The notes below the pieces were generated by a model. It did no database searches. It was not told where the DNA came from and was given only the letters and a program-made list of their open reading frames with translations. 64,000 bases of DNA, taken from Sphingobacterium thalpophilum. Its GTDB lineage: Bacteria; Bacteroidota; Bacteroidia; Sphingobacteriales; Sphingobacteriaceae. Below, piece by piece: positions 1 to 64,000 of the stretch. Positions within the stretch are counted from its first letter, which is position 1, and every line of letters begins with the position of its first letter. The stretch is taken from positions 496,001 through 560,000 of the forward strand of contig CAMBMM010000001.1 in the NCBI GenBank assembly GCA_945868825.1. Direction: 5' to 3'. The position numbers were made by a program, and so were the translations under genes.

Positions 1-403
1 CATCTTCGGAAATGATATAATGTGGGGTTAAATCGATGCCGCCACCAAACCAACGAACTTCTTCGGAGAGTTCGAAATAGCGTATATTCATATGAATAAT
101 AGGCACCCAAGGATGGTTAGGATGAATCACTATAGAAATTCCGGTAGCAAAAAAGTCCTTTTCGCTTACGCCAAAGGCTTTTTTAATGGGTTCGGGTAAT
201 TTACCATATACCGCCGAGAAATTAACGCCTCCTTTCTCAATAATGGCTCCATGTTGTAGTATTCGGGTTCGACCCCCTCCTCCACCTTCACGTTCCCAAA
301 TCTCTTCTTCAAATTTTCCTAAACCATCGGCCAATTCTAAACCGGCGCAAATTTCATCTTGAATAGTTTGGTAAGCTGCTGCTATTTCTTCAGGTGTAGG
401 CAT
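1..403 (-). CDS. hemF: Oxygen-dependent coproporphyrinogen III oxidase, N-terminal part (gene runs off the window)
   Basis: HemF oxidatively decarboxylates coproporphyrinogen III to protoporphyrinogen IX in haem synthesis, using O2. The first 134 residues are visible, starting at an ATG on the minus strand at 403. They carry family hallmarks: a five-glycine stretch GGGGGRTR near residues 40-47, HGAIIEKGGVNFS at about 51-63, the IHPNHPW histidine region at about 93-99 and GGGIDLTP at about 120-127. The family is usually about 300 residues, so a little over half is missing beyond position 1. It lies 66 bases downstream of the MFS gene on the same strand. Identification is firm; nothing can be said about the C-terminus. 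Confidence 0.93.
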   Translation of the reverse strand, partial: MPTPEEIAAAYQTIQDEICAGLELADGLGKFEEEIWEREGGGGGRTRILQHGAIIEKGGVNFSAVYGKLPEPIKKAFGVSEKDFFATGISIVIHPNHPWVPIIHMNIRYFELSEEVRWFGGGIDLTPHYIISED

Positions 404-469
404 ATCCAAAAATGAGATTTTTAAATGAATTTTGAGGAATGGTATTGATAATTAGACAAAAAAAATGTG

Positions 470-1711
470 CTAGAGCACTGTTTCTCCAGATTCTTCTAAA
501 TAATCGAGTTCTTTACCAAAAGTTTCTTCTAGATGCCATAAGGCCCAATACGCTATGCATACGGTACCTGTACCCACTATGATAGCAGCATTTACTAAAC
601 CATAATGTGCTTTTAGGCTAGTAAAAGCCAGGGTAACCAAAATGAGAGAACCTCGTACCATGTTGGGCACAGTGGTAGTTACGGTAGCTCGTAAATTGGT
701 GCCAAATTGTTCTGCTGCCATAGTAACAAAAACAACCCAATAACCTGTAGCTAAGCCAAAATAAACACATAAAATATAAAACTGAGTAGCGCTTAAGCCG
801 CTAGAGTTTAAAAAGAATAAAATTCCAGCAAAGGTGAAACTTAAAAAGATGAACACAATTTTCTTCCGGGTTTTGAACAGTTGGCTAAGGCTGCCACTTA
901 AAAAATCGCCAAAGGCAATACCAATATAGGTAAACATAATTCCTTTGCCGGGCTCAATGGTTCCGATAATGCCTAATGGTTTGGCAAAATCGGGGGCAAT
1001 ACCCACTAAAATACCAACTACGAACCAAACCGGAACGGCAATAAGAATACTATAAATGTATTTTTTCATTCTAGTTTTTGAGGAAAAAAGCATCCTTAAA
1101 TCACCTTTTTTTACAGATTTGTTTTTCATATTGGCAAACATTCCCGATTCAAATACCCCGATTCGGAGTAAGAGCAATAACATTCCTAAGCCCCCACCTA
1201 CCAAGTACGCAATGCGCCAATTAAAAGTAGCACCCACAAAATAAGCTGCCACCGCACCAAACAAACCAATGCTGGCCACCAGCATGGTACCATATCCTCT
1301 ATTTTCTTTGCTCATGGTTTCGCTAATGAGCGTAATTCCAGCACCCAATTCACCGGCTAAGCCTATACCGGCTATAAACCGCAAGGCCGCATACCAACTT
1401 ACATCTTGTACCAAGCCGTTGGCAATATTGGCTAAAGAATAAAGTAGAATTGAGCCGAAGAGTACATAGATACGCCCTTTTTTATCGCCTAATATTCCCC
1501 ATAATATACCACCGATAAGTAAACCAGCCATTTGCCAATTCATTAATTCTAAACCAATGGAAGTGAGTTTATCGGCGGGTACACCTAAATCTGTTAAACT
1601 TTTATTTTTAACAATCAAAAAGAGCAATAAATCATATATATCTACAAAATAACCCAATGCTGCGACCAAAATAAGTAAGGAAATAGATTTTGAGATTGGG
1701 CTATTTTTCAT
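470..1711 (-). CDS. MFS transporter (metabolite:H+ symporter-like)
   Basis: A 413-residue membrane protein with about twelve hydrophobic segments in two halves, as expected of the major facilitator superfamily. The loop after segment 2 carries motif A, GILGDKKGR, near residue 75, and segment 5 is glycine-rich (AGIGLAGELGAG). The reading frame is open 24 codons further upstream to 1783, but the added residues look like translated intergenic DNA and would overlap the divergent dehydrogenase leader; the ATG at 1711 precedes a normal cytoplasmic N-terminus. A one-mismatch -7 box (TACACTTG, 1723-1716) lies just upstream. The substrate cannot be told; a small organic acid or sugar is plausible. Confidence 0.85.
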   Translation of the reverse strand: MKNSPISKSISLLILVAALGYFVDIYDLLLFLIVKNKSLTDLGVPADKLTSIGLELMNWQMAGLLIGGILWGILGDKKGRIYVLFGSILLYSLANIANGLVQDVSWYAALRFIAGIGLAGELGAGITLISETMSKENRGYGTMLVASIGLFGAVAAYFVGATFNWRIAYLVGGGLGMLLLLLRIGVFESGMFANMKNKSVKKGDLRMLFSSKTRMKKYIYSILIAVPVWFVVGILVGIAPDFAKPLGIIGTIEPGKGIMFTYIGIAFGDFLSGSLSQLFKTRKKIVFIFLSFTFAGILFFLNSSGLSATQFYILCVYFGLATGYWVVFVTMAAEQFGTNLRATVTTTVPNMVRGSLILVTLAFTSLKAHYGLVNAAIIVGTGTVCIAYWALWHLEETFGKELDYLEESGETVL

Positions 1712-1798
1712 AATACAAGTGTAAAATATTCTAAACAGTATAATATTTACATGCAAGTTATTAATTTTAGAATTCTTGCACACATTAGAATTGTAAAC

Positions 1799-2953
1799 AT
1801 GGAAAATTTTGAACGTTTTAATCCAACAAAGTTACTTTTTGGAAAAGATGTAATGGATGGTATATGCACCGAATTAAAGCCTTTAGGCACTCGAGCTTTT
1901 ATCATTATTGGTAAAGAATCGGTAAAAAAGAATGGGCTTTACGCTCGTTTGGTTTCTTTATTAAATATTGGAGGCATTGCGCACCAAACGTTTGAAGGTA
2001 TTAAATCAAATCCCATTTATCAGGATGCAGATGCGGCGGTACAAGAAGCCAAGGCTTTTGGAGCAGATTATATTATTGCACTGGGCGGTGGTTCGGTTAT
2101 AGATACAGCTAAAGCCGTAGCCATGGGTGTTCCGGTAACTCATTCTGTGTGGGATTTTTACCTACAAAAAGCCAAGCCAGAGAAAGCCTTACCTATCTTT
2201 GCTATTTTAACCTTGGCCGCAACCGGTACAGAAATGAATCCGTTTACGGTTTTACAAGATACTGAGGGTGGTTCTAAACGTGGATACGGATCTCCTTATT
2301 TATATCCTCGGGTATCTTTTTTAGATCCAGCTTTAACCACTACCGTTCCTGCAGATTATACAGCTTATGGTGTAGCCGATTTAATGGCACATGCGCTCGA
2401 GCAATTCTTTGGCTTAGGAAATTCGCCTTTAACTGATTTGCATACCGCAGCGGTGCTTAAATTAGCTGTAGAGTATGGAAAAAAGGTGGTTAGCCATCCC
2501 GATGACTACGATACTCGTGCAAATATTATGTGGTTGGCCACTACGGCATTAAATGGTTCGTTGACGGCCGGTAAAAATGGTGGCGATTGGGCTTGTCATG
2601 GTTTTGAACACTCTTTAAGTGTATTATTTGATATTGCCCATGGTGCGGGTTTATCTATCGTATTTCCGGCTTGGTTAAAACACAATCAGGATAAATTTAT
2701 TGATAAACTTGCGTTTTTAGCTAGACATGTTTTTGAATTAAAAGGAAGCGATGAGCAGTTGGCTCCTCAATTCATTGAGAAATTAGAAGCTTTTTTCACC
2801 ACAATACAAACGCCTACACGTTTAGCTCAAGCAAATATTGATAAAAGTTCTAAAGACGCTATTTTAGCGAACTTTAAACAACATAAAGTTTCTGGGCAAG
2901 TTTACAAACTAAACGAAGATGACCACAGCGCAATTTTAGACTTAATGTGGTAA
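1799..2953 (+). CDS. Iron-containing alcohol dehydrogenase (butanol dehydrogenase/YqhD type)
   Basis: A 384-residue group III alcohol dehydrogenase expected to reduce aldehydes with NAD(P)H in the cytoplasm. The nucleotide-binding turn GGGSVIDTAKA is near residue 97. The metal ligands expected for the family are present in order: Asp in VADLMAHALEQ (about 193), His in the same motif, His in GFEHSLSV (about 263) and His in IAHGAGLS (about 277). The length matches YqhD/BDH enzymes (about 387). The ATG at 1799 is preferred over one at 1751 because the extra 16 residues are not conserved-looking and the family begins MxNFxxxNPTxxxFG. It is divergent from the MFS gene and ten bases ahead of a DUF4442 gene. 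Confidence 0.92.
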   Translation: MENFERFNPTKLLFGKDVMDGICTELKPLGTRAFIIIGKESVKKNGLYARLVSLLNIGGIAHQTFEGIKSNPIYQDADAAVQEAKAFGADYIIALGGGSVIDTAKAVAMGVPVTHSVWDFYLQKAKPEKALPIFAILTLAATGTEMNPFTVLQDTEGGSKRGYGSPYLYPRVSFLDPALTTTVPADYTAYGVADLMAHALEQFFGLGNSPLTDLHTAAVLKLAVEYGKKVVSHPDDYDTRANIMWLATTALNGSLTAGKNGGDWACHGFEHSLSVLFDIAHGAGLSIVFPAWLKHNQDKFIDKLAFLARHVFELKGSDEQLAPQFIEKLEAFFTTIQTPTRLAQANIDKSSKDAILANFKQHKVSGQVYKLNEDDHSAILDLMW

Positions 2954-2963
2954 AATCCTAAAA

Positions 2964-3449
2964 ATGAAAATATCGGAAAAGGCTCTAGCTTGGGTCATGC
3001 GCTTATACCCTCCACTCCTTTTCCAACGCATTTGGGTGCGTCGCTTTGAGTCTGGTTTTAGCGGGGTTGATGTAGTTATTGTAAAGAGTTTTATGAACAA
3101 AAACTACAATAAATCTATTTTCGGAGGTACCATTTTCACTGCTACCGATCCATTTTACGCTATTTTATTCGATCAGGTATTGCAACGCAGAGGGTTAAAA
3201 TGTCGTGTTTGGCTTAAAAGTGCACAAATTAGTTACCTAAAACCCGGGCGAACAAACCTAAGTTTTAGCATCCATCTCTCAGAAACTGATTTGAAAGAAG
3301 CTGAAGAGATACTGCATACACAAGGAAAATATGTAAAAAGTTTTCCTATAGAATTGTACGACACCACAGGGATGTTGTGTGCCACCGTTCAAAACGAAGT
3401 ATACATTCGAAATTTACATAAAGGCGAAGCCGATATTGTAGCCTATTAA
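2964..3449 (+). CDS. DUF4442 hotdog-fold protein, possible acyl-CoA thioesterase
   Basis: A 161-residue soluble protein matching the DUF4442 family, which has the hotdog fold of PaaI-type thioesterases. Recognisable parts are the N-terminal helix with RLYPPLLFQRIWV, the NYNKSIFGGTIFTATDPFYA turn (where the hotdog central helix begins) and a C-terminal beta sheet. It starts ten bases after the alcohol dehydrogenase stop, so the two are likely co-transcribed. Function is inferred from fold only; no substrate can be assigned. Confidence 0.75.
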   Translation: MKISEKALAWVMRLYPPLLFQRIWVRRFESGFSGVDVVIVKSFMNKNYNKSIFGGTIFTATDPFYAILFDQVLQRRGLKCRVWLKSAQISYLKPGRTNLSFSIHLSETDLKEAEEILHTQGKYVKSFPIELYDTTGMLCATVQNEVYIRNLHKGEADIVAY

Positions 3450-3504
3450 ATTTATATAAGTTATTTATTAATAGCTTATTATCATACTTTAATTTACCTA
3501 ACAC

Positions 3505-4869
3505 TTGAATAAACTGTACCACACCTACAAGCCGCATTATAAAACCAATTTAGCCTTGGCTATACCGGTGGTCATATCTCAATTGGGGCATACCTTGGTG
3601 CATACAGCCGATAGTGTTATTGTCGGTCATTTCGCCGGAACCATACCATTAGCAGCTGTTTCGCTTGTAAATAGTGTGTTTACCATTGTATTGGTATTGG
3701 GTATTGGTATTTCTTATGGCATAACGCCACTCATTGCACAAGAAAATGGCCGTAAAAACTATACCGAGTGTGGTAAATTGCTGTACAACAGTTTAGTGAT
3801 AAGTGCCATTACAGGTTTAGTACTGTTTTCTGCCATCTATTTTGGTACCATGGCCGCCATTGATCATTTGGGACAAACGCCAGAAGTGGTTACACAAGCT
3901 AAACCATTTCTATCTCTTCTATCTCTTTCTATCATTCCATTGATGTTTTTTATGACTGCCAAGCAGTTTGCAGAAGGACTTGGGTTTACTAAACAAGCCA
4001 TGTACATCTCCATTTGGGGTAATGTGTTGAATATAGTATTGGGCATTATTTTCGTAAAAGGCTTGTTTGGTATTAGCCCGATGGGTGTGAGAGGTGTTGG
4101 CTTAGCCACTTTAATAGATAGAACGATAATGGGTGTAGTCATGGTGGCTTATATTTTCCGTTCTAGCCATTTTAAACGGTATTTAAAAGAATTTGGGCGT
4201 ACGGCGCTAACAAAAACCCGATCGCTTAGTATTTTAAAAATAGGCACACCCGTAGCGCTACAATATACCTTTGAAATAAGTGCTTTTAGCGGGGCGGCTA
4301 TTTTAATGGGTACGCTTGGGGCAGTTCATCAAGCGGCACATCAGGTGGCTATAAACATGGCCGCCATGACCTACATGATGGCTAGCGGTGTTGCTGCTGC
4401 TGCGGCCATAAAATCCGGAAATAATTTTGGCGGGAAAGATTTTGTGCAGTTGCGTTTATCAGCTATTTCTAGTTACCACATTGTACTTGCTTTTATGTGT
4501 ATTACAGCCTTGTTCTTTGTGTTTTTTAACAACTACCTGCCTTATATGTATACCCAAGATACCCGTGTAATTGCCATTGCCGCACAATTGTTAATTATAG
4601 CCGGATTTTTCCAATTATTTGACGGAACCCAAGTGGTGGGCTTAGGTGTTTTAAGAGGCATGGGCGATGTAAACATCCCCACGCTCTTTACCTTTATTGC
4701 GTATTGGCTCATTGGCTTACCCATGGCCTACTATTTAGGCATTGTGCAAGGCATTGGTGCCAATGGTATTTGGTACGGACTTACTTTGGGTTTATTGGTT
4801 TCCTCGGCCCTGCTATTTATGCGTTTCCAATATTTTAGCCGGAAGTTAATTCTGAGCATACCAGACTAA
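3505..4869 (+). CDS. MATE family efflux transporter
   Basis: A 454-residue, twelve-segment inner-membrane antiporter of the MATE family (MatE domains at about residues 15-175 and 240-400). These proteins export drugs or metabolites in exchange for Na+ or H+. Diagnostic stretches include HTADSVIVGH near residue 34 and MAAMTYMMASGVAAAAAIKSGN near 290. The start is a TTG at 3505: an in-frame TAA sits two codons upstream (3499-3501) and the first internal Met is far into the protein, so TTG is the only start that keeps the first helix. It ends against argS on the other strand with no gap. Confidence 0.9.
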   Translation: MNKLYHTYKPHYKTNLALAIPVVISQLGHTLVHTADSVIVGHFAGTIPLAAVSLVNSVFTIVLVLGIGISYGITPLIAQENGRKNYTECGKLLYNSLVISAITGLVLFSAIYFGTMAAIDHLGQTPEVVTQAKPFLSLLSLSIIPLMFFMTAKQFAEGLGFTKQAMYISIWGNVLNIVLGIIFVKGLFGISPMGVRGVGLATLIDRTIMGVVMVAYIFRSSHFKRYLKEFGRTALTKTRSLSILKIGTPVALQYTFEISAFSGAAILMGTLGAVHQAAHQVAINMAAMTYMMASGVAAAAAIKSGNNFGGKDFVQLRLSAISSYHIVLAFMCITALFFVFFNNYLPYMYTQDTRVIAIAAQLLIIAGFFQLFDGTQVVGLGVLRGMGDVNIPTLFTFIAYWLIGLPMAYYLGIVQGIGANGIWYGLTLGLLVSSALLFMRFQYFSRKLILSIPD

Positions 4870-6636
4870 TTACATCTTATCAGGCACCTGAATGCCCAAT
4901 AAGCTCATGGCTTTTTTAATGGTTTTAGCAGTAGCGGCCGATAAAGCTAAACGGAAGTTTTTTAACACTTCATCTTCTAATTTCAAGATGATTTCTTCGT
5001 GGTAGAATTTATTGTAGAGTTTGGCTAATTCGTAGGTATAGTTAGCCACTAAAGCTGGGCTATGTTCTTGAGCAGCTGCTTGTAACATGGCTGGGTATTG
5101 GCTTAAACAAACCAATACATCGCGTTCTGAAGAGGTTAATGCGCCTGAAAAATTAGTTTTAGCATTAGCTCTAAAATTTGCTTTGTTTAATACCGATTGA
5201 ATACGAGCATGGGTATATTGAATAAAGGGGCCTGTATTTCCTTGAAAATCGATGGATTCATTCGGATCGAATAATAGTCGTTTTTTAGGCTCTACTTTTA
5301 ATAAAAAGTATTTGAGTGCGCCTAAACCTATCATTTGGTATAGGTTCGTTTTTTCTTCTTCGGTGAAGCCCTCTACTTTGCCCAATTCTTCGGTACGTTG
5401 TTTGGCAGTTGCAACCATTTCGGACAATAAATCATCGGCATCAACTACAGTTCCTTCTCTCGATTTCATTTTACCCGATGGTAAATCAACCATACCGTAC
5501 GATAAATGGTATAAGCCCCTAGCCCAATTTTTTCCTAATTTTTCTAAAATGAGGAATAATACCTTAAAATGATAATCTTGCTCGTTACCCACCACATAAA
5601 TCGATTCATCCATGCCGAAATCATCGTATTTGAGTTGGGCTGTGCCTAAATCTTGCGTAATGTAAACCGAGGTTCCATCGGAACGCAATACTAATTTTTC
5701 ATCCAAGCCATCTGCGGTCAGATCTATCCATATAGAATTATCGGGCTTTTTAAAGAACACACCTTTTTTCAGCCCCTCTTCTATGCTGTCTTTACCCAAT
5801 AAATAGGTGTTAGATTCGTAGTAATACTTTTTGAAATCGACGCCCAAAGTGGTGTAGGTTTGCTCAAAGCCAGCATACACCCAGGTATTCATCGTTTTCC
5901 AAAGACTGAGTACCGTTTCGTCGCCGGCTTCCCAAGCTTGCAACATGGCTTGAGCCTCTACTATGAGCGGTGCTTGTTTTTTTGCTTCTTCCTCGGTTTT
6001 GCCTTGGGCTACTAGTACCTCCTGTTCGGCTTTATACGCTTTATCGAATAGCACATAATATTTTCCTACCAAATGGTCGCCTTTTAAGCCACTGCTTTCG
6101 GGAGTTTCGCCACGGCCAAATTTTTGCCAAGCCAACATTGATTTGCAAATATGAATACCCCTATCGTTTACCAAATTGGCTTTAATAACCTCATAACCAC
6201 TGGCAGCCAATATTTCGGCTACGCTATAACCCAATAAATTATTACGAACATGGCCAAGGTGTAAGGGTTTATTGGTATTTGGCGATGAATACTCAACCAT
6301 GACTTTTTTGCCATTGGATATTGGCTGATAATTACCGGCTTGTTCTAAACTGTTAATCCAATAGCTATCGCTTATAGATACGTTTAAAAAACCCTTTATC
6401 ACATTAAAAGCCGCTACTTCAGGAATGGAATTTTGTAGATATACTCCTAATTCTTCGCCGGTTACCTCGGGAGATTTTTTTGAAAACCGGGTAATGGGAA
6501 AAGTAACTACCGTAATTTGACCATCGAACTCTTTGCGTGTTTCTTGCAAATTAAATTCATTTGCAGGCATTACGGCCTGATATAAATCGGAAACAGCTTG
6601 TGGTAAGGTACGAAGGATTTGTTCTTCTATGGTCAT
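4870..6636 (-). CDS. argS: Arginyl-tRNA synthetase
   Basis: Class I synthetase that charges tRNA-Arg. The 588-residue length is normal. Seen in order: N-terminal Add-1 domain, the HIGH signature as KPLHLGHVRNN near residue 120, the catalytic Rossmann fold, the KMSK-equivalent loop as SGKMKSREGTVV near residue 395, and a helical DALR anticodon-binding domain at the C-terminus (GNTGPFIQYTHARIQS onwards). It starts 15 bases after the arginase-family gene on the same strand, so the two are probably one operon linking arginine use in translation and catabolism. Confidence 0.97.
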   Translation of the reverse strand: MTIEEQILRTLPQAVSDLYQAVMPANEFNLQETRKEFDGQITVVTFPITRFSKKSPEVTGEELGVYLQNSIPEVAAFNVIKGFLNVSISDSYWINSLEQAGNYQPISNGKKVMVEYSSPNTNKPLHLGHVRNNLLGYSVAEILAASGYEVIKANLVNDRGIHICKSMLAWQKFGRGETPESSGLKGDHLVGKYYVLFDKAYKAEQEVLVAQGKTEEEAKKQAPLIVEAQAMLQAWEAGDETVLSLWKTMNTWVYAGFEQTYTTLGVDFKKYYYESNTYLLGKDSIEEGLKKGVFFKKPDNSIWIDLTADGLDEKLVLRSDGTSVYITQDLGTAQLKYDDFGMDESIYVVGNEQDYHFKVLFLILEKLGKNWARGLYHLSYGMVDLPSGKMKSREGTVVDADDLLSEMVATAKQRTEELGKVEGFTEEEKTNLYQMIGLGALKYFLLKVEPKKRLLFDPNESIDFQGNTGPFIQYTHARIQSVLNKANFRANAKTNFSGALTSSERDVLVCLSQYPAMLQAAAQEHSPALVANYTYELAKLYNKFYHEEIILKLEDEVLKNFRLALSAATAKTIKKAMSLLGIQVPDKM

Positions 6637-6651
6637 TGTATTCGGGTGTAT

Positions 6652-7599
6652 TTAGTCGTTTAATAAAGAGTTGGTTGCTCTTACTAGTATTTCAAAGGCA
6701 TTTTCGGCCATTAAGTTTTCTTTATCTAGAGTTGGGTTTATCTCTACCATTTCAAAACAACAAACTTTATCTGAAGTTAGCAATCTAGAGATTAAATTAC
6801 CGGCTTCACGTTCGGTTAATCCATTGGATACGGGTGTGCCTGTTCCTTTAGAAATAGCACTATCTAATACATCTACATCAAACGACACGTAAATTAAATC
6901 GCAGTGATCTAGAGCTTGTATAGTTTCAATGGCAATGCGTTCTACGCTCCGTTTACGTATATCGGCAATGGTGAAATTTTTAACTTTATGACGTTTTAAT
7001 AAAAAATCTTCTTGCGGTTCTACATCGCGAACACCAATATAAACCACATCTTTATAATTTATTTTGGGTGCAATATTGGCTACGTTTTTAAGCTGAAACC
7101 AATAATTAAGTGTTTCTTGATCTGGCTTATTTACTTTTGAGTCTAAATTATCTTCATCTAACACAATAGCCATAGACATACCATGCAAATTGCCCGAGGG
7201 TGTGGTATAAGGCGAATGTAGGTCGGCATGGGCATCTACCCAAATTACGCCTAATTTAGATTTAGGATATGCTTTACGAATACCCGAGATAGTACCAGCT
7301 GCCGTACTATGATCGCCGGCTAAAATAATGGGAAATGAGTTGTTTTCGAGTGTTTTAGCCACTTCTTCTGCTACCCGCTCTACCATGGTTAAAACGCCAG
7401 ATATACGTTTGGCAAAGGCATTACCGGTAGCTTCTAATAACAAGTGATTTTCGTTGGGTATTTCTAGGGTATTGTGTTTTTTAAAATATCTACTTCCAAA
7501 ATCTAGTGCGGCAATTTTAATGGCATCTACCCCTAAACTTGCCCCTCTAGTACCGGCGCCTATTTCTGATTTAACTTCTATTATTTTTAGTTCTTTCAT
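6652..7599 (-). CDS. Arginase/agmatinase family ureohydrolase
   Basis: A 315-residue binuclear manganese ureohydrolase that removes urea from arginine or agmatine. The metal ligands are visible: His in GDHSTAAG, the cluster in WVDAHADLHSP and the two Asp in SFDVDVLD. Conserved GTGTPVSNGLTEREA follows. It is transcribed toward argS and lies back to back with arginine decarboxylase at 7699. That neighbour would make agmatine, so agmatinase is possible, but the N-terminal EIGAGTRGASLGVDAI stretch resembles arginases. Family assignment is firm and the substrate is not. Confidence 0.88.
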   Translation of the reverse strand: MKELKIIEVKSEIGAGTRGASLGVDAIKIAALDFGSRYFKKHNTLEIPNENHLLLEATGNAFAKRISGVLTMVERVAEEVAKTLENNSFPIILAGDHSTAAGTISGIRKAYPKSKLGVIWVDAHADLHSPYTTPSGNLHGMSMAIVLDEDNLDSKVNKPDQETLNYWFQLKNVANIAPKINYKDVVYIGVRDVEPQEDFLLKRHKVKNFTIADIRKRSVERIAIETIQALDHCDLIYVSFDVDVLDSAISKGTGTPVSNGLTEREAGNLISRLLTSDKVCCFEMVEINPTLDKENLMAENAFEILVRATNSLLND

Positions 7600-7674
7600 G
7601 GATTTTTTTCCTTTAAACGGAAGAATATAAAAATTAATTTACTTAAACACTACACGCGATGTAAATAGCTTTTT

Positions 7675-7682
7675 TATATTTG
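7675..7682 (+). promoter_or_regulatory. -7 promoter element TATATTTG for speA
   Basis: An exact TAnnTTTG, the Bacteroidota -7 box, ends 16 bases before the speA ATG. The transcription start would fall near 7689, giving a leader of about ten bases. No clear TTG appears at the -33 position. Confidence 0.45.
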
Positions 7683-7698
7683 CCAAAAATACTAAAAA

Positions 7699-9087
7699 AT
7701 GCAGAGCTACGCGGAATTTCTTGACCTGAGTGTAGGTTTCCCTCAAGACGGTTACCAAGTTATTGATGATGAGTTGTATTTCCACGAATTAAACCTCATG
7801 GAAATGATAGAAACCTATGGTACACCATTACGGTTTACCTATTTACCTATCATCTCAAAAAAAATTCAGGAAGCTAAATTGTTGTTTCAAACTGCTATTG
7901 TTAAAAACAATTATCGCGGTGGATACAAGTATTGCTATTGTACTAAAAGTTCACACTTTAGGCACATTGTTGAAGAAGCGCTTAAAAACGATATTCACTT
8001 AGAAACCTCCTCAGCTTTTGATATGCCCATGATTGATGCGCTAGAGAAAAAAGGCGTATTGGATAAAAAAATTACTGTGATTTGTAACGGATTTAAAACC
8101 TTTCAGTACAAGCAGTACATTATTGATATGTTGCACGATGGGTATCAAAATATCATTCCGGTATTGGATAATAAAGAGGAATTTAACCTTTACGATGATG
8201 AATTAGATATTTCTTGCAGCTTAGGTATACGTATTGCTGCCGAAGAGCAACCAGATTCACAGTTTTACACGTCTCGTCTGGGTATTCCCTTAGAAGATAT
8301 AATTGATTTTTACAAAGCTAAAATTTCAGAAAACCCTAATTTTAAAGTTAAATTATTGCATTTCTTTATCAACTCGGGTATTTCTGATACACCTTATTAT
8401 TGGAACGAATTAGAAAAATACGTAACGCTGTATTGCCGGTTTAAAAAGATTAACCCCGATTTAACAACCCTTGATATTGGTGGTGGTATGCCGTTTAAAG
8501 ATTCCTTGGTATTTGATTTCGATTACGAATACATGGTAAACGAAATTGTAAAGCGTATTAAAGAAATTTGTGCCGTACACGCCGTTATGGAACCGGATAT
8601 TATTACCGAGTTTGGTAAATATACCGTAGCCGAGGCCTCGGGTATTTTATATAAAGTATTGGGCCGTAAGCAACAAAACGACCGCGAAAAGTGGTTGATG
8701 TTAGATGGTTCTTTTATTACCAATTTACCCGATGTGTGGGCCTTAAATCAGAAATATATTTTACTTCCCATAAACAATTGGGATGCTGAATACGAAAAAG
8801 TGAATTTGGGTGGTATTACCTGCGATGGCCAGGATTATTACAACCAGGAGGCCCATATGAACAACGTGTTTATGCCTAAAACACGTAAAGTACAGTATTT
8901 AGGTTTTTTCAATACTGGAGCTTACCAAGAGGTATTGAGCGGATACGGCGGTATTCATCATTGTTTATTACCTTCTCCAAAACACGTAATTATTCGCAGA
9001 AATAGAGACGAAAGTTTCAATTTTGAAGTATTTGGTGAGGAGCAAAACAGCAAACAAGTACTGAAAATATTAGGTTATACTTCCTAA
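7699..9087 (+). CDS. speA: Arginine decarboxylase, short Bacteroidota type
   Basis: A 462-residue PLP-dependent decarboxylase of the alanine-racemase fold (type III) that converts arginine to agmatine, the first step of a polyamine route. It begins with the family N-terminus FLDLSVGFPQDGY. The PLP lysine region is KYCYCTKSSH near residue 78, and the glycine loop TLDIGGGMPF near residue 255 binds the phosphate. It is about 200 residues shorter than E. coli SpeA because it lacks the inserted and C-terminal domains, as is usual in Bacteroidota. It is divergent from the ureohydrolase and ends one base from the RluA gene. Confidence 0.9.
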   Translation: MQSYAEFLDLSVGFPQDGYQVIDDELYFHELNLMEMIETYGTPLRFTYLPIISKKIQEAKLLFQTAIVKNNYRGGYKYCYCTKSSHFRHIVEEALKNDIHLETSSAFDMPMIDALEKKGVLDKKITVICNGFKTFQYKQYIIDMLHDGYQNIIPVLDNKEEFNLYDDELDISCSLGIRIAAEEQPDSQFYTSRLGIPLEDIIDFYKAKISENPNFKVKLLHFFINSGISDTPYYWNELEKYVTLYCRFKKINPDLTTLDIGGGMPFKDSLVFDFDYEYMVNEIVKRIKEICAVHAVMEPDIITEFGKYTVAEASGILYKVLGRKQQNDREKWLMLDGSFITNLPDVWALNQKYILLPINNWDAEYEKVNLGGITCDGQDYYNQEAHMNNVFMPKTRKVQYLGFFNTGAYQEVLSGYGGIHHCLLPSPKHVIIRRNRDESFNFEVFGEEQNSKQVLKILGYTS

Positions 9088-9088
9088 A

Positions 9089-9808
9089 TTATTTATCAAA
9101 CTTATCTAGTAATTTTAGGAGTGTCGCGAAATCTTTAGGATAAGGCGCTTCAATAGTTATTAAACTTTCCGGATTAATTTTAAAGGAAATTTGCTTCGCA
9201 TGCAATGCAAAACGTTTCATAATAGGTAGTTCTTCCTGATCTTTACCTAGTTTATAACCTCGTTTAATACCCGAAAGCAGTACTGGTTCACCGCCATACA
9301 ATCCATCGCCGGCAATAGCTGCCCGTTGTGAGGCTAAATGAATACGAATTTGGTGCATACGTCCGCTAACCGGTTTGCATTCTACCAAAGTAAAGTGTTT
9401 ATAGTAGATAAGCGATTGAAAATAGGTTAAGGCCGTTTTACCCTCTTGCTTATTTATGGCTACGTTTTTATTACCCAAGTTTAAAATGGGTAAATCTACC
9501 TTTAAACCATCAAATTGATGCGTTCCATTAATAACAGCATGATAAATTTTATTTATTTCACGGTGTTCAAACTGCATGGAGATGAAGCGATAAGTTTCCG
9601 GATTTTTAGCTATAATAAGCGCTCCTGAGGTTTCTTTATCTAAACGATGACAAATTTGTGCATCGTTGCTATATTGTTTGGCTAAACGAAGTAAACTAGG
9701 CTCTGCTCCTTCTCTGTTATCTAAAGAACTTAAAAAGGCTGGTTTGTTTACTACAATCAGATCGTTATTCTCAAATAAAATAAGATCTTTAAAAACGGGG
9801 AATTTCAA
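9089..9808 (-). CDS. RluA family pseudouridine synthase
   Basis: A 239-residue RNA pseudouridine synthase. The catalytic motif is ICHRLDKETSGALI near residue 55, with the essential Asp in HRLDKETSG; GRMHQIRIHLA near residue 143 is the second signature. There is no S4 domain, so it resembles RluC/RluD catalytic cores or RluA itself; the target uridine in rRNA or tRNA is unknown. The start is TTG at 9808: going upstream in frame the codons are CTA, ATC, CAC, ACA and then a TAA stop (9823-9821), so no ATG or GTG is available and the next Met is internal. Confidence 0.88.
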   Translation of the reverse strand: MKFPVFKDLILFENNDLIVVNKPAFLSSLDNREGAEPSLLRLAKQYSNDAQICHRLDKETSGALIIAKNPETYRFISMQFEHREINKIYHAVINGTHQFDGLKVDLPILNLGNKNVAINKQEGKTALTYFQSLIYYKHFTLVECKPVSGRMHQIRIHLASQRAAIAGDGLYGGEPVLLSGIKRGYKLGKDQEELPIMKRFALHAKQISFKINPESLITIEAPYPKDFATLLKLLDKFDK

Positions 9809-9854
9809 TAGGATGTGTGTTTAGAAACACAAAAATACGGATGTTAGTTGATAT

Positions 9855-10547
9855 TTAAGCGTTGAATTTGTAGCCTACACCTTTCACTGTGCCTACATAG
9901 TTATCACCAAGTTTTTCTCTCAACTTTCTTATATGCACGTCAATGGTTCGGTTGGTTACAATAACCGATTCTTCCCAAATACTTTTAAGAATTTGGTCTC
10001 GGGTAAATACTTTGCCTGGTTTAGATGCTAGTAAGTGTAAAAGCTCGAATTCTTTTTTTGCTAAAACTACTTTTTTGCCAGCTTGATAAACCAAAAAAGC
10101 CTCTCTATCTATTACTAGATCTTCAATCTCTAGTTTTTTGTGGGGTTGTTCTTGCTCGTTTGTCTGGCTGGTTCTACGTAAAATAGCGTTAATTCTACTA
10201 ACCAAAGATCTTGGTTTAATGGGCTTTGTTATGTAATCGTCGGCACCCACATTAAAACCAGCAATTTCCGAGTACTCCTCGTTCCGAGCGGTTAAGAAAA
10301 CCATAAAGGTTTGCTTAAATTCAGGTAAGGTACGCATGAGTCTACAGGCCTCAATACCATCCATTTTAGGCATCATAACATCCAATAAAATTAAATCGGG
10401 TAGTACTTTTTTTGCAACATTGATGGCTTCCTGGCCATTTTTTGCAATAAAAACCTGGTATCCTTCTTGTTTTAAATTGTACTCAATAAGCTCAAGAATA
10501 TCGGCTTCGTCGTCTACAATTAATATTTTGGGTTTGGTGCTGCTCAT
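9855..10547 (-). CDS. Two-component response regulator, OmpR/PhoB type
   Basis: A 230-residue regulator with an N-terminal receiver (about 7-122) and a C-terminal winged-helix DNA-binding domain (about 135-228). The acidic pocket is VDDEAD, the phospho-acceptor is Asp56 in LLDVMMP, the switch Thr lies in FLTARNEE and Lys in YITKPIKP. The winged helix ends with the usual VRGVGYK-like KGVGYKFNA. No sensor kinase gene is adjacent, so the partner is encoded elsewhere. It resembles the PhoB/PhoP-like orphan regulators common in Bacteroidota; the regulon cannot be read from here. Confidence 0.93.
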   Translation of the reverse strand: MSSTKPKILIVDDEADILELIEYNLKQEGYQVFIAKNGQEAINVAKKVLPDLILLDVMMPKMDGIEACRLMRTLPEFKQTFMVFLTARNEEYSEIAGFNVGADDYITKPIKPRSLVSRINAILRRTSQTNEQEQPHKKLEIEDLVIDREAFLVYQAGKKVVLAKKEFELLHLLASKPGKVFTRDQILKSIWEESVIVTNRTIDVHIRKLREKLGDNYVGTVKGVGYKFNA

Positions 10548-10584
10548 TATTTTACTAAACTAAACATTTAAAGTGCAGAGGGTA

Positions 10585-10599
10585 TTAACAAAATGTTAA
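10585..10599. promoter_or_regulatory. Inverted repeat TTAACA-3-TGTTAA upstream of the response regulator
   Basis: Two perfect 6-base arms (10585-10590 and 10594-10599) separated by AAA lie 38 bases upstream of the regulator start. It could be an operator, perhaps for autoregulation, but PhoB-type proteins usually prefer direct repeats, so this is only a candidate. Confidence 0.2.
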
Positions 10600-10617
10600 G
10601 AAATTATTAGCCAAGCA

Positions 10618-11712
10618 TTACTTAAGGGTTTTTCTTAGAAACTTAGTTAACGCTTCACCACGTAAATTTTTGGCTATAATTTTTCCTTCTGGATCTAATA
10701 AAAAACTAGCAGGTATACCTTCAATTTTATATAAATTGGCAATGGGGCTCTCCCAACGTTTTAATTCCGAAACATGTGTCCAGCTTAGTTGATCTTTTTT
10801 AATGGCTTTTAACCAAGAATCTTTATCATCATCTAGTGAAATGCCTAAAATGGTAAAATTTTTATCCTTAAAGGCCGCATAGGTGCGTACAATATTTGGG
10901 TTTTCAGTCCTACAGGGCCCACACCATGAAGCCCAGAAGTCTAATAAAACATATTTACCTTTAAAATCACTCAATTTTACAACTTTTCCATCCGAAGAGG
11001 CCATTTCGAAACTTGGTGCCATTTGGCCAATGGAAACAGGTTTTATGGCTTCCATACGTTTTAAAAACTGCTCTACAGCTGTGTTGTTTTTAAACTTGCC
11101 TTTTATTTGTTCTGCATAAGCGATTAAAACTTGTTCATTACTTTCTTGTTCTAGTGTTCCCATGGCATAAAAACCAGCCAAACTACCGCTATTAGCTAAA
11201 CCAAACTCGGTGGTTTTTTTCGAATATGAAGCCATATTCTCTTCAAATTGAGGTAAAAGCACTTTACGTAAAGAGTCTTGCAGAGTAGAATCTTTACTTA
11301 CTTGATCTACAAATTCACGTTGTATATCGTTAAAAATGGTAGCGTATTTACTAGCTATTAAAGAAAAATCGTGCACTTTTTCACTATCATCTGAACCACT
11401 AATCACATAGTCATTCTGGGCCTCAATACCCTGGATATTTAGCTCAATTTCATCGCCATTTTTGGCAATCAATACAATTAATTTATCTCCTACGCTTAAG
11501 TTAAAAAAGTCAGCTTCAACACTTTTTTGGGTAAAACTAAATTCTTTTTTATCGTTTAAAAATGCAGAATCTATAATGGCATCGTGTTGATATAAGTATA
11601 CTTTTTTACTATCACCTGCTTTATCAATTTTACCGGTTATAGTAAAAGAATCTTTGGGTTTACAAGAAAATAGTAATAAAAATGAGAGTACTACGAAGCT
11701 TAATTTTTTCAT
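10618..11712 (-). CDS. TlpA-like thioredoxin-fold lipoprotein with DUF4369 domain
   Basis: A 364-residue exported protein. A lipoprotein signal (SFLLLFSC, Cys at about 17) is followed by a DUF4369 beta domain (about 20-115), a helical linker and a redoxin/AhpC-TSA domain with the active-site motif ASWCGPC near residue 262. Such proteins reduce disulfides in the periplasm, for example in cytochrome c maturation. I start it at the ATG at 11712, not 11733, because only this places the basic MKKLSF at the signal peptide start and because a TACCTTTG -7 box overlaps the upstream Met. It is a single gene facing away from the next gene. Confidence 0.88.
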   Translation of the reverse strand: MKKLSFVVLSFLLLFSCKPKDSFTITGKIDKAGDSKKVYLYQHDAIIDSAFLNDKKEFSFTQKSVEADFFNLSVGDKLIVLIAKNGDEIELNIQGIEAQNDYVISGSDDSEKVHDFSLIASKYATIFNDIQREFVDQVSKDSTLQDSLRKVLLPQFEENMASYSKKTTEFGLANSGSLAGFYAMGTLEQESNEQVLIAYAEQIKGKFKNNTAVEQFLKRMEAIKPVSIGQMAPSFEMASSDGKVVKLSDFKGKYVLLDFWASWCGPCRTENPNIVRTYAAFKDKNFTILGISLDDDKDSWLKAIKKDQLSWTHVSELKRWESPIANLYKIEGIPASFLLDPEGKIIAKNLRGEALTKFLRKTLK

Positions 11713-11730
11713 ATGTATATTTTTTTTTAA

Positions 11731-11738
11731 CAAAGGTA
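11731..11738 (-). promoter_or_regulatory. -7 promoter element TACCTTTG for the TlpA-like gene
   Basis: An exact TAnnTTTG on the minus strand. It predicts a start near 11724 and a leader of about 12 bases. It supports the ATG at 11712 over the earlier one at 11733. No good -33 TTG is seen. Confidence 0.42.
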
Positions 11739-11795
11739 CTAAACCTGCTAATAATATGTTTTATATAATTAGGACTTTAAATTAAATCACAAAAA

Positions 11796-12311
11796 ATGAA
11801 AAAGCATGTATTAGGTTTTATAATTTTTATCGGGATACTATTTAGTGTAAATGTGCAAGCACAGATAAAAATTAATATCAACATCAATGCACAACCACAA
11901 TGGGGGCCTGTAGACTTTGATCGAGCTGATTATTATTATTTCCCCGATTTAGATATATATTACCATGTTTCGAGGAAACAATTTATCTATTTAGATAAAG
12001 GAAGATGGTTGTTTAATTCAAATTTACCACAGAGGTACGCTCGTTATAATTTAAATAGGGGGTATAAAGTGGTAATTAATGATCCAACTCCCTACTTAAA
12101 TCATAAAATAAATAGGGCAAAATATGGAAAATATAAAGGTTGGATAGGCAAACAACGTGCTATCAGAGATAGTGATGATCCTAAGTATGGCGGTAATAAT
12201 GGACGCCCACACAATTTACCCCCTGGTCAAGAAAAAAAAGTGCACAAAACGGAGAATATTGAAACTAGAATAGAAAAGCACGAACAGCCTAAAAGGGGCA
12301 AAAAAGACTAA
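11796..12311 (+). CDS. Secreted basic protein of unknown function
   Basis: A 171-residue protein with a clear Sec signal peptide (MKKHVLGF followed by a hydrophobic core, cut after VQAQ at about residue 23). The mature part has a short beta-rich section with repeated aromatic residues (YYYFPDLDIYYHV, then QFIYLDKGRW) and ends in a highly charged Lys/Glu/Arg tail. I do not recognise the family. Similar small secreted proteins with an aromatic N-terminal region are common in Sphingobacteriales. It is followed directly by a terminator shared with the convergent helicase gene. Confidence 0.75.
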   Translation: MKKHVLGFIIFIGILFSVNVQAQIKINININAQPQWGPVDFDRADYYYFPDLDIYYHVSRKQFIYLDKGRWLFNSNLPQRYARYNLNRGYKVVINDPTPYLNHKINRAKYGKYKGWIGKQRAIRDSDDPKYGGNNGRPHNLPPGQEKKVHKTENIETRIEKHEQPKRGKKD

Positions 12312-12320
12312 TAAAAAAAG

Positions 12321-12349
12321 CCCTTGATAACTCATCAGGGGATTTTTTT
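12321..12349. terminator. Intrinsic terminator between convergent genes
   Basis: Stem CCCTTGAT (12321-12328) pairs with ATCAGGGG (12334-12341), with one wobble and a 5-base loop, followed by seven T. An A run precedes it, so it can also serve the minus-strand helicase gene that ends at 12348. Confidence 0.8.
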
Positions 12350-13652
12350 ATCTAGATATTTCTATTTTTACTTTCTTGTTTGAGATTTTTTCGTTTCTAA
12401 TTCGCTCAACCAATTGCTGAATTTTAGCTCTTTTAACTGCTGCATATGATGCATGGTCAAAGACTTCAATAAGACCTAATTCATTTTTTTGTAAGCCACC
12501 TTTCTTTAAAACTAAACCTACAATATCTACTTTATTTATTTTATCTTTTTTACCGGCACCTATATATAGCGTATCCCAATCAGTCGGTGTAGGAATTCTG
12601 GTAGTAGTAGGTAAAGCTTGTCTATTTAAGTTTTTAATAAAGTCAGGCAAATTTTCGTCGTTAGAAAGCAAAATATAGGAAGTGCCTGAAGCATGCATAC
12701 GGGCTGTACGCCCATTCCGGTGAATAAACGATTCTTCGGTATGTGGTAACTGATAGTGAATAATACATTCGATTTCAGGAATATCTAAACCCCTAGAAGC
12801 TAAATCAGTAGTAATTAAAAGCCTGCTGGTGCCATTTCGGAATTTCAACAACGCTTTTTCTCGGTCTTCTTGCTCCATACCGCCATGAAAAACAGCGTGA
12901 ATAATTCCTTGATCTTTCAATATATCGCTAATACGGTCTACTGCATCACGGTGGTTGCAAAAAACCAAGGTTGATTTTTCACCAATCAGACAAATTAATG
13001 AAAACAAGGTTTCTAATTTTTCTGCAGCCTCGGTTTCTATGAGTTTTAGTTCTAAATCGGGTGCTATTTCGGCTTTTTTAAGAAAATTAAGCGCTACCGG
13101 TTGATGGATACCTGTAAACTCTGGGATGTTATTCATCCGGGTAGCAGAGGTTAAAATACGTCTTTTTAACCCTTTTAATCCTCCAATAATAAAAGACATA
13201 TCGTTCTGGAAGCCATATTCTAAGGCTTTATCAAACTCATCTAAAATAAGGGTATGAACGCTTTGCGGATCTATGTTTTTATGCTGTAGGAGGTAGGCTA
13301 AACGTCCAGGTGTACCAATTAACACCATGGGTGGGTTTTTTAGACTATTTACTTCAACTTTTGTATCGTGGCCGCCATAACAGCAGGTTACTTTATACCC
13401 CGTACCCATTCCTCTAAAAACTTGCTCAATTTGTAAGCCCAATTCTCTAGAAGGAACCAATATTAAAGCTTGTACCTCTTTTTTTTCGGGATCTAAAAGA
13501 TTTAACAAAGGCAGTAAAAAACCTAGCGTTTTGCCCGAACCTGTGGGGGCATACAACAAATAATCTTGCTCAGTTTCGGCAGCTTTTAAAGAAGCTTCTT
13601 GCAATTGGTTTATGGCTTGTATGCCTAAGTTTTTTAATGCTTTCTGAATCAT
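12348..13652 (-). CDS. DbpA-like DEAD-box RNA helicase with DEFD in motif II
   Basis: A 434-residue ATP-dependent RNA helicase. Motifs in order: APTGSGKT (Walker A, about residue 35), GTPGRL, LILDEFDKAL (motif II, DEFD instead of DEAD), SATR, RGLDIPE and HRNGRTAR. The last 75 residues (from LYIGAGKKDKINKVDIVGL) match the DbpA/CsdA RNA-binding domain, which in DbpA recognises hairpin 92 of 23S rRNA, so a role in large-subunit assembly is likely. The Phe in motif II leaves the Mg-binding DE pair intact. It is downstream of alaS but separated by a terminator. Confidence 0.9.
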   Translation of the reverse strand: MIQKALKNLGIQAINQLQEASLKAAETEQDYLLYAPTGSGKTLGFLLPLLNLLDPEKKEVQALILVPSRELGLQIEQVFRGMGTGYKVTCCYGGHDTKVEVNSLKNPPMVLIGTPGRLAYLLQHKNIDPQSVHTLILDEFDKALEYGFQNDMSFIIGGLKGLKRRILTSATRMNNIPEFTGIHQPVALNFLKKAEIAPDLELKLIETEAAEKLETLFSLICLIGEKSTLVFCNHRDAVDRISDILKDQGIIHAVFHGGMEQEDREKALLKFRNGTSRLLITTDLASRGLDIPEIECIIHYQLPHTEESFIHRNGRTARMHASGTSYILLSNDENLPDFIKNLNRQALPTTTRIPTPTDWDTLYIGAGKKDKINKVDIVGLVLKKGGLQKNELGLIEVFDHASYAAVKRAKIQQLVERIRNEKISNKKVKIEISR

Positions 13653-13678
13653 AATGAATGTGATGTGTGCTTATAAAC

Positions 13679-13712
13679 AACAAAGGTTCAAGATACCCTG
13701 AACCTTTGTTTT
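13679..13712 (-). terminator. Terminator of alaS
   Basis: A perfect 12-bp stem, AACAAAGGTTCA (13679-13690) against TGAACCTTTGTT (13699-13710), with an 8-base loop. On the minus strand it is followed by a T-rich tail. It lies between the alaS stop at 13736 and the helicase start at 13652. Confidence 0.65.
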
Positions 13713-13735
13713 AAACGTAAATTATGTAGAGATAA

Positions 13736-16345
13736 TTAGTGAATATAGGTTTTGGCTTGAACTAAAGCCTTTTCTATACCTGCACTATTTTTACCACCAG
13801 CGGTGGCATAAAAAGGCTGACCTCCACCACCACCATCAATTTCTTTAGCCAGTTCGCGGATAATAGTACCTGCATTTAAACCTTTATCTTTCACTAAATT
13901 ATCCGATAACATCACCGTTAAACTCGGCTTTCCATCAATTTCTGCGGCCAAAACCACATATAAATTAGCCAACTTATCCTTAAGGCTATAGGCCAAGGTT
14001 TTTATCGCCTCGGCGTTAGGTAAATCTACTTTCTTGGCAATAAAGTGAATGCCATTAATATTTTCAGCTTGTTTAGCTAAATCGGCAGTTAAGCCTAGGG
14101 CTTTTTCTTGCGAAGCTTTTTCGACTTCTTTTTTTAGATTAGAATTTTCTTGAAGCAATTGATTTAAAGCTTCTAAAATATCTTTAGGATTTTTAAGCGC
14201 AACTTTAAATTCTTGTACTAAGGTATCTTGTTCACGAATAAAATTTGCACCTGCGGTGCCGCTAATAGCTTCTATACGCCTAACGCCTGCTGCTACCGCA
14301 CTTTCAGATATGATTTTGAAATAACCTATTTGACCAGTAGAAGCCACGTGAATACCACCACATAATTCTTTAGAAAAAGTATCATCGAAAGTAATTACAC
14401 GAACAAAATCGCCATATTTTTCTCCAAACAAGGCCGTTACGCCCGAATCTAATGCTTGTTTATAGGGTACATTTCGCTCTTCTTTTAAAGCAATATTTGC
14501 TCTTATTTTCTGATTCACGATTTGTTCTACTTGAAGCAATTCTTCATCACTCACTTTGGCAAAGTGAGAAAAATCGAAACGTAAATACTCGTTATTAACT
14601 AGGGAACCCTTTTGATTTACATGAGTACCCAATACCTGTTTTAAAGCAGCATGTAGCAAATGAGTTGCTGAGTGATTGGCAGCCGTGTCGGTACGTTTTT
14701 CAGAGGCAACTTGAGCAGTAAAAGTAGCCGTTAAATCTTCTGGCAACTCTTCTGCAAAGTGTACAATTAAGCCATTCTCTTTTTTGGTATCCGTAATTTG
14801 AAGAATGCTCATTCCGTTCGAGAGTGTACCAGTATCTCCTACCTGGCCCCCACTTTCGGCGTAAAAAGGTGTATTATCCAATACCAATTGGTAATTTTCT
14901 TTGCCCTTAGCATTTACCTTACGGTATTTCAATATTTTGACCTCAGCTTCTAGGCTATCATAACCTACAAAATTCACTTCTTCAGAAGCATGCACTACTA
15001 CCCAATCGCCGGTATCAATCGCTGTGGCTGCTCTCGATCTATTTTTTTGGACCTCTAAAGCCTTTTGAAAACCTTCCATATCTACAGTTAATCCTTTTTC
15101 ACGGGCCATCAATTCGGTTAAATCAATAGGAAATCCGAAAGTGTCGTAAAGTTCAAAGGCAAATTCGCCATCAATTAGTTGCTGATCGGCGGCATAGCGT
15201 TCAAATCGTTGTACACCTGTAGCTAGGGTGCGTAAGAAAGAGTTTTCTTCTTCCAAAACTACTTTTTGAACAAAATCACTTTGAGATTTTAGCTCATCAA
15301 ATACGCCCGAAAACTGCTTAGCCAAAACAGGCACTAATTGATTTAAAAATGGTTCTTTAAATCCTAAGCTGGTATAGGCATAGCGTACGGCACGGCGTAA
15401 AATACGACGAATAACATAACCAGCACCGGTATTCGATGGCAATTGTCCGTCGGCAATGGCAAAACTAATGGCTCTGATATGATCGGCCATTACCCGCATG
15501 GCTATATCGGTTTGTTCTTCTTTTCCATAAGCAATACCCGATGCTTTGGCAATTACCTGAATAAGGGGTTGAAATACATCGGTATCGTAGTTAGAGCTTT
15601 TGTTTTGTAAAACTCGTACTAGGCGCTCTAAACCCATACCCGTATCTACGTGCTTTGCTGGTAATGGCTGCAATGATCCATCCTTAAGACGGTTGAATTG
15701 CATAAACACATTATTCCAAATTTCAATCACCTGCGGATGATCGTTATTCACTAATGTTCTTCCGTCAATATCGTGTTTTTCTACTTCAGGACGGCAATCT
15801 ACGTGTATTTCAGAGCAGGGTCCGCAAGGGCCAGTATCGCCCATTTCCCAAAAATTATCCTTTTTATTGCCTAATAAAATCCGGTCTTCGGCAATGCGTT
15901 GTTTCCAAAAATTATAGGCTTCGTTATCTCTAGGTAAACCTTCTTTTTCATCGCCCTCAAATACGGTAACGTATAAATTCTCTTTTGGGATTTTATATAC
16001 TTCAGTTAATAACTCCCAGCTCCAAGCTATGGCTTCTTCTTTAAAATAATCGCCAAAACTCCAATTCCCCAACATTTCAAACATGGTATGGTGGTAGGTA
16101 TCAATTCCTACTTCTTCCAAATCGTTGTGCTTGCCCGATACCCGCAAACAACGCTGTGTATCGGCAATACATGGGTATTTTATAGCCGCTTCGCCTAAGA
16201 ACAATTCTTTAAACGGATTCATCCCAGCATTGGTAAACATCAATGTGGGGTCGTTTTTAATCACCATGGGAGCCGAAGGCACAATTTGGTGATTCTTGCT
16301 TTTAAAAAAGTCTAAAAAGGTTTTACGTATTTCTTGGGTAGTCAT
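13736..16345 (-). CDS. alaS: Alanyl-tRNA synthetase
   Basis: Class II synthetase that charges tRNA-Ala and edits mischarged Ser/Gly. The 869 residues cover the catalytic core ([15 protein letters not shown] near 32-46), the tRNA-recognition domain, the editing domain with its zinc ligands ([12 protein letters not shown] at about 560 and CGGIHV at about 660) and the C-terminal DHHA1-type region ending in [14 protein letters not shown]. It stands alone between terminators, with an exact -7 box just upstream and a divergent MerR-type gene. Confidence 0.97.
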
Positions 16346-16363
16346 TATGGTTTTATATAGCTA

Positions 16364-16371
16364 CAAAGTTA
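16364..16371 (-). promoter_or_regulatory. -7 promoter element TAACTTTG for alaS
   Basis: An exact TAnnTTTG on the minus strand, with a predicted start near 16357 and a leader of about 12 bases. No TTG is found at the -33 position. Confidence 0.42.
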
Positions 16372-16403
16372 ATTTTTTGACCCGAACATAGAAACATAAA
16401 TAA

Positions 16404-16434
16404 TTGGTTTTTATTTACCATTGTGGTATTTTTG
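16404..16434 (+). promoter_or_regulatory. Promoter of the MerR-type regulator
   Basis: TTG at 16404-16406 and an exact TATTTTTG at 16427-16434, separated by 20 bases, match the Bacteroidota promoter in both boxes and in spacing. The start would be near 16441, eleven bases before the ATG at 16452, which decides the start choice for that gene. Confidence 0.65.
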
Positions 16435-16451
16435 GATGTAAACTACTTAAT

Positions 16452-16790
16452 ATGCCCTATCACGAAGACCACGAAATAAACAAACGCTATTATACTATGG
16501 GCGAAGTAAGCGAACTATTTGGGGTTAATGCGTCGCAAGTGCGTTTTTACGAGAAAGAGTTTGAAATTCTTCAACCCAAAAAAAACAAAAAAGGCAATCG
16601 TTTATTTACAGCCGAAGATGTAGAAAACCTAAAAATCATTTTTCATTTAGTAAAAGAAAAAGGTTTTACCTTACAAGGTGCTAAAGAGCATTTAAAAGGC
16701 AATAAAGAGTTGGTTAAAGAGAATCAACGGGTTATTGACTCTCTAGAAAGCCTAAAACAATTCCTTTTAGAGGTAAAAGAGCAACTTTAA
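16452..16790 (+). CDS. MerR family transcriptional regulator
   Basis: A 112-residue DNA-binding protein. The winged-helix MerR domain covers about 13-80 with YYTMGEVSELFGVNASQVRFYEKE at its start, and a helical C-terminal tail (about 82-112) probably forms the dimer coiled coil. No cysteine-rich effector domain follows, so the ligand is unknown. The frame is open from 16404, but the promoter at 16404-16434 would lie inside that extension, so the ATG at 16452 is used. It ends where proS ends on the other strand. Confidence 0.88.
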   Translation: MPYHEDHEINKRYYTMGEVSELFGVNASQVRFYEKEFEILQPKKNKKGNRLFTAEDVENLKIIFHLVKEKGFTLQGAKEHLKGNKELVKENQRVIDSLESLKQFLLEVKEQL

Positions 16791-18263
16791 TTAGTATGCT
16801 CTTGCAAACAATACCCGCTGAGTAGAGGGTTTGCCGCTTAAAATACATACTCCTGCTTCTTGTTTATTATGTAATGGAATACAGCGAATAGTTGCTTTAG
16901 TTTCTTCTTTAATTCGTTGTTCTGTTTCGGGTGTACCATCCCAATGTGCCGATATAAAGCCAGGCTGCTCGTCTAACAAACGTTTAAATTCATCATAATT
17001 ATCAGCCGGACGGATGTTATCTTCACGAAAAGTAAGCGCCTTTTTGTAGATGGCTTGTTGTATATCTTCTAAAAGTGTTTCTAAATACCCGTCTAAATTG
17101 GCTTGTGGCTGCGACGATTTTTCACCGGTATCTCTACGGGCAATTTCTACCGTTCCGTTTTCCATATCTCTGGCACCAACGGCAATTCGTACAGGTACAC
17201 CTTTTAATTCGTATTCGGCAAATTTAAAGCCAGGGCGTTGCGTATCTCGGTTGTCGTATTTAACTGAAATGCCTCTTTTTTTCAATTTGGCAATTAAATC
17301 ATCAGCAAAAACACCAATGGTTTGTAATTCTTCATCGCTTTTATAAATAGGTACAATAACTACCTGAATAGGTGCCAATTTTGGAGGTAAAACCAAACCT
17401 TGATCATCGGAATGGGCCATAATTAAAGCACCAATTAAACGGGTAGATACTCCCCAAGATGTAGCCCAAACATGCTCTATTTTCCCTTCTTTATTGGTAA
17501 ATTTCACATCAAATGCTTTCGCAAAATTTTGCCCCAAGAAGTGTGAAGTTCCTGCTTGTAGTGCCTTACCATCTTGCATCAAGGCTTCAATGCAATAGGT
17601 ATCTAAAGCTCCTGCAAATCGCTCATTCGGAGTTTTTCTACCTTTTATAACGGGCATAGCCATCCACTGTTCGGCAAAGGTGGCATACACTTCGAGCATG
17701 CGTTCGGTTTCTTCTACAGCTTCTTCGGAAGTGGCATGAGCAGTATGACCCTCTTGCCACAAAAACTCGGCGGTACGTAAAAATAAACGGGTACGCATTT
17801 CCCAACGTACTACATTGGCCCATTGGTTTACCAAAATTGGCAAATCACGGTACGATTGTATCCAACCTTTATAGGTATTCCAAATGATGGTTTCGGAAGT
17901 TGGGCGAACAATTAATTCTTCTTCTAATTTGGCAGTTTCATCCACTACAATATTCCCATTACCATCATTTTTTAGTCGATAATGGGTTACTATCGCACAT
18001 TCGGTGGCAAAACCATCAACGTGTGAAGCTTCTTTTGAGAAAAAAGATTTTGGGATAAAGAGCGGAAAATACGCATTGGAATGGCCAGTATCTTTAAACA
18101 TTTGATCCAATACGGCCTGCATTTTCTCCCAGATGGCATAGCCATAAGGCTTTATGACCATGCAGCCTCTTACCGCAGAGTGTTCTGCTAAATCGGCTTT
18201 AGCTACCAGTTCGTTATACCATTGAGAATAATCTGTGCTTCTGCTCGTTAAACCTTTGCTCAT
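16791..18263 (-). CDS. proS: Prolyl-tRNA synthetase, type 3 (eukaryote/archaeon-like)
   Basis: Class II synthetase that charges tRNA-Pro. The 490-residue length, the start [23 protein letters not shown] and the C-terminal zinc-like domain ending in RAY mark the compact type 3 form, which lacks the INS editing domain of E. coli ProS. Class II motif 2 is [20 protein letters not shown] near residue 145. The anticodon-binding domain starts near 290 ([12 protein letters not shown]). A well-spaced promoter lies upstream at 18322-18350. Confidence 0.96.
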
Positions 18264-18321
18264 AAAGTGTATCTAAATATGTGGGGTATAAATTGTAAAT
18301 TTAGTGTGAATAGGTATCCTA

Positions 18322-18350
18322 CAAATTTATAAAATAAAAGCTATTCGCAA
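18322..18350 (-). promoter_or_regulatory. Promoter of proS
   Basis: On the minus strand TTG (18350-18348), an 18-base spacer and an exact TAAATTTG (18329-18322). The start would be near 18315, with a leader of about 52 bases. No T-box-like or other aminoacyl-tRNA sensing structure is apparent in that leader. Confidence 0.58.
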
Positions 18351-18376
18351 TTTTTGAATCACAAAATCTACGCATT

Positions 18377-19243
18377 ATGAAAAAGCAAATTGTTTATTTA
18401 AGTGTAGTTTTAGTTTTTGCTGCTTGCACAAGCCGTAAAATGGCCACCACAGATGATAATGTATATATATCTAAGGCCAGAGCAAGAGAATATCAACCTT
18501 ATGTTCGTCCGGTAGTACAAAAACAAGAAACACCTATAGAAAATACCTATTCGTACGAAGAAACAAATACGTATAGAAGCGATTACGATTATCGGTATGA
18601 TGATATGAATTTTAGCTCCCGATTGGATCGTTTTCATAACTACTCACCTTGGCGTAATTATTACGATTCTTGGTACGATTACCGCTATGATCCCTATGCG
18701 TTTAGATCACCCTGGTCATGGAATGTATACGTAGGTCCAAGTTACGGTTGGAATTATGGTTATAACCCATGGGATTATAATCCTTACCGCTACCGTTGGG
18801 GTAATTATTGGGGCAATTATTCGTATTATAACCCTCTACCCTATTATCCGGGTTACTACAATGGAAACTATCCAAGCATTTCGTATCCCTATAATCCACG
18901 CACCTATAGACCTAAGCCAGGGCGTGGAGGAGATAGCATGAACCCTAATTTTGGAATTGGAGGAAATGTTAATGGAAGTCGTGCCGACCGTTACAATGGC
19001 GGTACACCAGCTAATCCACCTCGTGCTGGTGGTAGTGTTACCAGTCCACGTCCAAATCGCTCTGGTGGTAGCACCACTACACCAGATCAAACTAGATCTA
19101 GACCAGCGGATTCGGGACAACAAGCCAGGCCAGCAAGAACGGAACGTCCTAGTACTCCTCCATCTACGCCACCAGCTAGTTCGGGAGGTAGATCTGATAG
19201 TGATAACAGTGCACGGCCAGCTCGTGCTAGAGACGGAAAATAA
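18377..19243 (+). CDS. Tyr/Trp/Gly-rich lipoprotein of unknown function
   Basis: A 288-residue protein with a lipoprotein signal (VLVFAAC, Cys17). Residues about 60-185 are dominated by Tyr, Asn, Trp, Arg, Pro and Gly in short irregular repeats such as YNPWDYNPYRYRWGNYWGNY. Residues about 190-288 are a low-complexity Gly/Ser/Pro/Arg tail, probably disordered. I do not recognise a domain. The tail composition suggests an extended surface or periplasmic polymer-like protein. It ends 11 bases before the outer-membrane barrel gene, so the two are likely expressed together. Confidence 0.75.
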   Translation: MKKQIVYLSVVLVFAACTSRKMATTDDNVYISKARAREYQPYVRPVVQKQETPIENTYSYEETNTYRSDYDYRYDDMNFSSRLDRFHNYSPWRNYYDSWYDYRYDPYAFRSPWSWNVYVGPSYGWNYGYNPWDYNPYRYRWGNYWGNYSYYNPLPYYPGYYNGNYPSISYPYNPRTYRPKPGRGGDSMNPNFGIGGNVNGSRADRYNGGTPANPPRAGGSVTSPRPNRSGGSTTTPDQTRSRPADSGQQARPARTERPSTPPSTPPASSGGRSDSDNSARPARARDGK

Positions 19244-19254
19244 ATTAATACACC

Positions 19255-20733
19255 ATGAAACGATTTTTATTAATACCCCTATTCACGGGCCTAAGCCTTG
19301 CTTTGCATGCGCAATACGCAGGCGATGCCTTGCGCTTTTCGCAAACACAACCCGGTTCTACAGCTAGATTTGCTGCCACTGGAAATGCACACACGGCTAT
19401 CGGCGGAGATTTAAGCAGTTTTGGTGGAAACCCTGCTGGATTAGCCTTTTTTACCAAATCGGAGGCAAACGTAAGTTTTGGATTTAACAATTATAACAAT
19501 ACGGCTAAATACCTTAATGCGTACAGCAAAGGAAGTCAAGATCGGCTGAACATGCACCAAGGTGGGGTGGTTTTTTATATTCCCGCCTTCAGACCTAAGG
19601 GATCGGACTTAAACAACGGATGGCTAAGTTTTACTACTGGCTTAAGTTATAACAGACATGCCGATTTTGGCAATAATTTATTGTATACGGGTACCAATCC
19701 AACTAATTCTATTGCAGATTACTTTTCAGAATTGGCCACCAAAAATTATGGTATACCCAGTAGTTTAGCTCAAGGGTCTATAGAACGTATGGCCTATGAT
19801 TCGTATTTAATTGGTTATGATGTTGCTGGAGATTATTATTTCCCGGAGACCGATGTGAATAATGTTCAAACAAAAAATGAAGACAGACGGGGTGGCCAAA
19901 CACAAGTAAATATGTCTTTTGCTGCCAATTATAGCAATAAATTTTACCTCGGCCTTAATTTAGGTTTTGCAGGCATAAATTACACTTCAAACAGCGGGTA
20001 TAGTGAAAAGGGCTTTAATGTAACGGAAAATAGCAATTATCAAGCTTCTTTTTTACAAGATCAGGTTACAAGCGGTAAGGGATTTAATGCCAAAGTTGGG
20101 TTTATATACAAACCCAATGCAACCTTTCGGTTTGGGGCCAGTTTCGAAAGCCCTACTTGGTACCAAATAGACGATAGCTATACCGAAGTACTTAATAGTA
20201 AATACACCAATGCAAGTTTAAATTATACCAATGCTGCAGAAAATTACAGCTTTGTATACCGTTTACGTACCCCGCTAAAAGTGAGTGGTGGTTTGGGTAT
20301 ATTTTTCGGCAGCGGAGGTTTTATATCTGCTGATGTGGATATGATTGATTATTCTACTATCCAATTTAGAGGTACCAACAATTTGGATTTACAAACCATA
20401 ACCGACAATAACCAGGATGTATTTGCTTCCTATAAAAAAACATATAATTATCGTTTAGGTGCCGAGTTCAGAATTGATCAAATTGCACTACGTGGTGGTT
20501 ATGGCATTCAAGGAAATCCGTATAAAAATTTGCCCGATGCTAGCCATACTACTAAAACCTACAGTGCTGGAATTGGCTATCGGGTAAAAAACTACTATGC
20601 CGATTTGTGCTACCAACAAGTGAGCAGCAACGCAAGTCTGAAGCCCTACACCTTGGCAGATGGTTCGGCTCCTACAGCATTGATTGATGCTAAAAAAACA
20701 AATATTTTTCTAACATTTGGGATAAGATTCTAG
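19255..20733 (+). CDS. Outer-membrane beta-barrel protein, FadL/TodX (OMPP1) family
   Basis: A 492-residue protein with a signal peptide (cut after ALHAQ at about 21). The mature start, YAGDALRFSQTQPGSTARFAATGNAHTAIGGD and then GNPAGLAFF, is the N-terminal plug signature of FadL-type hydrophobic-compound channels. The remainder is alternating aromatic beta strands ending in ITFGIRF-like FLTFGIRF with a terminal Phe, typical of barrels recognised by the BAM complex. Long-chain fatty acids or other hydrophobic molecules are likely cargo, but this is family knowledge. It lies 11 bases after the Tyr-rich lipoprotein. Confidence 0.85.
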   Translation: MKRFLLIPLFTGLSLALHAQYAGDALRFSQTQPGSTARFAATGNAHTAIGGDLSSFGGNPAGLAFFTKSEANVSFGFNNYNNTAKYLNAYSKGSQDRLNMHQGGVVFYIPAFRPKGSDLNNGWLSFTTGLSYNRHADFGNNLLYTGTNPTNSIADYFSELATKNYGIPSSLAQGSIERMAYDSYLIGYDVAGDYYFPETDVNNVQTKNEDRRGGQTQVNMSFAANYSNKFYLGLNLGFAGINYTSNSGYSEKGFNVTENSNYQASFLQDQVTSGKGFNAKVGFIYKPNATFRFGASFESPTWYQIDDSYTEVLNSKYTNASLNYTNAAENYSFVYRLRTPLKVSGGLGIFFGSGGFISADVDMIDYSTIQFRGTNNLDLQTITDNNQDVFASYKKTYNYRLGAEFRIDQIALRGGYGIQGNPYKNLPDASHTTKTYSAGIGYRVKNYYADLCYQQVSSNASLKPYTLADGSAPTALIDAKKTNIFLTFGIRF

Positions 20734-20793
20734 TTTAAAAACTACCTGAACGTTATATTTTTAGTAAATTTACAGCGTTCTAAAAAACAAACT

Positions 20794-21672
20794 ATGCTTC
20801 ATAAATATCTGTTTGTATCCCTTTTTATATTACTTTCTGGTAGTGCGCTAGCCTCAGGTATTGATTCTATTGGTGTAGAAAATCTCGAAGGAAAACAATT
20901 GATTTTACACCGTATTACACCAAAAGAATCTTATTATTCCTTAGGTCGGAAATATGGAGTAAACCCTGCTGCTATTATAGATTACAACCGAAACAAAGCT
21001 TTAGCAATTGGCACACTCCTAAAAATACCTACTCAACGCTCTTTCGTTTCAACGATTGTTGCAGTAAGTAATCCTATAAATTTACCTATTGCTACCGATG
21101 ACGTGCTCGAATATGCAGTGAAACCCAAAGAGACACTATTCAGTATTTCCAAAAAGTTTTCTGTACCGATACAAGAAATCAAAGACTTTAATAAACTTAA
21201 AACTACGGCTTTAAAAGTTGGGCAAGTATTAAAAATTAAAGGCCGTGTAGAACCCGTTTTAACTACAAATACGGTCCAGCCAATTGCCGAGAATACCATC
21301 TTTAAAACAGACACCAGTACTAAAACTCCCATGGCAGAAAGTGCCGAGTTAGATAGAAAATTACCCGCTGCAAAATATGGTTTGCGTGAAATTAAGGAAA
21401 AAGGCCTAGCTATGTGGATAGAGCAATCTGAATTAGATGCCGGCCGGATGTTGGCACTTCACCCTTCAGCCCCTATTGGCACCATTATCAAAATAACCAA
21501 CTCTATGACCCAAAAAAGCACATTTGCCAAGGTGGTTGGAAAATTTACTGAAAACGAGTCGACCAAGGGAGTACTCATTGTACTTACCAAAACAGCTGCC
21601 GAATTAATTGGTGCTGCAGACAAGCGTTTCCAAGTGAGTTTAGTTTACGGCGTTCCGGATAATGAGCAATAA
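20794..21672 (+). CDS. LysM-repeat protein with RlpA-like C-terminal domain
   Basis: A 292-residue exported cell-wall protein. A signal peptide ends near residue 20 (SGSALAS). Two LysM peptidoglycan-binding modules follow, at about 35-80 (LHRITPKESYYSLGRKYGVN) and 108-152 (YAVKPKETLFSISKKFSVP). The last 90 residues (GLAMWIEQ, PIGTIIKITN, then AAELIGAADKRFQVSLVYG) resemble the double-psi beta-barrel of RlpA-like lytic transglycosylases, but I cannot point to a catalytic Asp/His pair. Its end overlaps udk by 11 bases, which suggests translational coupling. Confidence 0.85.
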   Translation: MLHKYLFVSLFILLSGSALASGIDSIGVENLEGKQLILHRITPKESYYSLGRKYGVNPAAIIDYNRNKALAIGTLLKIPTQRSFVSTIVAVSNPINLPIATDDVLEYAVKPKETLFSISKKFSVPIQEIKDFNKLKTTALKVGQVLKIKGRVEPVLTTNTVQPIAENTIFKTDTSTKTPMAESAELDRKLPAAKYGLREIKEKGLAMWIEQSELDAGRMLALHPSAPIGTIIKITNSMTQKSTFAKVVGKFTENESTKGVLIVLTKTAAELIGAADKRFQVSLVYGVPDNEQ

Positions 21673-22312
21673 ACCATTTTTAATTGGCATTGCCGGTGGT
21701 AGTGGCTCGGGCAAAACCTTCTTTTTGCATTGTTTCTTAAACCATTTTCGTACCGAAGAGGTTTGTTTGGTTTCCCAAGATGATTATTACATCCCCGTGG
21801 GTGAAATGACCGAAGAAGAAAACAAACTTTTCAACTTCGATTTACCCGATACCATTGATGATAAGCTATTTTTGAAAGATATTAACTCATTGTTAGCTGG
21901 TGAAACAGTGTATAAAAAAGAATACACCTTTAACAATTCCAAGGCTACACCTAAATTATTAGAAATTAAATCGGCACCAATCATTATTGTTGAAGGCTTA
22001 TTTATTCTCCATTTTAAAGAAATTGCCCAACTCTTAGATCTTAAAATATTTATAGATACCGAAGAAGAAATTGCGTTAAAACGACGCTTAAAACGTGATT
22101 TAGCGGAACGTGGTTACCCTGAAGAAAGCATTTTATACAAATGGTTTAACCACGTGGTGCCTGCCTATAAGGCATATTTACTGCCTTATAAACCTGCTTG
22201 TCACAAAATAATAACAAATAACACCCACGTGGCTGAAGATATTGTTCGAATTTCAGAAGCTATTTCTCAGGAATTACGTTCTGATATTTTGCCTAAACGA
22301 TTAGGTATTTAA
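21662..22312 (+). CDS. udk: Uridine kinase
   Basis: A 216-residue P-loop kinase that phosphorylates uridine/cytidine in pyrimidine salvage. The Walker A is IAGGSGSGKTFF at about 8-19; the substrate-binding DDYYIP is near 40, and RRLKRDLAERGYPEE near 140 is the lid. Length and motifs fit the Udk/PRK family. The ATG overlaps the end of the LysM gene by 11 bases, and its 3' end overlaps the convergent scoB by four bases. Confidence 0.92.
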   Translation: MSNKPFLIGIAGGSGSGKTFFLHCFLNHFRTEEVCLVSQDDYYIPVGEMTEEENKLFNFDLPDTIDDKLFLKDINSLLAGETVYKKEYTFNNSKATPKLLEIKSAPIIIVEGLFILHFKEIAQLLDLKIFIDTEEEIALKRRLKRDLAERGYPEESILYKWFNHVVPAYKAYLLPYKPACHKIITNNTHVAEDIVRISEAISQELRSDILPKRLGI

Positions 22313-22965
22313 ACATTCATTTCAGGAATTACTCCCTCAATTACTAGTTTTCCGGCCGTGGCAGCTTTAATTTCTTCTACCGAAACACCAGGCGCCCGTT
22401 CTTCTAATTTAAAGCCACCATTGGGCAAAATGCTTAAAACGGCTAATTCGGTTACTATTTTTTTTACGCACTTCACTCCTGTTAATGGCAAGGTGCAAGT
22501 AGGTAATAATTTACTCTCTCCAGCTTTGTTTACATGCTGCATGGCCACAATAATGTGTTGTGCCGATGCCACTAAATCCATAGCTCCACCCATTCCTTTT
22601 ACCATTTTACCGGGTATTTTCCAGTTGGCTATATCGCCATTTTCAGACACTTCCATGGCACCTAAAATGGTTAAATCTACTTTTTGAGCCCGTATCATGC
22701 CAAAACTCATGGCCGAATCAAACACGGCCGAACCAGGTAAAGTGGTAATGGTTTGCTTTCCGGCATTGATTAAGTCGGGATCTTCTTCTCCTTCAAAAGG
22801 GAAAGGGCCCATGCCTAATAAGCCATTTTCTGATTGTAATACCACATTAAATCCTGTTGAAATGTAGTTGGCTACTAAAGTGGGAATACCGATACCTAAA
22901 TTAACATAGGTACCATCTTTAATCTCTTGAGCTATGCGTTTGGCGATGCCTATTTTATCTAACAT
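22309..22965 (-). CDS. scoB: 3-oxoacid CoA-transferase subunit B
   Basis: A 218-residue beta subunit that, with ScoA, moves CoA from succinyl-CoA to acetoacetate or another 3-oxoacid. The catalytic Glu is in LQSENGLLGMGP near residue 43. NLGIGIPTLVANYI near residue 22 and GAMDLVASAQHIIVAMQH near 130 are family stretches. It starts five bases after scoA on the same strand, forming a two-gene operon. Whether the acid is acetoacetate or 3-oxoadipate (PcaJ) cannot be decided here; no aromatic-degradation genes are nearby. Confidence 0.93.
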   Translation of the reverse strand: MLDKIGIAKRIAQEIKDGTYVNLGIGIPTLVANYISTGFNVVLQSENGLLGMGPFPFEGEEDPDLINAGKQTITTLPGSAVFDSAMSFGMIRAQKVDLTILGAMEVSENGDIANWKIPGKMVKGMGGAMDLVASAQHIIVAMQHVNKAGESKLLPTCTLPLTGVKCVKKIVTELAVLSILPNGGFKLEERAPGVSVEEIKAATAGKLVIEGVIPEMNV

Positions 22966-22970
22966 AAACC

Positions 22971-23669
22971 TTATTTGCTACGTGTTGTTCTATTTTCGAT
23001 GCGCTTCTCGTAATTTTTTCCTTGAAAAATACGGTGCACATAAATACCCGGTGTATGAATTTGATCGGGGTCTAATTCTCCCGGTTCTACCAATTCTTCC
23101 ACTTCGGCAATGGTAATTTTACCTGCCATGGCCATTATGGGGTTAAAATTACGGCTGGTAGATCTAAAAATTAAGTTTCCAGCCGTATCGCCTTTCCAAG
23201 CTTTTACCAGAGCGAAATCGGCCTCAAAAGCCATTTCTAATAAATATTCTTTGCCCTTAAATACCCGAATTTCTTTACCCTCAGCTACTTCGGTGCCTAC
23301 ACCTGCAGGCGTAAAAATAGCAGGCATACCATAACCTGCAGCTAAACAACGGGTGGCTAAAGTACCTTGCGGAATGAGTTCTACTTCCAATTCGCCACTT
23401 AATAGCTGTTGTTCAAAAATGGCATTCTCACCCACGTAAGAAGAAATCATTTTTTTTACCTGTTTTTGGTGCAACATGAGGCCAATACCAAAATCGTCTA
23501 CTCCGGCATTGTTAGAAATACAGGTTAGGTTTGTAGTACCTTGCTTTACCAATGCTGAAATACAATTTTCGGGAATACCGCAAAGGCCAAAACCCCCAAA
23601 AAGAACGGTCATACCGTCTTTAATATCGGCAATGGCTGCTTCTGCAGAAGATACTGTTTTGTTAATCAT
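22971..23669 (-). CDS. scoA: 3-oxoacid CoA-transferase subunit A
   Basis: A 232-residue alpha subunit paired with ScoB. The glycine-rich [11 protein letters not shown] near residues 25-35 and the [12 protein letters not shown] stretch near 52 are the CoA-binding signatures. The C-terminus ends in the [13 protein letters not shown] form seen in ScoA/PcaI. It is first in the scoAB operon. A strong terminator at 23727-23761 separates it from the lipoprotein genes upstream. Confidence 0.93.
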
Positions 23670-23726
23670 ATTTTATCTGTGCCCTAAAAATACGAAAAGG
23701 AATGGTATCGGGGTTGTACCTGTATA

Positions 23727-23761
23727 AAAAAACCTGCCCAAGAATGTCAGGCAGGTTTTTT
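23727..23761 (-). terminator. Intrinsic terminator after the duplicated lipoprotein genes
   Basis: A perfect 12-bp inverted repeat, AAAAAACCTGCC (23727-23738) and GGCAGGTTTTTT (23750-23761), with an 11-base loop. On the minus strand it follows the stop at 23803 and ends in six T. Confidence 0.85.
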
Positions 23762-23802
23762 ATAAAATATAAAATCTTTATTGTTTTGTCATGGTCTATG
23801 TA

Positions 23803-24516
23803 TTATTTTTTGGTTGCGGTATAGGTACCGTAATCGGTAAAGCTAGGAGAAGCACCAAAAGTGCCGTTGGTTAAGGTACTAGCTGAATGTGACGCAACAT
23901 AGAGGTAAATAACATCTGATACAAACAGCTTTAAAGCAGCATTTAAAGTATTATTTGGAATTTGATAAGAACCACTTCCACTAGGTTTGGTTAAATCTTG
24001 TGGATTTTGGAAATAAAGCAGCGAACCATCGGCATATAATTCAAATGCCAATGGATAAGTACCCGAAGAACCAAAAATTTCAAAAGCCCCCTCATACCTA
24101 GTTACCGGTTCTTGTTTAGTCATTGTAAAGGTTGCGGCTCCAGCTACATTGGGTTTAAAGCCCCATGTACCACTAACTATTTCTCCGGTTTTCGGATCAT
24201 ATATAGCAGTAAAGGTGAATTTTGTACCAGGCGTGGTGTCATAAAAGAATTCTCCGGTTAACACATCATCAGTTAGTAACCAAGTACCTGCACCAGCGCC
24301 ATAATTATCTTGTGTGTATACAATTAGGGTGTTATCGCTATTAAAACTGAAAGACATATAATTCTCAGTAGGGTCTCCGGTGATTTTAAAATTTCCAAGA
24401 AATTTTCCTTCAAAAGTTATTAAAGGTGCAGATTTATCTTTTTTACACGAGGTGGAAAATAGAACAAATCCAATTACTAAAAGGGTAAAGGCTAAAATTG
24501 ATTTTAATGTTTTCAT
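23803..24516 (-). CDS. Lipoprotein with two tandem lipocalin-like beta units
   Basis: A 237-residue lipoprotein (signal with STSC, Cys at about 24, then KKDK). Residues about 30-135 form one unit: EGKFLGNFKITGDP, GTWLLTDDVLTGEFFYD, SGTWGF and ending TFTMTKQ. Residues about 140-237 repeat the plan more loosely (YEGAFEI, FELYADGSLLYF, GSGSYQIPNNTLN, ending GTYTATKK). The first unit is closely similar to the whole of the next gene (24529-24936). The beta-rich, ligand-binding-like layout is an inference and I know no function. It lies 12 bases downstream of its paralogue. Confidence 0.78.
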   Translation of the reverse strand: MKTLKSILAFTLLVIGFVLFSTSCKKDKSAPLITFEGKFLGNFKITGDPTENYMSFSFNSDNTLIVYTQDNYGAGAGTWLLTDDVLTGEFFYDTTPGTKFTFTAIYDPKTGEIVSGTWGFKPNVAGAATFTMTKQEPVTRYEGAFEIFGSSGTYPLAFELYADGSLLYFQNPQDLTKPSGSGSYQIPNNTLNAALKLFVSDVIYLYVASHSASTLTNGTFGASPSFTDYGTYTATKK

Positions 24517-24528
24517 GGCAGTTGTTTT

Positions 24529-24936
24529 TTATTGTTTAGTCATTGTAAACGTCGCAATACCGGCTACATTTGGCTGGAAGTTCCAAGATCCACTAGAAAT
24601 TACACCCGTTTTCGGATTAAATATAGCGGTGAAAGTGTATGCAGTATTGGGATTAGAATCAAAAAAGAATTCACCGGTAAGTACATCGCCAGTGAGTACC
24701 CAAGATCCTACACCAACAGCCAAATTGCTTTCTTCGTAAATAATAAAGGTTTTGTCAGCATTAAAAGTAAAAGAGAGGTAATAATCGGTTGGGTCTCCTG
24801 TAACCTTATAAGTTCCAACAAATTTTCCGTCGAGGGTTTTTAAAGGAGCGGGCGTGTCTTCTTTACACGAAAAAGTAAGCATACTTAGCCCCAATACAAG
24901 GCAGCTAAGAAGCGTGAGTTTTTTTAAAGTTTTCAT
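24529..24936 (-). CDS. Small lipoprotein, single lipocalin-like unit; tandem paralogue of the next gene
   Basis: A 135-residue lipoprotein (MLTFSC lipobox, Cys at about 24, then KEDTPAPL). Its one beta unit (DGKFVGTYKVTGDPTDYYLSF, GSWVLTGDVLTGEFFFD, ending in TFTMTKQ) matches the first half of the 23803-24516 protein, and the gene stops exactly at the residue where the larger one continues into its second unit. The ATG at 24936 is chosen because the 13 codons upstream are made by a 12-bp inverted repeat and do not fit a signal peptide. Confidence 0.75.
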   Translation of the reverse strand: MKTLKKLTLLSCLVLGLSMLTFSCKEDTPAPLKTLDGKFVGTYKVTGDPTDYYLSFTFNADKTFIIYEESNLAVGVGSWVLTGDVLTGEFFFDSNPNTAYTFTAIFNPKTGVISSGSWNFQPNVAGIATFTMTKQ

Positions 24937-24938
24937 TT

Positions 24939-24970
24939 TTTCGAAGTTATTTTCTGTTATAACTTCGAAA
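24939..24970. repeat. Perfect 12-bp inverted repeat abutting the lipoprotein start codon
   Basis: TTTCGAAGTTAT (24939-24950) and ATAACTTCGAAA (24959-24970) are exact inverses around an 8-base spacer. The element ends two bases before the ATG at 24936 on the minus strand. Neither side has a T run, so it is not a normal terminator. It could be an operator or a hairpin covering the translation start. Confidence 0.7.
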
Positions 24971-24992
24971 TACATGAAGATATTGTGGACTT

Positions 24993-27350
24993 TTAAAAAT
25001 AAATATAGGTAATGCCATCGCCACCCCGGTCGGGGTGTTCGTCTTCCATGCGGCTTATTTGGCTGTATTTTCTAAAATAATCGCGAATGAGTTTACGCAA
25101 AATACCATCGCCCTTGCCGTGTATAATTTTAAGGCTTGGGTAACCCGCTACAAGAGCTTTGTCTAGCCGAATTTCAATTTCATGCAGCGCTTCTTCGCCA
25201 CGCATGCCTCTTACGTCCATTTCGGATGAAAAGCTAGCCTGGTCTGCTAGATAATTTAAACTGCTTTTTTGTTTTGTTTTGGGTAAATCTTTTATGGGCA
25301 CCGCATACACTTGCGTTTTCTTTACTACAGTACGCAATTCGCCAAGGGCCAGTACTAGGGTATCTTTTCCTACTTCTAATACCTGGGCCAAGGCGTCCGA
25401 TTCAGCCAATTTTACCCAGTCTCCGATTTTTACCTGCGCTGCCGGTAATACCTGTTTAGGTCTTTCTATTATAGTATGCGTGGCTTCTTCCGCTACTTTT
25501 AATTGCTGCCGCAAGGCTTTCGTTTTCTCGGTATCGGCCTTGCTTTGTTTAATTTGCGCAATGGTTTGTTCTACCAATTTATTGGCGCCTAAAATAATTT
25601 GTTGTGCTTCTTGTTTGGCTAGTTTGAGCGCCTGCTTTTTTTGCTCATTTAAGGTGCTTTGTAGGGTTTGGTTATCTTCCAGCAGCTTTTTAAGTTGGAT
25701 CTCTTGCTGTTGAAAGGTATGTTGCTTTTTCATCAGCAGGGTTTTATCCCGTTCTAAATCAACTAATAGATTATCTACTCGTTTTTGTTGGTGACCTATT
25801 TTTTTACGAGCAGACTCTAAAATTACCGGTGATAAGCCTATTTTTTGGGCAATTTCAAAAGCATAGGAACTACCCGGTTTGCCAATTTCGAGTATATATA
25901 ATGGTTTTAACAGCTTAGTATCAAACAGCATGGAAGCATTTTCTAATCCATCGGTAGCGTTGGCAAATAGTTTTAAGTTAGAATAATGGGTGGTTATTAC
26001 GCCTCTTACTTGCTTTTGGTTAAGCGTTTCTAAAACGGCTTCGGCCATGGGTCCGCCCATTTGCGGATCGGTTCCTGTACCAAATTCATCAATAAGTATT
26101 AATGTTTTGGACGTGGCATTTCGAGCAAAATAATTCATTTTGGTAAGATGCGCACTGTAGGTACTCAAATCACTTTCTATAGATTGATCATCGCCAATAT
26201 CGACAAAAACTTGCTTGTACACCCCTAACTTAGAAAGCGGATCGGCTGGAATGAGCAAACCTGCTTGCACCATAAGTTGCAACAAACCAATGGTTTTCAT
26301 ACATACCGATTTACCACCGGCGTTGGGCCCAGATACCACCAAAACTCTTGTATGCGCATCTATTTTAGCGTTTAATGGAACCACAACTTGGCCTGTTTCT
26401 CTAAAATTTAAGCTTAAAAGTGGATGCCTAGCTTCTAGTAAATAGGTGCTCGGCTCATCTACCAACTCGGGCATACTTGCACCCAGCTCTTGTGCAAAGA
26501 GCGCCTTTGCACGCACAAAATCGAATTTGGTAAGTAAGCCATGGTAAGCAATAAATAAAGCGGTAGAGGGCCTTAATTCAGTAGTGAGTTCGGTAAGAAT
26601 GCGAATAACCTCTCTACGCTTGTCGAATTCTAAATCACGTAATTGGTTGTTGAGGTAAAAAACCTCTTCGGGTTCTATATACACCGTTTGGCCAGAAGCC
26701 GATTCATCGTGGATAAATCCTTTTAACTTTCGCTTGTTTTCGGCTAAAATTGGAATGCACAATCTTCCCTCTCTTACGGTCAAACTGCCATCGGCCACCC
26801 AACTATTTCCTTGGGCATGCTTGTACACCTGGTCTAACTTCCGCCGGGCTTCTTGTTCGGCCTTAGCAATGGCTTGGCTTAGTTCTTGAAGTAATTTAGA
26901 AGCATTGGGCTTCATTTTGCCAGTATCATCGAGTACTCGGCTAATGATTTGCACCAAGGTTTTATCTACCGGCAGGTGTTCAAATAATGCTTCTAAGGTG
27001 GGGTATTGATTTTCTCTTTCGTCGAAATAAGCAATAAGTGCAAAAACGGTTTGTAAGGATAGTAATGCCTGAAAGCATTCTTCTTCCGTTAAAAAAGTAC
27101 CTTCAACTTTAATCTTTTCAGCTAGTAGTTTTAAATCAAATACTTGTTGTATGGGTAGCGGACTGTCGTTTTGGAGTAGGTTTTTAAACTCATGTGTTTG
27201 GCGTAAAAACTTATCAATCTGATCGAATTGACTCAATACTGCAATTTTTTCCACCATGGTTACTCCCATCGGGCTCATACAATGCCTTTTAAGGAGTTCT
27301 TTAATTTCGGTAAAACCTAGTTTTTCAAGGGCATTGGGCGGGTAAATCAT
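24993..27350 (-). CDS. mutS2: Endonuclease MutS2
   Basis: A 785-residue MutS-family ATPase with a C-terminal Smr nuclease domain. Homologues suppress homologous recombination or rescue collided ribosomes. Seen in order: helical lever region, Walker A SGPNAGGKS near 343, Walker B LILIDEFGTGTDPQMGG near 420, a long coiled coil (about 520-640), a small beta KOW-like region and the Smr domain (from MDVRGMRGEEAL) with the HGKGDGILRK motif near 745. It starts eight bases after the DUF4296 gene, so the two are one operon. Confidence 0.95.
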   Translation of the reverse strand: MIYPPNALEKLGFTEIKELLKRHCMSPMGVTMVEKIAVLSQFDQIDKFLRQTHEFKNLLQNDSPLPIQQVFDLKLLAEKIKVEGTFLTEEECFQALLSLQTVFALIAYFDERENQYPTLEALFEHLPVDKTLVQIISRVLDDTGKMKPNASKLLQELSQAIAKAEQEARRKLDQVYKHAQGNSWVADGSLTVREGRLCIPILAENKRKLKGFIHDESASGQTVYIEPEEVFYLNNQLRDLEFDKRREVIRILTELTTELRPSTALFIAYHGLLTKFDFVRAKALFAQELGASMPELVDEPSTYLLEARHPLLSLNFRETGQVVVPLNAKIDAHTRVLVVSGPNAGGKSVCMKTIGLLQLMVQAGLLIPADPLSKLGVYKQVFVDIGDDQSIESDLSTYSAHLTKMNYFARNATSKTLILIDEFGTGTDPQMGGPMAEAVLETLNQKQVRGVITTHYSNLKLFANATDGLENASMLFDTKLLKPLYILEIGKPGSSYAFEIAQKIGLSPVILESARKKIGHQQKRVDNLLVDLERDKTLLMKKQHTFQQQEIQLKKLLEDNQTLQSTLNEQKKQALKLAKQEAQQIILGANKLVEQTIAQIKQSKADTEKTKALRQQLKVAEEATHTIIERPKQVLPAAQVKIGDWVKLAESDALAQVLEVGKDTLVLALGELRTVVKKTQVYAVPIKDLPKTKQKSSLNYLADQASFSSEMDVRGMRGEEALHEIEIRLDKALVAGYPSLKIIHGKGDGILRKLIRDYFRKYSQISRMEDEHPDRGGDGITYIYF

Positions 27351-27358
27351 ATAAACAA

Positions 27359-27709
27359 TTATTGTACAGCCTTGGGCAGTATATTTTTACGATTAACTTT
27401 ATTTAAATCGTCGTAAATCTGTTTATACATAGAATCTAAAACAGTTGGTTTGCCTGCATAAAAGGCTAAACTGGCATTAAATTCGGTAAGCGAAGAATGG
27501 TGTTTGGTAAATATGTTCTTATAAAGTTTTCCGGATAGAACCTTGATTTGTAGCGTATCCGATAAAGTACCTAAATAAGCATCGACTAGGTGCATATCCT
27601 TCAATACTGCCTTCATTTCATCGGGGGCCAATACATCTTTAGGCCGGCTGCTTAGCGCACAAGCATTTAGAAAAAACGGGATGCATAAAAGTAGTATTAA
27701 GCGCTTCAT
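27359..27709 (-). CDS. DUF4296 lipoprotein
   Basis: A 116-residue lipoprotein: signal peptide with FFLNAC (Cys17), then the DUF4296 domain (APDEMKAVLKDMHLVDAYL, followed by YKNIFTKHHSSLTEFNASLAFYAGKPTVLDSMY). The family is widespread in Bacteroidota, always small and exported, with no known function. It is the first gene of a two-gene operon with mutS2. Its promoter interlocks with that of the divergent yggS. Confidence 0.85.
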   Translation of the reverse strand: MKRLILLLCIPFFLNACALSSRPKDVLAPDEMKAVLKDMHLVDAYLGTLSDTLQIKVLSGKLYKNIFTKHHSSLTEFNASLAFYAGKPTVLDSMYKQIYDDLNKVNRKNILPKAVQ

Positions 27710-27713
27710 TTAG

Positions 27714-27721
27714 TACCTTTG
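27714..27721 (+). promoter_or_regulatory. -7 promoter element TACCTTTG for yggS
   Basis: An exact TAnnTTTG. The start would be near 27728, 22 bases before the yggS ATG. It faces the minus-strand element at 27735-27742. Confidence 0.4.
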
Positions 27722-27734
27722 ACCATTATTTATC

Positions 27735-27742
27735 CAAAAATA
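27735..27742 (-). promoter_or_regulatory. -7 promoter element TATTTTTG for the DUF4296-mutS2 operon
   Basis: An exact TAnnTTTG on the minus strand. The start would be near 27728, 19 bases before the ATG at 27709. It overlaps head-on with the yggS promoter. Confidence 0.4.
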
Positions 27743-27749
27743 CTGATTA

Positions 27750-28433
27750 ATGAGCATTGTAGCTAATCTTACCAAACTAAAAGCCGAATTAGACCCCATT
27801 GATGTGTGTCTTATTGCGGTTTCTAAAACCAAGCCCATCGAAGCTTTAAAAGAGGCATATGACTTTGGACAGCGTATTTTTGGCGAAAATCAGGTGCAAG
27901 AATTGGTACAAAAAGCAGAGGCTTTACCTAAAGATATTGATTGGCATTTGGTGGGGCATTTACAAAGCAATAAGGTAAAATACATTGCACCCTTTATCTC
28001 CCTCATCCATTCGGTAGATAGCTTGAAATTGCTAGTAGAAATAGATAAACAAGCCCAGAAAAATAATCGGGTTATTGATTGCTTATTGCAAATTTATATT
28101 GCAGATGAGGATACTAAATACGGATTAGATTTTGCCGAAGCGATTGATCTTTTACGTTCGGAAACATACCTTTCGCTCAAAAATATACGCATTGCGGGTT
28201 TAATGGGCATTGCCACGTATACTGATAATCAGAAAAAAATAGCTGAAGAATTTTATGAACTTCGTACCTTGTTTAAAGGGTTAAAAGACTCCTTTTTTAA
28301 AGAAAGTGCTTATTTCAAGGAATTATCCATGGGCATGTCGGCCGATTATACCTTAGCTATTGAACAAGGTAGCACCATGATTCGTTTAGGAAGCACTATT
28401 TTTGGTGAAAGAATATATAAAGAAACTGAATGA
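27750..28433 (+). CDS. YggS family PLP-binding protein
   Basis: A 227-residue PLP homeostasis protein with the alanine-racemase barrel. The PLP lysine is in AVSKTKPIEA near residue 26; FGENQVQEL, WHLVGHLQSNKVK and the C-terminal MGMSADYTLAIEQGSTMIRLGSTIFGER phosphate-binding segment are family signatures. It has no catalytic domain beyond the barrel, as in YggS/PLPBP. It opens a five-gene run (yggS, GNAT, DUF3298 protein, aspartate kinase, methyltransferase) with overlaps of four and eleven bases at the first two junctions and none at the next two. Confidence 0.93.
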   Translation: MSIVANLTKLKAELDPIDVCLIAVSKTKPIEALKEAYDFGQRIFGENQVQELVQKAEALPKDIDWHLVGHLQSNKVKYIAPFISLIHSVDSLKLLVEIDKQAQKNNRVIDCLLQIYIADEDTKYGLDFAEAIDLLRSETYLSLKNIRIAGLMGIATYTDNQKKIAEEFYELRTLFKGLKDSFFKESAYFKELSMGMSADYTLAIEQGSTMIRLGSTIFGERIYKETE

Positions 28434-28906
28434 ATACTGCGATTAGAGAAGCAACATTAGCCGATTGTAGCCGTATATTGGAATTAATTAACGAATTGGC
28501 TGTATACGAACGTGCACCCGAAGAGGTTACCGTTACACTTGCAGAATTTGAAGATGCTGGATTTGGACAAAAACCAGTTTGGAAAGCATTTGTTGCCGAA
28601 TTAGATGCTGTTATTGTTGGTTTTGCACTGTATTATGTACGTTACTCTACCTGGAAAGGATGTAGATTATACTTAGAAGATTTTATAGTAACAGATAGCC
28701 ATCGGGGAAAAGGAATTGGTAAACAATTATTTGACACCATTGTACTAGAAGCTCACGAAAAAGGTTTTAATGGCATGACTTGGCAAGTACTCGATTGGAA
28801 CGAGCCTGCGCTTAATTTTTACAAAAAATACGAAGCTGATGTAGAATCCGGTTGGTTAAATGGTTCTTTAAGTAAACAACAATTAGCTAGCTATTATGAA
28901 AAATAA
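28430..28906 (+). CDS. GNAT family N-acetyltransferase
   Basis: A 158-residue acetyltransferase covering one GNAT fold. The acetyl-CoA loop is DSHRGKGIGKQLFD near residue 88-101, and the C-terminal WNEPALNFYKKYEAD is the usual tyrosine-containing strand. The shape and sequence (YERAPEEVTVT near residue 22, YLEDFIVTDSHRGKGIG) resemble the spermidine/diamine acetyltransferase-like subgroup, so a polyamine substrate is possible but not shown. The ATG overlaps the yggS stop by four bases. Confidence 0.88.
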   Translation: MNTAIREATLADCSRILELINELAVYERAPEEVTVTLAEFEDAGFGQKPVWKAFVAELDAVIVGFALYYVRYSTWKGCRLYLEDFIVTDSHRGKGIGKQLFDTIVLEAHEKGFNGMTWQVLDWNEPALNFYKKYEADVESGWLNGSLSKQQLASYYEK

Positions 28907-29675
28907 AGTTTTTTACATGCTTCTCCTTTTTGGTGGTATAAGCTTTGGTGCAAACGCCTGTGCAGTAGACTCCCTCAGTTATCAATATAAAACCTTAAAA
29001 AAAGAGAGTAAAGCCCTTATTACAGCAGATAAAGACACCATAGTAAGTACCATTGAATTAAAATATCCGGCATTTAAGAACCCCGTTTGGAATGAACAGG
29101 TGAAACAACTCGTTTTTAATAGCGAAACAGAAAAATCGAATTACGCTACGTATGATGAATACCTAAACGCTTTTATCAATGCATCGCTTGAAGCCAATGC
29201 CGAGGAAGAAGAGTATCCTCGTTCCTGGTCACAGGATATTAATGTACATATTGAACATCAATTTGCGGGAACACAAACCTTAAGTTTAAGTTTAAGTATG
29301 TATAATTATACCGGAGGTGCACACCCCAATAGCAGCCTTATTTATGTTAATTATGATATTTTTAGCAGGAAAATAATCAAATTAAGCGATCTAATAAATC
29401 CTAACATGATGGCTAGGTTGACTTACATAGCCAGTACTATCTTCAGAAAACAAGAGGGCTTATCTCCTACCGAACCGTTGGAAAATTACTTTTTCGAAAA
29501 TCAAAAATTCAGTTTAAATTCGAACTTTTTGATTACTAAAAAAGGTTTATTATTTTTCTACAATCCCTACGAAATTCGTTCTTATGCCGAAGGCCCAATG
29601 GAACTTATGGTGCCATATAGTGCCATTAGTACCCTGTTAAAAATTAATCCCTACATTCCACAAAATCAGAAATAA
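28896..29675 (+). CDS. Exported DUF3298/DUF4163 (RsiV-like) protein
   Basis: A 259-residue protein with an N-terminal signal (MLLLFGGISFGANAC; the Cys at about 22 may be a lipoprotein site). The N-terminal half corresponds to DUF4163, and the C-terminal half carries the DUF3298 marks YTGGAHPN near residue 145 and FYNPYEIRSYAEGPMELMVPYSAI near 225. Related domains in Bacillus RsiV bind lysozyme, but here there is no sigma-factor gene or transmembrane anchor, so that role is not implied. It overlaps the GNAT gene by 11 bases. Confidence 0.83.
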   Translation: MKNKVFYMLLLFGGISFGANACAVDSLSYQYKTLKKESKALITADKDTIVSTIELKYPAFKNPVWNEQVKQLVFNSETEKSNYATYDEYLNAFINASLEANAEEEEYPRSWSQDINVHIEHQFAGTQTLSLSLSMYNYTGGAHPNSSLIYVNYDIFSRKIIKLSDLINPNMMARLTYIASTIFRKQEGLSPTEPLENYFFENQKFSLNSNFLITKKGLLFFYNPYEIRSYAEGPMELMVPYSAISTLLKINPYIPQNQK

Positions 29676-30938
29676 ATGACTCAGGTTTTTAAGTTTGGTG
29701 GTGCATCGGTAAAAGATGCACAAGGGGTTCGGAATTTAGGAGATATATTAAAAAAATATTCATCTAAAAACTTGCTTGTGGTAGTTTCGGCAATGGGTAA
29801 AACCACCAATGCATTAGAGGAATTAAATGAAGCCTATATTGCTGGGGAAAGCCACATAACGGCACTTTTCGAAGCCATTAAAGCCTATCATTGGACTATT
29901 GTGACAGATTTGTTCACCGATACCAAACATCCTATTTACGATGATTTGGCGAATACTTTTGTAGAAATAGATTGGATTTTAGAAGAACACCCACATCCAG
30001 ATGCTGATTTTAATTACGATCAATTGGTATCTATAGGTGAGGTTTTATCTACCAAAATTGTTGCTCATTTTGTACAATCATCGGGTATTCCATGCAAATG
30101 GGTAGATGCCCGTAATTATATTCAAACTGATAATACCTACCGTGAAGGCCAAGTTGACTGGGAGAAAACTACACAGTTAATTCGCCAAAGTTTGCCACCA
30201 ATTTTAGAGAATGAAATAGCCATCACTCAAGGTTTTATTGGTACTACTTCCGAAAATTTCACCACAACCCTTGGTCGCGAAGGTTCTGATTATAGTGCTG
30301 CCATTTTTGCCTATGGCTTAAAGGCTGAAAGTTTAACCATTTGGAAAGATGTACTAGGTGTATTAAACGCCGATCCAAAACTATTTAGCGATACCCAAAA
30401 ATACGAGCAGCTAAGTTACGCCGAAGCTTTAGAAATGACCTATTACGGTGCAACAGTAATACATCCAAAAACCATAAAACCGCTACAAAATGCGGGCATT
30501 TCACTGCTAGTAAAACCATTTAATGCCCCAAACGAATCTGGAACACTTATTTCAGATAAAGCGGATAACCAAAACTTGATTCCTGCCATTATTGTAAAGA
30601 AAAACCAAGTATTAATTTCTATAAGTACAACAGATTTTTCCTTCATCACCGAAAATCACTTAAGTGAGTTGTTTGCAACCTTTGCCGATTTGCACATCAA
30701 ATTAAATACAATGCAAATATCGGCTTTAAGCTTTTCTGTATGCATAGATTACGATGCTAAACGTTTCCAAAAATTACAAGAACTACTGGCCAAAAGCTTT
30801 AAATTTAAGTACAACGAAGCATTGGAATTAATTACCATTAGGCATTTTACTACAGAAAAAATTGACGAATTAAGTGCCGGCCGAAAGATATATATGGAAC
30901 AATTAAGCAGAAACACGGCTCAATTAGTTGTAAAATAA
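29676..30938 (+). CDS. Aspartate kinase
   Basis: A 420-residue monofunctional kinase that phosphorylates aspartate to begin lysine, threonine and methionine synthesis. The N-terminus VFKFGGASVKDAQGV is the ATP/aspartate signature. TTLGREGSDYSAAIFAYGL near residue 207 and the WKDVLGVLNADPK stretch near 225 bind nucleotide and substrate. The C-terminal third holds one recognisable ACT-like regulatory region (VLISISTTDFSF) and a weaker second. It directly follows the DUF3298 gene and directly precedes the methyltransferase. Confidence 0.93.
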   Translation: MTQVFKFGGASVKDAQGVRNLGDILKKYSSKNLLVVVSAMGKTTNALEELNEAYIAGESHITALFEAIKAYHWTIVTDLFTDTKHPIYDDLANTFVEIDWILEEHPHPDADFNYDQLVSIGEVLSTKIVAHFVQSSGIPCKWVDARNYIQTDNTYREGQVDWEKTTQLIRQSLPPILENEIAITQGFIGTTSENFTTTLGREGSDYSAAIFAYGLKAESLTIWKDVLGVLNADPKLFSDTQKYEQLSYAEALEMTYYGATVIHPKTIKPLQNAGISLLVKPFNAPNESGTLISDKADNQNLIPAIIVKKNQVLISISTTDFSFITENHLSELFATFADLHIKLNTMQISALSFSVCIDYDAKRFQKLQELLAKSFKFKYNEALELITIRHFTTEKIDELSAGRKIYMEQLSRNTAQLVVK

Positions 30939-32135
30939 ATGAATGCGCTAGTTTTTAATCCAAAGGTACAGGCATTCATTCAAGAAAACCTGCATACCGA
31001 TATGACTAAGCTCATTCTAAAAAAGTCAATTTTTGATGGAATAAGCAATACAGAACTAGCCGAATACATTCAAGGAAAGATAGCTAGCGAAAAAAAACTA
31101 CCCACTTGGTTTAGCACACCAGGTATCTATTTTCCAAAAAAACTAGCCATAGAGCAAAGCTCCTCTGAAAAAACAGCGGCTTATAAAAGCATGCTGATTC
31201 ATGGAGATAGCCTGCTAGATTTAACAGGTGGTCTTGGTATAGATACTTACTATTTTTCTAAAACAACCAAGCAGGTAACCCATATAGAACGCCAAGTAGA
31301 ACTATCGGCTATAGCAAAACACAATGCAGACGTATTTAGGGTAAAAAATTGCGAATTTATAGTGGCCGAAAGCCTCGATTTTTTAAATAAAACCGAACGT
31401 AGCTGGGAAATCATTTATATTGACCCCTCTCGTAGGGTGGCCAGTCAAAAAGTAGTAAAATTAGCCGATTGCGAACCCAATGTTCTTGAGTTATATGCGC
31501 AAATGGCTTCAAAATGTAACTTGATCTGCATAAAAGCAGCGCCTTTATTAGATATTAAACTAGCACTCAGCGAACTAAAAAATGTGCAATCAGTTCAGGT
31601 AATAAGTGTTGGAAACGAAATGAAGGAATTACTTTTTTTACTAAACACCCAAACTGAAACAAAAAATCCCGAAATACGATGTGTACAACTCAACGATTCG
31701 GAAAGCCATAGCTATAGTTTTACCTATGAAGAAGAGCAACAAGCAGCTCCAGCCCCTTGCGCTGCTCCTAAAACCTATTTATACGAACCCAACGCAGCTT
31801 GGTTAAAAGCTGGTTGCTTTAAATTACTGGCTTCTAGGTACGGACTCGAAAAATTACATCAACATACCCATTTATATACCTCCGATACCCTTATAAATGA
31901 TTTTCCGGGTAAAGTTTTTACAATTATAGCCAATTGGACCTATACTGAATTTGGCAAAACGATACCAGTGAAACAGGCCAATTGTATCAGTAGAAATTTC
32001 CCTATGCAAGTTGCAGAGTTGCAAAAAAAATATAAATTAACAGATGGTGGTAGCTCATCGCTATTTTTTATTACCGACCATGTAGGACAACTACGGGTAC
32101 TACAAGCCACTAGATATGAAAAAAGCCCCCAATAG
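30939..32135 (+). CDS. PG_1098-like SAM-dependent methyltransferase with THUMP-like domain
   Basis: A 398-residue protein with a central class I methyltransferase fold: SLLDLTGGLGIDTYYFSK near residue 92 binds SAM, and IIYIDPSRR near 160 is the DPPY-like catalytic strand. The N-terminal helical part and the C-terminal ferredoxin/THUMP-like domain (YLYEPNAAWLKAGCFKLLA onwards) match the PG_1098 family of Bacteroidota, probably RNA-modifying. The target is unknown. The stop codon sits in the loop of the terminator at 32122-32154, so the coding sequence runs into the hairpin. Confidence 0.85.
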   Translation: MNALVFNPKVQAFIQENLHTDMTKLILKKSIFDGISNTELAEYIQGKIASEKKLPTWFSTPGIYFPKKLAIEQSSSEKTAAYKSMLIHGDSLLDLTGGLGIDTYYFSKTTKQVTHIERQVELSAIAKHNADVFRVKNCEFIVAESLDFLNKTERSWEIIYIDPSRRVASQKVVKLADCEPNVLELYAQMASKCNLICIKAAPLLDIKLALSELKNVQSVQVISVGNEMKELLFLLNTQTETKNPEIRCVQLNDSESHSYSFTYEEEQQAAPAPCAAPKTYLYEPNAAWLKAGCFKLLASRYGLEKLHQHTHLYTSDTLINDFPGKVFTIIANWTYTEFGKTIPVKQANCISRNFPMQVAELQKKYKLTDGGSSSLFFITDHVGQLRVLQATRYEKSPQ

Positions 32136-32154
32136 TTGGAGGCTTTAAATTTTT
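32122..32154. terminator. Bidirectional terminator overlapping a stop codon
   Basis: AAAGCCCCCAA (32122-32132) pairs with TTGGAGGCTTT (32136-32146), with one mismatch and the TAG stop as a 3-base loop. T runs follow on both strands (32150-32154, and the complement of 32119-32124), so it serves both the five-gene operon and the convergent cold-shock gene. Confidence 0.72.
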
Positions 32155-32168
32155 CGTTTGGTATGGTG

Positions 32169-32366
32169 TTAAACTTTCTTCACTTGCACAGCCTGTAATC
32201 CCTTACGACCGTCTTCTACCTCATACTCTACCTCATCGTTGTCTTTTAGGGTACCATTACCACCCTCTACATCTTTAAAATGCACAAAGATTTCAGTTCC
32301 ATCTTCTTGAACAATGAATCCATAACCTTTTTGGGTGTTAAACCATTTTACTTTACCAGTTTTCAT
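32169..32366 (-). CDS. Cold-shock domain protein
   Basis: A 65-residue single-domain RNA chaperone of the CspA family. RNP1 is KGYGFIV at about 13-19 and RNP2 is IFVHFKD at about 26-32; the aromatic surface (Trp9, Phe16, Phe27, Phe30) is intact. It lies alone, with 162 bases of AT-rich DNA upstream containing a long imperfect hairpin, as is typical of leaders of cold-shock mRNAs. Confidence 0.96.
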   Translation of the reverse strand: MKTGKVKWFNTQKGYGFIVQEDGTEIFVHFKDVEGGNGTLKDNDEVEYEVEDGRKGLQAVQVKKV

Positions 32367-32382
32367 AATGTTAGGTATTAAA

Positions 32383-32433
32383 GGAACTCGTTAAAAATTA
32401 GCCATTAAAGACTATAACTCTTAATAAAGTTCC
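32383..32433 (-). promoter_or_regulatory. Imperfect hairpin in the cold-shock gene leader
   Basis: GGAACT (32383-32388) and AGTTCC (32428-32433) pair outside, TTAA (32391-32394) and TTAA (32421-32424) pair inside. It lies 17-67 bases upstream of the csp start on the minus strand. A thermosensing or stability role is speculation. Confidence 0.3.
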
Positions 32434-32528
32434 GGTATAAAAATTATTAATTAGTTGAAGATAGTTAAAAGCAAATGGGAAATAAAAAAATATTTTATTT
32501 AATTAATTTTCTTGCATAGAGTTTTTAC

Positions 32529-32831
32529 TCAATCAACATACTCAAAATCAATAGCATACTCTACAAAAAGTTGTTTAGCAGGTTCTAAAAACTTGTACTC
32601 TAACTCATCAACAATAAATACTTTGGAAACTTGCAACTTTATACAAAGCGCTAAAAATTGATGTATATAGCTTGGTGATTGTGGGGATGGTAGGTTCTCG
32701 AATAAGTCATTAGATCCAGGATAGGTTGGTAAATCGTGATAATCGCCCATAATAACATTATCCATTAATAAAGTCCGTTTAAGTGCATGAGCCTGAGGCA
32801 AACGGGCACCTGTAATTAATACCACGTTCAT
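32529..32831 (-). CDS. Small protein resembling an isolated pre-ATP-grasp Rossmann domain
   Basis: A 100-residue protein that I cannot assign to a named family. It begins with a beta strand and nucleotide-like turn, MNVVLITGARLPQAHALKR, which resembles the N-terminal pre-ATP-grasp domain of carbamoyl-phosphate-synthase-like enzymes (LVTGA-x3-A-L). SKVFIVDELEYKFLEP and an acidic C-terminus follow. No ATP-grasp domain follows; the frame ends in a normal stop. It starts one base after the ABC ATPase stop, so the two are co-transcribed. Confidence 0.68.
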   Translation of the reverse strand: MNVVLITGARLPQAHALKRTLLMDNVIMGDYHDLPTYPGSNDLFENLPSPQSPSYIHQFLALCIKLQVSKVFIVDELEYKFLEPAKQLFVEYAIDFEYVD

Positions 32832-33485
32832 TTATTTACTTATTAAGCCATCTTTCATCACCAAGGTACGATCGGCCATACTTGATAATTCGGTATTATG
32901 CGTTACAATAATGGATGTTTGATTGAGTTCCTTTTTTAAGGTTAGAAATAACTGATGCAAATCAGCGGCATTGGCCGAATCTAAATTACCAGAGGGTTCA
33001 TCGGCCAAGAGTAATTTTGGTGCATTCATAAGGGCTCTAGCTACGGCAACTCGTTGTTGCTCTCCACCAGATAGTGCCGATGGCTTATGATCTAAACGAT
33101 TGCTTAAATTCAAGATGGCTAATAATTCTTTTGCACGTTTCTCCACTTCATTTTTTGCCTTATTGGCTATAAAACCAGGAATGCATACATTTTCGAGAGC
33201 AGTAAATTCGGGTAATAAATGATGAAACTGAAATACAAAGCCAATAGAACGATTTCTAAAAGCGCTTAGTTGCGACGATCTAAATTGGTGTAGTGCTTCA
33301 CCATCTAAAAAAATTTCTCCCGAATCGGGTCTATCTAAAGTTCCCAAAATATGCAGTAAGGTACTTTTACCGGCACCAGAAGCACCCACAATGGCTACTA
33401 ACTCTCCGAATTGTATTTGCAAATCAACCCCTTTTAAAATGGGTAAATCGCCATAATTTTTTATAATACCGCTAGCACTAAGCAT
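32832..33485 (-). CDS. ABC transporter ATP-binding protein, LolD-like
   Basis: A 217-residue ATPase with Walker A VGASGAGKST near residue 35, Q-loop FQFHHLLPEFTALENV, signature [15 protein letters not shown] near 140 and Walker B KLLLADEPSGNLD. The DEPSGNLD form and the length are those of LolD/MacB-type ATPases, which drive lipoprotein release or efflux with a separately encoded FtsX-like permease. No permease gene is adjacent. It is the first gene of a pair with the 100-residue protein. Confidence 0.9.
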   Translation of the reverse strand: MLSASGIIKNYGDLPILKGVDLQIQFGELVAIVGASGAGKSTLLHILGTLDRPDSGEIFLDGEALHQFRSSQLSAFRNRSIGFVFQFHHLLPEFTALENVCIPGFIANKAKNEVEKRAKELLAILNLSNRLDHKPSALSGGEQQRVAVARALMNAPKLLLADEPSGNLDSANAADLHQLFLTLKKELNQTSIIVTHNTELSSMADRTLVMKDGLISK

Positions 33486-33579
33486 ACCTGCAAGATACAG
33501 ATTTTTTGGTTCAACAAAGTCGGTTTAAAGGTTTCAAAAATGAATACAAAATGGTAGTTTTACGACAAATTAGAACCAC

Positions 33580-34773
33580 ATGAATATACACGAATATCAA
33601 GGTAAAGAAATTCTTAAATCTTTTGGCGTACGGGTACAAGAAGGCCTAGTTGCCGAAACTCCTGCACAAGCTATAGAGGCTGCAAAAAAACTTAAAGCCG
33701 ACTACAATTCGGATTGGGTAGTTATTAAAGCTCAAATTCATGCTGGTGGCCGTGGTAAAGGTGGCGGTGTTAAACTTGCCAAAAATCTGGATGAGGTAAA
33801 AGAAAAAGCCGAAACCATTATCGGTATGCAACTGGTTACGCCACAAACAGGCCCCGAAGGCAAATTGGTTAGCAAGGTATTGGTGGCTCAGGATGTATAT
33901 TACCCTGGCGAATCTGAAACCAAAGAATTTTATATCTCTGTATTATTAGATAGAGCAAAAGGCCGCAATATTATTATGTATTCTACCGAGGGTGGTATGG
34001 ATATTGAAGAAGTTGCTGAGCACACACCACATTTGATTTTTAAAGAAGAAATTGATCCTAAAGTAGGTTTGCAGGCTTTTCAAACTCGTAAAATTGCTTT
34101 TAACTTAGGTTTAAGTGGCGAAGCATTTAAAGACATGTGTAAATTCATTGCCGCTTTATACAAGGCCTATGATGCTACCGATTCAGCTATGTTTGAAATT
34201 AACCCGGTATTAAAAACCTCCGATAATAAAATTTTAGCGGTAGACGCCAAAGTAAATTTGGATGATAACGCTTTATATCGCCATGCGGATTATGCCGCTA
34301 TGCGTGATGAATCTGAAGAAGATCCAACCGAGGTTGAAGCCGGAAAATCGAACTTAAACTATGTAAAATTAGATGGTAACGTAGGCTGTATGGTAAATGG
34401 TGCCGGATTAGCCATGGCTACTATGGATATAATTAAATTGGCCGGTGGCGAACCAGCTAATTTCCTAGATGTAGGTGGCTCTGCCAATGCCGAAACGGTA
34501 AAAGCAGGCTTCAACATCATCTTAAGCGATCCGAATGTGAAAGCCATCTTAATTAATATTTTCGGTGGTATTGTACGTTGCGACCGTGTGGCGCAAGGGG
34601 TAATTGATGCCTACAAAGAAATTGGCAATATTCCGGTGCCTATTATTGTACGTTTACAGGGTACAAACGCAGTTGAAGCTAAAAAACTAATTGATGATTC
34701 TGGTTTAGAAGTATTCTCGGCCATTCAATTAAAAGAAGCAGCCGATTTGGTAACGAAAGTACTTAAAGGCTAA
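33580..34773 (+). CDS. sucC: Succinyl-CoA synthetase beta subunit
   Basis: A 397-residue TCA-cycle subunit that, with SucD, interconverts succinyl-CoA and succinate with ATP/GTP formation. The N-terminal ATP-grasp domain starts [34 protein letters not shown] near residue 48 is the nucleotide loop. The C-terminal flavodoxin-like domain carries [28 protein letters not shown] near 270. The sucD gene is not next to it. A near-perfect terminator follows. Confidence 0.96.
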
Positions 34774-34787
34774 ACGAATATTTGTTT

Positions 34788-34826
34788 ACAAAAAAAGCCC
34801 CTCGAATTTCGAGGGGCTTTTTTTGT
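34788..34826. terminator. Bidirectional terminator between sucC and rplT
   Basis: A perfect 19-base inverted repeat (34788-34806 against 34808-34826) with core GCCCCTCGAA/TTCGAGGGGC and seven A/T on each flank. It serves sucC on the plus strand and the thrS-infC-rpmI-rplT operon on the minus strand. Confidence 0.93.
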
Positions 34827-34840
34827 AGTATGTATACAGC

Positions 34841-35185
34841 TTATTTTACTGCATCAATTACTGCTTTAAAGGCATCTGGATTGTTCATTGCTAAATCAGC
34901 TAATACTTTACGGTTTAAACCGATTTCTTTAGTGGCTAACTTACCAATTAATTGTGAGTAGGAAATTCCATACTGACGAGCTCCAGCGTTGATACGCTGA
35001 ATCCATAAAGCTCTAAATTCTCTCTTTTTAGTTTTACGGTCACGGTATGCATATTGCAAACCTTTTTCAACCGTGTTTTTAGCAACGGTATAAACCTTGC
35101 TTCTCGATCCCCAATAGCCTCTAGCTAATTTTAAGATCTTTTTTCTTCTGCGTCTAGACGCAACTGCGTTAACCGAACGTGGCAT
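34841..35185 (-). CDS. rplT: 50S ribosomal protein L20
   Basis: A 114-residue basic protein that binds 23S rRNA early in 50S assembly. The N-terminal extension [19 protein letters not shown] and the globular [17 protein letters not shown] part are typical. It is the last gene of the thrS operon, 75 bases after rpmI. That spacer could hold an autoregulatory site for L20, as in other bacteria, but only short stems are visible. Confidence 0.98.
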
Positions 35186-35260
35186 GTTGTTTAGATTTTT
35201 GGTAAGCGGTGTTCCGTTTAGGAAACTTGTAAACCGAGTACCTGGTTAAAAATTAATTAA

Positions 35261-35461
35261 TTATTTACCGATACAAAGCATACGTTTTACGTTGCCCATA
35301 TCAGCATCAGACACCAAACTGGTCTGACCTAAAGCACGCTTACGTTTAGTACTCATCTTGGTTAAGATGTGACTTTTGTAAGCATTCTTTCTGGCGATTT
35401 TACCGGTTCCAGTAAGCTTAAAACGCTTTTTTGCACTAGAACACGTTTTCATTTTTGGCAT
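35261..35461 (-). CDS. rpmI: 50S ribosomal protein L35
   Basis: A 66-residue ribosomal protein starting [20 protein letters not shown], with [16 protein letters not shown] in the middle. It lies between infC (33 bases away) and rplT in the conserved translation operon. Confidence 0.98.
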
Positions 35462-35494
35462 AACCTATTTATTTATTGTGTGTACTATTTGTAT

Positions 35495-36064
35495 TTATTT
35501 TTTTCCACCCTTAGGAGAAACAGTTAAAAACATCCGTTTACCTTCTAATTTGGGCAACTGCTCTACTTTTCCTACATCTTCTAATGCCTGAGCAAACTTA
35601 AGGAGTAAAATCTCTCCTTTTTCTTTGTAAACAATGGCTCTTCCTTTAAAATGAACGTAAGCTCTTACTTTTTCACCACTTTCTAAAAAGTTAATGGCAT
35701 GTTTCAACTTAAATTGGAAATCATGGTCGCTGGTATTAGGCCCGAAACGGATCTCTTTAATCACCGTTTGCTTGGCATTCGCCTTAATTTCCTTCATTTT
35801 TTTCTTCTGTTCGTAAAGAAACTTGTTGTAATCAACAACTTTACAAACCGGAGGAACTGCATTTGGAGAAATCTCCACTAAATCTAATTCTAACTCTTCA
35901 GCAATGGCCAAAGCATCTTTAAGAGCATAAACTCCTACTTCTACATTATCACCCACCAATCGTACCTCGACGGCTCTGATAAGTTCGTTAATGTAGTGTT
36001 CCGCTTCTTTCTTCTTAAACGGTGGACGTGGTCCTCTGTTAAATCCTGGTCTTCCTAAAGCCAA
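35495..36064 (-). CDS. infC: Translation initiation factor IF-3, TTG start
   Basis: A 189-residue factor that keeps 30S free of 50S and checks the start codon. The N-domain contains [20 protein letters not shown], the linker is lysine-rich ([15 protein letters not shown]) and the C-domain contains [19 protein letters not shown]. The start is TTG at 36064-36062: the codon directly upstream in frame is TAA, so no ATG upstream is possible. A non-AUG start is classical for infC (AUU in E. coli), where IF-3 represses its own translation. It begins seven bases after thrS. Confidence 0.96.
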
Positions 36065-36071
36065 TTATGTA

Positions 36072-37997
36072 TTAAATTTTAGTTTCGTTAATTAACTGAT
36101 TTTCAAACTCTTGTATGCTCATACTTCCTAAATCTCCTTCACCGTGCTTACGAACTGAAACCATTCCTTCGCTCATTTCTTTCTCTCCAATAATCAACAT
36201 ATATGGGATTTTTTTAATCTCGGCATCGCGAATTTTGCGGCCGATTTTCTCATCTCTCATGTCGATTAGCCCGCGAATATCGGAATTATTTAAGGATTCT
36301 AAAAGTTTTTTCGCATATTCTTCATATTTCTCTGAGATAGGAAGTACGATAAATTGTTCGGGGGTTAACCACAATGGGAAGTTGCCAGCACAATGCTCAA
36401 TCAACAAGGCTATGAATCGTTCTAGGGAACCGAAAGGTGCCCGGTGAATCATTACTGGCCGGTGCTTGGCGTTATCGCTGCCAGTATATTCTAATTCGAA
36501 ACGTTCGGGCAGATTATAATCTACCTGGATGGTTCCTAATTGCCATTTACGTCCTAGTGCATCGCGAACCATAAAATCGAGTTTAGGGCCATAAAATGCA
36601 GCTTCGCCATATTCTACCACAGTTGTCAATCCTTTTTCGTCGGCAGCTTCTATAATTGCCGCCTCGGCTAAAGCCCAATTGGCGTCAGATCCGATGTATT
36701 TGGATTTGTTATTGGGATCGCGAAGGGAAACTTGTGCGGTATAATCTTGGAAATCTAAAGCAGCCAATACGTACAAAACCAAGTCTATTACCTTTTTAAA
36801 TTCTTCTTTTACCTGATCGGGTCGGCAAAATAAGTGGGCATCATCTTGCGTAAAACCTCTTACCCGGGTTAATCCGTGTAATTCGCCACTTTGTTCGTAG
36901 CGGTAAACAGTTCCAAATTCGGCAAAACGTACCGGTAAATCTTTGTAAGAACGTGGCTTGGTTTTATACAATTCGCAATGGTGCGGGCAGTTCATCGGTT
37001 TTAAAAAGAACTCCTCTCCTTCTTGCGGGGTTTTAATTGGCTGAAATGAATCGGCACCATATTTATCGTAATGACCAGAAGTTATATACAAATTTTTATG
37101 CCCGATATGCGGAGTAACCACCTGCTCATAGCCCATTTTTTGTTGTGCCTTTTGCAGAAAACTAATTAATTTTTCTCTCAGTGCGGTTCCTTTGGGTAAC
37201 CACATAGGTAAACCCATCCCTACTTTTTCGGAGAAAGCAAATAATTCTAATTCTTTACCCAATTTACGATGATCACGTTTTTTGGCTTCTTCTACCATTT
37301 CCAAGTACTCACTCAATTCGCTTTGTTTGGGAAAAGTAACACCATAAATACGGGTTAACTGCTTACGGGTTTCATCGCCACGCCAATAGGCACCAGCAAC
37401 GTTCATTAATTTTACTGCTTTAACAAAACCGGTATTGGGTATGTGTGGCCCACGACACAAATCGGTAAAATTACCCTGTGTATAAAAGGTAATAGTACCG
37501 TCGGCCAGGTCTTTAATTAAATCGAGTTTATATTCATCACCCTTTTCGATGAAGTATTTCACAGCCTCGGCTTTACTAATATCTTTACGCTCATAATCAG
37601 ATTTATTTCGAGCCAATTCGAGTATTTTATCTTCTATTTCCTTGAAATTATCGGACGAAAATTCGCGGTCACTAAAATCTACATCGTAATAAAAACCAGT
37701 TTCTATAGCTGGGCCAATACCTAGTTTTACACCCGGATAAAGGGCTTCTAGTGCTTCGGCCATCAAGTGTGCCGAGGAGTGCCAAAAGGTACTCTTACCT
37801 TCGGTATCGTTCCAAGTTAATAAACGTAAGGTTGCATCGGTTACAATGGCACGTGAAGCATCCCAAATTTCTCCGTTTACTACAGCTGCTAATACGTTTC
37901 GGGCTAAACCTTCAGAGATGGAAAGGGCTATTTGGTGAGCAGTGGTTCCTGATTCGTAGGCACGAACCGAACCGTCGGGAAGGGTAATGTTGATCAT
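36072..37997 (-). CDS. thrS: Threonyl-tRNA synthetase
   Basis: A 641-residue class II enzyme that charges tRNA-Thr. Domains in order: TGS (1-60, [17 protein letters not shown]), editing domain with [11 protein letters not shown] near 75 and [10 protein letters not shown] near 182, catalytic core with [12 protein letters not shown] near 335 (zinc Cys), motif 2 [21 protein letters not shown]-type sequence near 360, and the C-terminal anticodon domain from [13 protein letters not shown]. It heads thrS-infC-rpmI-rplT. Its leader holds a hairpin that resembles the tRNA-Thr anticodon arm, so autoregulation as in E. coli is possible. Confidence 0.97.
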
Positions 37998-38036
37998 CTA
38001 CAATATGATTTAACGTTCGAAAAAAAGGTTATTAAA

Positions 38037-38055
38037 CATCACCTACTATGTGATG
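38037..38055 (-). promoter_or_regulatory. thrS leader hairpin resembling the tRNA-Thr anticodon arm
   Basis: On the minus strand CATCAC (38055-38050), a 7-base loop ATAGTAG (38049-38043) and GTGATG (38042-38037). Numbered as an anticodon loop (32-38), it has U33, anticodon AGU (a Thr anticodon, with G35 and U36) and A37. It lies 40-58 bases before the thrS ATG. The functional reading is inference. Confidence 0.4.
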
Positions 38056-38060
38056 GTCCA

Positions 38061-38068
38061 CAAAAATA
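38061..38068 (-). promoter_or_regulatory. -7 promoter element TATTTTTG for the thrS operon
   Basis: An exact TAnnTTTG on the minus strand, lying between the terminator of the upstream gene (38099-38118) and the leader hairpin. It predicts a start near 38054, at the base of the hairpin. No -33 TTG is seen at the right distance. Confidence 0.42.
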
Positions 38069-38098
38069 ACAATATCTTCTAAATTTGGGCATAAATAA

Positions 38099-38118
38099 AG
38101 CCCCGAGTTAGCGGGGCT
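38099..38118 (-). terminator. Terminator of the GLPGLI gene
   Basis: AGCCCCG (38099-38105) and CGGGGCT (38112-38118) form a 7-bp stem with a 6-base loop. On the minus strand a T-rich tail TTTATTTAT follows. It lies 17 bases after the stop at 38135. Confidence 0.72.
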
Positions 38119-38134
38119 ATGCAAAAGAACTGTA

Positions 38135-38938
38135 TTACTGCTGAATTCGTATTTGACGTTCGCCACCTCCATTTCTGAACTTAGCACGCATATCTTCCAT
38201 TGCTTTTTGATATTCTTCTTGCGTAATGGTTCTTCCCTTTTTAGGCACAGCTACTTCGCTATCTTTAATTTTGGTATACTCTACGCTGGTTGCATAAAAT
38301 TTCATACGATCGGTTTCGATACCCAATACTACTCCAGCTACCCAAAAGTTAGCCATTGGCGATGCTTTTAAAGCTAAATCAGTAGCATACCAAATGGTTG
38401 TTTGTGAACCATTCCGACCACTTACAACAGCTTTTTTACAATCAAATCCTACAATTGTTTTGGTTTCGGTACTTAGTTCAGCCTCCTTGGAACCACTTCC
38501 TAAAACAGATTCCAACAATACTTCTTCGCTGTTCAATTCAAAAGATTCGATAACTTTATCACTTGCATTGAAAAACAATTCACGATCGCTAGCACCAAAA
38601 CGCATCATCGTACGCATGCCACCACCCGAGCCTTCTCCACCGGCTGGTGCAGTAATATCTTCTGCTACCGATTTTTGAAATTTTGCTCCAGTTGCATTAT
38701 ATGCAATTTCGAATTTATTGGTAATTTTATCTGGCATTCCTGAGCCATTGGCACCTAAAAAGCTGCTCATTACACGTACTTCTCCACCATTCCCACCGGC
38801 TACTTGTTGTTGGCCGACCATAGATTTTAAATCAATTACCTGATCATAATAAATTACTCCAGCTGTTTTTTGCTGAGAGAACACATATGAGCTTAATAAG
38901 GTGCAGAATGCAATAATTCCGAAGATTTGTTTAGTCAT
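38135..38938 (-). CDS. GLPGLI-family exported protein with altered core motif
   Basis: A 267-residue secreted protein (signal peptide cut after YVFSQ at about 21). It has the family layout: N-terminal GVIYYDQVIDL strand, a middle region with FELNSEEVLLESV, the conserved VGFDCKKAVV near residue 170, WYATDLAL and then the position of the name-giving GLPGLI motif, which here reads FWVAGVVLGIE. A Gly/Ser-rich insert (about 45-115) and a charged C-terminal tail follow the usual plan. Function of the family is unknown. It is a single gene with its own terminator. Confidence 0.82.
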   Translation of the reverse strand: MTKQIFGIIAFCTLLSSYVFSQQKTAGVIYYDQVIDLKSMVGQQQVAGGNGGEVRVMSSFLGANGSGMPDKITNKFEIAYNATGAKFQKSVAEDITAPAGGEGSGGGMRTMMRFGASDRELFFNASDKVIESFELNSEEVLLESVLGSGSKEAELSTETKTIVGFDCKKAVVSGRNGSQTTIWYATDLALKASPMANFWVAGVVLGIETDRMKFYATSVEYTKIKDSEVAVPKKGRTITQEEYQKAMEDMRAKFRNGGGERQIRIQQ

Positions 38939-39008
38939 GATTGATATTTTATGATAGTTAAAAGTATGCTTTAAAAGGATAGAAATAAGTTAAATAGTAT
39001 TAAAAAAT

Positions 39009-39737
39009 TTAAACATTTCCCCAGCCATTTGCCAATACATCTGCTATATGCATGGTTTTTATTTTTAAATTTTCTTTATCGATGTATGCTTGTAAATGCA
39101 TTAAGCAAGAAATGTCGGTAGAAATTATGTATTCGGCACCAACGGATAAAGCATTATCAACCTTTTGCTGTGCCATGGCACTAGAAATTCCTTCAAATTT
39201 CACGGCAAAGGTTCCCCCAAAACCACAGCAGGTTTCAGAATCTGGCATTTCAAGTAGTTCTAAACCGTGTACTTTTTCTAATAACGCTCTTGGTTCTGCT
39301 TTAATTTTGCATTCTCTTAAACCTGCACAAGAATCGTGATAAACTGCTTTTCCTTCTAATTCGGCACCGAAATAGTCTTTATTTAATACGTTTACCAAGA
39401 AATCGGAAAGTTCGATGATGTGCGATTGTATAGAACGACATTTATTGTGGATGGCGGTATTGGTAAACAAATCGTTGTAGTAGTTTTTAACCATGCCCGT
39501 ACATGAAGCAGATGGCGAAACAATGACCACATTATCAGAAAAATCTTCCAAGAATTTATACCCAATAGCTTTAGCTTCATCCCAATAGCCAGCATTAAAA
39601 GCAGGTTGCCCACAACAAGTTTGTTCTGTATTGTATTTAACCTTACAGCCTGCTTTTTCGAGCACTTTTACCGTATTATATGCCGTTTGGGGATATAATT
39701 GATCAATAAAGCAGGGTATGAATAGTTCTACAGTCAT
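39009..39737 (-). CDS. LutA/YkgE-type (Fe-S)-binding CCG-domain protein
   Basis: A 242-residue protein with two CCG cysteine-rich domains: CFIDQLYP ... QTCCGQPAFNAGY (about 9-50) and YHDSCAGL ... ETCCGFGGTF (about 132-190), plus SASCTGMVK. This is the arrangement of LutA, a subunit of the lactate-oxidising LutABC complex. lutB and lutC are not next to it, so the partner genes must be elsewhere, or the protein works in another oxidoreductase. Its neighbour downstream is recovered on the same strand only across other genes, so no operon is evident. Confidence 0.87.
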   Translation of the reverse strand: MTVELFIPCFIDQLYPQTAYNTVKVLEKAGCKVKYNTEQTCCGQPAFNAGYWDEAKAIGYKFLEDFSDNVVIVSPSASCTGMVKNYYNDLFTNTAIHNKCRSIQSHIIELSDFLVNVLNKDYFGAELEGKAVYHDSCAGLRECKIKAEPRALLEKVHGLELLEMPDSETCCGFGGTFAVKFEGISSAMAQQKVDNALSVGAEYIISTDISCLMHLQAYIDKENLKIKTMHIADVLANGWGNV

Positions 39738-39776
39738 TTCAACAGGGTGTTCGGCAAAGGTCTAAAAATATCTGTA

Positions 39777-41081
39777 TTAGTTGGCTATTTTTTTACGTTT
39801 TTGCTGCGAAATAAGTACAAGAAATACCAAGCCCAAACTGAAAAAGGTGGTGAGTGATACAGCTGAATTTCGCATATTCCCCGTAAATTCTTCAATGTAG
39901 CCAAAGCTAAATAAGCCAATTACAATGGCTAATTTCTCGGTAACATCGTAAAAACTAAAAAAGGAAGCCGTATCGGGCGTATTTTCGGGTAGCAGTTTGG
40001 AGTACGTGGAGCGTGATAGGGATTGTATTCCGCCCATAACCAAACCAACTACACAAGCTAAGGCGTAAAATTGATACTCACTAGTGATGAAATAAGCAGT
40101 AATACATACAAATATCCAAATAAGAACAACAAAGATGAGTACATTGAAATTACCAAATTTACTAGCCATATAAGACATTAAATAGGCACCTAAAATAGCC
40201 AATAACTGGATTAATAAAATGGTGATTATTAGTTTTGGTGTTCCTAAATGAAGTATTTTTTCCCCAAAATTGGCTGCCACCAACATAATGGTTTGCACCC
40301 CCATAGAGTAAAAGAAGAAAGCACCTAAGAAAAACTTAAGCGTACGCATCTCTTTCACCTGAAGCCATACTTTATGTAATTCTTGAAAACCACTATGTAT
40401 CAGGTTTTTATTTACTTTTTTGTAATTTGTGCTACCGTTTGGTAAGCGTTTAAATGTGATTTGAGCAAAGCCTATCCACCACAGTCCTACTAATAAGAAA
40501 GATAAACGGGCAGGAAAAGAAGGATCGGTAATACCAAATGTATCGGGCATTAATACAAATATAAAACAGATAATCTGCAAAATAACACTGCCAATATATC
40601 CCCAGGCAAAGCCTTTGGCACTCACTTTATCTTGATGATCTGGCGTGGCAATTTCGGGCAAGTACGAATTATAGAATAAGGCACCACCAATCCAACCAAC
40701 AGCGGCCAGGGCAAACAAAATTACCCCCAACTCCAATGTTTCTAGTTTAAAGAAAAACAAGCCTATACAGGCTAAACCACCCAAATAGGTGAAAAACTTC
40801 ATGAAACTTTTCTTATTGCCATGGTAATCGGAAACAGAAGATAGAATAGGGAGCAAAAAAACCATCATTAAATAACCCACAGCCATGGCATAGTTACTTA
40901 ATGCGGTATTTACAAACCATTTACCGAAAAAAAGTACTTTATCTCCATGCTCTTTAGTGGTAGTAATTGCTGTATAATAAACCGGAAAAATAGTGGAAGT
41001 AATAACTAGGCTGTAGGCCGAATTTGCCCAATCGAAATAGGCCCATGCTTTAATTACTTTGGGGTTATTTTTTTCTTGCAT
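39777..41081 (-). CDS. MFS transporter, UMF1 (Atg22-like) family
   Basis: A 434-residue membrane protein with about twelve hydrophobic segments. The N-terminus KAWAYFDWANSAYSLVITSTIFPVYY is the signature of the UMF1 family, related to the yeast vacuolar effluxer Atg22, which exports amino acids. FSFYDVTEKLAIVIGLFSFGYIEEFTGN near residue 380 is also typical. The bacterial substrate is unknown. It is on the same strand as lutA-like (39 bases upstream of it) and 35 bases downstream of recQ, so a loose operon is possible. Confidence 0.88.
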   Translation of the reverse strand: MQEKNNPKVIKAWAYFDWANSAYSLVITSTIFPVYYTAITTTKEHGDKVLFFGKWFVNTALSNYAMAVGYLMMVFLLPILSSVSDYHGNKKSFMKFFTYLGGLACIGLFFFKLETLELGVILFALAAVGWIGGALFYNSYLPEIATPDHQDKVSAKGFAWGYIGSVILQIICFIFVLMPDTFGITDPSFPARLSFLLVGLWWIGFAQITFKRLPNGSTNYKKVNKNLIHSGFQELHKVWLQVKEMRTLKFFLGAFFFYSMGVQTIMLVAANFGEKILHLGTPKLIITILLIQLLAILGAYLMSYMASKFGNFNVLIFVVLIWIFVCITAYFITSEYQFYALACVVGLVMGGIQSLSRSTYSKLLPENTPDTASFFSFYDVTEKLAIVIGLFSFGYIEEFTGNMRNSAVSLTTFFSLGLVFLVLISQQKRKKIAN

Positions 41082-41116
41082 AAACTAATGTAGGTATAAT
41101 ATTAAAAATCGGAAAA

Positions 41117-43003
41117 TTAGCCTCGATATAGTACATCATTTTTCAAAATGAGTTTTCCATCATCTACCAAACTACGAATAAATGTGAGACGATGTTCCAC
41201 AGTACCATCTGTTAAGGTATCTACCAAATCAATTATAGAAAGTGGGGTTTTGCTTACTATTTCTACAATAGAGTTTTTGAGCTTAACATCCGAAATCTTT
41301 TTTCGGGCACCAATACATATATCGCACACGCCACACGTTTCTTTAGTATGCTCATCGAAGTAATTTAAGAGTTGCTGTGATCGACAAATAGGCTCATTCG
41401 CATAACTTAGTACACTTTCTACTTGTTTTTTATAGATAGCTTGGCGTTGAGCTAAGAAATTATAATCGATGCCTAAATGGGACCTGTCTACACGTGTACG
41501 CAAAAATTGAATTTGAGGTTGATCTGTTTTGGGCTCGTAAGCAATCAATTGCATGTCGTTGAGCTTAGTGAGCATCTGAGTGACTTGACTAGCGGTAATT
41601 TGCAAACGTTTAGCCAAATCTTGCTCTTTAATGGGCACATACTGATCGAACAAGCCACCATACGATCGCAACAGGGTTTTTAACAGCGGCTCATAAACAG
41701 CATTGCTTAGCTGAAAACTATACAAAGCCTCATAATCTACTATAACCTGCAATCGAGATGGTAAATAAACGCTTTCAGTTAAACCTACATACCCTTCTAG
41801 ACTAAGGACTTTAAATATATTAAGCGTTTTTATAGGCTTTAATTTATATTTTTTGCAAAATTCCGCTAAATCGAATGAAAATAACAAGCCCTCTCCGGCT
41901 CCGTAAGCCACCTGAAAATGATTGCCTAATTGATGATAAACCAACTGTATGTCGGCTAAACTTGGGCTTCCTTGAGCCAGTTTTCGCTCTAAAGCTTTCA
42001 CATCCGAATCGGTATACAAAAGCACGGCATAGGATTTTTTTTCGTCCCTACCTGCACGACCAGCTTCTTGATAATACGCTTCCAGACTTTCGGGTAAATC
42101 CATATGAGCCACAAAGCGCACATCGGGTTTATCAATACCCATTCCGAAAGCATTGGTGGCCACTATAACCCTCAATTTATTGGCTTTCCAATCGTCTTGT
42201 TTTTGTGACCGCACTTCAGCAACTAGGCCTGCATGGTAAAAATCGGCTTTAATGCCCTCTAAAGCTAGCTGTCTAGCCAGTTCCTGAGTTTCTCTGCGGT
42301 TACGCACATATACAATACCACTGCCTTTTACAGTGTTCACCAATTTGAGTAAGCGCTTCAACTTATTTTCTTCTTTAGCAACCACATAGCTCAAATTGCT
42401 CCGTTCAAAAGATTTACGAAATACTTGAAAACCCTTTTTGAAAGCCAATTTCGATACAATATCATCTGCTACTTGCTGAGTTGCTGTAGCCGTTAATGCC
42501 AATATGGGCACTTTTGAATGCAATTGGCGTAATTCGGCTAGTTGCAAATAAGGTGGTCTAAAATCGTAGCCCCATTGTGAAATACAATGAGCCTCATCAA
42601 TAGCAAATAAGTTTACGTTCATGTGCCGAATGCGCTCCTGTACTAACGTTGAACTCAAACGTTCTGGAGAAATGTATAGGAACTTTATTTTACCATAAAC
42701 GCAATTATCTAATAAAATATCGACCTCTCTTTTGCTCATGCCCGATAATATGGCAACAGCTTCAATTCCACGAACCTTTAAGTTCTCCACTTGATCTTTC
42801 ATTAAAGCAACTAATGGAGAAACAACAACGCAAATTCCTGGTTGTAGCAAAGCGGGCACCTGAAAACAAATGGATTTACCACCACCAGTGGGCAGTAAGG
42901 CCAAGGTATCTTTTCCATCCAGCACCGATTGTACGATTTCTTCCTGCAAAGCACGGAAAGTATCGTAACCCCAATACTGTTTTAATACCTGATGAATAGT
43001 CAT
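41117..43003 (-). CDS. RecQ-type DNA helicase without HRDC domain
   Basis: A 628-residue 3'-5' DNA helicase. Helicase motifs: LPTGGGKSICFQ near residue 40, AIDEAHCISQWGYDFRP near 135, TATATQQV, GMGIDKPDVRFV and QEAGRAGRD near 312. A RecQ-C-terminal region follows, with a zinc motif CGVCDIC near 560, preceded by PICRSQQLLNYF. The last 60 residues are a short helical domain, not an HRDC. It is the first of two recQ genes in the window. A TACATTTG box ends four bases before its ATG. Confidence 0.92.
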   Translation of the reverse strand: MTIHQVLKQYWGYDTFRALQEEIVQSVLDGKDTLALLPTGGGKSICFQVPALLQPGICVVVSPLVALMKDQVENLKVRGIEAVAILSGMSKREVDILLDNCVYGKIKFLYISPERLSSTLVQERIRHMNVNLFAIDEAHCISQWGYDFRPPYLQLAELRQLHSKVPILALTATATQQVADDIVSKLAFKKGFQVFRKSFERSNLSYVVAKEENKLKRLLKLVNTVKGSGIVYVRNRRETQELARQLALEGIKADFYHAGLVAEVRSQKQDDWKANKLRVIVATNAFGMGIDKPDVRFVAHMDLPESLEAYYQEAGRAGRDEKKSYAVLLYTDSDVKALERKLAQGSPSLADIQLVYHQLGNHFQVAYGAGEGLLFSFDLAEFCKKYKLKPIKTLNIFKVLSLEGYVGLTESVYLPSRLQVIVDYEALYSFQLSNAVYEPLLKTLLRSYGGLFDQYVPIKEQDLAKRLQITASQVTQMLTKLNDMQLIAYEPKTDQPQIQFLRTRVDRSHLGIDYNFLAQRQAIYKKQVESVLSYANEPICRSQQLLNYFDEHTKETCGVCDICIGARKKISDVKLKNSIVEIVSKTPLSIIDLVDTLTDGTVEHRLTFIRSLVDDGKLILKNDVLYRG

Positions 43004-43007
43004 GGAT

Positions 43008-43015
43008 CAAATGTA
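43008..43015 (-). promoter_or_regulatory. -7 promoter element TACATTTG for the short recQ
   Basis: An exact TAnnTTTG on the minus strand, separated from the ATG (43003-43001) by four bases, so the predicted transcription start falls on the start codon. Confidence 0.42.
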
Positions 43016-43033
43016 AAACAAAAGCAGCTTGTT

Positions 43034-44227
43034 TTAAATATGTTGGGCGATGACATAGCCACTAGCCCAAGCCCATTGGAAATTGTAGCCGCCTAGCCAG
43101 CCGGTTACATCTACACATTCGCCCCCAACAAATAAACCGGGTACTTTTTTAGCCTCGAGGGTTTTAGAGGAAAGTTCATCTGTTGAAATACCGCCACGCA
43201 TAACCTCGGCCTTATCGTAGCCTTTATCACCGGCAGGTTTCACTGTAAAATGATGAATAAATTGCGCTATACTTTCTAAATCGGTTTTGGTAAGAGATGC
43301 CAAATTGGTTTCCAAGGGCAAAAATTTACCAAATGCGTCGGCTAATTTTTTGGTGTAGATGTTGGATAAAAAAGTACGCAGGCTTTGTTTGCCATTTTGC
43401 CCACGTTCTTGCGAAATACGTTCCAAAATTGATTCGTCGGGCAATAAATTCAGCTCAATAGTTTGACCCGGGCGCCAATAAGTCGAAATCTGTAAAATTG
43501 CTGGCCCACTAAGCCCCCAATGTGTAAATAGAATATTTTCTTTGAAACTAATATCTTCTGTAGATACTTCGCAATACACACTATTGCCTGATAATTGTGC
43601 ATACCAATCGGCATCTTTGCCGGTAATGGTTAAAGGCACCAATGCCGGGGCTGTTTCGGTTAAACGCATACCAAATGATTTCGCGGTTTTGAGCGCAAAA
43701 TCGCTGGCGCCTAATTTAGCAATGGGCAAACCTCCTGAAGCCAGTACTACTTTTGGAACCTCAATCAATACTAACTTGCCGTGCTGTATATATTCTATTT
43801 CAAAACCGATAGCACTTTGTTTTATGCTTTTAACTTCAGCTTCAAGTTTAATTTCTTGACCTAAATCGGTACAAAGATTTTCGAAAACAGCCACAATATC
43901 TTTGGCTTTATTTGTAGTTGGGAATAGTTGACCAAGCGTTTTCTCTGCACCTTGAATACCATAAATCTCAAAAAAACCGATGGTATCTCCTACCGTCCAT
44001 TGCGAAAATGCCGATTTGGAGAAGTGTGGGTTGTCTGAAATAAAATTTTCAGCCTCGGTATACACATTCGTGTAGTTGCAACGTCCGCCACCCGAAATTA
44101 AAATTTTAGCTCCTACCCGATCATTACGCTCTAAAATAAGTGTTTTTTTACCTAAATAACCCGCTTGTACGGCACACATTAGCCCACAAGCACCACCTCC
44201 AATAATTACGGCATCAAAACGATTCAT
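43034..44227 (-). CDS. HI0933/BaiN-like flavoprotein oxidoreductase
   Basis: A 397-residue FAD-dependent protein of the HI0933 (YhiN/BaiN) family. The dinucleotide fold is AVIIGGGACGLMCAVQAG at about 5-22, followed by GAKILISGGGRCNYTN near 43-58 and the C-terminal GLFVGGECVDVTGWLGGYNFQWAWASG, which contacts FAD. Members act on poorly defined substrates. It stands upstream of recQ on the same strand with a 30-base gap and is divergent from lepA. Confidence 0.9.
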   Translation of the reverse strand: MNRFDAVIIGGGACGLMCAVQAGYLGKKTLILERNDRVGAKILISGGGRCNYTNVYTEAENFISDNPHFSKSAFSQWTVGDTIGFFEIYGIQGAEKTLGQLFPTTNKAKDIVAVFENLCTDLGQEIKLEAEVKSIKQSAIGFEIEYIQHGKLVLIEVPKVVLASGGLPIAKLGASDFALKTAKSFGMRLTETAPALVPLTITGKDADWYAQLSGNSVYCEVSTEDISFKENILFTHWGLSGPAILQISTYWRPGQTIELNLLPDESILERISQERGQNGKQSLRTFLSNIYTKKLADAFGKFLPLETNLASLTKTDLESIAQFIHHFTVKPAGDKGYDKAEVMRGGISTDELSSKTLEAKKVPGLFVGGECVDVTGWLGGYNFQWAWASGYVIAQHI

Positions 44228-44301
44228 TTGGCGAATTTAGGGTTAAATTTTAAAAGCGTAAACAAGCGCATTTTGGGGTTCAAAAATTGCCTTGAATACC
44301 C

Positions 44302-44309
44302 TATCTTTG
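44302..44309 (+). promoter_or_regulatory. -7 promoter element TATCTTTG for the lepA operon
   Basis: An exact TAnnTTTG that ends seven bases before the lepA ATG. The predicted start (near 44316) coincides with the start codon, suggesting a leaderless mRNA. TTTTG at 44271-44275 is too far away for a standard -33. Confidence 0.42.
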
Positions 44310-44316
44310 GTACTCA

Positions 44317-46104
44317 ATGAAGCACATACGTAATTTTTGTATTATAGCCCATATCGATCACGGAAAAAGCACTTTAGCTGATCGATTGTTAGAACATACC
44401 AATACCATCACCAAACGAGAAGCACAAGCGCAATTGTTAGATAATATGGATTTGGAGCGTGAACGTGGTATCACCATTAAGAGTCACGCCATTCAAATGA
44501 ATTATAAGGTTGATGGTCAAGAATACGTATTCAATTTAATTGATACACCTGGTCACGTCGATTTTTCGTACGAGGTTTCACGTTCTATTGCAGCTTGCGA
44601 AGGGGCTTTATTGATTGTAGATGCTGCTCAAGGAATCCAGGCACAAACCATTTCCAATTTATATTTGGCCTTGGAGCACGACTTGGAAATCATCCCTATT
44701 TTAAATAAAATGGATTTACCCGGGGCCATGCCCGAAGAGGTAAAAGACCAAATTGTAGACTTAATTGGCTGCAAAAGAGAAGAAATTATTGCTGCATCGG
44801 GTAAAACTGGTTTGGGTATTGAGGATATTTTACAAGCTATTGTAGAACGGGTACCGCCACCGGTGGGCGAACCTACAAAAGAATTACAAGCCTTAATTTT
44901 CGATTCCGTTTTTAATTCTTTTAGAGGCATTATTGCCTATTTCAAAGTGGTTAATGGCGAAATTAGAAAAGGTGACAAAGTAAAATTTGTGGCCACCGGA
45001 AAAGAATACTACGCTGAAGAAATTGGTACCCTAAAGCTAAATCAAGAACCTAAGGATATCATTAAAACAGGAGATGTGGGCTATATCATCTCTGGAATTA
45101 AAGAAGCTAGAGAAGTAAAAGTTGGCGATACGATTACCAACGTGGAGCGCCCTTCAACTGTAGCCATTCAAGGATTTGAAGAGGTAAAACCCATGGTGTT
45201 CGCAGGTATTTACCCTGTAGATACTGATGATTACGAAGAACTTCGCGAAAGCATGCACAAACTGCAACTAAACGATGCATCCTTGGTTTTTGAGCCCGAA
45301 TCATCAGCTGCCTTGGGTTTTGGTTTCCGTTGCGGTTTCTTGGGTATGTTGCACATGGAAATTATCCAAGAACGTTTAGAACGTGAGTTCAACATGACGG
45401 TAATTACTACGGTACCCAACGTTTCGTACAAGGCCTATACCACCAAGGGCGACGAGTTGCAGGTACACAATCCATCCGATTTACCCGATCCAAGCAAATT
45501 GGAATATGTAGAAGAGCCGTTTATTAAAGCCAATATCATTACCAAAGCCGAATTTGTGGGTTCAGTAATGTCACTTTGTATTCAAAAAAGAGGCATTATT
45601 GTCAATCAATCCTACTTAACCTCCGACCGGGTAGAATTGGTATTTGAAATGCCGATGGGCGAAATTGTATTCGATTTCTACGATCGCTTAAAAACTATTT
45701 CTAAAGGCTACGCATCATTTGATTACCACCAAACAGGTTACCGAAAATCGGATTTAGTGCGCTTAGATATGTTATTGAATGAGGAGCCTGTTGATGCGCT
45801 TTCATCACTAATTCACCGCAGTAATGCATATGAGTTTGGAAAGAAGATTTGCGAAAAACTGAAAGAATTGATTCCTCGTCAGCAATTTGAGATTAAAATT
45901 CAAGCTTCTATTGGTGCAAAAGTTATTGCTCGTGAAACAATAAGTGCTTTACGTAAAGATGTAACTGCTAAATGTTATGGTGGCGATATTTCTAGAAAGC
46001 GTAAATTATTAGAAAAACAGAAAAAAGGAAAGAAACGCATGCGCCAAGTGGGTAATGTAGAAATTCCTCAATCGGCCTTTATGGCGGTATTAAAACTCGA
46101 TTAA
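44317..46104 (+). CDS. lepA: Elongation factor 4 (LepA)
   Basis: A 595-residue ribosome-bound GTPase that back-translocates or helps assemble 30S. GTPase motifs are [10 protein letters not shown] (about 8-17), the RGITIK switch, DTPGHVDF (about 75) and NKMDLP (about 129). Domains II, III, V and the LepA-specific C-terminal domain ([26 protein letters not shown]) are all present. It opens a tightly packed operon with folD (three bases), queE (two bases) and a DUF6526 gene (eight bases). Confidence 0.97.
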
Positions 46105-46107
46105 GTT

Positions 46108-46989
46108 ATGCAATTACTCGACGGGAAAAAGGTATCAGAAAAGCTTAAGCTAGCATTAGCTGCCGAAGCAGCCCTTGTTAGTCAACAAATTGGCCGAAAA
46201 CCACATTTGGTAGCTATTTTAGTAGGCAATGATGGCGGTAGTGAAACTTACGTGGCTAGCAAAATGAAAAACTGCGAAGCCGTAGGATTTCGTTCTACAC
46301 TCATCCGCTTTAACGAAACGGTTACCGAAGCAGAACTACTTACTCAAATTGAAAAATTAAATAGCGATGGAGAAGTAGACGGCTTAATTGTACAGTTACC
46401 CTTGCCAAAACATATTAATGCCGAAAAGGTGACCGATGCTATTGATTACCGCAAAGATGTAGATGGCTTTCATCCTATTAATTTAGGTCGGATGCAACGC
46501 AATTTACCTTGCTTTATTCCGGCAACACCTTATGGTATTACCCTGCTTTTAGAAGAATATGCCATTGAAACTGCTGGTAAACATTGTGTGGTGGTGGGCC
46601 GAAGCCAAATTGTGGGTTTACCTATGAGTATTTTAATGGCCCGTAATGGCCAACCCGGTAATTGCACCGTTACGCTTTGTCATAGTAAAACGGCCAACAT
46701 TGCCGAATACACTCAAAAAGCTGATATTTTGGTTGTAGCCATTGGCAAAAAGAACTTTATTACTGCCGATATGGTAAAAAATGGAGCGGTAGTAATTGAT
46801 GTGGGTATGAACCGTGAAGCATCTGAAACCACGAAATCGGGTTATAAATTATATGGCGATGTAGATTTTGAGCAGGTTGCTCCAAAATGTTCCTGGATAA
46901 CTCCAGTACCGGGTGGTGTAGGTCTATTAACCATCATCGGCTTGCTAAAAAATACTTTAGCGGCCGCCAATAAATCTATTTACGCATAA
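46108..46989 (+). CDS. folD: Methylenetetrahydrofolate dehydrogenase/cyclohydrolase
   Basis: A 293-residue bifunctional enzyme of one-carbon metabolism. The catalytic Lys is in [17 protein letters not shown] near residue 56, the substrate loop is [14 protein letters not shown] near 93 and the NADP-binding [11 protein letters not shown] is near 166. The C-terminal PGGVGLLTI ends the fold. Second gene of the lepA operon. Confidence 0.96.
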
Positions 46990-46991
46990 AT

Positions 46992-47615
46992 ATGGCACAA
47001 CAAGTTCCCGAAGATGGCACGCTATTGCCCTTAATGGAAGAATTTTACACCATTCAGGGAGAGGGTTTTCATACCGGTAAAGCAGCTTATTTTATTCGCT
47101 TAGGTGGTTGCGATGTAGGTTGTCATTGGTGCGACGTAAAAGAAAGCTGGGATGCCGAATTGCACCCACTAACTTCGGCCGATCAAATTGTAAAAAATGC
47201 TGAGAGCTTCCCAAGCAAAACTGTGGTTATTACTGGTGGAGAACCCCTTTTGTACAATTTGGATTACCTAACCACCCAATTGCAAAAACGAGACATTAAA
47301 ACATTTATAGAAACTTCAGGTGCCTATCCCCTTTCTGGGCATTGGGATTGGATTTGCCTTTCACCAAAGAAATTCAAAGGTCCACGTCCCGATATTTTGC
47401 CATTAGCTGGCGAATTAAAGGTAATTGTATTCAACACATCTGATTTTGCTTGGGCCGAAGAACATGCCCAACACGTTTCTCCCCTAACAAAGTTGTACCT
47501 TCAACCCGAGTGGTCTAAAGCTGCAGAAATTACGCCTTTAATTATTAACTATGTAAAAGAAAATCCCCACTGGGAAATATCTTTACAAACGCATAAATAT
47601 TTAAACATCCCTTAA
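46992..47615 (+). CDS. queE: 7-carboxy-7-deazaguanine synthase
   Basis: A 207-residue radical-SAM enzyme of queuosine/preQ1 synthesis. The iron-sulfur cluster motif is GGCDVGCHWCDVKESW (C-x3-C-x2-C, about residues 38-53), preceded by YTIQGEGFHTGK. VVITGGEPLLYN near 78 is the SAM-binding GGEP. The length is normal for QueE. No other queuosine genes are in the window. Third gene of the lepA operon. Confidence 0.94.
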   Translation: MAQQVPEDGTLLPLMEEFYTIQGEGFHTGKAAYFIRLGGCDVGCHWCDVKESWDAELHPLTSADQIVKNAESFPSKTVVITGGEPLLYNLDYLTTQLQKRDIKTFIETSGAYPLSGHWDWICLSPKKFKGPRPDILPLAGELKVIVFNTSDFAWAEEHAQHVSPLTKLYLQPEWSKAAEITPLIINYVKENPHWEISLQTHKYLNIP

Positions 47616-47623
47616 AAAACACT

Positions 47624-48052
47624 ATGGAACAAAACTTCAAAAATCACGCACGTATGGTACCAGGATACCATTATGTTTTAGGAACTCTTTTATTAGCTGG
47701 CTTAGGCGGCTCTCTTGTAAACCTATATCGCTCTGGTTATACAGAAGCGCATTATTCTGCTGCATTAATATGCTTATTATTTCTGATTGCTGTATTTCTT
47801 ACCGCTTTTACCCGATCTTTTTCATTAAAAGCGCAAGACAGAGCCATACGTGCTGAAGAAAATTTTAGACATTATGTGTTAACTGGAAAAGCTTTACCTA
47901 GCGAATTGAACATTCGCCAAATAGTTGGTTTGCGTTTTGCTTCGGATGCAGAATTTCCGAAACTGGCTGAAAAAGCAGCGAAAGAAGGTTTATCTGAAAA
48001 AGCCATTAAACTAGAAATTAAAAACTGGAAAGCAGATAATTACCGAGTATAA
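47624..48052 (+). CDS. DUF6526 small membrane protein
   Basis: A 142-residue protein with two transmembrane helices (about 16-34 and 44-63) and a cytoplasmic C-terminus in which RSFSLKAQDRAIRAEENFRHYVLTGK is well ordered by composition. This matches DUF6526, a small Bacteroidota family of unknown role. It is the fourth gene of the lepA operon and is followed by a terminator. Confidence 0.75.
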   Translation: MEQNFKNHARMVPGYHYVLGTLLLAGLGGSLVNLYRSGYTEAHYSAALICLLFLIAVFLTAFTRSFSLKAQDRAIRAEENFRHYVLTGKALPSELNIRQIVGLRFASDAEFPKLAEKAAKEGLSEKAIKLEIKNWKADNYRV

Positions 48053-48071
48053 TTTCCAATTGATAACACAA

Positions 48072-48108
48072 AAAATCCCCATGCAGCACAAAAACTCATG
48101 GGGATTTT
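48072..48108. terminator. Bidirectional terminator after the lepA operon
   Basis: AAAATCCCCATG (48072-48083) and CATGGGGATTTT (48097-48108) form a perfect 12-bp stem with a 13-base loop. It also serves kdsA, which ends at 48125 on the other strand. Confidence 0.85.
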
Positions 48109-48124
48109 CTTATTGAATATGGTT

Positions 48125-48940
48125 TTACAAAATTGATTCGCGAATACGAATCAATTTGATTAATAAGGCTTCTAAATTATCTAAATGAAGCATGTTGGCT
48201 CCATCGGATTTGGCTTGTGAGGGTTCGGGATGGGTTTCGATAAACAAGCCATCGGCTCCAACTGCAATAGCAGCCTTGGCAATGGTTTCAATTAAAGCAG
48301 GTTTGCCTCCTGTAACACCAGAGCCTTGGTTTGGTTGCTGTAAAGAGTGTGTGCAGTCCATTACTACCGGAACGCCAAATTCACGCATTTCCGGAATGCC
48401 TCTAAAATCAACAATTAAATCTTGGTAGCCAAAGGTATTGCCGCGGTCGGTTAAAATTACATTCGGGTTTCCCGAATCTTTCACCTTATCTACGGCAAAT
48501 TTCATTGAACCGGCCGATAAAAATTGACCTTTTTTAATATTTATTACCTTTCCGGTTTTGGCAGCGGCTACTAATAAATCAGTTTGGCGGCATAAAAATG
48601 CGGGGATTTGCAATACATCTACATAGGCTGCAGCCATAGCAGCTTCGCTACTTTCGTGTATATCGGTTACAGTAGGTACGCCAAATTCTTTACTCACTTT
48701 AGCCAATATTTTCAAGGCTTTTTCATCGCCAATACCCGTAAAAGAATCTACTCTAGAACGGTTGGCTTTACGGTACGAACCTTTGAAAATATAGGGTATG
48801 TGTAATTTATCGGTTATGGTAATTATACGTTCGGCAATTCTTAAAGCCATATCTTCGCTTTCAATAGAACATGGTCCGGCCATTAAAAAGAAGTTTTTAC
48901 TGTCGGTAAATTTGATTTTGGGGATGTTCTGTATAGTCAT
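48125..48940 (-). CDS. kdsA: 3-deoxy-8-phosphooctulonate synthase
   Basis: A 271-residue DAHP-type aldolase that joins PEP to arabinose 5-phosphate to make KDO 8-phosphate for lipid A/core. The N-terminus has FFLMAGPCSIESEDMA, then FKGSYRKANRSRVDSFTGIG near residue 53, LQIPAFLCRQTDLLVAAA and the C-terminal GLFIETHPEPSQAKSDGANMLHL. The order and length are typical. It starts where recQ stops on the same strand with no gap. Confidence 0.97.
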   Translation of the reverse strand: MTIQNIPKIKFTDSKNFFLMAGPCSIESEDMALRIAERIITITDKLHIPYIFKGSYRKANRSRVDSFTGIGDEKALKILAKVSKEFGVPTVTDIHESSEAAMAAAYVDVLQIPAFLCRQTDLLVAAAKTGKVINIKKGQFLSAGSMKFAVDKVKDSGNPNVILTDRGNTFGYQDLIVDFRGIPEMREFGVPVVMDCTHSLQQPNQGSGVTGGKPALIETIAKAAIAVGADGLFIETHPEPSQAKSDGANMLHLDNLEALLIKLIRIRESIL

Positions 48941-51130
48941 TTAGTTTCCTAATTCTGATAAAAATTTGATACGCATTAACTGAATTTCTTCACGTGTGTA
49001 ATCCTCTTCACCCAATTCGTTTAGGGCATTGTCAATGGCGTCGTTTTCTGCTTGGCGAAAATAATCATAAACTTCGTCTTGTCTATCTTCATCAATCATT
49101 TCATCAATATAATAGTTTAAATTCAGCTTGGTGCCAGAATTCACGATCATATCAATTTCGTTCAATATATCTGCATAACTTAAACCTTTAGCCGAAGCAA
49201 TATCTTCTAAGGCTAATTGGCGGTCGATATTTTGGATAATAGATACTTTTAAAGCCGATTTATTGGCTGCACTTTTAATCACTAAATCTATCGGACGATC
49301 TATATCATTTTCTTCTACGTAGCTCTTAATAAGTGATACGAAAGGAGAACCAAATTTTGAGGCTTTACCATTTCCAACACCCGATATTTGCTTTAACTCC
49401 TCTAAATTAATAGGGTAATGTGTACACATTTCCTCCAAAGAAGGATCTTGAAAAATAACGAAAGGAGGCAAATTTTGCTGTTTAGATATTTTCTTACGTA
49501 AGTCTCTTAGCAGTTGAAGTAATTCGGTATCTAAGGCTGCAGTGCCTTGTGCGGCTTGCTCATCACTATCTTCCTCGGTACTTTCCATGGGTTTGTTTAG
49601 CACAAAACGCAACGAATGTGGGTTATCGATGAAGTTTTTACCCAGTTTGGTAAACTTTAATAAGCCGTAATTATCAATATCCTTAAACAAAAAATTATTT
49701 AAAACGGCTTGTCTAATAAGCGATTTCCAAAGCAATTCTCCATCGTCTTTACCTGAGCCGAAAAATTCGTGTTGGTTATGGTTATAAGATGATATTTGTT
49801 GATTATCTAAGCCCAACATCACGTTTAGGTAATATAAATCGTCGAATTTTTCACCTACCTCATGAATAAAAGTGAGTAGTTTGTGTAGGTGAATTTCGGC
49901 ATCGAAATGCTGAATAGGGTTACGGCAATTATCACACATGCAGTTGCAGCCTGTTTCATTAAAGTTTTCGCCAAAATAATGCAGTATTTGCTTACGTCGG
50001 CAAACACCAGATTCAGAATAATCTATTACTTCTTTTAAAATTTGGGTGCCAATTTCTCTTTCAGAAACGGGCTTATCTTTCATAAACTTCGTAAGTTTAT
50101 CAATATCTTTTTCTGAATAAAAAGCTACACATACACCTTCACCACCATCTCTGCCAGCTCTACCTGTTTCTTGGTAGTAACCTTCCATACTTTTCGGAAT
50201 ATCGTGGTGTATTACAAAACGCACATCGGGTTTATCAATACCCATACCAAAGGCTATAGTGGCTACTATAACATCTACGTCTTCCATTAAAAAGGCATCT
50301 TGTGTATCGGCACGGGTTTTGGGTTCTAAGCCGGCATGATAAGGTAAGGCTTTAATACCATTTAATCTAAGAGCCTCAGCTATTTCCTCTACTTTTTTAC
50401 GACTTAAACAATATACAATACCCGATTTTCCGGGCTGGGTTTTAATGTAGCGAATCATCTCTTTCACTACATCTTTTTTTGGACGTACTTCGTAGTATAA
50501 ATTAGGCCTATTAAACGATGACTTATACAAAACAGCATCGGTCATTTGTAAGTTCTTCTGAATATCTTGCTGCACTTTAGGTGTAGCCGTAGCCGTTAGG
50601 GCAATAATGGGAATATCTTCTCCTAAAATATTAATTACTTGACGTATTTTACGGTATTCAGGTCTAAAATCATGGCCCCATTCCGAAATACAATGTGCCT
50701 CATCAACCGCTACAAATGAAATAGGAATGAGTTTCAAGAACTCCATATTCTCAGCTTTAGCCAAAGATTCGGGTGCTACATAGAGCAATTTGGTATCGCC
50801 TTTTAAAATATCTTGTTTAACCTGTGTAATTTCTGTTTTATTGAGCGATGAATTTAGAAAATGAGCAATGTGATTATTGCCACCAAATGCTCTTAATTGG
50901 TCTACCTGATTTTTCATCAAGGCAATTAAGGGCGAAATTACGATGGCGGTACCCTCACTCATTAAAGCGGGTAATTGGTAGCAAATAGACTTACCGCCAC
51001 CAGTAGGCATAATCACAAAGCTATCTTGCTTTTGCAAAATACTTGTTATAATTGCTTCCTGTTCGCCTTTGAAATTATCAAAGCCAAAAAAATGCTGTAA
51101 GTTGTCAAATAATGACTTTTTTACCTCCAT
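48941..51130 (-). CDS. recQ: RecQ DNA helicase with HRDC domain
   Basis: A 729-residue helicase. Motifs are MPTGGGKSICYQ near residue 42, AVDEAHCISEWGHDFRPEY near 137, ALTATATPKV, MGIDKPDVRFVIHHD and ETGRAGRDGG. A RecQ zinc motif (GCNCMCDNC, near 395) and the winged-helix RQC follow, then an HRDC domain (about 530-605, LLRDLRKKISKQQNLPPFVIF) and a further helical tail of about 110 residues. It is longer than the other recQ in this window (41117-43003), which lacks HRDC. It lies directly upstream of kdsA. Confidence 0.93.
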   Translation of the reverse strand: MEVKKSLFDNLQHFFGFDNFKGEQEAIITSILQKQDSFVIMPTGGGKSICYQLPALMSEGTAIVISPLIALMKNQVDQLRAFGGNNHIAHFLNSSLNKTEITQVKQDILKGDTKLLYVAPESLAKAENMEFLKLIPISFVAVDEAHCISEWGHDFRPEYRKIRQVINILGEDIPIIALTATATPKVQQDIQKNLQMTDAVLYKSSFNRPNLYYEVRPKKDVVKEMIRYIKTQPGKSGIVYCLSRKKVEEIAEALRLNGIKALPYHAGLEPKTRADTQDAFLMEDVDVIVATIAFGMGIDKPDVRFVIHHDIPKSMEGYYQETGRAGRDGGEGVCVAFYSEKDIDKLTKFMKDKPVSEREIGTQILKEVIDYSESGVCRRKQILHYFGENFNETGCNCMCDNCRNPIQHFDAEIHLHKLLTFIHEVGEKFDDLYYLNVMLGLDNQQISSYNHNQHEFFGSGKDDGELLWKSLIRQAVLNNFLFKDIDNYGLLKFTKLGKNFIDNPHSLRFVLNKPMESTEEDSDEQAAQGTAALDTELLQLLRDLRKKISKQQNLPPFVIFQDPSLEEMCTHYPINLEELKQISGVGNGKASKFGSPFVSLIKSYVEENDIDRPIDLVIKSAANKSALKVSIIQNIDRQLALEDIASAKGLSYADILNEIDMIVNSGTKLNLNYYIDEMIDEDRQDEVYDYFRQAENDAIDNALNELGEEDYTREEIQLMRIKFLSELGN

Positions 51131-51187
51131 TGGATACCCTTAAAGGGAAATATTGAGATTTGTGTGATATTAACTATGAAAATAACA

Positions 51188-51195
51188 TAAATTTG
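51188..51195 (+). promoter_or_regulatory. -7 promoter element TAAATTTG for kdsD-manC
   Basis: An exact TAnnTTTG on the plus strand. It predicts a start near 51202 and a leader of about 28 bases before the TTG at 51230. Spacing to the nearest upstream TTTG (51159-51162) is 25, longer than usual. Confidence 0.4.
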
Positions 51196-51229
51196 TCGGA
51201 TTATCAGCAATTCTCTAAAAATATTACAC

Positions 51230-52195
51230 TTGAAAGAAAGAGACGATATCCTAAGCTTGGCAAAAAATGCCTTGAAGCTCGAAATTGAAGGTATTCAGCA
51301 AGTTTCCGATAGCCTAAACATCGACTTTGTAGAATCGGTAAATGCCATTTTAACTAGCAAAGGACGTGTTGTTATAACCGGTATTGGTAAAAGTGCTATT
51401 ATAGCCCAAAAAATTGTAGCTACACTGAATTCTACGGGCACACCTGCTCTGTTTATGCATGCTGCAGATGCTATTCATGGTGATTTAGGTATGATTCAGC
51501 AAGATGATGTGGTTATATGTATCTCCAAAAGCGGCAATACACCCGAAATTAAAGAACTTACTCCCCTATTAAAACAAGCTGGAAATATATTAATTGGTAT
51601 AGTTGGCGATACGAATTCTTTTTTGGCTAAACAGGCCAATTTAGTACTAGATACCACTACTGCTCAAGAAGCTTGTCCACATAATTTAGCTCCTACCACC
51701 AGCACCACCGCACAATTAGCTATGGGCGATGCTTTAGCAGTATGTTTGCTAGAAAGCAGAGCGTTTACGAGTGCAGATTTTGCTCGTTTTCATCCCGGAG
51801 GTGCCTTAGGTAAACGTTTATACTTAAAAGTGGGCGACTTAGCTGCTCAAAACGAAAAACCACAAGTATCACCCAACACAGCAGTAAAAGAGGTTTTATT
51901 AGAAATTACTAAAAACCGATTAGGAGCTGTTGCCGTAATAGAAAATTTTAATTTAGTGGGAGTAATTACCGATGGAGATATTCGTAGAATGTTAGAAAAA
52001 GGGCAATTTTCGGAAACATTTACCGCTAAGGATATTATGGGAACGAACCCAAAAACAATTGATGCTAGTGCATTAGCCGTAGATGCATTACAACAGATGA
52101 GATCCCTTCATATTTCTCAAATTTTGGTATGCGAAAATGGGGTTTATGCTGGCATTGTACATCTTCACGATTTACTAAAAGAAGGAATTATCTAA
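51230..52195 (+). CDS. kdsD: Arabinose-5-phosphate isomerase (KpsF/GutQ family)
   Basis: A 321-residue isomerase making arabinose 5-phosphate, the first step to KDO. The SIS domain (about 30-165) has VVITGIGKSAIIAQK, STGTPALFMHAADAIHGDLGMI and SGNTPEI. Two CBS domains (about 200-321) follow: AAVIENFNLVGVITDGDIRRML and HISQILVCENGVYAGIVHLHDLLKEGII. The start is TTG at 51230; no upstream ATG in frame is apparent and the N-terminus fits the family. It lies nine bases before manC, so the two are probably co-transcribed. Confidence 0.92.
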   Translation: MKERDDILSLAKNALKLEIEGIQQVSDSLNIDFVESVNAILTSKGRVVITGIGKSAIIAQKIVATLNSTGTPALFMHAADAIHGDLGMIQQDDVVICISKSGNTPEIKELTPLLKQAGNILIGIVGDTNSFLAKQANLVLDTTTAQEACPHNLAPTTSTTAQLAMGDALAVCLLESRAFTSADFARFHPGGALGKRLYLKVGDLAAQNEKPQVSPNTAVKEVLLEITKNRLGAVAVIENFNLVGVITDGDIRRMLEKGQFSETFTAKDIMGTNPKTIDASALAVDALQQMRSLHISQILVCENGVYAGIVHLHDLLKEGII

Positions 52196-52204
52196 TTCTC
52201 ACGT

Positions 52205-53287
52205 ATGAAGAATTACTATGTATTAATTATGGCTGGTGGAGTTGGAAGTCGGTTTTGGCCCATCAGCAGAACCGCCCATCCGAAACAATTTATCGATATT
52301 TTAGGCACTGGAAAAACGCTTATACAAAGCACTTTCGATCGTTTTGCCAAGTTTATTCCGCAAGAAAATATTTTCATTGCTACCAATGATCAATACCTTG
52401 ATTTGGTAAAAGAGCAATTACCAACTATAACCGACAAACAAGTTTTGGCCGAACCAGTAATGCGCAATACCGCACCTTGTATTGCTTATGCGATGTATAA
52501 AATACGGCAAATAAATCCAGATGCAATTGTTGTAGTAGCTCCTTCAGACCATTTAATACTTGAAGAGGATGTATTTAAAGAAGTAATTATCAATTCTTTA
52601 TATACCGCAAGTACCGAAGATTGTTTGATAACATTAGGCATTAAACCCTCTAGACCCGATACGGGTTATGGATACATTCAGTACACCTCCAAAGTACTGA
52701 ATGAGAACTTTTTTAAGGTAAAAACCTTCACTGAAAAACCCGATTTAGAGATTGCTAAATCATTTATACAAAGTGGCGATTTTTTATGGAATGCGGGTAT
52801 TTTCGTTTGGTCAGTTAAAAACATACTACAAGCCTTTGCTTTGCACTTACCGGAAATGAAGCAAATTTTCAAGGAAGGCCTGGGAGCCTACAATGGTCCG
52901 AAGGAGCGTGAATTTATACAAACAGCCTATTATCAGTGTACCAATATCTCTATTGATTATGGGATTATGGAGAAAGCGGATAATGTGTATGTTACGCCTG
53001 CTGCCTTTGGCTGGTCCGATTTAGGTACATGGGCATCGGTTTATGAATTGTCTGAGAAAGATTATGTGGGAAATGCTGTAGTACCCGAAAAAAGCGTTAT
53101 GATGTACGATTCTTCGAACTGTATGGTACACGTACCCAAAAATAAATTAGTGGTTTTACAAGGCTTACATGACTTTATTGTGGTAGAACAAAATAACACG
53201 CTACTCATTTGCCCAAGAGATGAAGAGCAAAATGTAAAGAAAATAGTGGCGGACGTAAAAGAGCGTTTCGGGCCAGACTTTATTTAG
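52205..53287 (+). CDS. manC: Mannose-1-phosphate guanylyltransferase
   Basis: A 360-residue nucleotidyltransferase that makes GDP-mannose. The N-terminal MAGGVGSRFWPISRTAHPKQF signature (about 9-30) binds nucleotide and phosphate, VVAPSDHLI near 115 and FTEKPDLE near 175 are substrate loops, and WNAGIFVW is near 195. It lacks the fused phosphomannose isomerase domain of the long form. It ends inside the end of rlmB on the other strand (eight-base overlap). Confidence 0.93.
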   Translation: MKNYYVLIMAGGVGSRFWPISRTAHPKQFIDILGTGKTLIQSTFDRFAKFIPQENIFIATNDQYLDLVKEQLPTITDKQVLAEPVMRNTAPCIAYAMYKIRQINPDAIVVVAPSDHLILEEDVFKEVIINSLYTASTEDCLITLGIKPSRPDTGYGYIQYTSKVLNENFFKVKTFTEKPDLEIAKSFIQSGDFLWNAGIFVWSVKNILQAFALHLPEMKQIFKEGLGAYNGPKEREFIQTAYYQCTNISIDYGIMEKADNVYVTPAAFGWSDLGTWASVYELSEKDYVGNAVVPEKSVMMYDSSNCMVHVPKNKLVVLQGLHDFIVVEQNNTLLICPRDEEQNVKKIVADVKERFGPDFI

Positions 53288-54050
53288 CCTGGATACGCTG
53301 GCGAACAGCTTCGTATAAAATTACCCCTGCCGAAACGGATACATTTAACGATTCTATTTGTCCAAAAAGTGGAATTTTGGCTAAATGATCAGAAATTCGA
53401 ATCAATTCATCGGAAATACCATCATCTTCTGATCCCATAATAATGGCTGTTGGAGCGGTATAATCTGGTGTATATAAAAGCTCCTCTGTTTTTTCGGTAC
53501 AAGCCACCAATTGCAAACCCGAAGCTTGTAAGAAACGAGCTACTTTCTGTAAATTATCGTGGCGGCAAACCGGTAAGGTATACAAGGCCCCTGCCGAGGT
53601 TTTAATAGTGTCTGGGTTAATTTGTGCAGATCCTTTGATTGGAACAACCAGCGCATGCACTCCAGAGCAAGCAGCCGTACGGGCTATGGCACCCATATTG
53701 CGTACATCAGTAATGCCATCTAATACTAAAATAAGCGGCGTTTCACCTTTTTCATATATAGCTGGAATAATATCTTCAATTTGCTGATACGTAATTGGCG
53801 AAATAAAAGCAACCACCCCTTGATGGTTTTTAGCCGTTAGGCGATTCAATTTTTCTACCGGCACCAATTGAGCACTTAGCTGATATTCGTTCATCAACTC
53901 TCTCAACTCATGGAATAATTCGCCTCGTAAACCACGCTGAATGTAAACACTCTCCATTTCTTGGCCGCTTTTAATGGCCTCTATAACGGCACGTATGCCA
54001 AATACCAGTTGATTGTTTTCTCGTTTAGGTAGAAATGAAGATGTGTACAT
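53280..54050 (-). CDS. rlmB: 23S rRNA (guanosine-2'-O-)-methyltransferase RlmB
   Basis: A 256-residue SpoU-family methyltransferase modifying G2251 (E. coli numbering). An N-terminal substrate-binding domain (IRAVIEAIKSGQEMESVYIQRG) is followed by the SPOUT fold with LDGITDVRNMGAIARTA near residue 112, MGSEDDGI near 210 and IPLFGQIESLNVSVSAGVILYE near 225, which forms the SAM-binding knot. It is a single gene, convergent with manC. Confidence 0.94.
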   Translation of the reverse strand: MYTSSFLPKRENNQLVFGIRAVIEAIKSGQEMESVYIQRGLRGELFHELRELMNEYQLSAQLVPVEKLNRLTAKNHQGVVAFISPITYQQIEDIIPAIYEKGETPLILVLDGITDVRNMGAIARTAACSGVHALVVPIKGSAQINPDTIKTSAGALYTLPVCRHDNLQKVARFLQASGLQLVACTEKTEELLYTPDYTAPTAIIMGSEDDGISDELIRISDHLAKIPLFGQIESLNVSVSAGVILYEAVRQRIQAK

Positions 54051-54069
54051 GGCTTAGTCTAATAACCTT

Positions 54070-54077
54070 CAAATGTA
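54070..54077 (-). promoter_or_regulatory. -7 promoter element TACATTTG for rlmB
   Basis: An exact TAnnTTTG on the minus strand. It predicts a start near 54063, 13 bases before the rlmB ATG. Confidence 0.45.
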
Positions 54078-54143
54078 CATATATTTTAAAAAACCGGCTA
54101 TTAATCGTAATTTTAAACTAAAGGTTAAAGTCGTTTTCAACAA

Positions 54144-54195
54144 CAATCAAAATTTTGCACATCTTGCATTAAACTACATATAATGCATTTGATTG
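54144..54195. repeat. Nested inverted repeats in the rlmB-dnaB intergenic region
   Basis: Outer arms CAATCAAA (54144-54151) and TTTGATTG (54188-54195) enclose inner arms TGCATTA (54165-54171) and TAATGCA (54181-54187). The whole 287-base intergenic region is AT-rich. No T run follows, so it is not a terminator. Confidence 0.35.
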
Positions 54196-54209
54196 CTATT
54201 GCTAACAGC

Positions 54210-54295
54210 TTATTCACATGGCTTGTGGAAAACCACCTTTAAAAAAATGAGCATGTAGGCACATTGTAATTTTCGTGTTTAACTTGTGTGTAGAA
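54210..54295. promoter_or_regulatory. DnaA-box-like sites upstream of dnaB
   Basis: TTATTCACA at 54210-54218 matches the relaxed consensus TTATNCACA. TTTTCCACA on the minus strand (54232-54224) has one mismatch and faces it across five bases. A third, weaker site TTCTACACA lies at 54295-54287 on the minus strand. No perfect TTATCCACA is present. Confidence 0.35.
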
Positions 54296-54324
54296 CTTAA
54301 GAATAACCCTACCTGCTAATTCTA

Positions 54325-54332
54325 TATTTTTG
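54325..54332 (+). promoter_or_regulatory. -7 promoter element TATTTTTG for dnaB
   Basis: An exact TAnnTTTG ending five bases before the dnaB ATG. The predicted start falls on the start codon, which implies a leaderless message if this is the promoter. Confidence 0.4.
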
Positions 54333-54337
54333 AAATC

Positions 54338-55903
54338 ATGAGCACCGAAAACGAACAAGATTTTAACAGAGAAAATACGCGAACAAATGCGCCAACCCGT
54401 ACCCGATTAAATAATTTGGTAAGTGGGCTAGGTAAACTACCGCCACAAGCCCTCGATTTAGAAGAAGCGGTTTTGGGTGCCCTTATGCTCGAAAAAGATG
54501 CCTTATCTACTGTTATAGATATTTTAAAGCCTGAGGTTTTTTATAAAGACAGCCACCAAAAAATATTTGAGGCTATTCAAACGCTCTTCCAGAAATCATC
54601 TCCGGTTGATATTTTAACCGTAACCGCTCAATTGCGTCAACAAGGTAATTTAGAACTTATTGGCGGTGCCTATTATATTACTGAACTTACTAATCGAGTG
54701 GCCTCGGCAGCAAATATTGAATATCACGCTCGTATTATTTCTCAAAAATTTATTCAGCGTGAGCTCATAAAAATATCTACCGAAATTATCAGCAGTGCCT
54801 ACGAAGATACCACCGATATTTTCGATTTACTAGACCATGCGGAAAAAAATCTGTTCGAAATTGCGCAAAACAATTTACGTAGGGATTCTAGAAAGATGGA
54901 CGACATTTTACGTGAATCTTTAGACACCCTTGAAAAACTAAAAGATAAAGTAGATGGCCTCACTGGTGTGCCCTCTGGTTTTACTGCTTTAGATAAAATA
55001 ACAGCAGGCTGGCAACCATCCGATTTGGTAATTATTGCGGCACGCCCTGCAATGGGTAAAACGGCTTTCGTTTTAAGCTGTGCACGAAATGCTGCCGTTC
55101 AGTTTAACAGACCCGTGGTGGTATTTTCGCTAGAAATGTCGTCACTACAATTAACCAATCGTTTAATTTCGGGCGAAACTGAAATTGATCAAGAAAAAAT
55201 TAGAAAAGGTAATTTGGCCGAATGGGAATGGCAACAATTGCACTCTAAAATTGGTAAATTAACCGAAGCCCCACTGTTTATTGACGATACGCCCGCACTA
55301 AATATTTTTGAGTTTAGAGCCAAATGCCGTCGCCTTAAAGCACAGTACGATATCCAAATGATTATTGTAGATTATTTGCAATTGATGCATGGTAAAGGTG
55401 ATGGAAAAAATGGAAACCGTGAGCAAGAGATTGGTAGTATTTCTAGAGCACTAAAATCGGTAGCTAAAGAATTGAATGTACCCGTAATTGCCTTATCGCA
55501 ATTAAGCCGTGCGGTAGAAAACCGACCTGGTGGCAGCAAAAGACCCATGCTTTCCGATTTACGCGAATCGGGTTCAATTGAGCAAGATGCCGATATGGTA
55601 TTGTTTTTATACCGCCCCGAATACTATGGTTTGTTAGAAGACGATCAAGGCCGCTCAAACATTGGTATTGGTGAAGTAATTATTGCCAAACACCGTAACG
55701 GCGAAACAGGTACCGTTCCGTTACGCTTTGTAAGTAAGTACGTGAAATTTGTTGATTTGGAGGATGATTATAGTGGTGGAACTAATTTTGGTACTACAGA
55801 TCCCATGGCAGGCATAGCCCCTTCGCCGAGTTTTGAAAAACCAAATAATTTCATTATCAAGCCATCAAGAATGGACGATATAGATGAAGAACCTTTGTTT
55901 TAA
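54338..55903 (+). CDS. dnaB: Replicative DNA helicase DnaB
   Basis: A 521-residue hexameric helicase that unwinds DNA ahead of the fork. N-terminal primase-binding domain (LPPQALDLEEAVLGALMLEKDAL, about 34-130), linker helix, then the RecA-like domain with IIAARPAMGKTAFVLS near residue 232 (Walker A), IIVDYLQLMHG near 345 and DLRESGSIEQDADMVLFLYR near 408. No intein interrupts it. A disordered tail of about 40 residues follows. The upstream DNA contains DnaA-box-like sites. Confidence 0.96.
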   Translation: MSTENEQDFNRENTRTNAPTRTRLNNLVSGLGKLPPQALDLEEAVLGALMLEKDALSTVIDILKPEVFYKDSHQKIFEAIQTLFQKSSPVDILTVTAQLRQQGNLELIGGAYYITELTNRVASAANIEYHARIISQKFIQRELIKISTEIISSAYEDTTDIFDLLDHAEKNLFEIAQNNLRRDSRKMDDILRESLDTLEKLKDKVDGLTGVPSGFTALDKITAGWQPSDLVIIAARPAMGKTAFVLSCARNAAVQFNRPVVVFSLEMSSLQLTNRLISGETEIDQEKIRKGNLAEWEWQQLHSKIGKLTEAPLFIDDTPALNIFEFRAKCRRLKAQYDIQMIIVDYLQLMHGKGDGKNGNREQEIGSISRALKSVAKELNVPVIALSQLSRAVENRPGGSKRPMLSDLRESGSIEQDADMVLFLYRPEYYGLLEDDQGRSNIGIGEVIIAKHRNGETGTVPLRFVSKYVKFVDLEDDYSGGTNFGTTDPMAGIAPSPSFEKPNNFIIKPSRMDDIDEEPLF

Positions 55904-55921
55904 ATGTTAGTTGTAACTAAT

Positions 55922-55955
55922 AAAAAAGCCCCCCGATATTTGGAGGGCTTTTTTT
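55922..55955. terminator. Bidirectional terminator after dnaB
   Basis: AAAAAAGCCCCCC (55922-55934) pairs with GGAGGGCTTTTTT (from 55942), with one mismatch, and continues into a T run. It overlaps the stop codon of the minus-strand ABC gene, which ends at 55954. Confidence 0.75.
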
Positions 55956-56688
55956 ATTTGGCTAGTTCTTTCAATCGATCCTTTACCGAAGTAACTTTTT
56001 TATTAAGCGTATCGCTTTCAATTAAACCATCACGCATACGCACTATGCGGTGTGCATGTTTGGCAATATCTTCTTCGTGGGTAACCAAAATAATGGTATT
56101 ACCTTTGGCATGAATATCTTCTATTAAGGCCATAATTTCGACTGATGTTTTTGAATCCAAGTTACCGGTAGGCTCATCGGCTAAAATAATAGATGGGTTA
56201 TTAATTAAAGCACGAGCAACAGCCACACGTTGACGCTGTCCACCTGAAAGTTCATTGGGTTTATGATCTAATCGGTTGCCTAAACCCACATTTTCTAGCG
56301 TTTTAATGGCACGTATATCTCGATCTTCTTTTTTTACCCCGGCATATACTAATGGCAAGGCTACATTCTCTTTGGCAGATGAGCGTGGCAATAAATTAAA
56401 GGTTTGAAAGACGAATCCTATTTCTTGATTTCGCACTTCAGCCAATTCACTATCGCTCATTTCGCTAACATTAATGCCGTTTAAAATATATTCTCCTTTG
56501 GTAGGCGTATCTAAACATCCCAAAATATTCATTAAGGTAGATTTACCAGAACCAGAAGGTCCCATTAAGGCCACGAATTCTCCTTTTTTAATGGTTAAGG
56601 TGACCGATTTTAACGCATGTATGGTTTCTGCACCAATTACGTATTTACGGCCTATATCGGTAATCAGAATTAAATCTTCTTTAGACAT
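55954..56688 (-). CDS. ABC transporter ATP-binding protein (MacB/LolD type)
   Basis: A 244-residue ATPase. Walker [14 protein letters not shown] near residue 42, Q-loop [17 protein letters not shown], signature [15 protein letters not shown] near 150, Walker [13 protein letters not shown] near 170 and the switch His in LVTHEEDIA. It is the efflux/lipoprotein-type subgroup that pairs with FtsX-like permeases, but none is adjacent. It is the second such ATPase in the window (the other is at 32832-33485). Confidence 0.91.
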
Positions 56689-56740
56689 GGGTTTTTTTAT
56701 TATTAAGACAGTATAACACTGCTAATGTTACAGCTTCATA

Positions 56741-57475
56741 CTATTTTGTAAAAGAATTTTGTTGCAATTTTGCGTATACCAATTCTTTAAGCATATCGGC
56801 GTCATCAGTAGTCATACCGATAGTCTCAATAGGGCTATGTACATATAAATTTCGTACACCTGGTTTACTACCATACACAAAACCATTGTCCCACATCAAT
56901 TCCCATAAGCAATCAATAGTTACAGGAATAATAGGAATACCACGCTCAATAGCCAAACGAAAGGGCCCATTTTTAAACGGATGCAAAATAGGTGGATATT
57001 CATAACCAATTTTTCCCTCTGGAAAAATAACCAAGCTTAATCCATTTTGCAAGTACTCATCTGCTCTTTTAAAAGCTCTATACGATGCTATTTTACTTTC
57101 TCTATTTACCGCAATATCTATAGTTTTAAAAAAAATGCTAAACACCGGATTATGCAACAATTCTTCTTTACCCAAAAAAGCGAAATTACCCTTCATGATG
57201 CCGGTAATGGCTGCAATATCTAAGTTAGAGGTATGGTTGGCGCACACAATAAAGGGTTTATCCCAAATTATATTTGTTTCATAAACATGCTTATAAAACA
57301 CCCCAGCCAACGTAGAACTTGAAAAGGCAAAACCCTTTCTAAACCAATTTAATGTGGGATATCTGCTTACTTTTCTAGAAAAATAATAGAAAAAAGGGAG
57401 GAATAACAAGAAGCTAAATACTACCGAAAAAATATACCAGGCAGCATGTATGCGTTTCAAAAATAGAATCATCAT
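56741..57475 (-). CDS. plsC: 1-acyl-sn-glycerol-3-phosphate acyltransferase
   Basis: A 244-residue membrane-associated acyltransferase making phosphatidic acid. An N-terminal hydrophobic segment (about 12-32) is followed by the NHTSNLD catalytic motif (H-x4-D) near residue 80 and FPEGKIG near 150. Start choice: the frame opens with a TTG at 57481, but a TATTTTTG -7 box (57486-57479) overlaps it; ATG codons at 57475 and 57472 follow. Either fits; the predicted transcription start lies on them. It is divergent from trpS. Confidence 0.88.
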   Translation of the reverse strand: MMILFLKRIHAAWYIFSVVFSFLLFLPFFYYFSRKVSRYPTLNWFRKGFAFSSSTLAGVFYKHVYETNIIWDKPFIVCANHTSNLDIAAITGIMKGNFAFLGKEELLHNPVFSIFFKTIDIAVNRESKIASYRAFKRADEYLQNGLSLVIFPEGKIGYEYPPILHPFKNGPFRLAIERGIPIIPVTIDCLWELMWDNGFVYGSKPGVRNLYVHSPIETIGMTTDDADMLKELVYAKLQQNSFTK

Positions 57476-57478
57476 CCT

Positions 57479-57486
57479 CAAAAATA
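57479..57486 (-). promoter_or_regulatory. -7 promoter element TATTTTTG for plsC
   Basis: An exact TAnnTTTG on the minus strand, three bases before ATG 57475. The predicted start is at about 57472, the second of two adjacent ATGs. Confidence 0.35.
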
Positions 57487-57511
57487 GAAAAAATACTTAC
57501 TTTCGTGTGTT

Positions 57512-58507
57512 ATGGAAACTGTTGTTAGTGGTATTCGAAGTACCGGAAAGCTTCATTTAGGGAATTATTATGGTGCCGTGCAAAATTTTGTACGCATGCA
57601 ACACGATTATAGCTGTTTTTTCTTTATTGCCGATTTTCATTCGCTAACCACCCACCCTACACCCGATAATTTGCACGGAAACGTAAAACAAGTTCTAGTA
57701 GAATATTTAGCCGCTGGTTTAGATCCGGAGAAAGCAACGCTTTATGTACAATCAGATGTTCCGGAAATTGCCGAACTCTATTTATACCTTAACATGAACG
57801 CCTATTTAGGCGAATTGGAACGCAGCACCTCGTTTAAAGACAAAGTACGTGCCCAACCCGATAATGTAAATGCAGGCTTATTAACGTACCCCGTTTTAAT
57901 GGCTGCCGATATTTTAATTCACAAAGCAACCAAAGTACCAGTTGGTAAAGACCAAGAACAACATTTAGAAATGGCCCGAACCTTTGGCAACCGATTTAAC
58001 CGCTTTTACACTAACGAATATTTTCCAGAACCATATGCATTTTCATTTTCCGAAAAATTGGTAAAAATTCCAGGATTAGATGGCAAAGGAAAAATGGGCA
58101 AATCGGAAGGAGAAAATAATGCCGTTTATTTGGCCGATGATGAAGAAACCATTCGTAAAAAAGTAATGCGTGCGGTAACCGATAGCGGTCCTACAGCCGA
58201 AAATCAGCAAAAATCGGAAGTTATTCAAAACCTATTTGATATTTTAAAAGTAGTATCTACTGCCGATACCTACCAACATTTTGATGAAGCCTACGCCAAA
58301 GCACAAATTCGGTATGGCGACTTTAAAAAGCAGCTTGCCGAGGATATTATTTTGGCCACAGCTCCCATGCGCAACCGTATTAACGATTTGGCTAAAGACA
58401 CTACCTATTTACAAAAAGTAGCTCGTTTAGGCACAGAAAAAGCCCGTGAAAGTGCTGGTAAAACTATAAAAGAAGTACGTGAACTCATGGGCTTCAGAAA
58501 GTTTTAA
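57512..58507 (+). CDS. trpS: Tryptophanyl-tRNA synthetase
   Basis: A 331-residue class I enzyme charging tRNA-Trp. The HIGH equivalent is GKLHLGNYYGA near residues 12-22, and the KMSKS equivalent is GKGKMGKSEGENN near 193. SDVPEIAELYLYLN near 87 and VLMAADILIHKATKVPVGKDQEQHLE near 130-155 line the active site. Length and order are normal. A one-mismatch -7 box (TACTTTCG, 57498-57505) lies six bases before the ATG. Confidence 0.96.
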   Translation: METVVSGIRSTGKLHLGNYYGAVQNFVRMQHDYSCFFFIADFHSLTTHPTPDNLHGNVKQVLVEYLAAGLDPEKATLYVQSDVPEIAELYLYLNMNAYLGELERSTSFKDKVRAQPDNVNAGLLTYPVLMAADILIHKATKVPVGKDQEQHLEMARTFGNRFNRFYTNEYFPEPYAFSFSEKLVKIPGLDGKGKMGKSEGENNAVYLADDEETIRKKVMRAVTDSGPTAENQQKSEVIQNLFDILKVVSTADTYQHFDEAYAKAQIRYGDFKKQLAEDIILATAPMRNRINDLAKDTTYLQKVARLGTEKARESAGKTIKEVRELMGFRKF

Positions 58508-58585
58508 GTATATCCCTCACTCTACTTGTTCTAATAAAGAATTTTAGTAATTTCAACCTCGTATTTATTTAGAAGCCTACACCAT

Positions 58586-59200
58586 ATGCACATTGCCATT
58601 GTTGGAAACATCGGAGCCGGTAAAACAACCCTAACCGAACTATTATCAAAACATTTTACTTGGGAAGCCCAGTATGAGGCCGTTGATAACAACCCATATC
58701 TTGAAGATTTTTATGGCGATATGAAACGCTGGAGCTTTAACCTTCAGATTTACTTTTTAAATAGCCGATTTCAGCAACTTATTGAGTTACAACAAGGTGA
58801 TAAAAATATTATCCAAGATCGTACGATTTATGAAGATGCTTATATTTTTGCAGAGAATTTGCACGATATGGGCTTAATGTCTAGCCGCGATTACGAAAAC
58901 TACCGTGCCATTTTTGATAACATCACCACCTTTATTAAACCACCCGATTTATTAATTTACCTCAAGGCATCTGTACCCACACTGGTAAATAATATTCAGC
59001 GTCGTGGTCGCGAATACGAAAGTGGTATTCGGTTAGATTATCTTTCTAAATTGAATGATAAATACAAAAAATGGATTGATAACTATAAAGAAGGCAAATT
59101 ATTGGTGTTAGATAAAGATAAATTAGATTTTGCCAATAACCCCGAAGATTTAGGCTTTATTATCCAAAGTATTGAGCGTGAAATTCACGGTTTATTTTAA
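58586..59200 (+). CDS. Deoxynucleoside kinase (dAK/dGK/dCK-like)
   Basis: A 204-residue kinase of the deoxyribonucleoside salvage family. Walker A IVGNIGAGKTTLTELL at about 4-19, the substrate helix with YLEDFYGDMKRWSFNLQIYFLNSR near 43-66, the DRTIYEDAYIFAENL catalytic region near 83 and the lid RRGREYESGIRLDYL near 140. Substrate preference (dA, dG or dC) cannot be assigned. It opens a group with the DUF5808 gene and kdsB. Confidence 0.9.
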   Translation: MHIAIVGNIGAGKTTLTELLSKHFTWEAQYEAVDNNPYLEDFYGDMKRWSFNLQIYFLNSRFQQLIELQQGDKNIIQDRTIYEDAYIFAENLHDMGLMSSRDYENYRAIFDNITTFIKPPDLLIYLKASVPTLVNNIQRRGREYESGIRLDYLSKLNDKYKKWIDNYKEGKLLVLDKDKLDFANNPEDLGFIIQSIEREIHGLF

Positions 59201-59214
59201 GATATTTTAAGCCC

Positions 59215-59412
59215 ATGAAGGCGCCAAAAGATAGACAAAATCCGGAAAATTGGTATTGGGGCGTATTTTATCACAATTCTGCTGACCCCGATATTTGGTT
59301 ACCCAAACGATATGGATGGGGCTGGACCTTAAACTTTGCTCAACCCTGGAGTTGGATTATCATGATTGGAATAATTTCGGCTACTTGCTTACCCTACTTG
59401 TTTATTTTATGA
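59215..59412 (+). CDS. DUF5808 small membrane protein
   Basis: A 65-residue protein. The first 40 residues match the DUF5808 pattern of charged and aromatic residues (NPENWYWGVFYHNSADPDIWLPKR, then GWGWTLNFAQPWSW), and residues about 44-64 form one transmembrane helix. DUF5808 is usually found as a domain in larger membrane proteins or as a stand-alone piece like this. Its stop overlaps the kdsB start as ATGA, which suggests coupled translation. Function is unknown. Confidence 0.78.
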   Translation: MKAPKDRQNPENWYWGVFYHNSADPDIWLPKRYGWGWTLNFAQPWSWIIMIGIISATCLPYLFIL

Positions 59413-60158
59413 AAATTTTAGGCATTATACCAGCTCGTTATGCATCTAGTCGCTTTCCAGGGAAGCCACTGGCAGATATTTGCGGTACAAGCATGATTCA
59501 GCGGGTATATGAGCAAGCCAAAAAAGCAAAAACCCTAAGCGATGTGGTAATAGCCACCGACGATAGCCGTATTGAAGAACATGTATTGGCTTTTGGTGGA
59601 AATGTAATTCGTACCGCAACTACACACCAAAGCGGAACAGATCGTTGTGCAGGAGTAATTAACTTAACTCCCGATTTTGATGCTGTAATTAATATTCAAG
59701 GAGATGAGCCACTTATTAACCCCGAACAAATTGATTTAATAGGCCGTAAATTAACTAGCGAAAGTGTTTCAATAGCCACGCTTGTCAAACGGATTAATAG
59801 CCTAGACGAGCTTCATAATAGTAATACGCCTAAAGTGGTATGCGGTCTAAATGGTGTAGCTATTTACTTTAGTCGCCAAGCCATTCCGTATGTTAGAGCA
59901 GCGGAAGAAAGCCAATGGTTAGAAAATAGTACTTTCTATAAACATATTGGTATCTATGGGTACCAAACAGCTACTTTAAAACAACTAGCAGCCCTCCATC
60001 CTACTCCCCTTGAACAAACTGAATGCCTAGAGCAATTGCGTTGGCTAGAAAATGGCTACACCATACATACGGTAGAAACCACACTAGAAACACAAGCAGT
60101 AGATACTCCAGAAGATCTATTAAAAATTATTAAAATTATTCAGAAAAGTGGTTTATAG
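59409..60158 (+). CDS. kdsB: 3-deoxy-manno-octulosonate cytidylyltransferase
   Basis: A 249-residue nucleotidyltransferase making CMP-KDO, the activated sugar for lipid A. The N-terminus ILGIIPARYASSRFPGKPLADI binds CTP; VVIATDDSRI near 48, NIQGDEPLI near 95 and EQLRWLENGYTIHTVET near 210 are family signatures. The frame stays open to 59295, but the ATG at 59409 gives the conserved N-terminus and shares four bases with the DUF5808 stop. It overlaps the convergent 60153-60452 gene by six bases. Together with kdsA and kdsD it covers most of the KDO route. Confidence 0.95.
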   Translation: MKILGIIPARYASSRFPGKPLADICGTSMIQRVYEQAKKAKTLSDVVIATDDSRIEEHVLAFGGNVIRTATTHQSGTDRCAGVINLTPDFDAVINIQGDEPLINPEQIDLIGRKLTSESVSIATLVKRINSLDELHNSNTPKVVCGLNGVAIYFSRQAIPYVRAAEESQWLENSTFYKHIGIYGYQTATLKQLAALHPTPLEQTECLEQLRWLENGYTIHTVETTLETQAVDTPEDLLKIIKIIQKSGL

Positions 60159-60452
60159 AATCAAAATTAGCACTAATAGAATAATAATAATAGCCGCAAC
60201 CGATAAGTAAACACCTCCTGTTGCAATCCCACCAGCTTCTTTTTTCAATTGAATAACCTCTTTACGTAAAGCTTTACGTTCCTGTCTACTTAATGAGGAT
60301 AAATCCATAGATTTAATTTCGTGCACTCGGGTATCAATTTGTACCATTCTGGCTTGTTGCTCGGCACTTAAGATTTTAGCATGTGGTTTGGCATAGCTTG
60401 TGCCTGATAACAGCATCAAAGCCACTGCCACTAAAAGTAATCGGCTTTTCAT
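60153..60452 (-). CDS. Small exported protein with C-terminal membrane anchor
   Basis: A 99-residue protein not assigned to a named family. A signal peptide (MKSRLLLVAVALMLLSGTSYAK) is followed by a charged helical segment (about 30-73, EQQARMVQIDTRVHEIKSMDLS, then RQERKALRKEVIQLKKE) with coiled-coil character, and a C-terminal hydrophobic stretch (about 75-99) rich in Ile, Leu and Val. Similar tiny proteins, annotated as hypothetical, are common in Sphingobacteriales. It overlaps the kdsB end by six bases. Confidence 0.72.
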   Translation of the reverse strand: MKSRLLLVAVALMLLSGTSYAKPHAKILSAEQQARMVQIDTRVHEIKSMDLSSLSRQERKALRKEVIQLKKEAGGIATGGVYLSVAAIIIILLVLILIL

Positions 60453-60520
60453 AGCGTATAGATTAAAGGATAAAACATAACCCTTTAACGCTAAAGCGCC
60501 TACTATATTTTAACTACATC

Positions 60521-61738
60521 TTAACGGCTAGCTTGGGGACGTTTTTTCCAGGGTCCTTTTCCACTTCTTTTAGGATCAAAGCGTTTTAATTCCGGTTGGT
60601 AAGCTAGTGCTTCACCCAACCCTTCTGGTAAAGGTAATTTATCAATGGGCTTACCAATTAAATTTTCAATGGCTTGAAATTTACGTTGGTCACGTTCATT
60701 AATAAAGGTGATAGCGGTACCTGTAGTGGCTGCTCTAGCCGTGCGGCCAATGCGATGGATATAATCTTCGGCATCGGGTGGTACGTCGAAATTAACTACC
60801 AATTCAATACCTTCTACATCAATACCTCTCGAAAGCACATCGGTACCAATTAAAAAAGGCAATTGGCGGGCTCTAAAGGCCTGTAGTAAACTCTCTCGTT
60901 CCGATTGATCTAAATCTGAGTGGAATGCTTTTGCTTGAATGCCAATCTTTCTAAAAGCTTTATCGAGCTCTTTCACTTTATCTTTAGTAGACGAAAAAAT
61001 AATGCCGCTTTGGTAGCTGTTATTTTTCAATAAAGCCTCAATTAGTGGTAATTTTTGATAATCATGGGTATTATAGGCCTGCTGCGTAATGCCTTCTGCA
61101 GGTTTTGAAATCGATATAGTTACCTCTTCAGGTTGCTGTAAAATGGAGGTTGCCAAGCCTTTAATTTTAGGCGGCATAGTAGCCGAAAATAATAAGGTTT
61201 GACGTTTTTTTGGCAAAAAAGAAATAATGCGCATGATATCGTCGCTAAAACCCATATCCAACATCCTATCGGCTTCATCTAGAACCAAATGTTGCAAATA
61301 ATCTAAATTGATAGCACCTGAGTTTAAATGTGCAATCAAGCGGCCCGGGGTAGCAATAATAATATCAACTCCTTCTCTCAAAGCTCTTTTTTGGGTTTCG
61401 TAAACGGCACCATCGCCACCACCGTATACTGCAATAGAGCTGATACCAGCAAAATAAGCCAAGCCTTCTACTTGCTGATCTATTTGCTGCGCCAATTCTC
61501 TGGTAGGCGCCAAAATAAGTGTATTGATGTACTTTTTCTCCGTTTGAGCTATATGATGCAATATGGGTAACAAATAGGAAGCGGTTTTACCCGTACCAGT
61601 TTGTGCACAGGCAATTAAATCTTTGTGTTGTAGCACCAATGGAATGGCTTGAGTTTGTATAGGGGTTGGGTTCTTATAACCCATGCTTTGCAGGCCTTCC
61701 TGCACTTCGGGGGCAAACTGAAAATCGGAGAATGTCAA
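60521..61738 (-). CDS. rhlE: RhlE-like DEAD-box RNA helicase, TTG start
   Basis: A 405-residue RNA helicase. Q motif FQFAPEVQEGLQSMGYKNPTPIQTQAI near 5-31, Walker A CAQTGTGKT near 43, LVLDEADRMLDMGF near 151, SATMPP, GTDVLSRGIDVEGI and HRIGRTARA. A basic C-terminus follows (RFDPKRSGKGPWKKRPQ). The start is TTG at 61738: upstream in frame are ATT, CTT, CAC and then a TAA stop. A TATATTTG box lies 20 bases upstream of the predicted leader end, consistent with this choice. Confidence 0.92.
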   Translation of the reverse strand: MTFSDFQFAPEVQEGLQSMGYKNPTPIQTQAIPLVLQHKDLIACAQTGTGKTASYLLPILHHIAQTEKKYINTLILAPTRELAQQIDQQVEGLAYFAGISSIAVYGGGDGAVYETQKRALREGVDIIIATPGRLIAHLNSGAINLDYLQHLVLDEADRMLDMGFSDDIMRIISFLPKKRQTLLFSATMPPKIKGLATSILQQPEEVTISISKPAEGITQQAYNTHDYQKLPLIEALLKNNSYQSGIIFSSTKDKVKELDKAFRKIGIQAKAFHSDLDQSERESLLQAFRARQLPFLIGTDVLSRGIDVEGIELVVNFDVPPDAEDYIHRIGRTARAATTGTAITFINERDQRKFQAIENLIGKPIDKLPLPEGLGEALAYQPELKRFDPKRSGKGPWKKRPQASR

Positions 61739-61765
61739 AATAAGGTGTTAAATGTAAAATGGACT

Positions 61766-61773
61766 CAAATATA
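61766..61773 (-). promoter_or_regulatory. -7 promoter element TATATTTG for rhlE
   Basis: An exact TAnnTTTG on the minus strand. It predicts a start near 61759 and a leader of about 20 bases before TTG 61738. Confidence 0.45.
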
Positions 61774-61833
61774 CGTGTAAATAACGGAATACCTTGCTAT
61801 TTGCCTCAGTCCTCTTCTTTACTTCAGCTTGGT

Positions 61834-61873
61834 TTATCCACAAACACCAATTTCTCCACAAGCTAGTGGATAA
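61834..61873. promoter_or_regulatory. Cluster of three DnaA-box-like sites upstream of pyrG
   Basis: A perfect TTATCCACA at 61834-61842 is followed by TTCTCCACA at 61852-61860 (one mismatch) and, on the minus strand, TTATCCACT at 61873-61865 (one mismatch). The three fall within 40 bases, just upstream of a pyrG -7 box. They may be a replication origin element or a DnaA-controlled promoter. Confidence 0.45.
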
Positions 61874-61886
61874 TTAAAAAAAGGCG

Positions 61887-61894
61887 TAGATTTG
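61887..61894 (+). promoter_or_regulatory. -7 promoter element TAGATTTG for pyrG
   Basis: An exact TAnnTTTG. It predicts a start near 61901 and a leader of about 57 bases. The third DnaA-like box (61865-61873) sits where the -33 element would lie, so DnaA binding could block the promoter. A short dyad GAATC/GATTC (61894-61898, 61910-61914) with six T follows. Confidence 0.42.
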
Positions 61895-61930
61895 AATCCC
61901 GTACAAATAGATTCTTTTTTGCTCCAATAG

Positions 61931-63568
<1,638 letters not shown>

Positions 63569-63588
63569 GGCTACGAACAATATAATTT

Positions 63589-64000
63589 ATGGATAAAAAT
63601 ACATTTTGGGGTCTGTTCTTGATCCTTGTCATTTTGGTAGGTTCAACCTACCTTATGAAACCTTCTGAAGAAGAGTTAAAGAAAGAACAATTGGTGCAAG
63701 ATTCTATTGCAAGGGCTACAAAAGTTGTCCAAAAAAATACGAAAGCAACTCAATTGCCTGTAAGTAACAAAGCAGTACGTACAGATACAGCCAGCTTCAA
63801 GGGTCCGTTTGCATATCTCCAAAGAGGTGATAATACCCCTGTTATACTCGAAAACGAAAACATAAAAGTAACCATTAACCCCAAAGGTGGTAGAGTAAGT
63901 TCGGTATTATTAAAAAAGTTTAAAACCTACCAAGGCAAACCGCTTATTCAATTTGAGGGTGATGCAAATAAATTTGGGTTCTTGCTTCGTAATGAAGGTT
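63589..64000 (+). CDS. yidC: Membrane protein insertase YidC, N-terminal part (gene runs off the window)
   Basis: The first 137 residues of YidC, which inserts and folds inner-membrane proteins. The start MDKNTFWGLFLILVILVG is the first transmembrane helix. A long linker rich in charged residues and Lys/Thr (about 28-60) leads into the periplasmic beta domain, with ENIKVTINPKGGRVSSVLLKKFKTYQ near residues 90-115. This is the large Gram-negative form of YidC. The five-helix insertase core lies beyond the window. The ATG at 63589 follows the pyrG stop by 20 bases. Confidence 0.92.
   Translation, partial: MDKNTFWGLFLILVILVGSTYLMKPSEEELKKEQLVQDSIARATKVVQKNTKATQLPVSNKAVRTDTASFKGPFAYLQRGDNTPVILENENIKVTINPKGGRVSSVLLKKFKTYQGKPLIQFEGDANKFGFLLRNEG

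Follow-up and report, generated by a model that had tools for sequence, protein, structure and literature searches.

Two putative anticodon-arm mimics in the thrS leader of Sphingobacteriaceae, a probable translational operator for threonyl-tRNA synthetase

The thrS locus

The window, i.e., the whole 64,000-nucleotide stretch of Sphingobacterium thalpophilum DNA that was analyzed (GenBank assembly GCA_945868825.1, contig CAMBMM010000001.1, positions 496,001 to 560,000), carries thrS on its minus strand (Table 1), and the 641-aa product of this gene matches solved structures of threonyl-tRNA synthetase (ThrRS). On the same strand, thrS has its own leader, located downstream of the terminator-like hairpin of the preceding gene. 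Bacteroidota are a phylum without Shine-Dalgarno initiation, and the leader sequence of the window contains no Shine-Dalgarno-like sequence before thrS. Downstream of thrS lies infC (IF3), which apparently begins with TTG at window position 36064 (minus strand); a start context of the TTGGC-TTAGG type is retained among the family relatives checked. This non-AUG start recalls infC of E. coli, which starts with AUU and whose product, IF3, controls its own translation. The source genome, at 1.66 Mb and 99% completeness, is small for Sphingobacteriaceae, most members of which have 3 to 6 Mb.

The probable promoter of thrS was recognized by the -7 box consensus TAnnTTTG, which lies at position -12 to -5 (PMC9723704). 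Given the location of the box, the transcript is predicted to start one base ahead of the first of two hairpins, H1, and consequently the RNA should begin with H1 and contain both hairpins. A TAnnTTTG box no more than 26 nt upstream of H1 was present in 52 of 72 family leaders, compared to 2.1 in shuffles. H1 and the second hairpin, H2, sit between this conserved promoter box and the thrS AUG.

H1 consists of 6 Watson-Crick pairs and a 7-base loop and is found 58 to 40 bases 5' of the thrS ATG. In H2, the 3' arm begins with the thrS start codon itself. When the loops are read as anticodon loops, the triplets of both hairpins (AGU in H1 and UGU in H2) are threonine anticodons. An earlier note on this DNA had reported a hairpin with a 6-bp stem and a seven-base loop 40-58 bases upstream of thrS, and the sequence is exactly as it described; its reading of the loop as U33, AGU, and A37 agrees with the positions we assign, and the terminator between which and thrS it had placed the hairpin does lie upstream. 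The earlier note was correct about H1 and had missed H2, the promoter box, and the single-hairpin forms found outside the family. The tRNA-Thr genes found in the scanned loci of the source genome have the anticodons UGU and GGU; AGU, the triplet of H1 in the window, is the anticodon of no tRNA gene in these loci, indicating that H1 is not simply a copied tRNA fragment.

Table 1. Features of the thrS gene and its leader in the window
Feature	Position	Strand	Basis and details
Terminator-like hairpin of the upstream gene	38099..38119	minus	Sequence AGCCCCG...CGGGGCTTTATTT; separates the upstream gene from the thrS leader
Probable -7 promoter box, TATTTTTG	38061..38068	minus	-7 consensus TAnnTTTG; start of the transcript predicted at about 38056, the foot of H1
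H1, first putative anticodon-arm mimic, CATCAC[ATAGTAG]GTGATG	38037..38055	minus	Sequence, family leaders, and stem covariation; CATCAC 38055-38050, loop ATAGTAG 38049-38043, GTGATG 38042-38037
H1 anticodon-like triplet, AGU (N34, G35, U36)	38045..38047	minus	38047-38045 as read; U33 at 38048, A37 at 38044
Linker between H1 and H2	38010..38036	minus	Leader sequence; A- and U-rich, 27 bases
H2, second putative anticodon-arm mimic, ATCAT[ATTGTAG]ATGAT	37993..38009	minus	5-bp stem, start codon in 3' arm; family leaders; ATCAT 38009-38005, loop ATTGTAG 38004-37998, ATGAT 37997-37993
H2 anticodon-like triplet, UGU	38000..38002	minus	U33 at 38003, A37 at 37999; UGU in 93/99 and CGU in 6/99 copies
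thrS (threonyl-tRNA synthetase, 641 aa)	36072..37997	minus	Start ATG 37997-37995, inside H2; residues R590, E607, and R616 conserved

Conservation of the leader hairpins

We gathered thrS leaders from genomes of the same family and from named relatives (Pedobacter, Mucilaginibacter, Sphingobacterium, and Olivibacter) and counted as a hairpin any stem of 5 bp or longer that closed a loop of 7 or 8 nt matching U-N-G-U-R. Among 95 non-redundant Sphingobacteriaceae leaders, such a hairpin was present in the H1 zone of 67 and in the H2 zone of 83, while dinucleotide shuffles gave means of 1.2 (maximum 4) and 0.5 (maximum 2), respectively. When G-U was replaced by any of the other 15 dinucleotides, the corresponding loops were seen in no more than 5 of the 95 leaders. 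In a sample of 88 family leaders, we observed H1 in 57, H2 in 77, and either in 78. The two hairpins occur together in the window and in most family leaders; a few genera (g10, for example) lack them. U makes up 44% of the linkers and A 39%, and 47 of 68 linkers include at least 5 consecutive U; the distance from the H1 loop to the H2 loop is 43 to 55 nt in most relatives. In one genome (G011, C1:3550521-3552424), thrS itself seems to be broken into two reading frames that overlap (residues 1-184 and 174-635), which appears to be a frameshift or an assembly error.

In the relatives, the triplet of H1 varies only among the four threonine anticodons, all of which are present (UGU 52, AGU 15, CGU 8, and GGU 4 among the counted copies). 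Position 34 is free in H1, with U33, G35, U36, and a purine at position 37 being held; only two of the counted copies of H1 and H2 have a base other than A at position 37. The threonine identity elements of tRNA are G35 and U36 (PMC4267643), and a free position 34 next to fixed positions 35 and 36 is as expected if ThrRS reads these two bases.

A synthetase-gene leader with a threonine-specific triplet might also be a T-box or another leader that reads tRNA or works by attenuation. However, read as codons the loops specify Cys, Ser, Arg, and Gly, and it is as anticodons that all of them specify Thr. Furthermore, no terminator helix was seen after H1, no leader peptide was seen, and Rfam returned no match at the gathering score in the window and none that was relevant at E values up to 10 in the leader. 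Because the triplets make sense only as anticodons and the Rfam match is absent, we rejected a T-box and consider its chances, and those of an attenuation leader, negligible.

The f4 genomes contain a TATATTGTATGTAT stretch upstream of thrS that resembles a UGU hairpin. This candidate was rejected because the stretch is upstream of the promoter box and so would be absent from the transcript. Four f4 genomes (L119, L120, L124, and L132) have a conserved TATATATTGTATGT-type stretch about -65 to -42 from thrS, upstream of its promoter box; it appears to be a DNA element and not an RNA hairpin. In another f4 genome, L129, a 7-bp hairpin, GATTTTC[ACTTGTAG]GAAAATC, lies at -42 to -21 from thrS, just past a promoter-like box, and is a lone putative UGU mimic in f4, possibly of independent origin.

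Covariation and folding of the stems

The H1 stems are diverse, with 29 distinct arm pairs. A full MAFFT alignment (A4) misaligns the H1 copies with 8-nt loops and thereby understates covariation; loop-size-specific alignments were used instead. For the 38 sequences of H1 with a seven-base loop, covariation was 0.39, compared to a shuffle mean of 0.14, a value reached by 0 of 500 shuffles; changes on both sides were seen at all 6 pairs, and 97.4% of the cells were paired. For the 23 sequences with an eight-base loop, covariation was 1.24, compared to 0.28 in shuffles (0/500), and for 15 hairpins from outside the family it was 1.25, compared to 0.30 (0/500). In all three alignments, the signal collapsed when the pairing was slid by 1 to 3 columns. 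The earlier note had proposed that relatives be searched for compensatory changes in the stem and for loops that keep U33 and N-G-U. Such changes are strongly evident in each of the three alignments, and the triplets of the relatives do stay threonine anticodons. These outcomes support the inference drawn in the earlier note that thrS may be controlled in the way known from E. coli.

The H2 stem behaves differently: in the alignment used, 5 of its 6 pairs never vary, the outer pair being the exception, and no covariation is seen. The stem is nearly invariant because the AUG-AUU coding sequence fixes one of its arms. Consequently, pairing in H2 is inferred from how strictly its non-coding 5' arm, ATCAT, is conserved, and not from covariation. 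The rare exceptions would still pair (L078, with a GTG start and a U-G pair, and L077, with G-U).

These results bear on whether H1 and H2 might instead constitute a DNA operator, i.e., palindromes near the promoter to which a transcription regulator of thrS binds. H1, lying near the -7 box, is an almost perfect inverted repeat, and the arms ATCAC/GTGAT are common to many family copies, as such an operator would have it. However, the alignments of eight-base-loop and of outside-family hairpins show compensated changes in the arms and a conserved central loop, which is the opposite of the pattern for a protein that reads the arms; in addition, H2 overlaps the start codon. Since it is the loop and not the arms that stays constant, we rejected a DNA operator as very unlikely.

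When considered alone, H2 is weak, with a median of -2.1 kcal/mol and a pairing probability of 0.28, as would be anticipated if protein has to hold the helix shut; H1 is firmer (-5.0 kcal/mol and 0.93). The leader of the window, folded by itself, prefers other pairings, with a probability near zero for the two hairpins. Because H1 and H2 do not come out as its minimum fold, single-sequence folding was not used as evidence, and one hairpin taken alone would be unconvincing.

The arms of H1 and H2 are also complementary to each other (4/5 and 5/5 pairs) in 42 of 68 leaders, including that of the window (37993-38055). Together with the near-zero probability of the two hairpins when the window leader is folded alone, this could suggest an RNA switch with two states, with or without ThrRS, in which the arms of H1 and H2 either pair with each other or form separate hairpins. 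Yet in leaders with differing H1 stems (e.g., AAATCC/GGATTT and ACACTC/GAGTGT), cross-pairing is gone and both hairpins remain, indicating that cross-pairing is not essential. Moreover, either state would leave the AUG paired, and cross-pairing offers no obvious ON state. We therefore regard a two-state switch as improbable, although cross-pairing may matter in those leaders where it is possible.

Specificity to thrS and forms outside the family

A covariance model comprising H1, the linker, and H2 (R1) was searched over 61 whole genomes of the family. It gave 43 matches, one per genome in 43 of the 61 genomes; many of the matched leaders are also in the alignment of the model, so that this number is not independent and the absence of matches elsewhere is the informative part. 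Every one of the 43 finishes at the start codon of thrS, and the 61 genomes yielded no match anywhere else. The proS and hisS leaders of the genus showed no conserved hairpin of the anticodon type.

Outside Sphingobacteriaceae, 17 of the 56 named relatives carry just one UGU-loop hairpin ahead of thrS. It lies 20 to 55 nt upstream of thrS with the AUG outside the hairpin, and its stems are unrelated (CCGATG/CATCGG, GCGCTTGC/GCAAGCGC, and GTGGCTTAC/GTGAGCCGC are examples). These 17 are mostly Cytophagales (Algoriphagus, Echinicola, Belliella, Cyclobacterium, a Roseivirga MAG, a Spirosoma MAG, and others), together with a Taibaiella MAG. In a separate set covering the rest of the phylum, 2 of 60 leaders qualified. 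An H2 with the start codon inside looks like a feature of Sphingobacteriaceae.

Since the stems are short and H2 has one arm dictated by AUG-AUU coding, one could argue for coincidence, or for a general constraint on translation starts, in place of a ThrRS site. This is contradicted by the shuffle and loop-dinucleotide controls, by the covariation, and by the lack of any other match to the model in the 61 genomes, and we give it almost no credence. The comparison with relatives turns what could have been a coincidence into a strongly supported candidate regulatory element, and the sequences argue strongly for two anticodon mimics that serve thrS alone.

Proposed mechanism

We propose that the thrS leader is very probably a translational operator through which ThrRS would repress its own translation by way of anticodon-arm mimics. 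From the sequence, we infer the binding of ThrRS, the binding of a dimer at two sites, the blocking of the start codon, and a response to the level of tRNA. The RNA, starting just before H1, would fold into H1 and H2 with loops of the form U33-N34-G35-U36-A37, which would be presented to the anticodon-binding domain of ThrRS. Whenever free ThrRS exceeds tRNA-Thr, a dimer would bind H1 and H2, probably with one hairpin per subunit, and would clamp H2 shut, such that the AUG, as part of one half of the H2 stem, would be barred from the ribosome. When uncharged tRNA-Thr is plentiful, it would occupy ThrRS, and the weak H2 would open and allow translation of thrS.

As to its origin and distribution, we favor, with some reserve, a ThrRS operator that is specific to the phylum and possibly evolved independently, with the AUG built into the mimic and with one-hairpin forms outside the family, mostly in Cytophagales. 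If true, this would be a translational switch free of a Shine-Dalgarno sequence, in which the AUG is buried under the enzyme. A synthetase can probably control its message by anticodon mimicry without a Shine-Dalgarno site to mask, and the thrS leader would provide a concrete case for studying translation control in Bacteroidota. Likewise, leaders with one or two hairpins and with the AUG outside or inside would form a natural series for asking how such operators arise.

Comparison with known systems

T-box leaders, which belong to synthetase genes of Gram-positive bacteria, present a codon and bind tRNA. Like them, the leader described here would use an amino-acid-specific triplet to control a synthetase gene; unlike them, it presents an anticodon and should bind the synthetase.

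Eukaryotic synthetases, in yeast and elsewhere (HisRS and ThrRS-RPC10 among the examples), bind to anticodon mimics located either in the mRNA that encodes them or in other mRNAs (PMC6542539, PMC9956033). As far as these accounts go, they share with our proposal an anticodon-arm mimic that is bound by a synthetase for translation control; they differ in leader architecture, and the portions consulted mention no start codon inside a mimic. In the literature that we found, E. coli is the one organism for which mimicry by a thrS operator is described, with other forms of mimicry described in eukaryotes. We found none on a Bacteroidota thrS leader; it is possible that the leader was listed earlier among the 224 candidate structured RNAs of 2017.

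The E. coli thrS operator is a textbook example of molecular mimicry. In that system, two hairpins resembling the anticodon loop of tRNA-Thr (domains II and IV) are bound by ThrRS, which thereby prevents binding of the 30S subunit, and changing a loop to the Met anticodon passes control to MetRS (PMC11088916, PMC9976931, PMC3858243). As a positive control, we ran the same finder on E. coli thrS. It returned GTGATCT[TTCGTGT]GGGTCAC at about -34 (loop CGU) and ATTTAGC[ATTTGTTG]GCTAGAT at about -97 (loop UGU), a pair that matches the published two-hairpin ThrRS operator (PMC11088916) and that, by position, we read as domains II and IV. With the same script, one of these E. coli hairpins has a 7-nt loop and the other an 8-nt loop.

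Several features of the E. coli operator recur here: a location in the 5' UTR of thrS, two hairpins with threonine-anticodon-like loops containing G35 and U36, and a first mimic that, as its covariation here shows, is kept as an RNA helix. The U-rich linkers of the family leaders are like the U-rich, single-stranded ribosome-binding region that lies between the E. coli hairpins, upstream of the proximal one (PMC3858243). The contact residues of the ThrRS anticodon domain are conserved as well: R590, E607, and R616 of the window ThrRS align with Arg583, Glu600, and Arg609, the E. coli residues reported to bind the mimic (PMC6430810). The two systems belong to different phyla and share no Rfam family and no demonstrated sequence relation, and the loops are about 43 to 55 nt apart here versus 63 in E. 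coli. Finally, the ribosome site of E. coli is single-stranded and outside the mimics, whereas here there is no Shine-Dalgarno sequence and the AUG is part of the second hairpin. Because of this difference, we consider the thrS leader, which would function much as the E. coli operator does, to be a variant of the E. coli-type operator rather than a member of that type.
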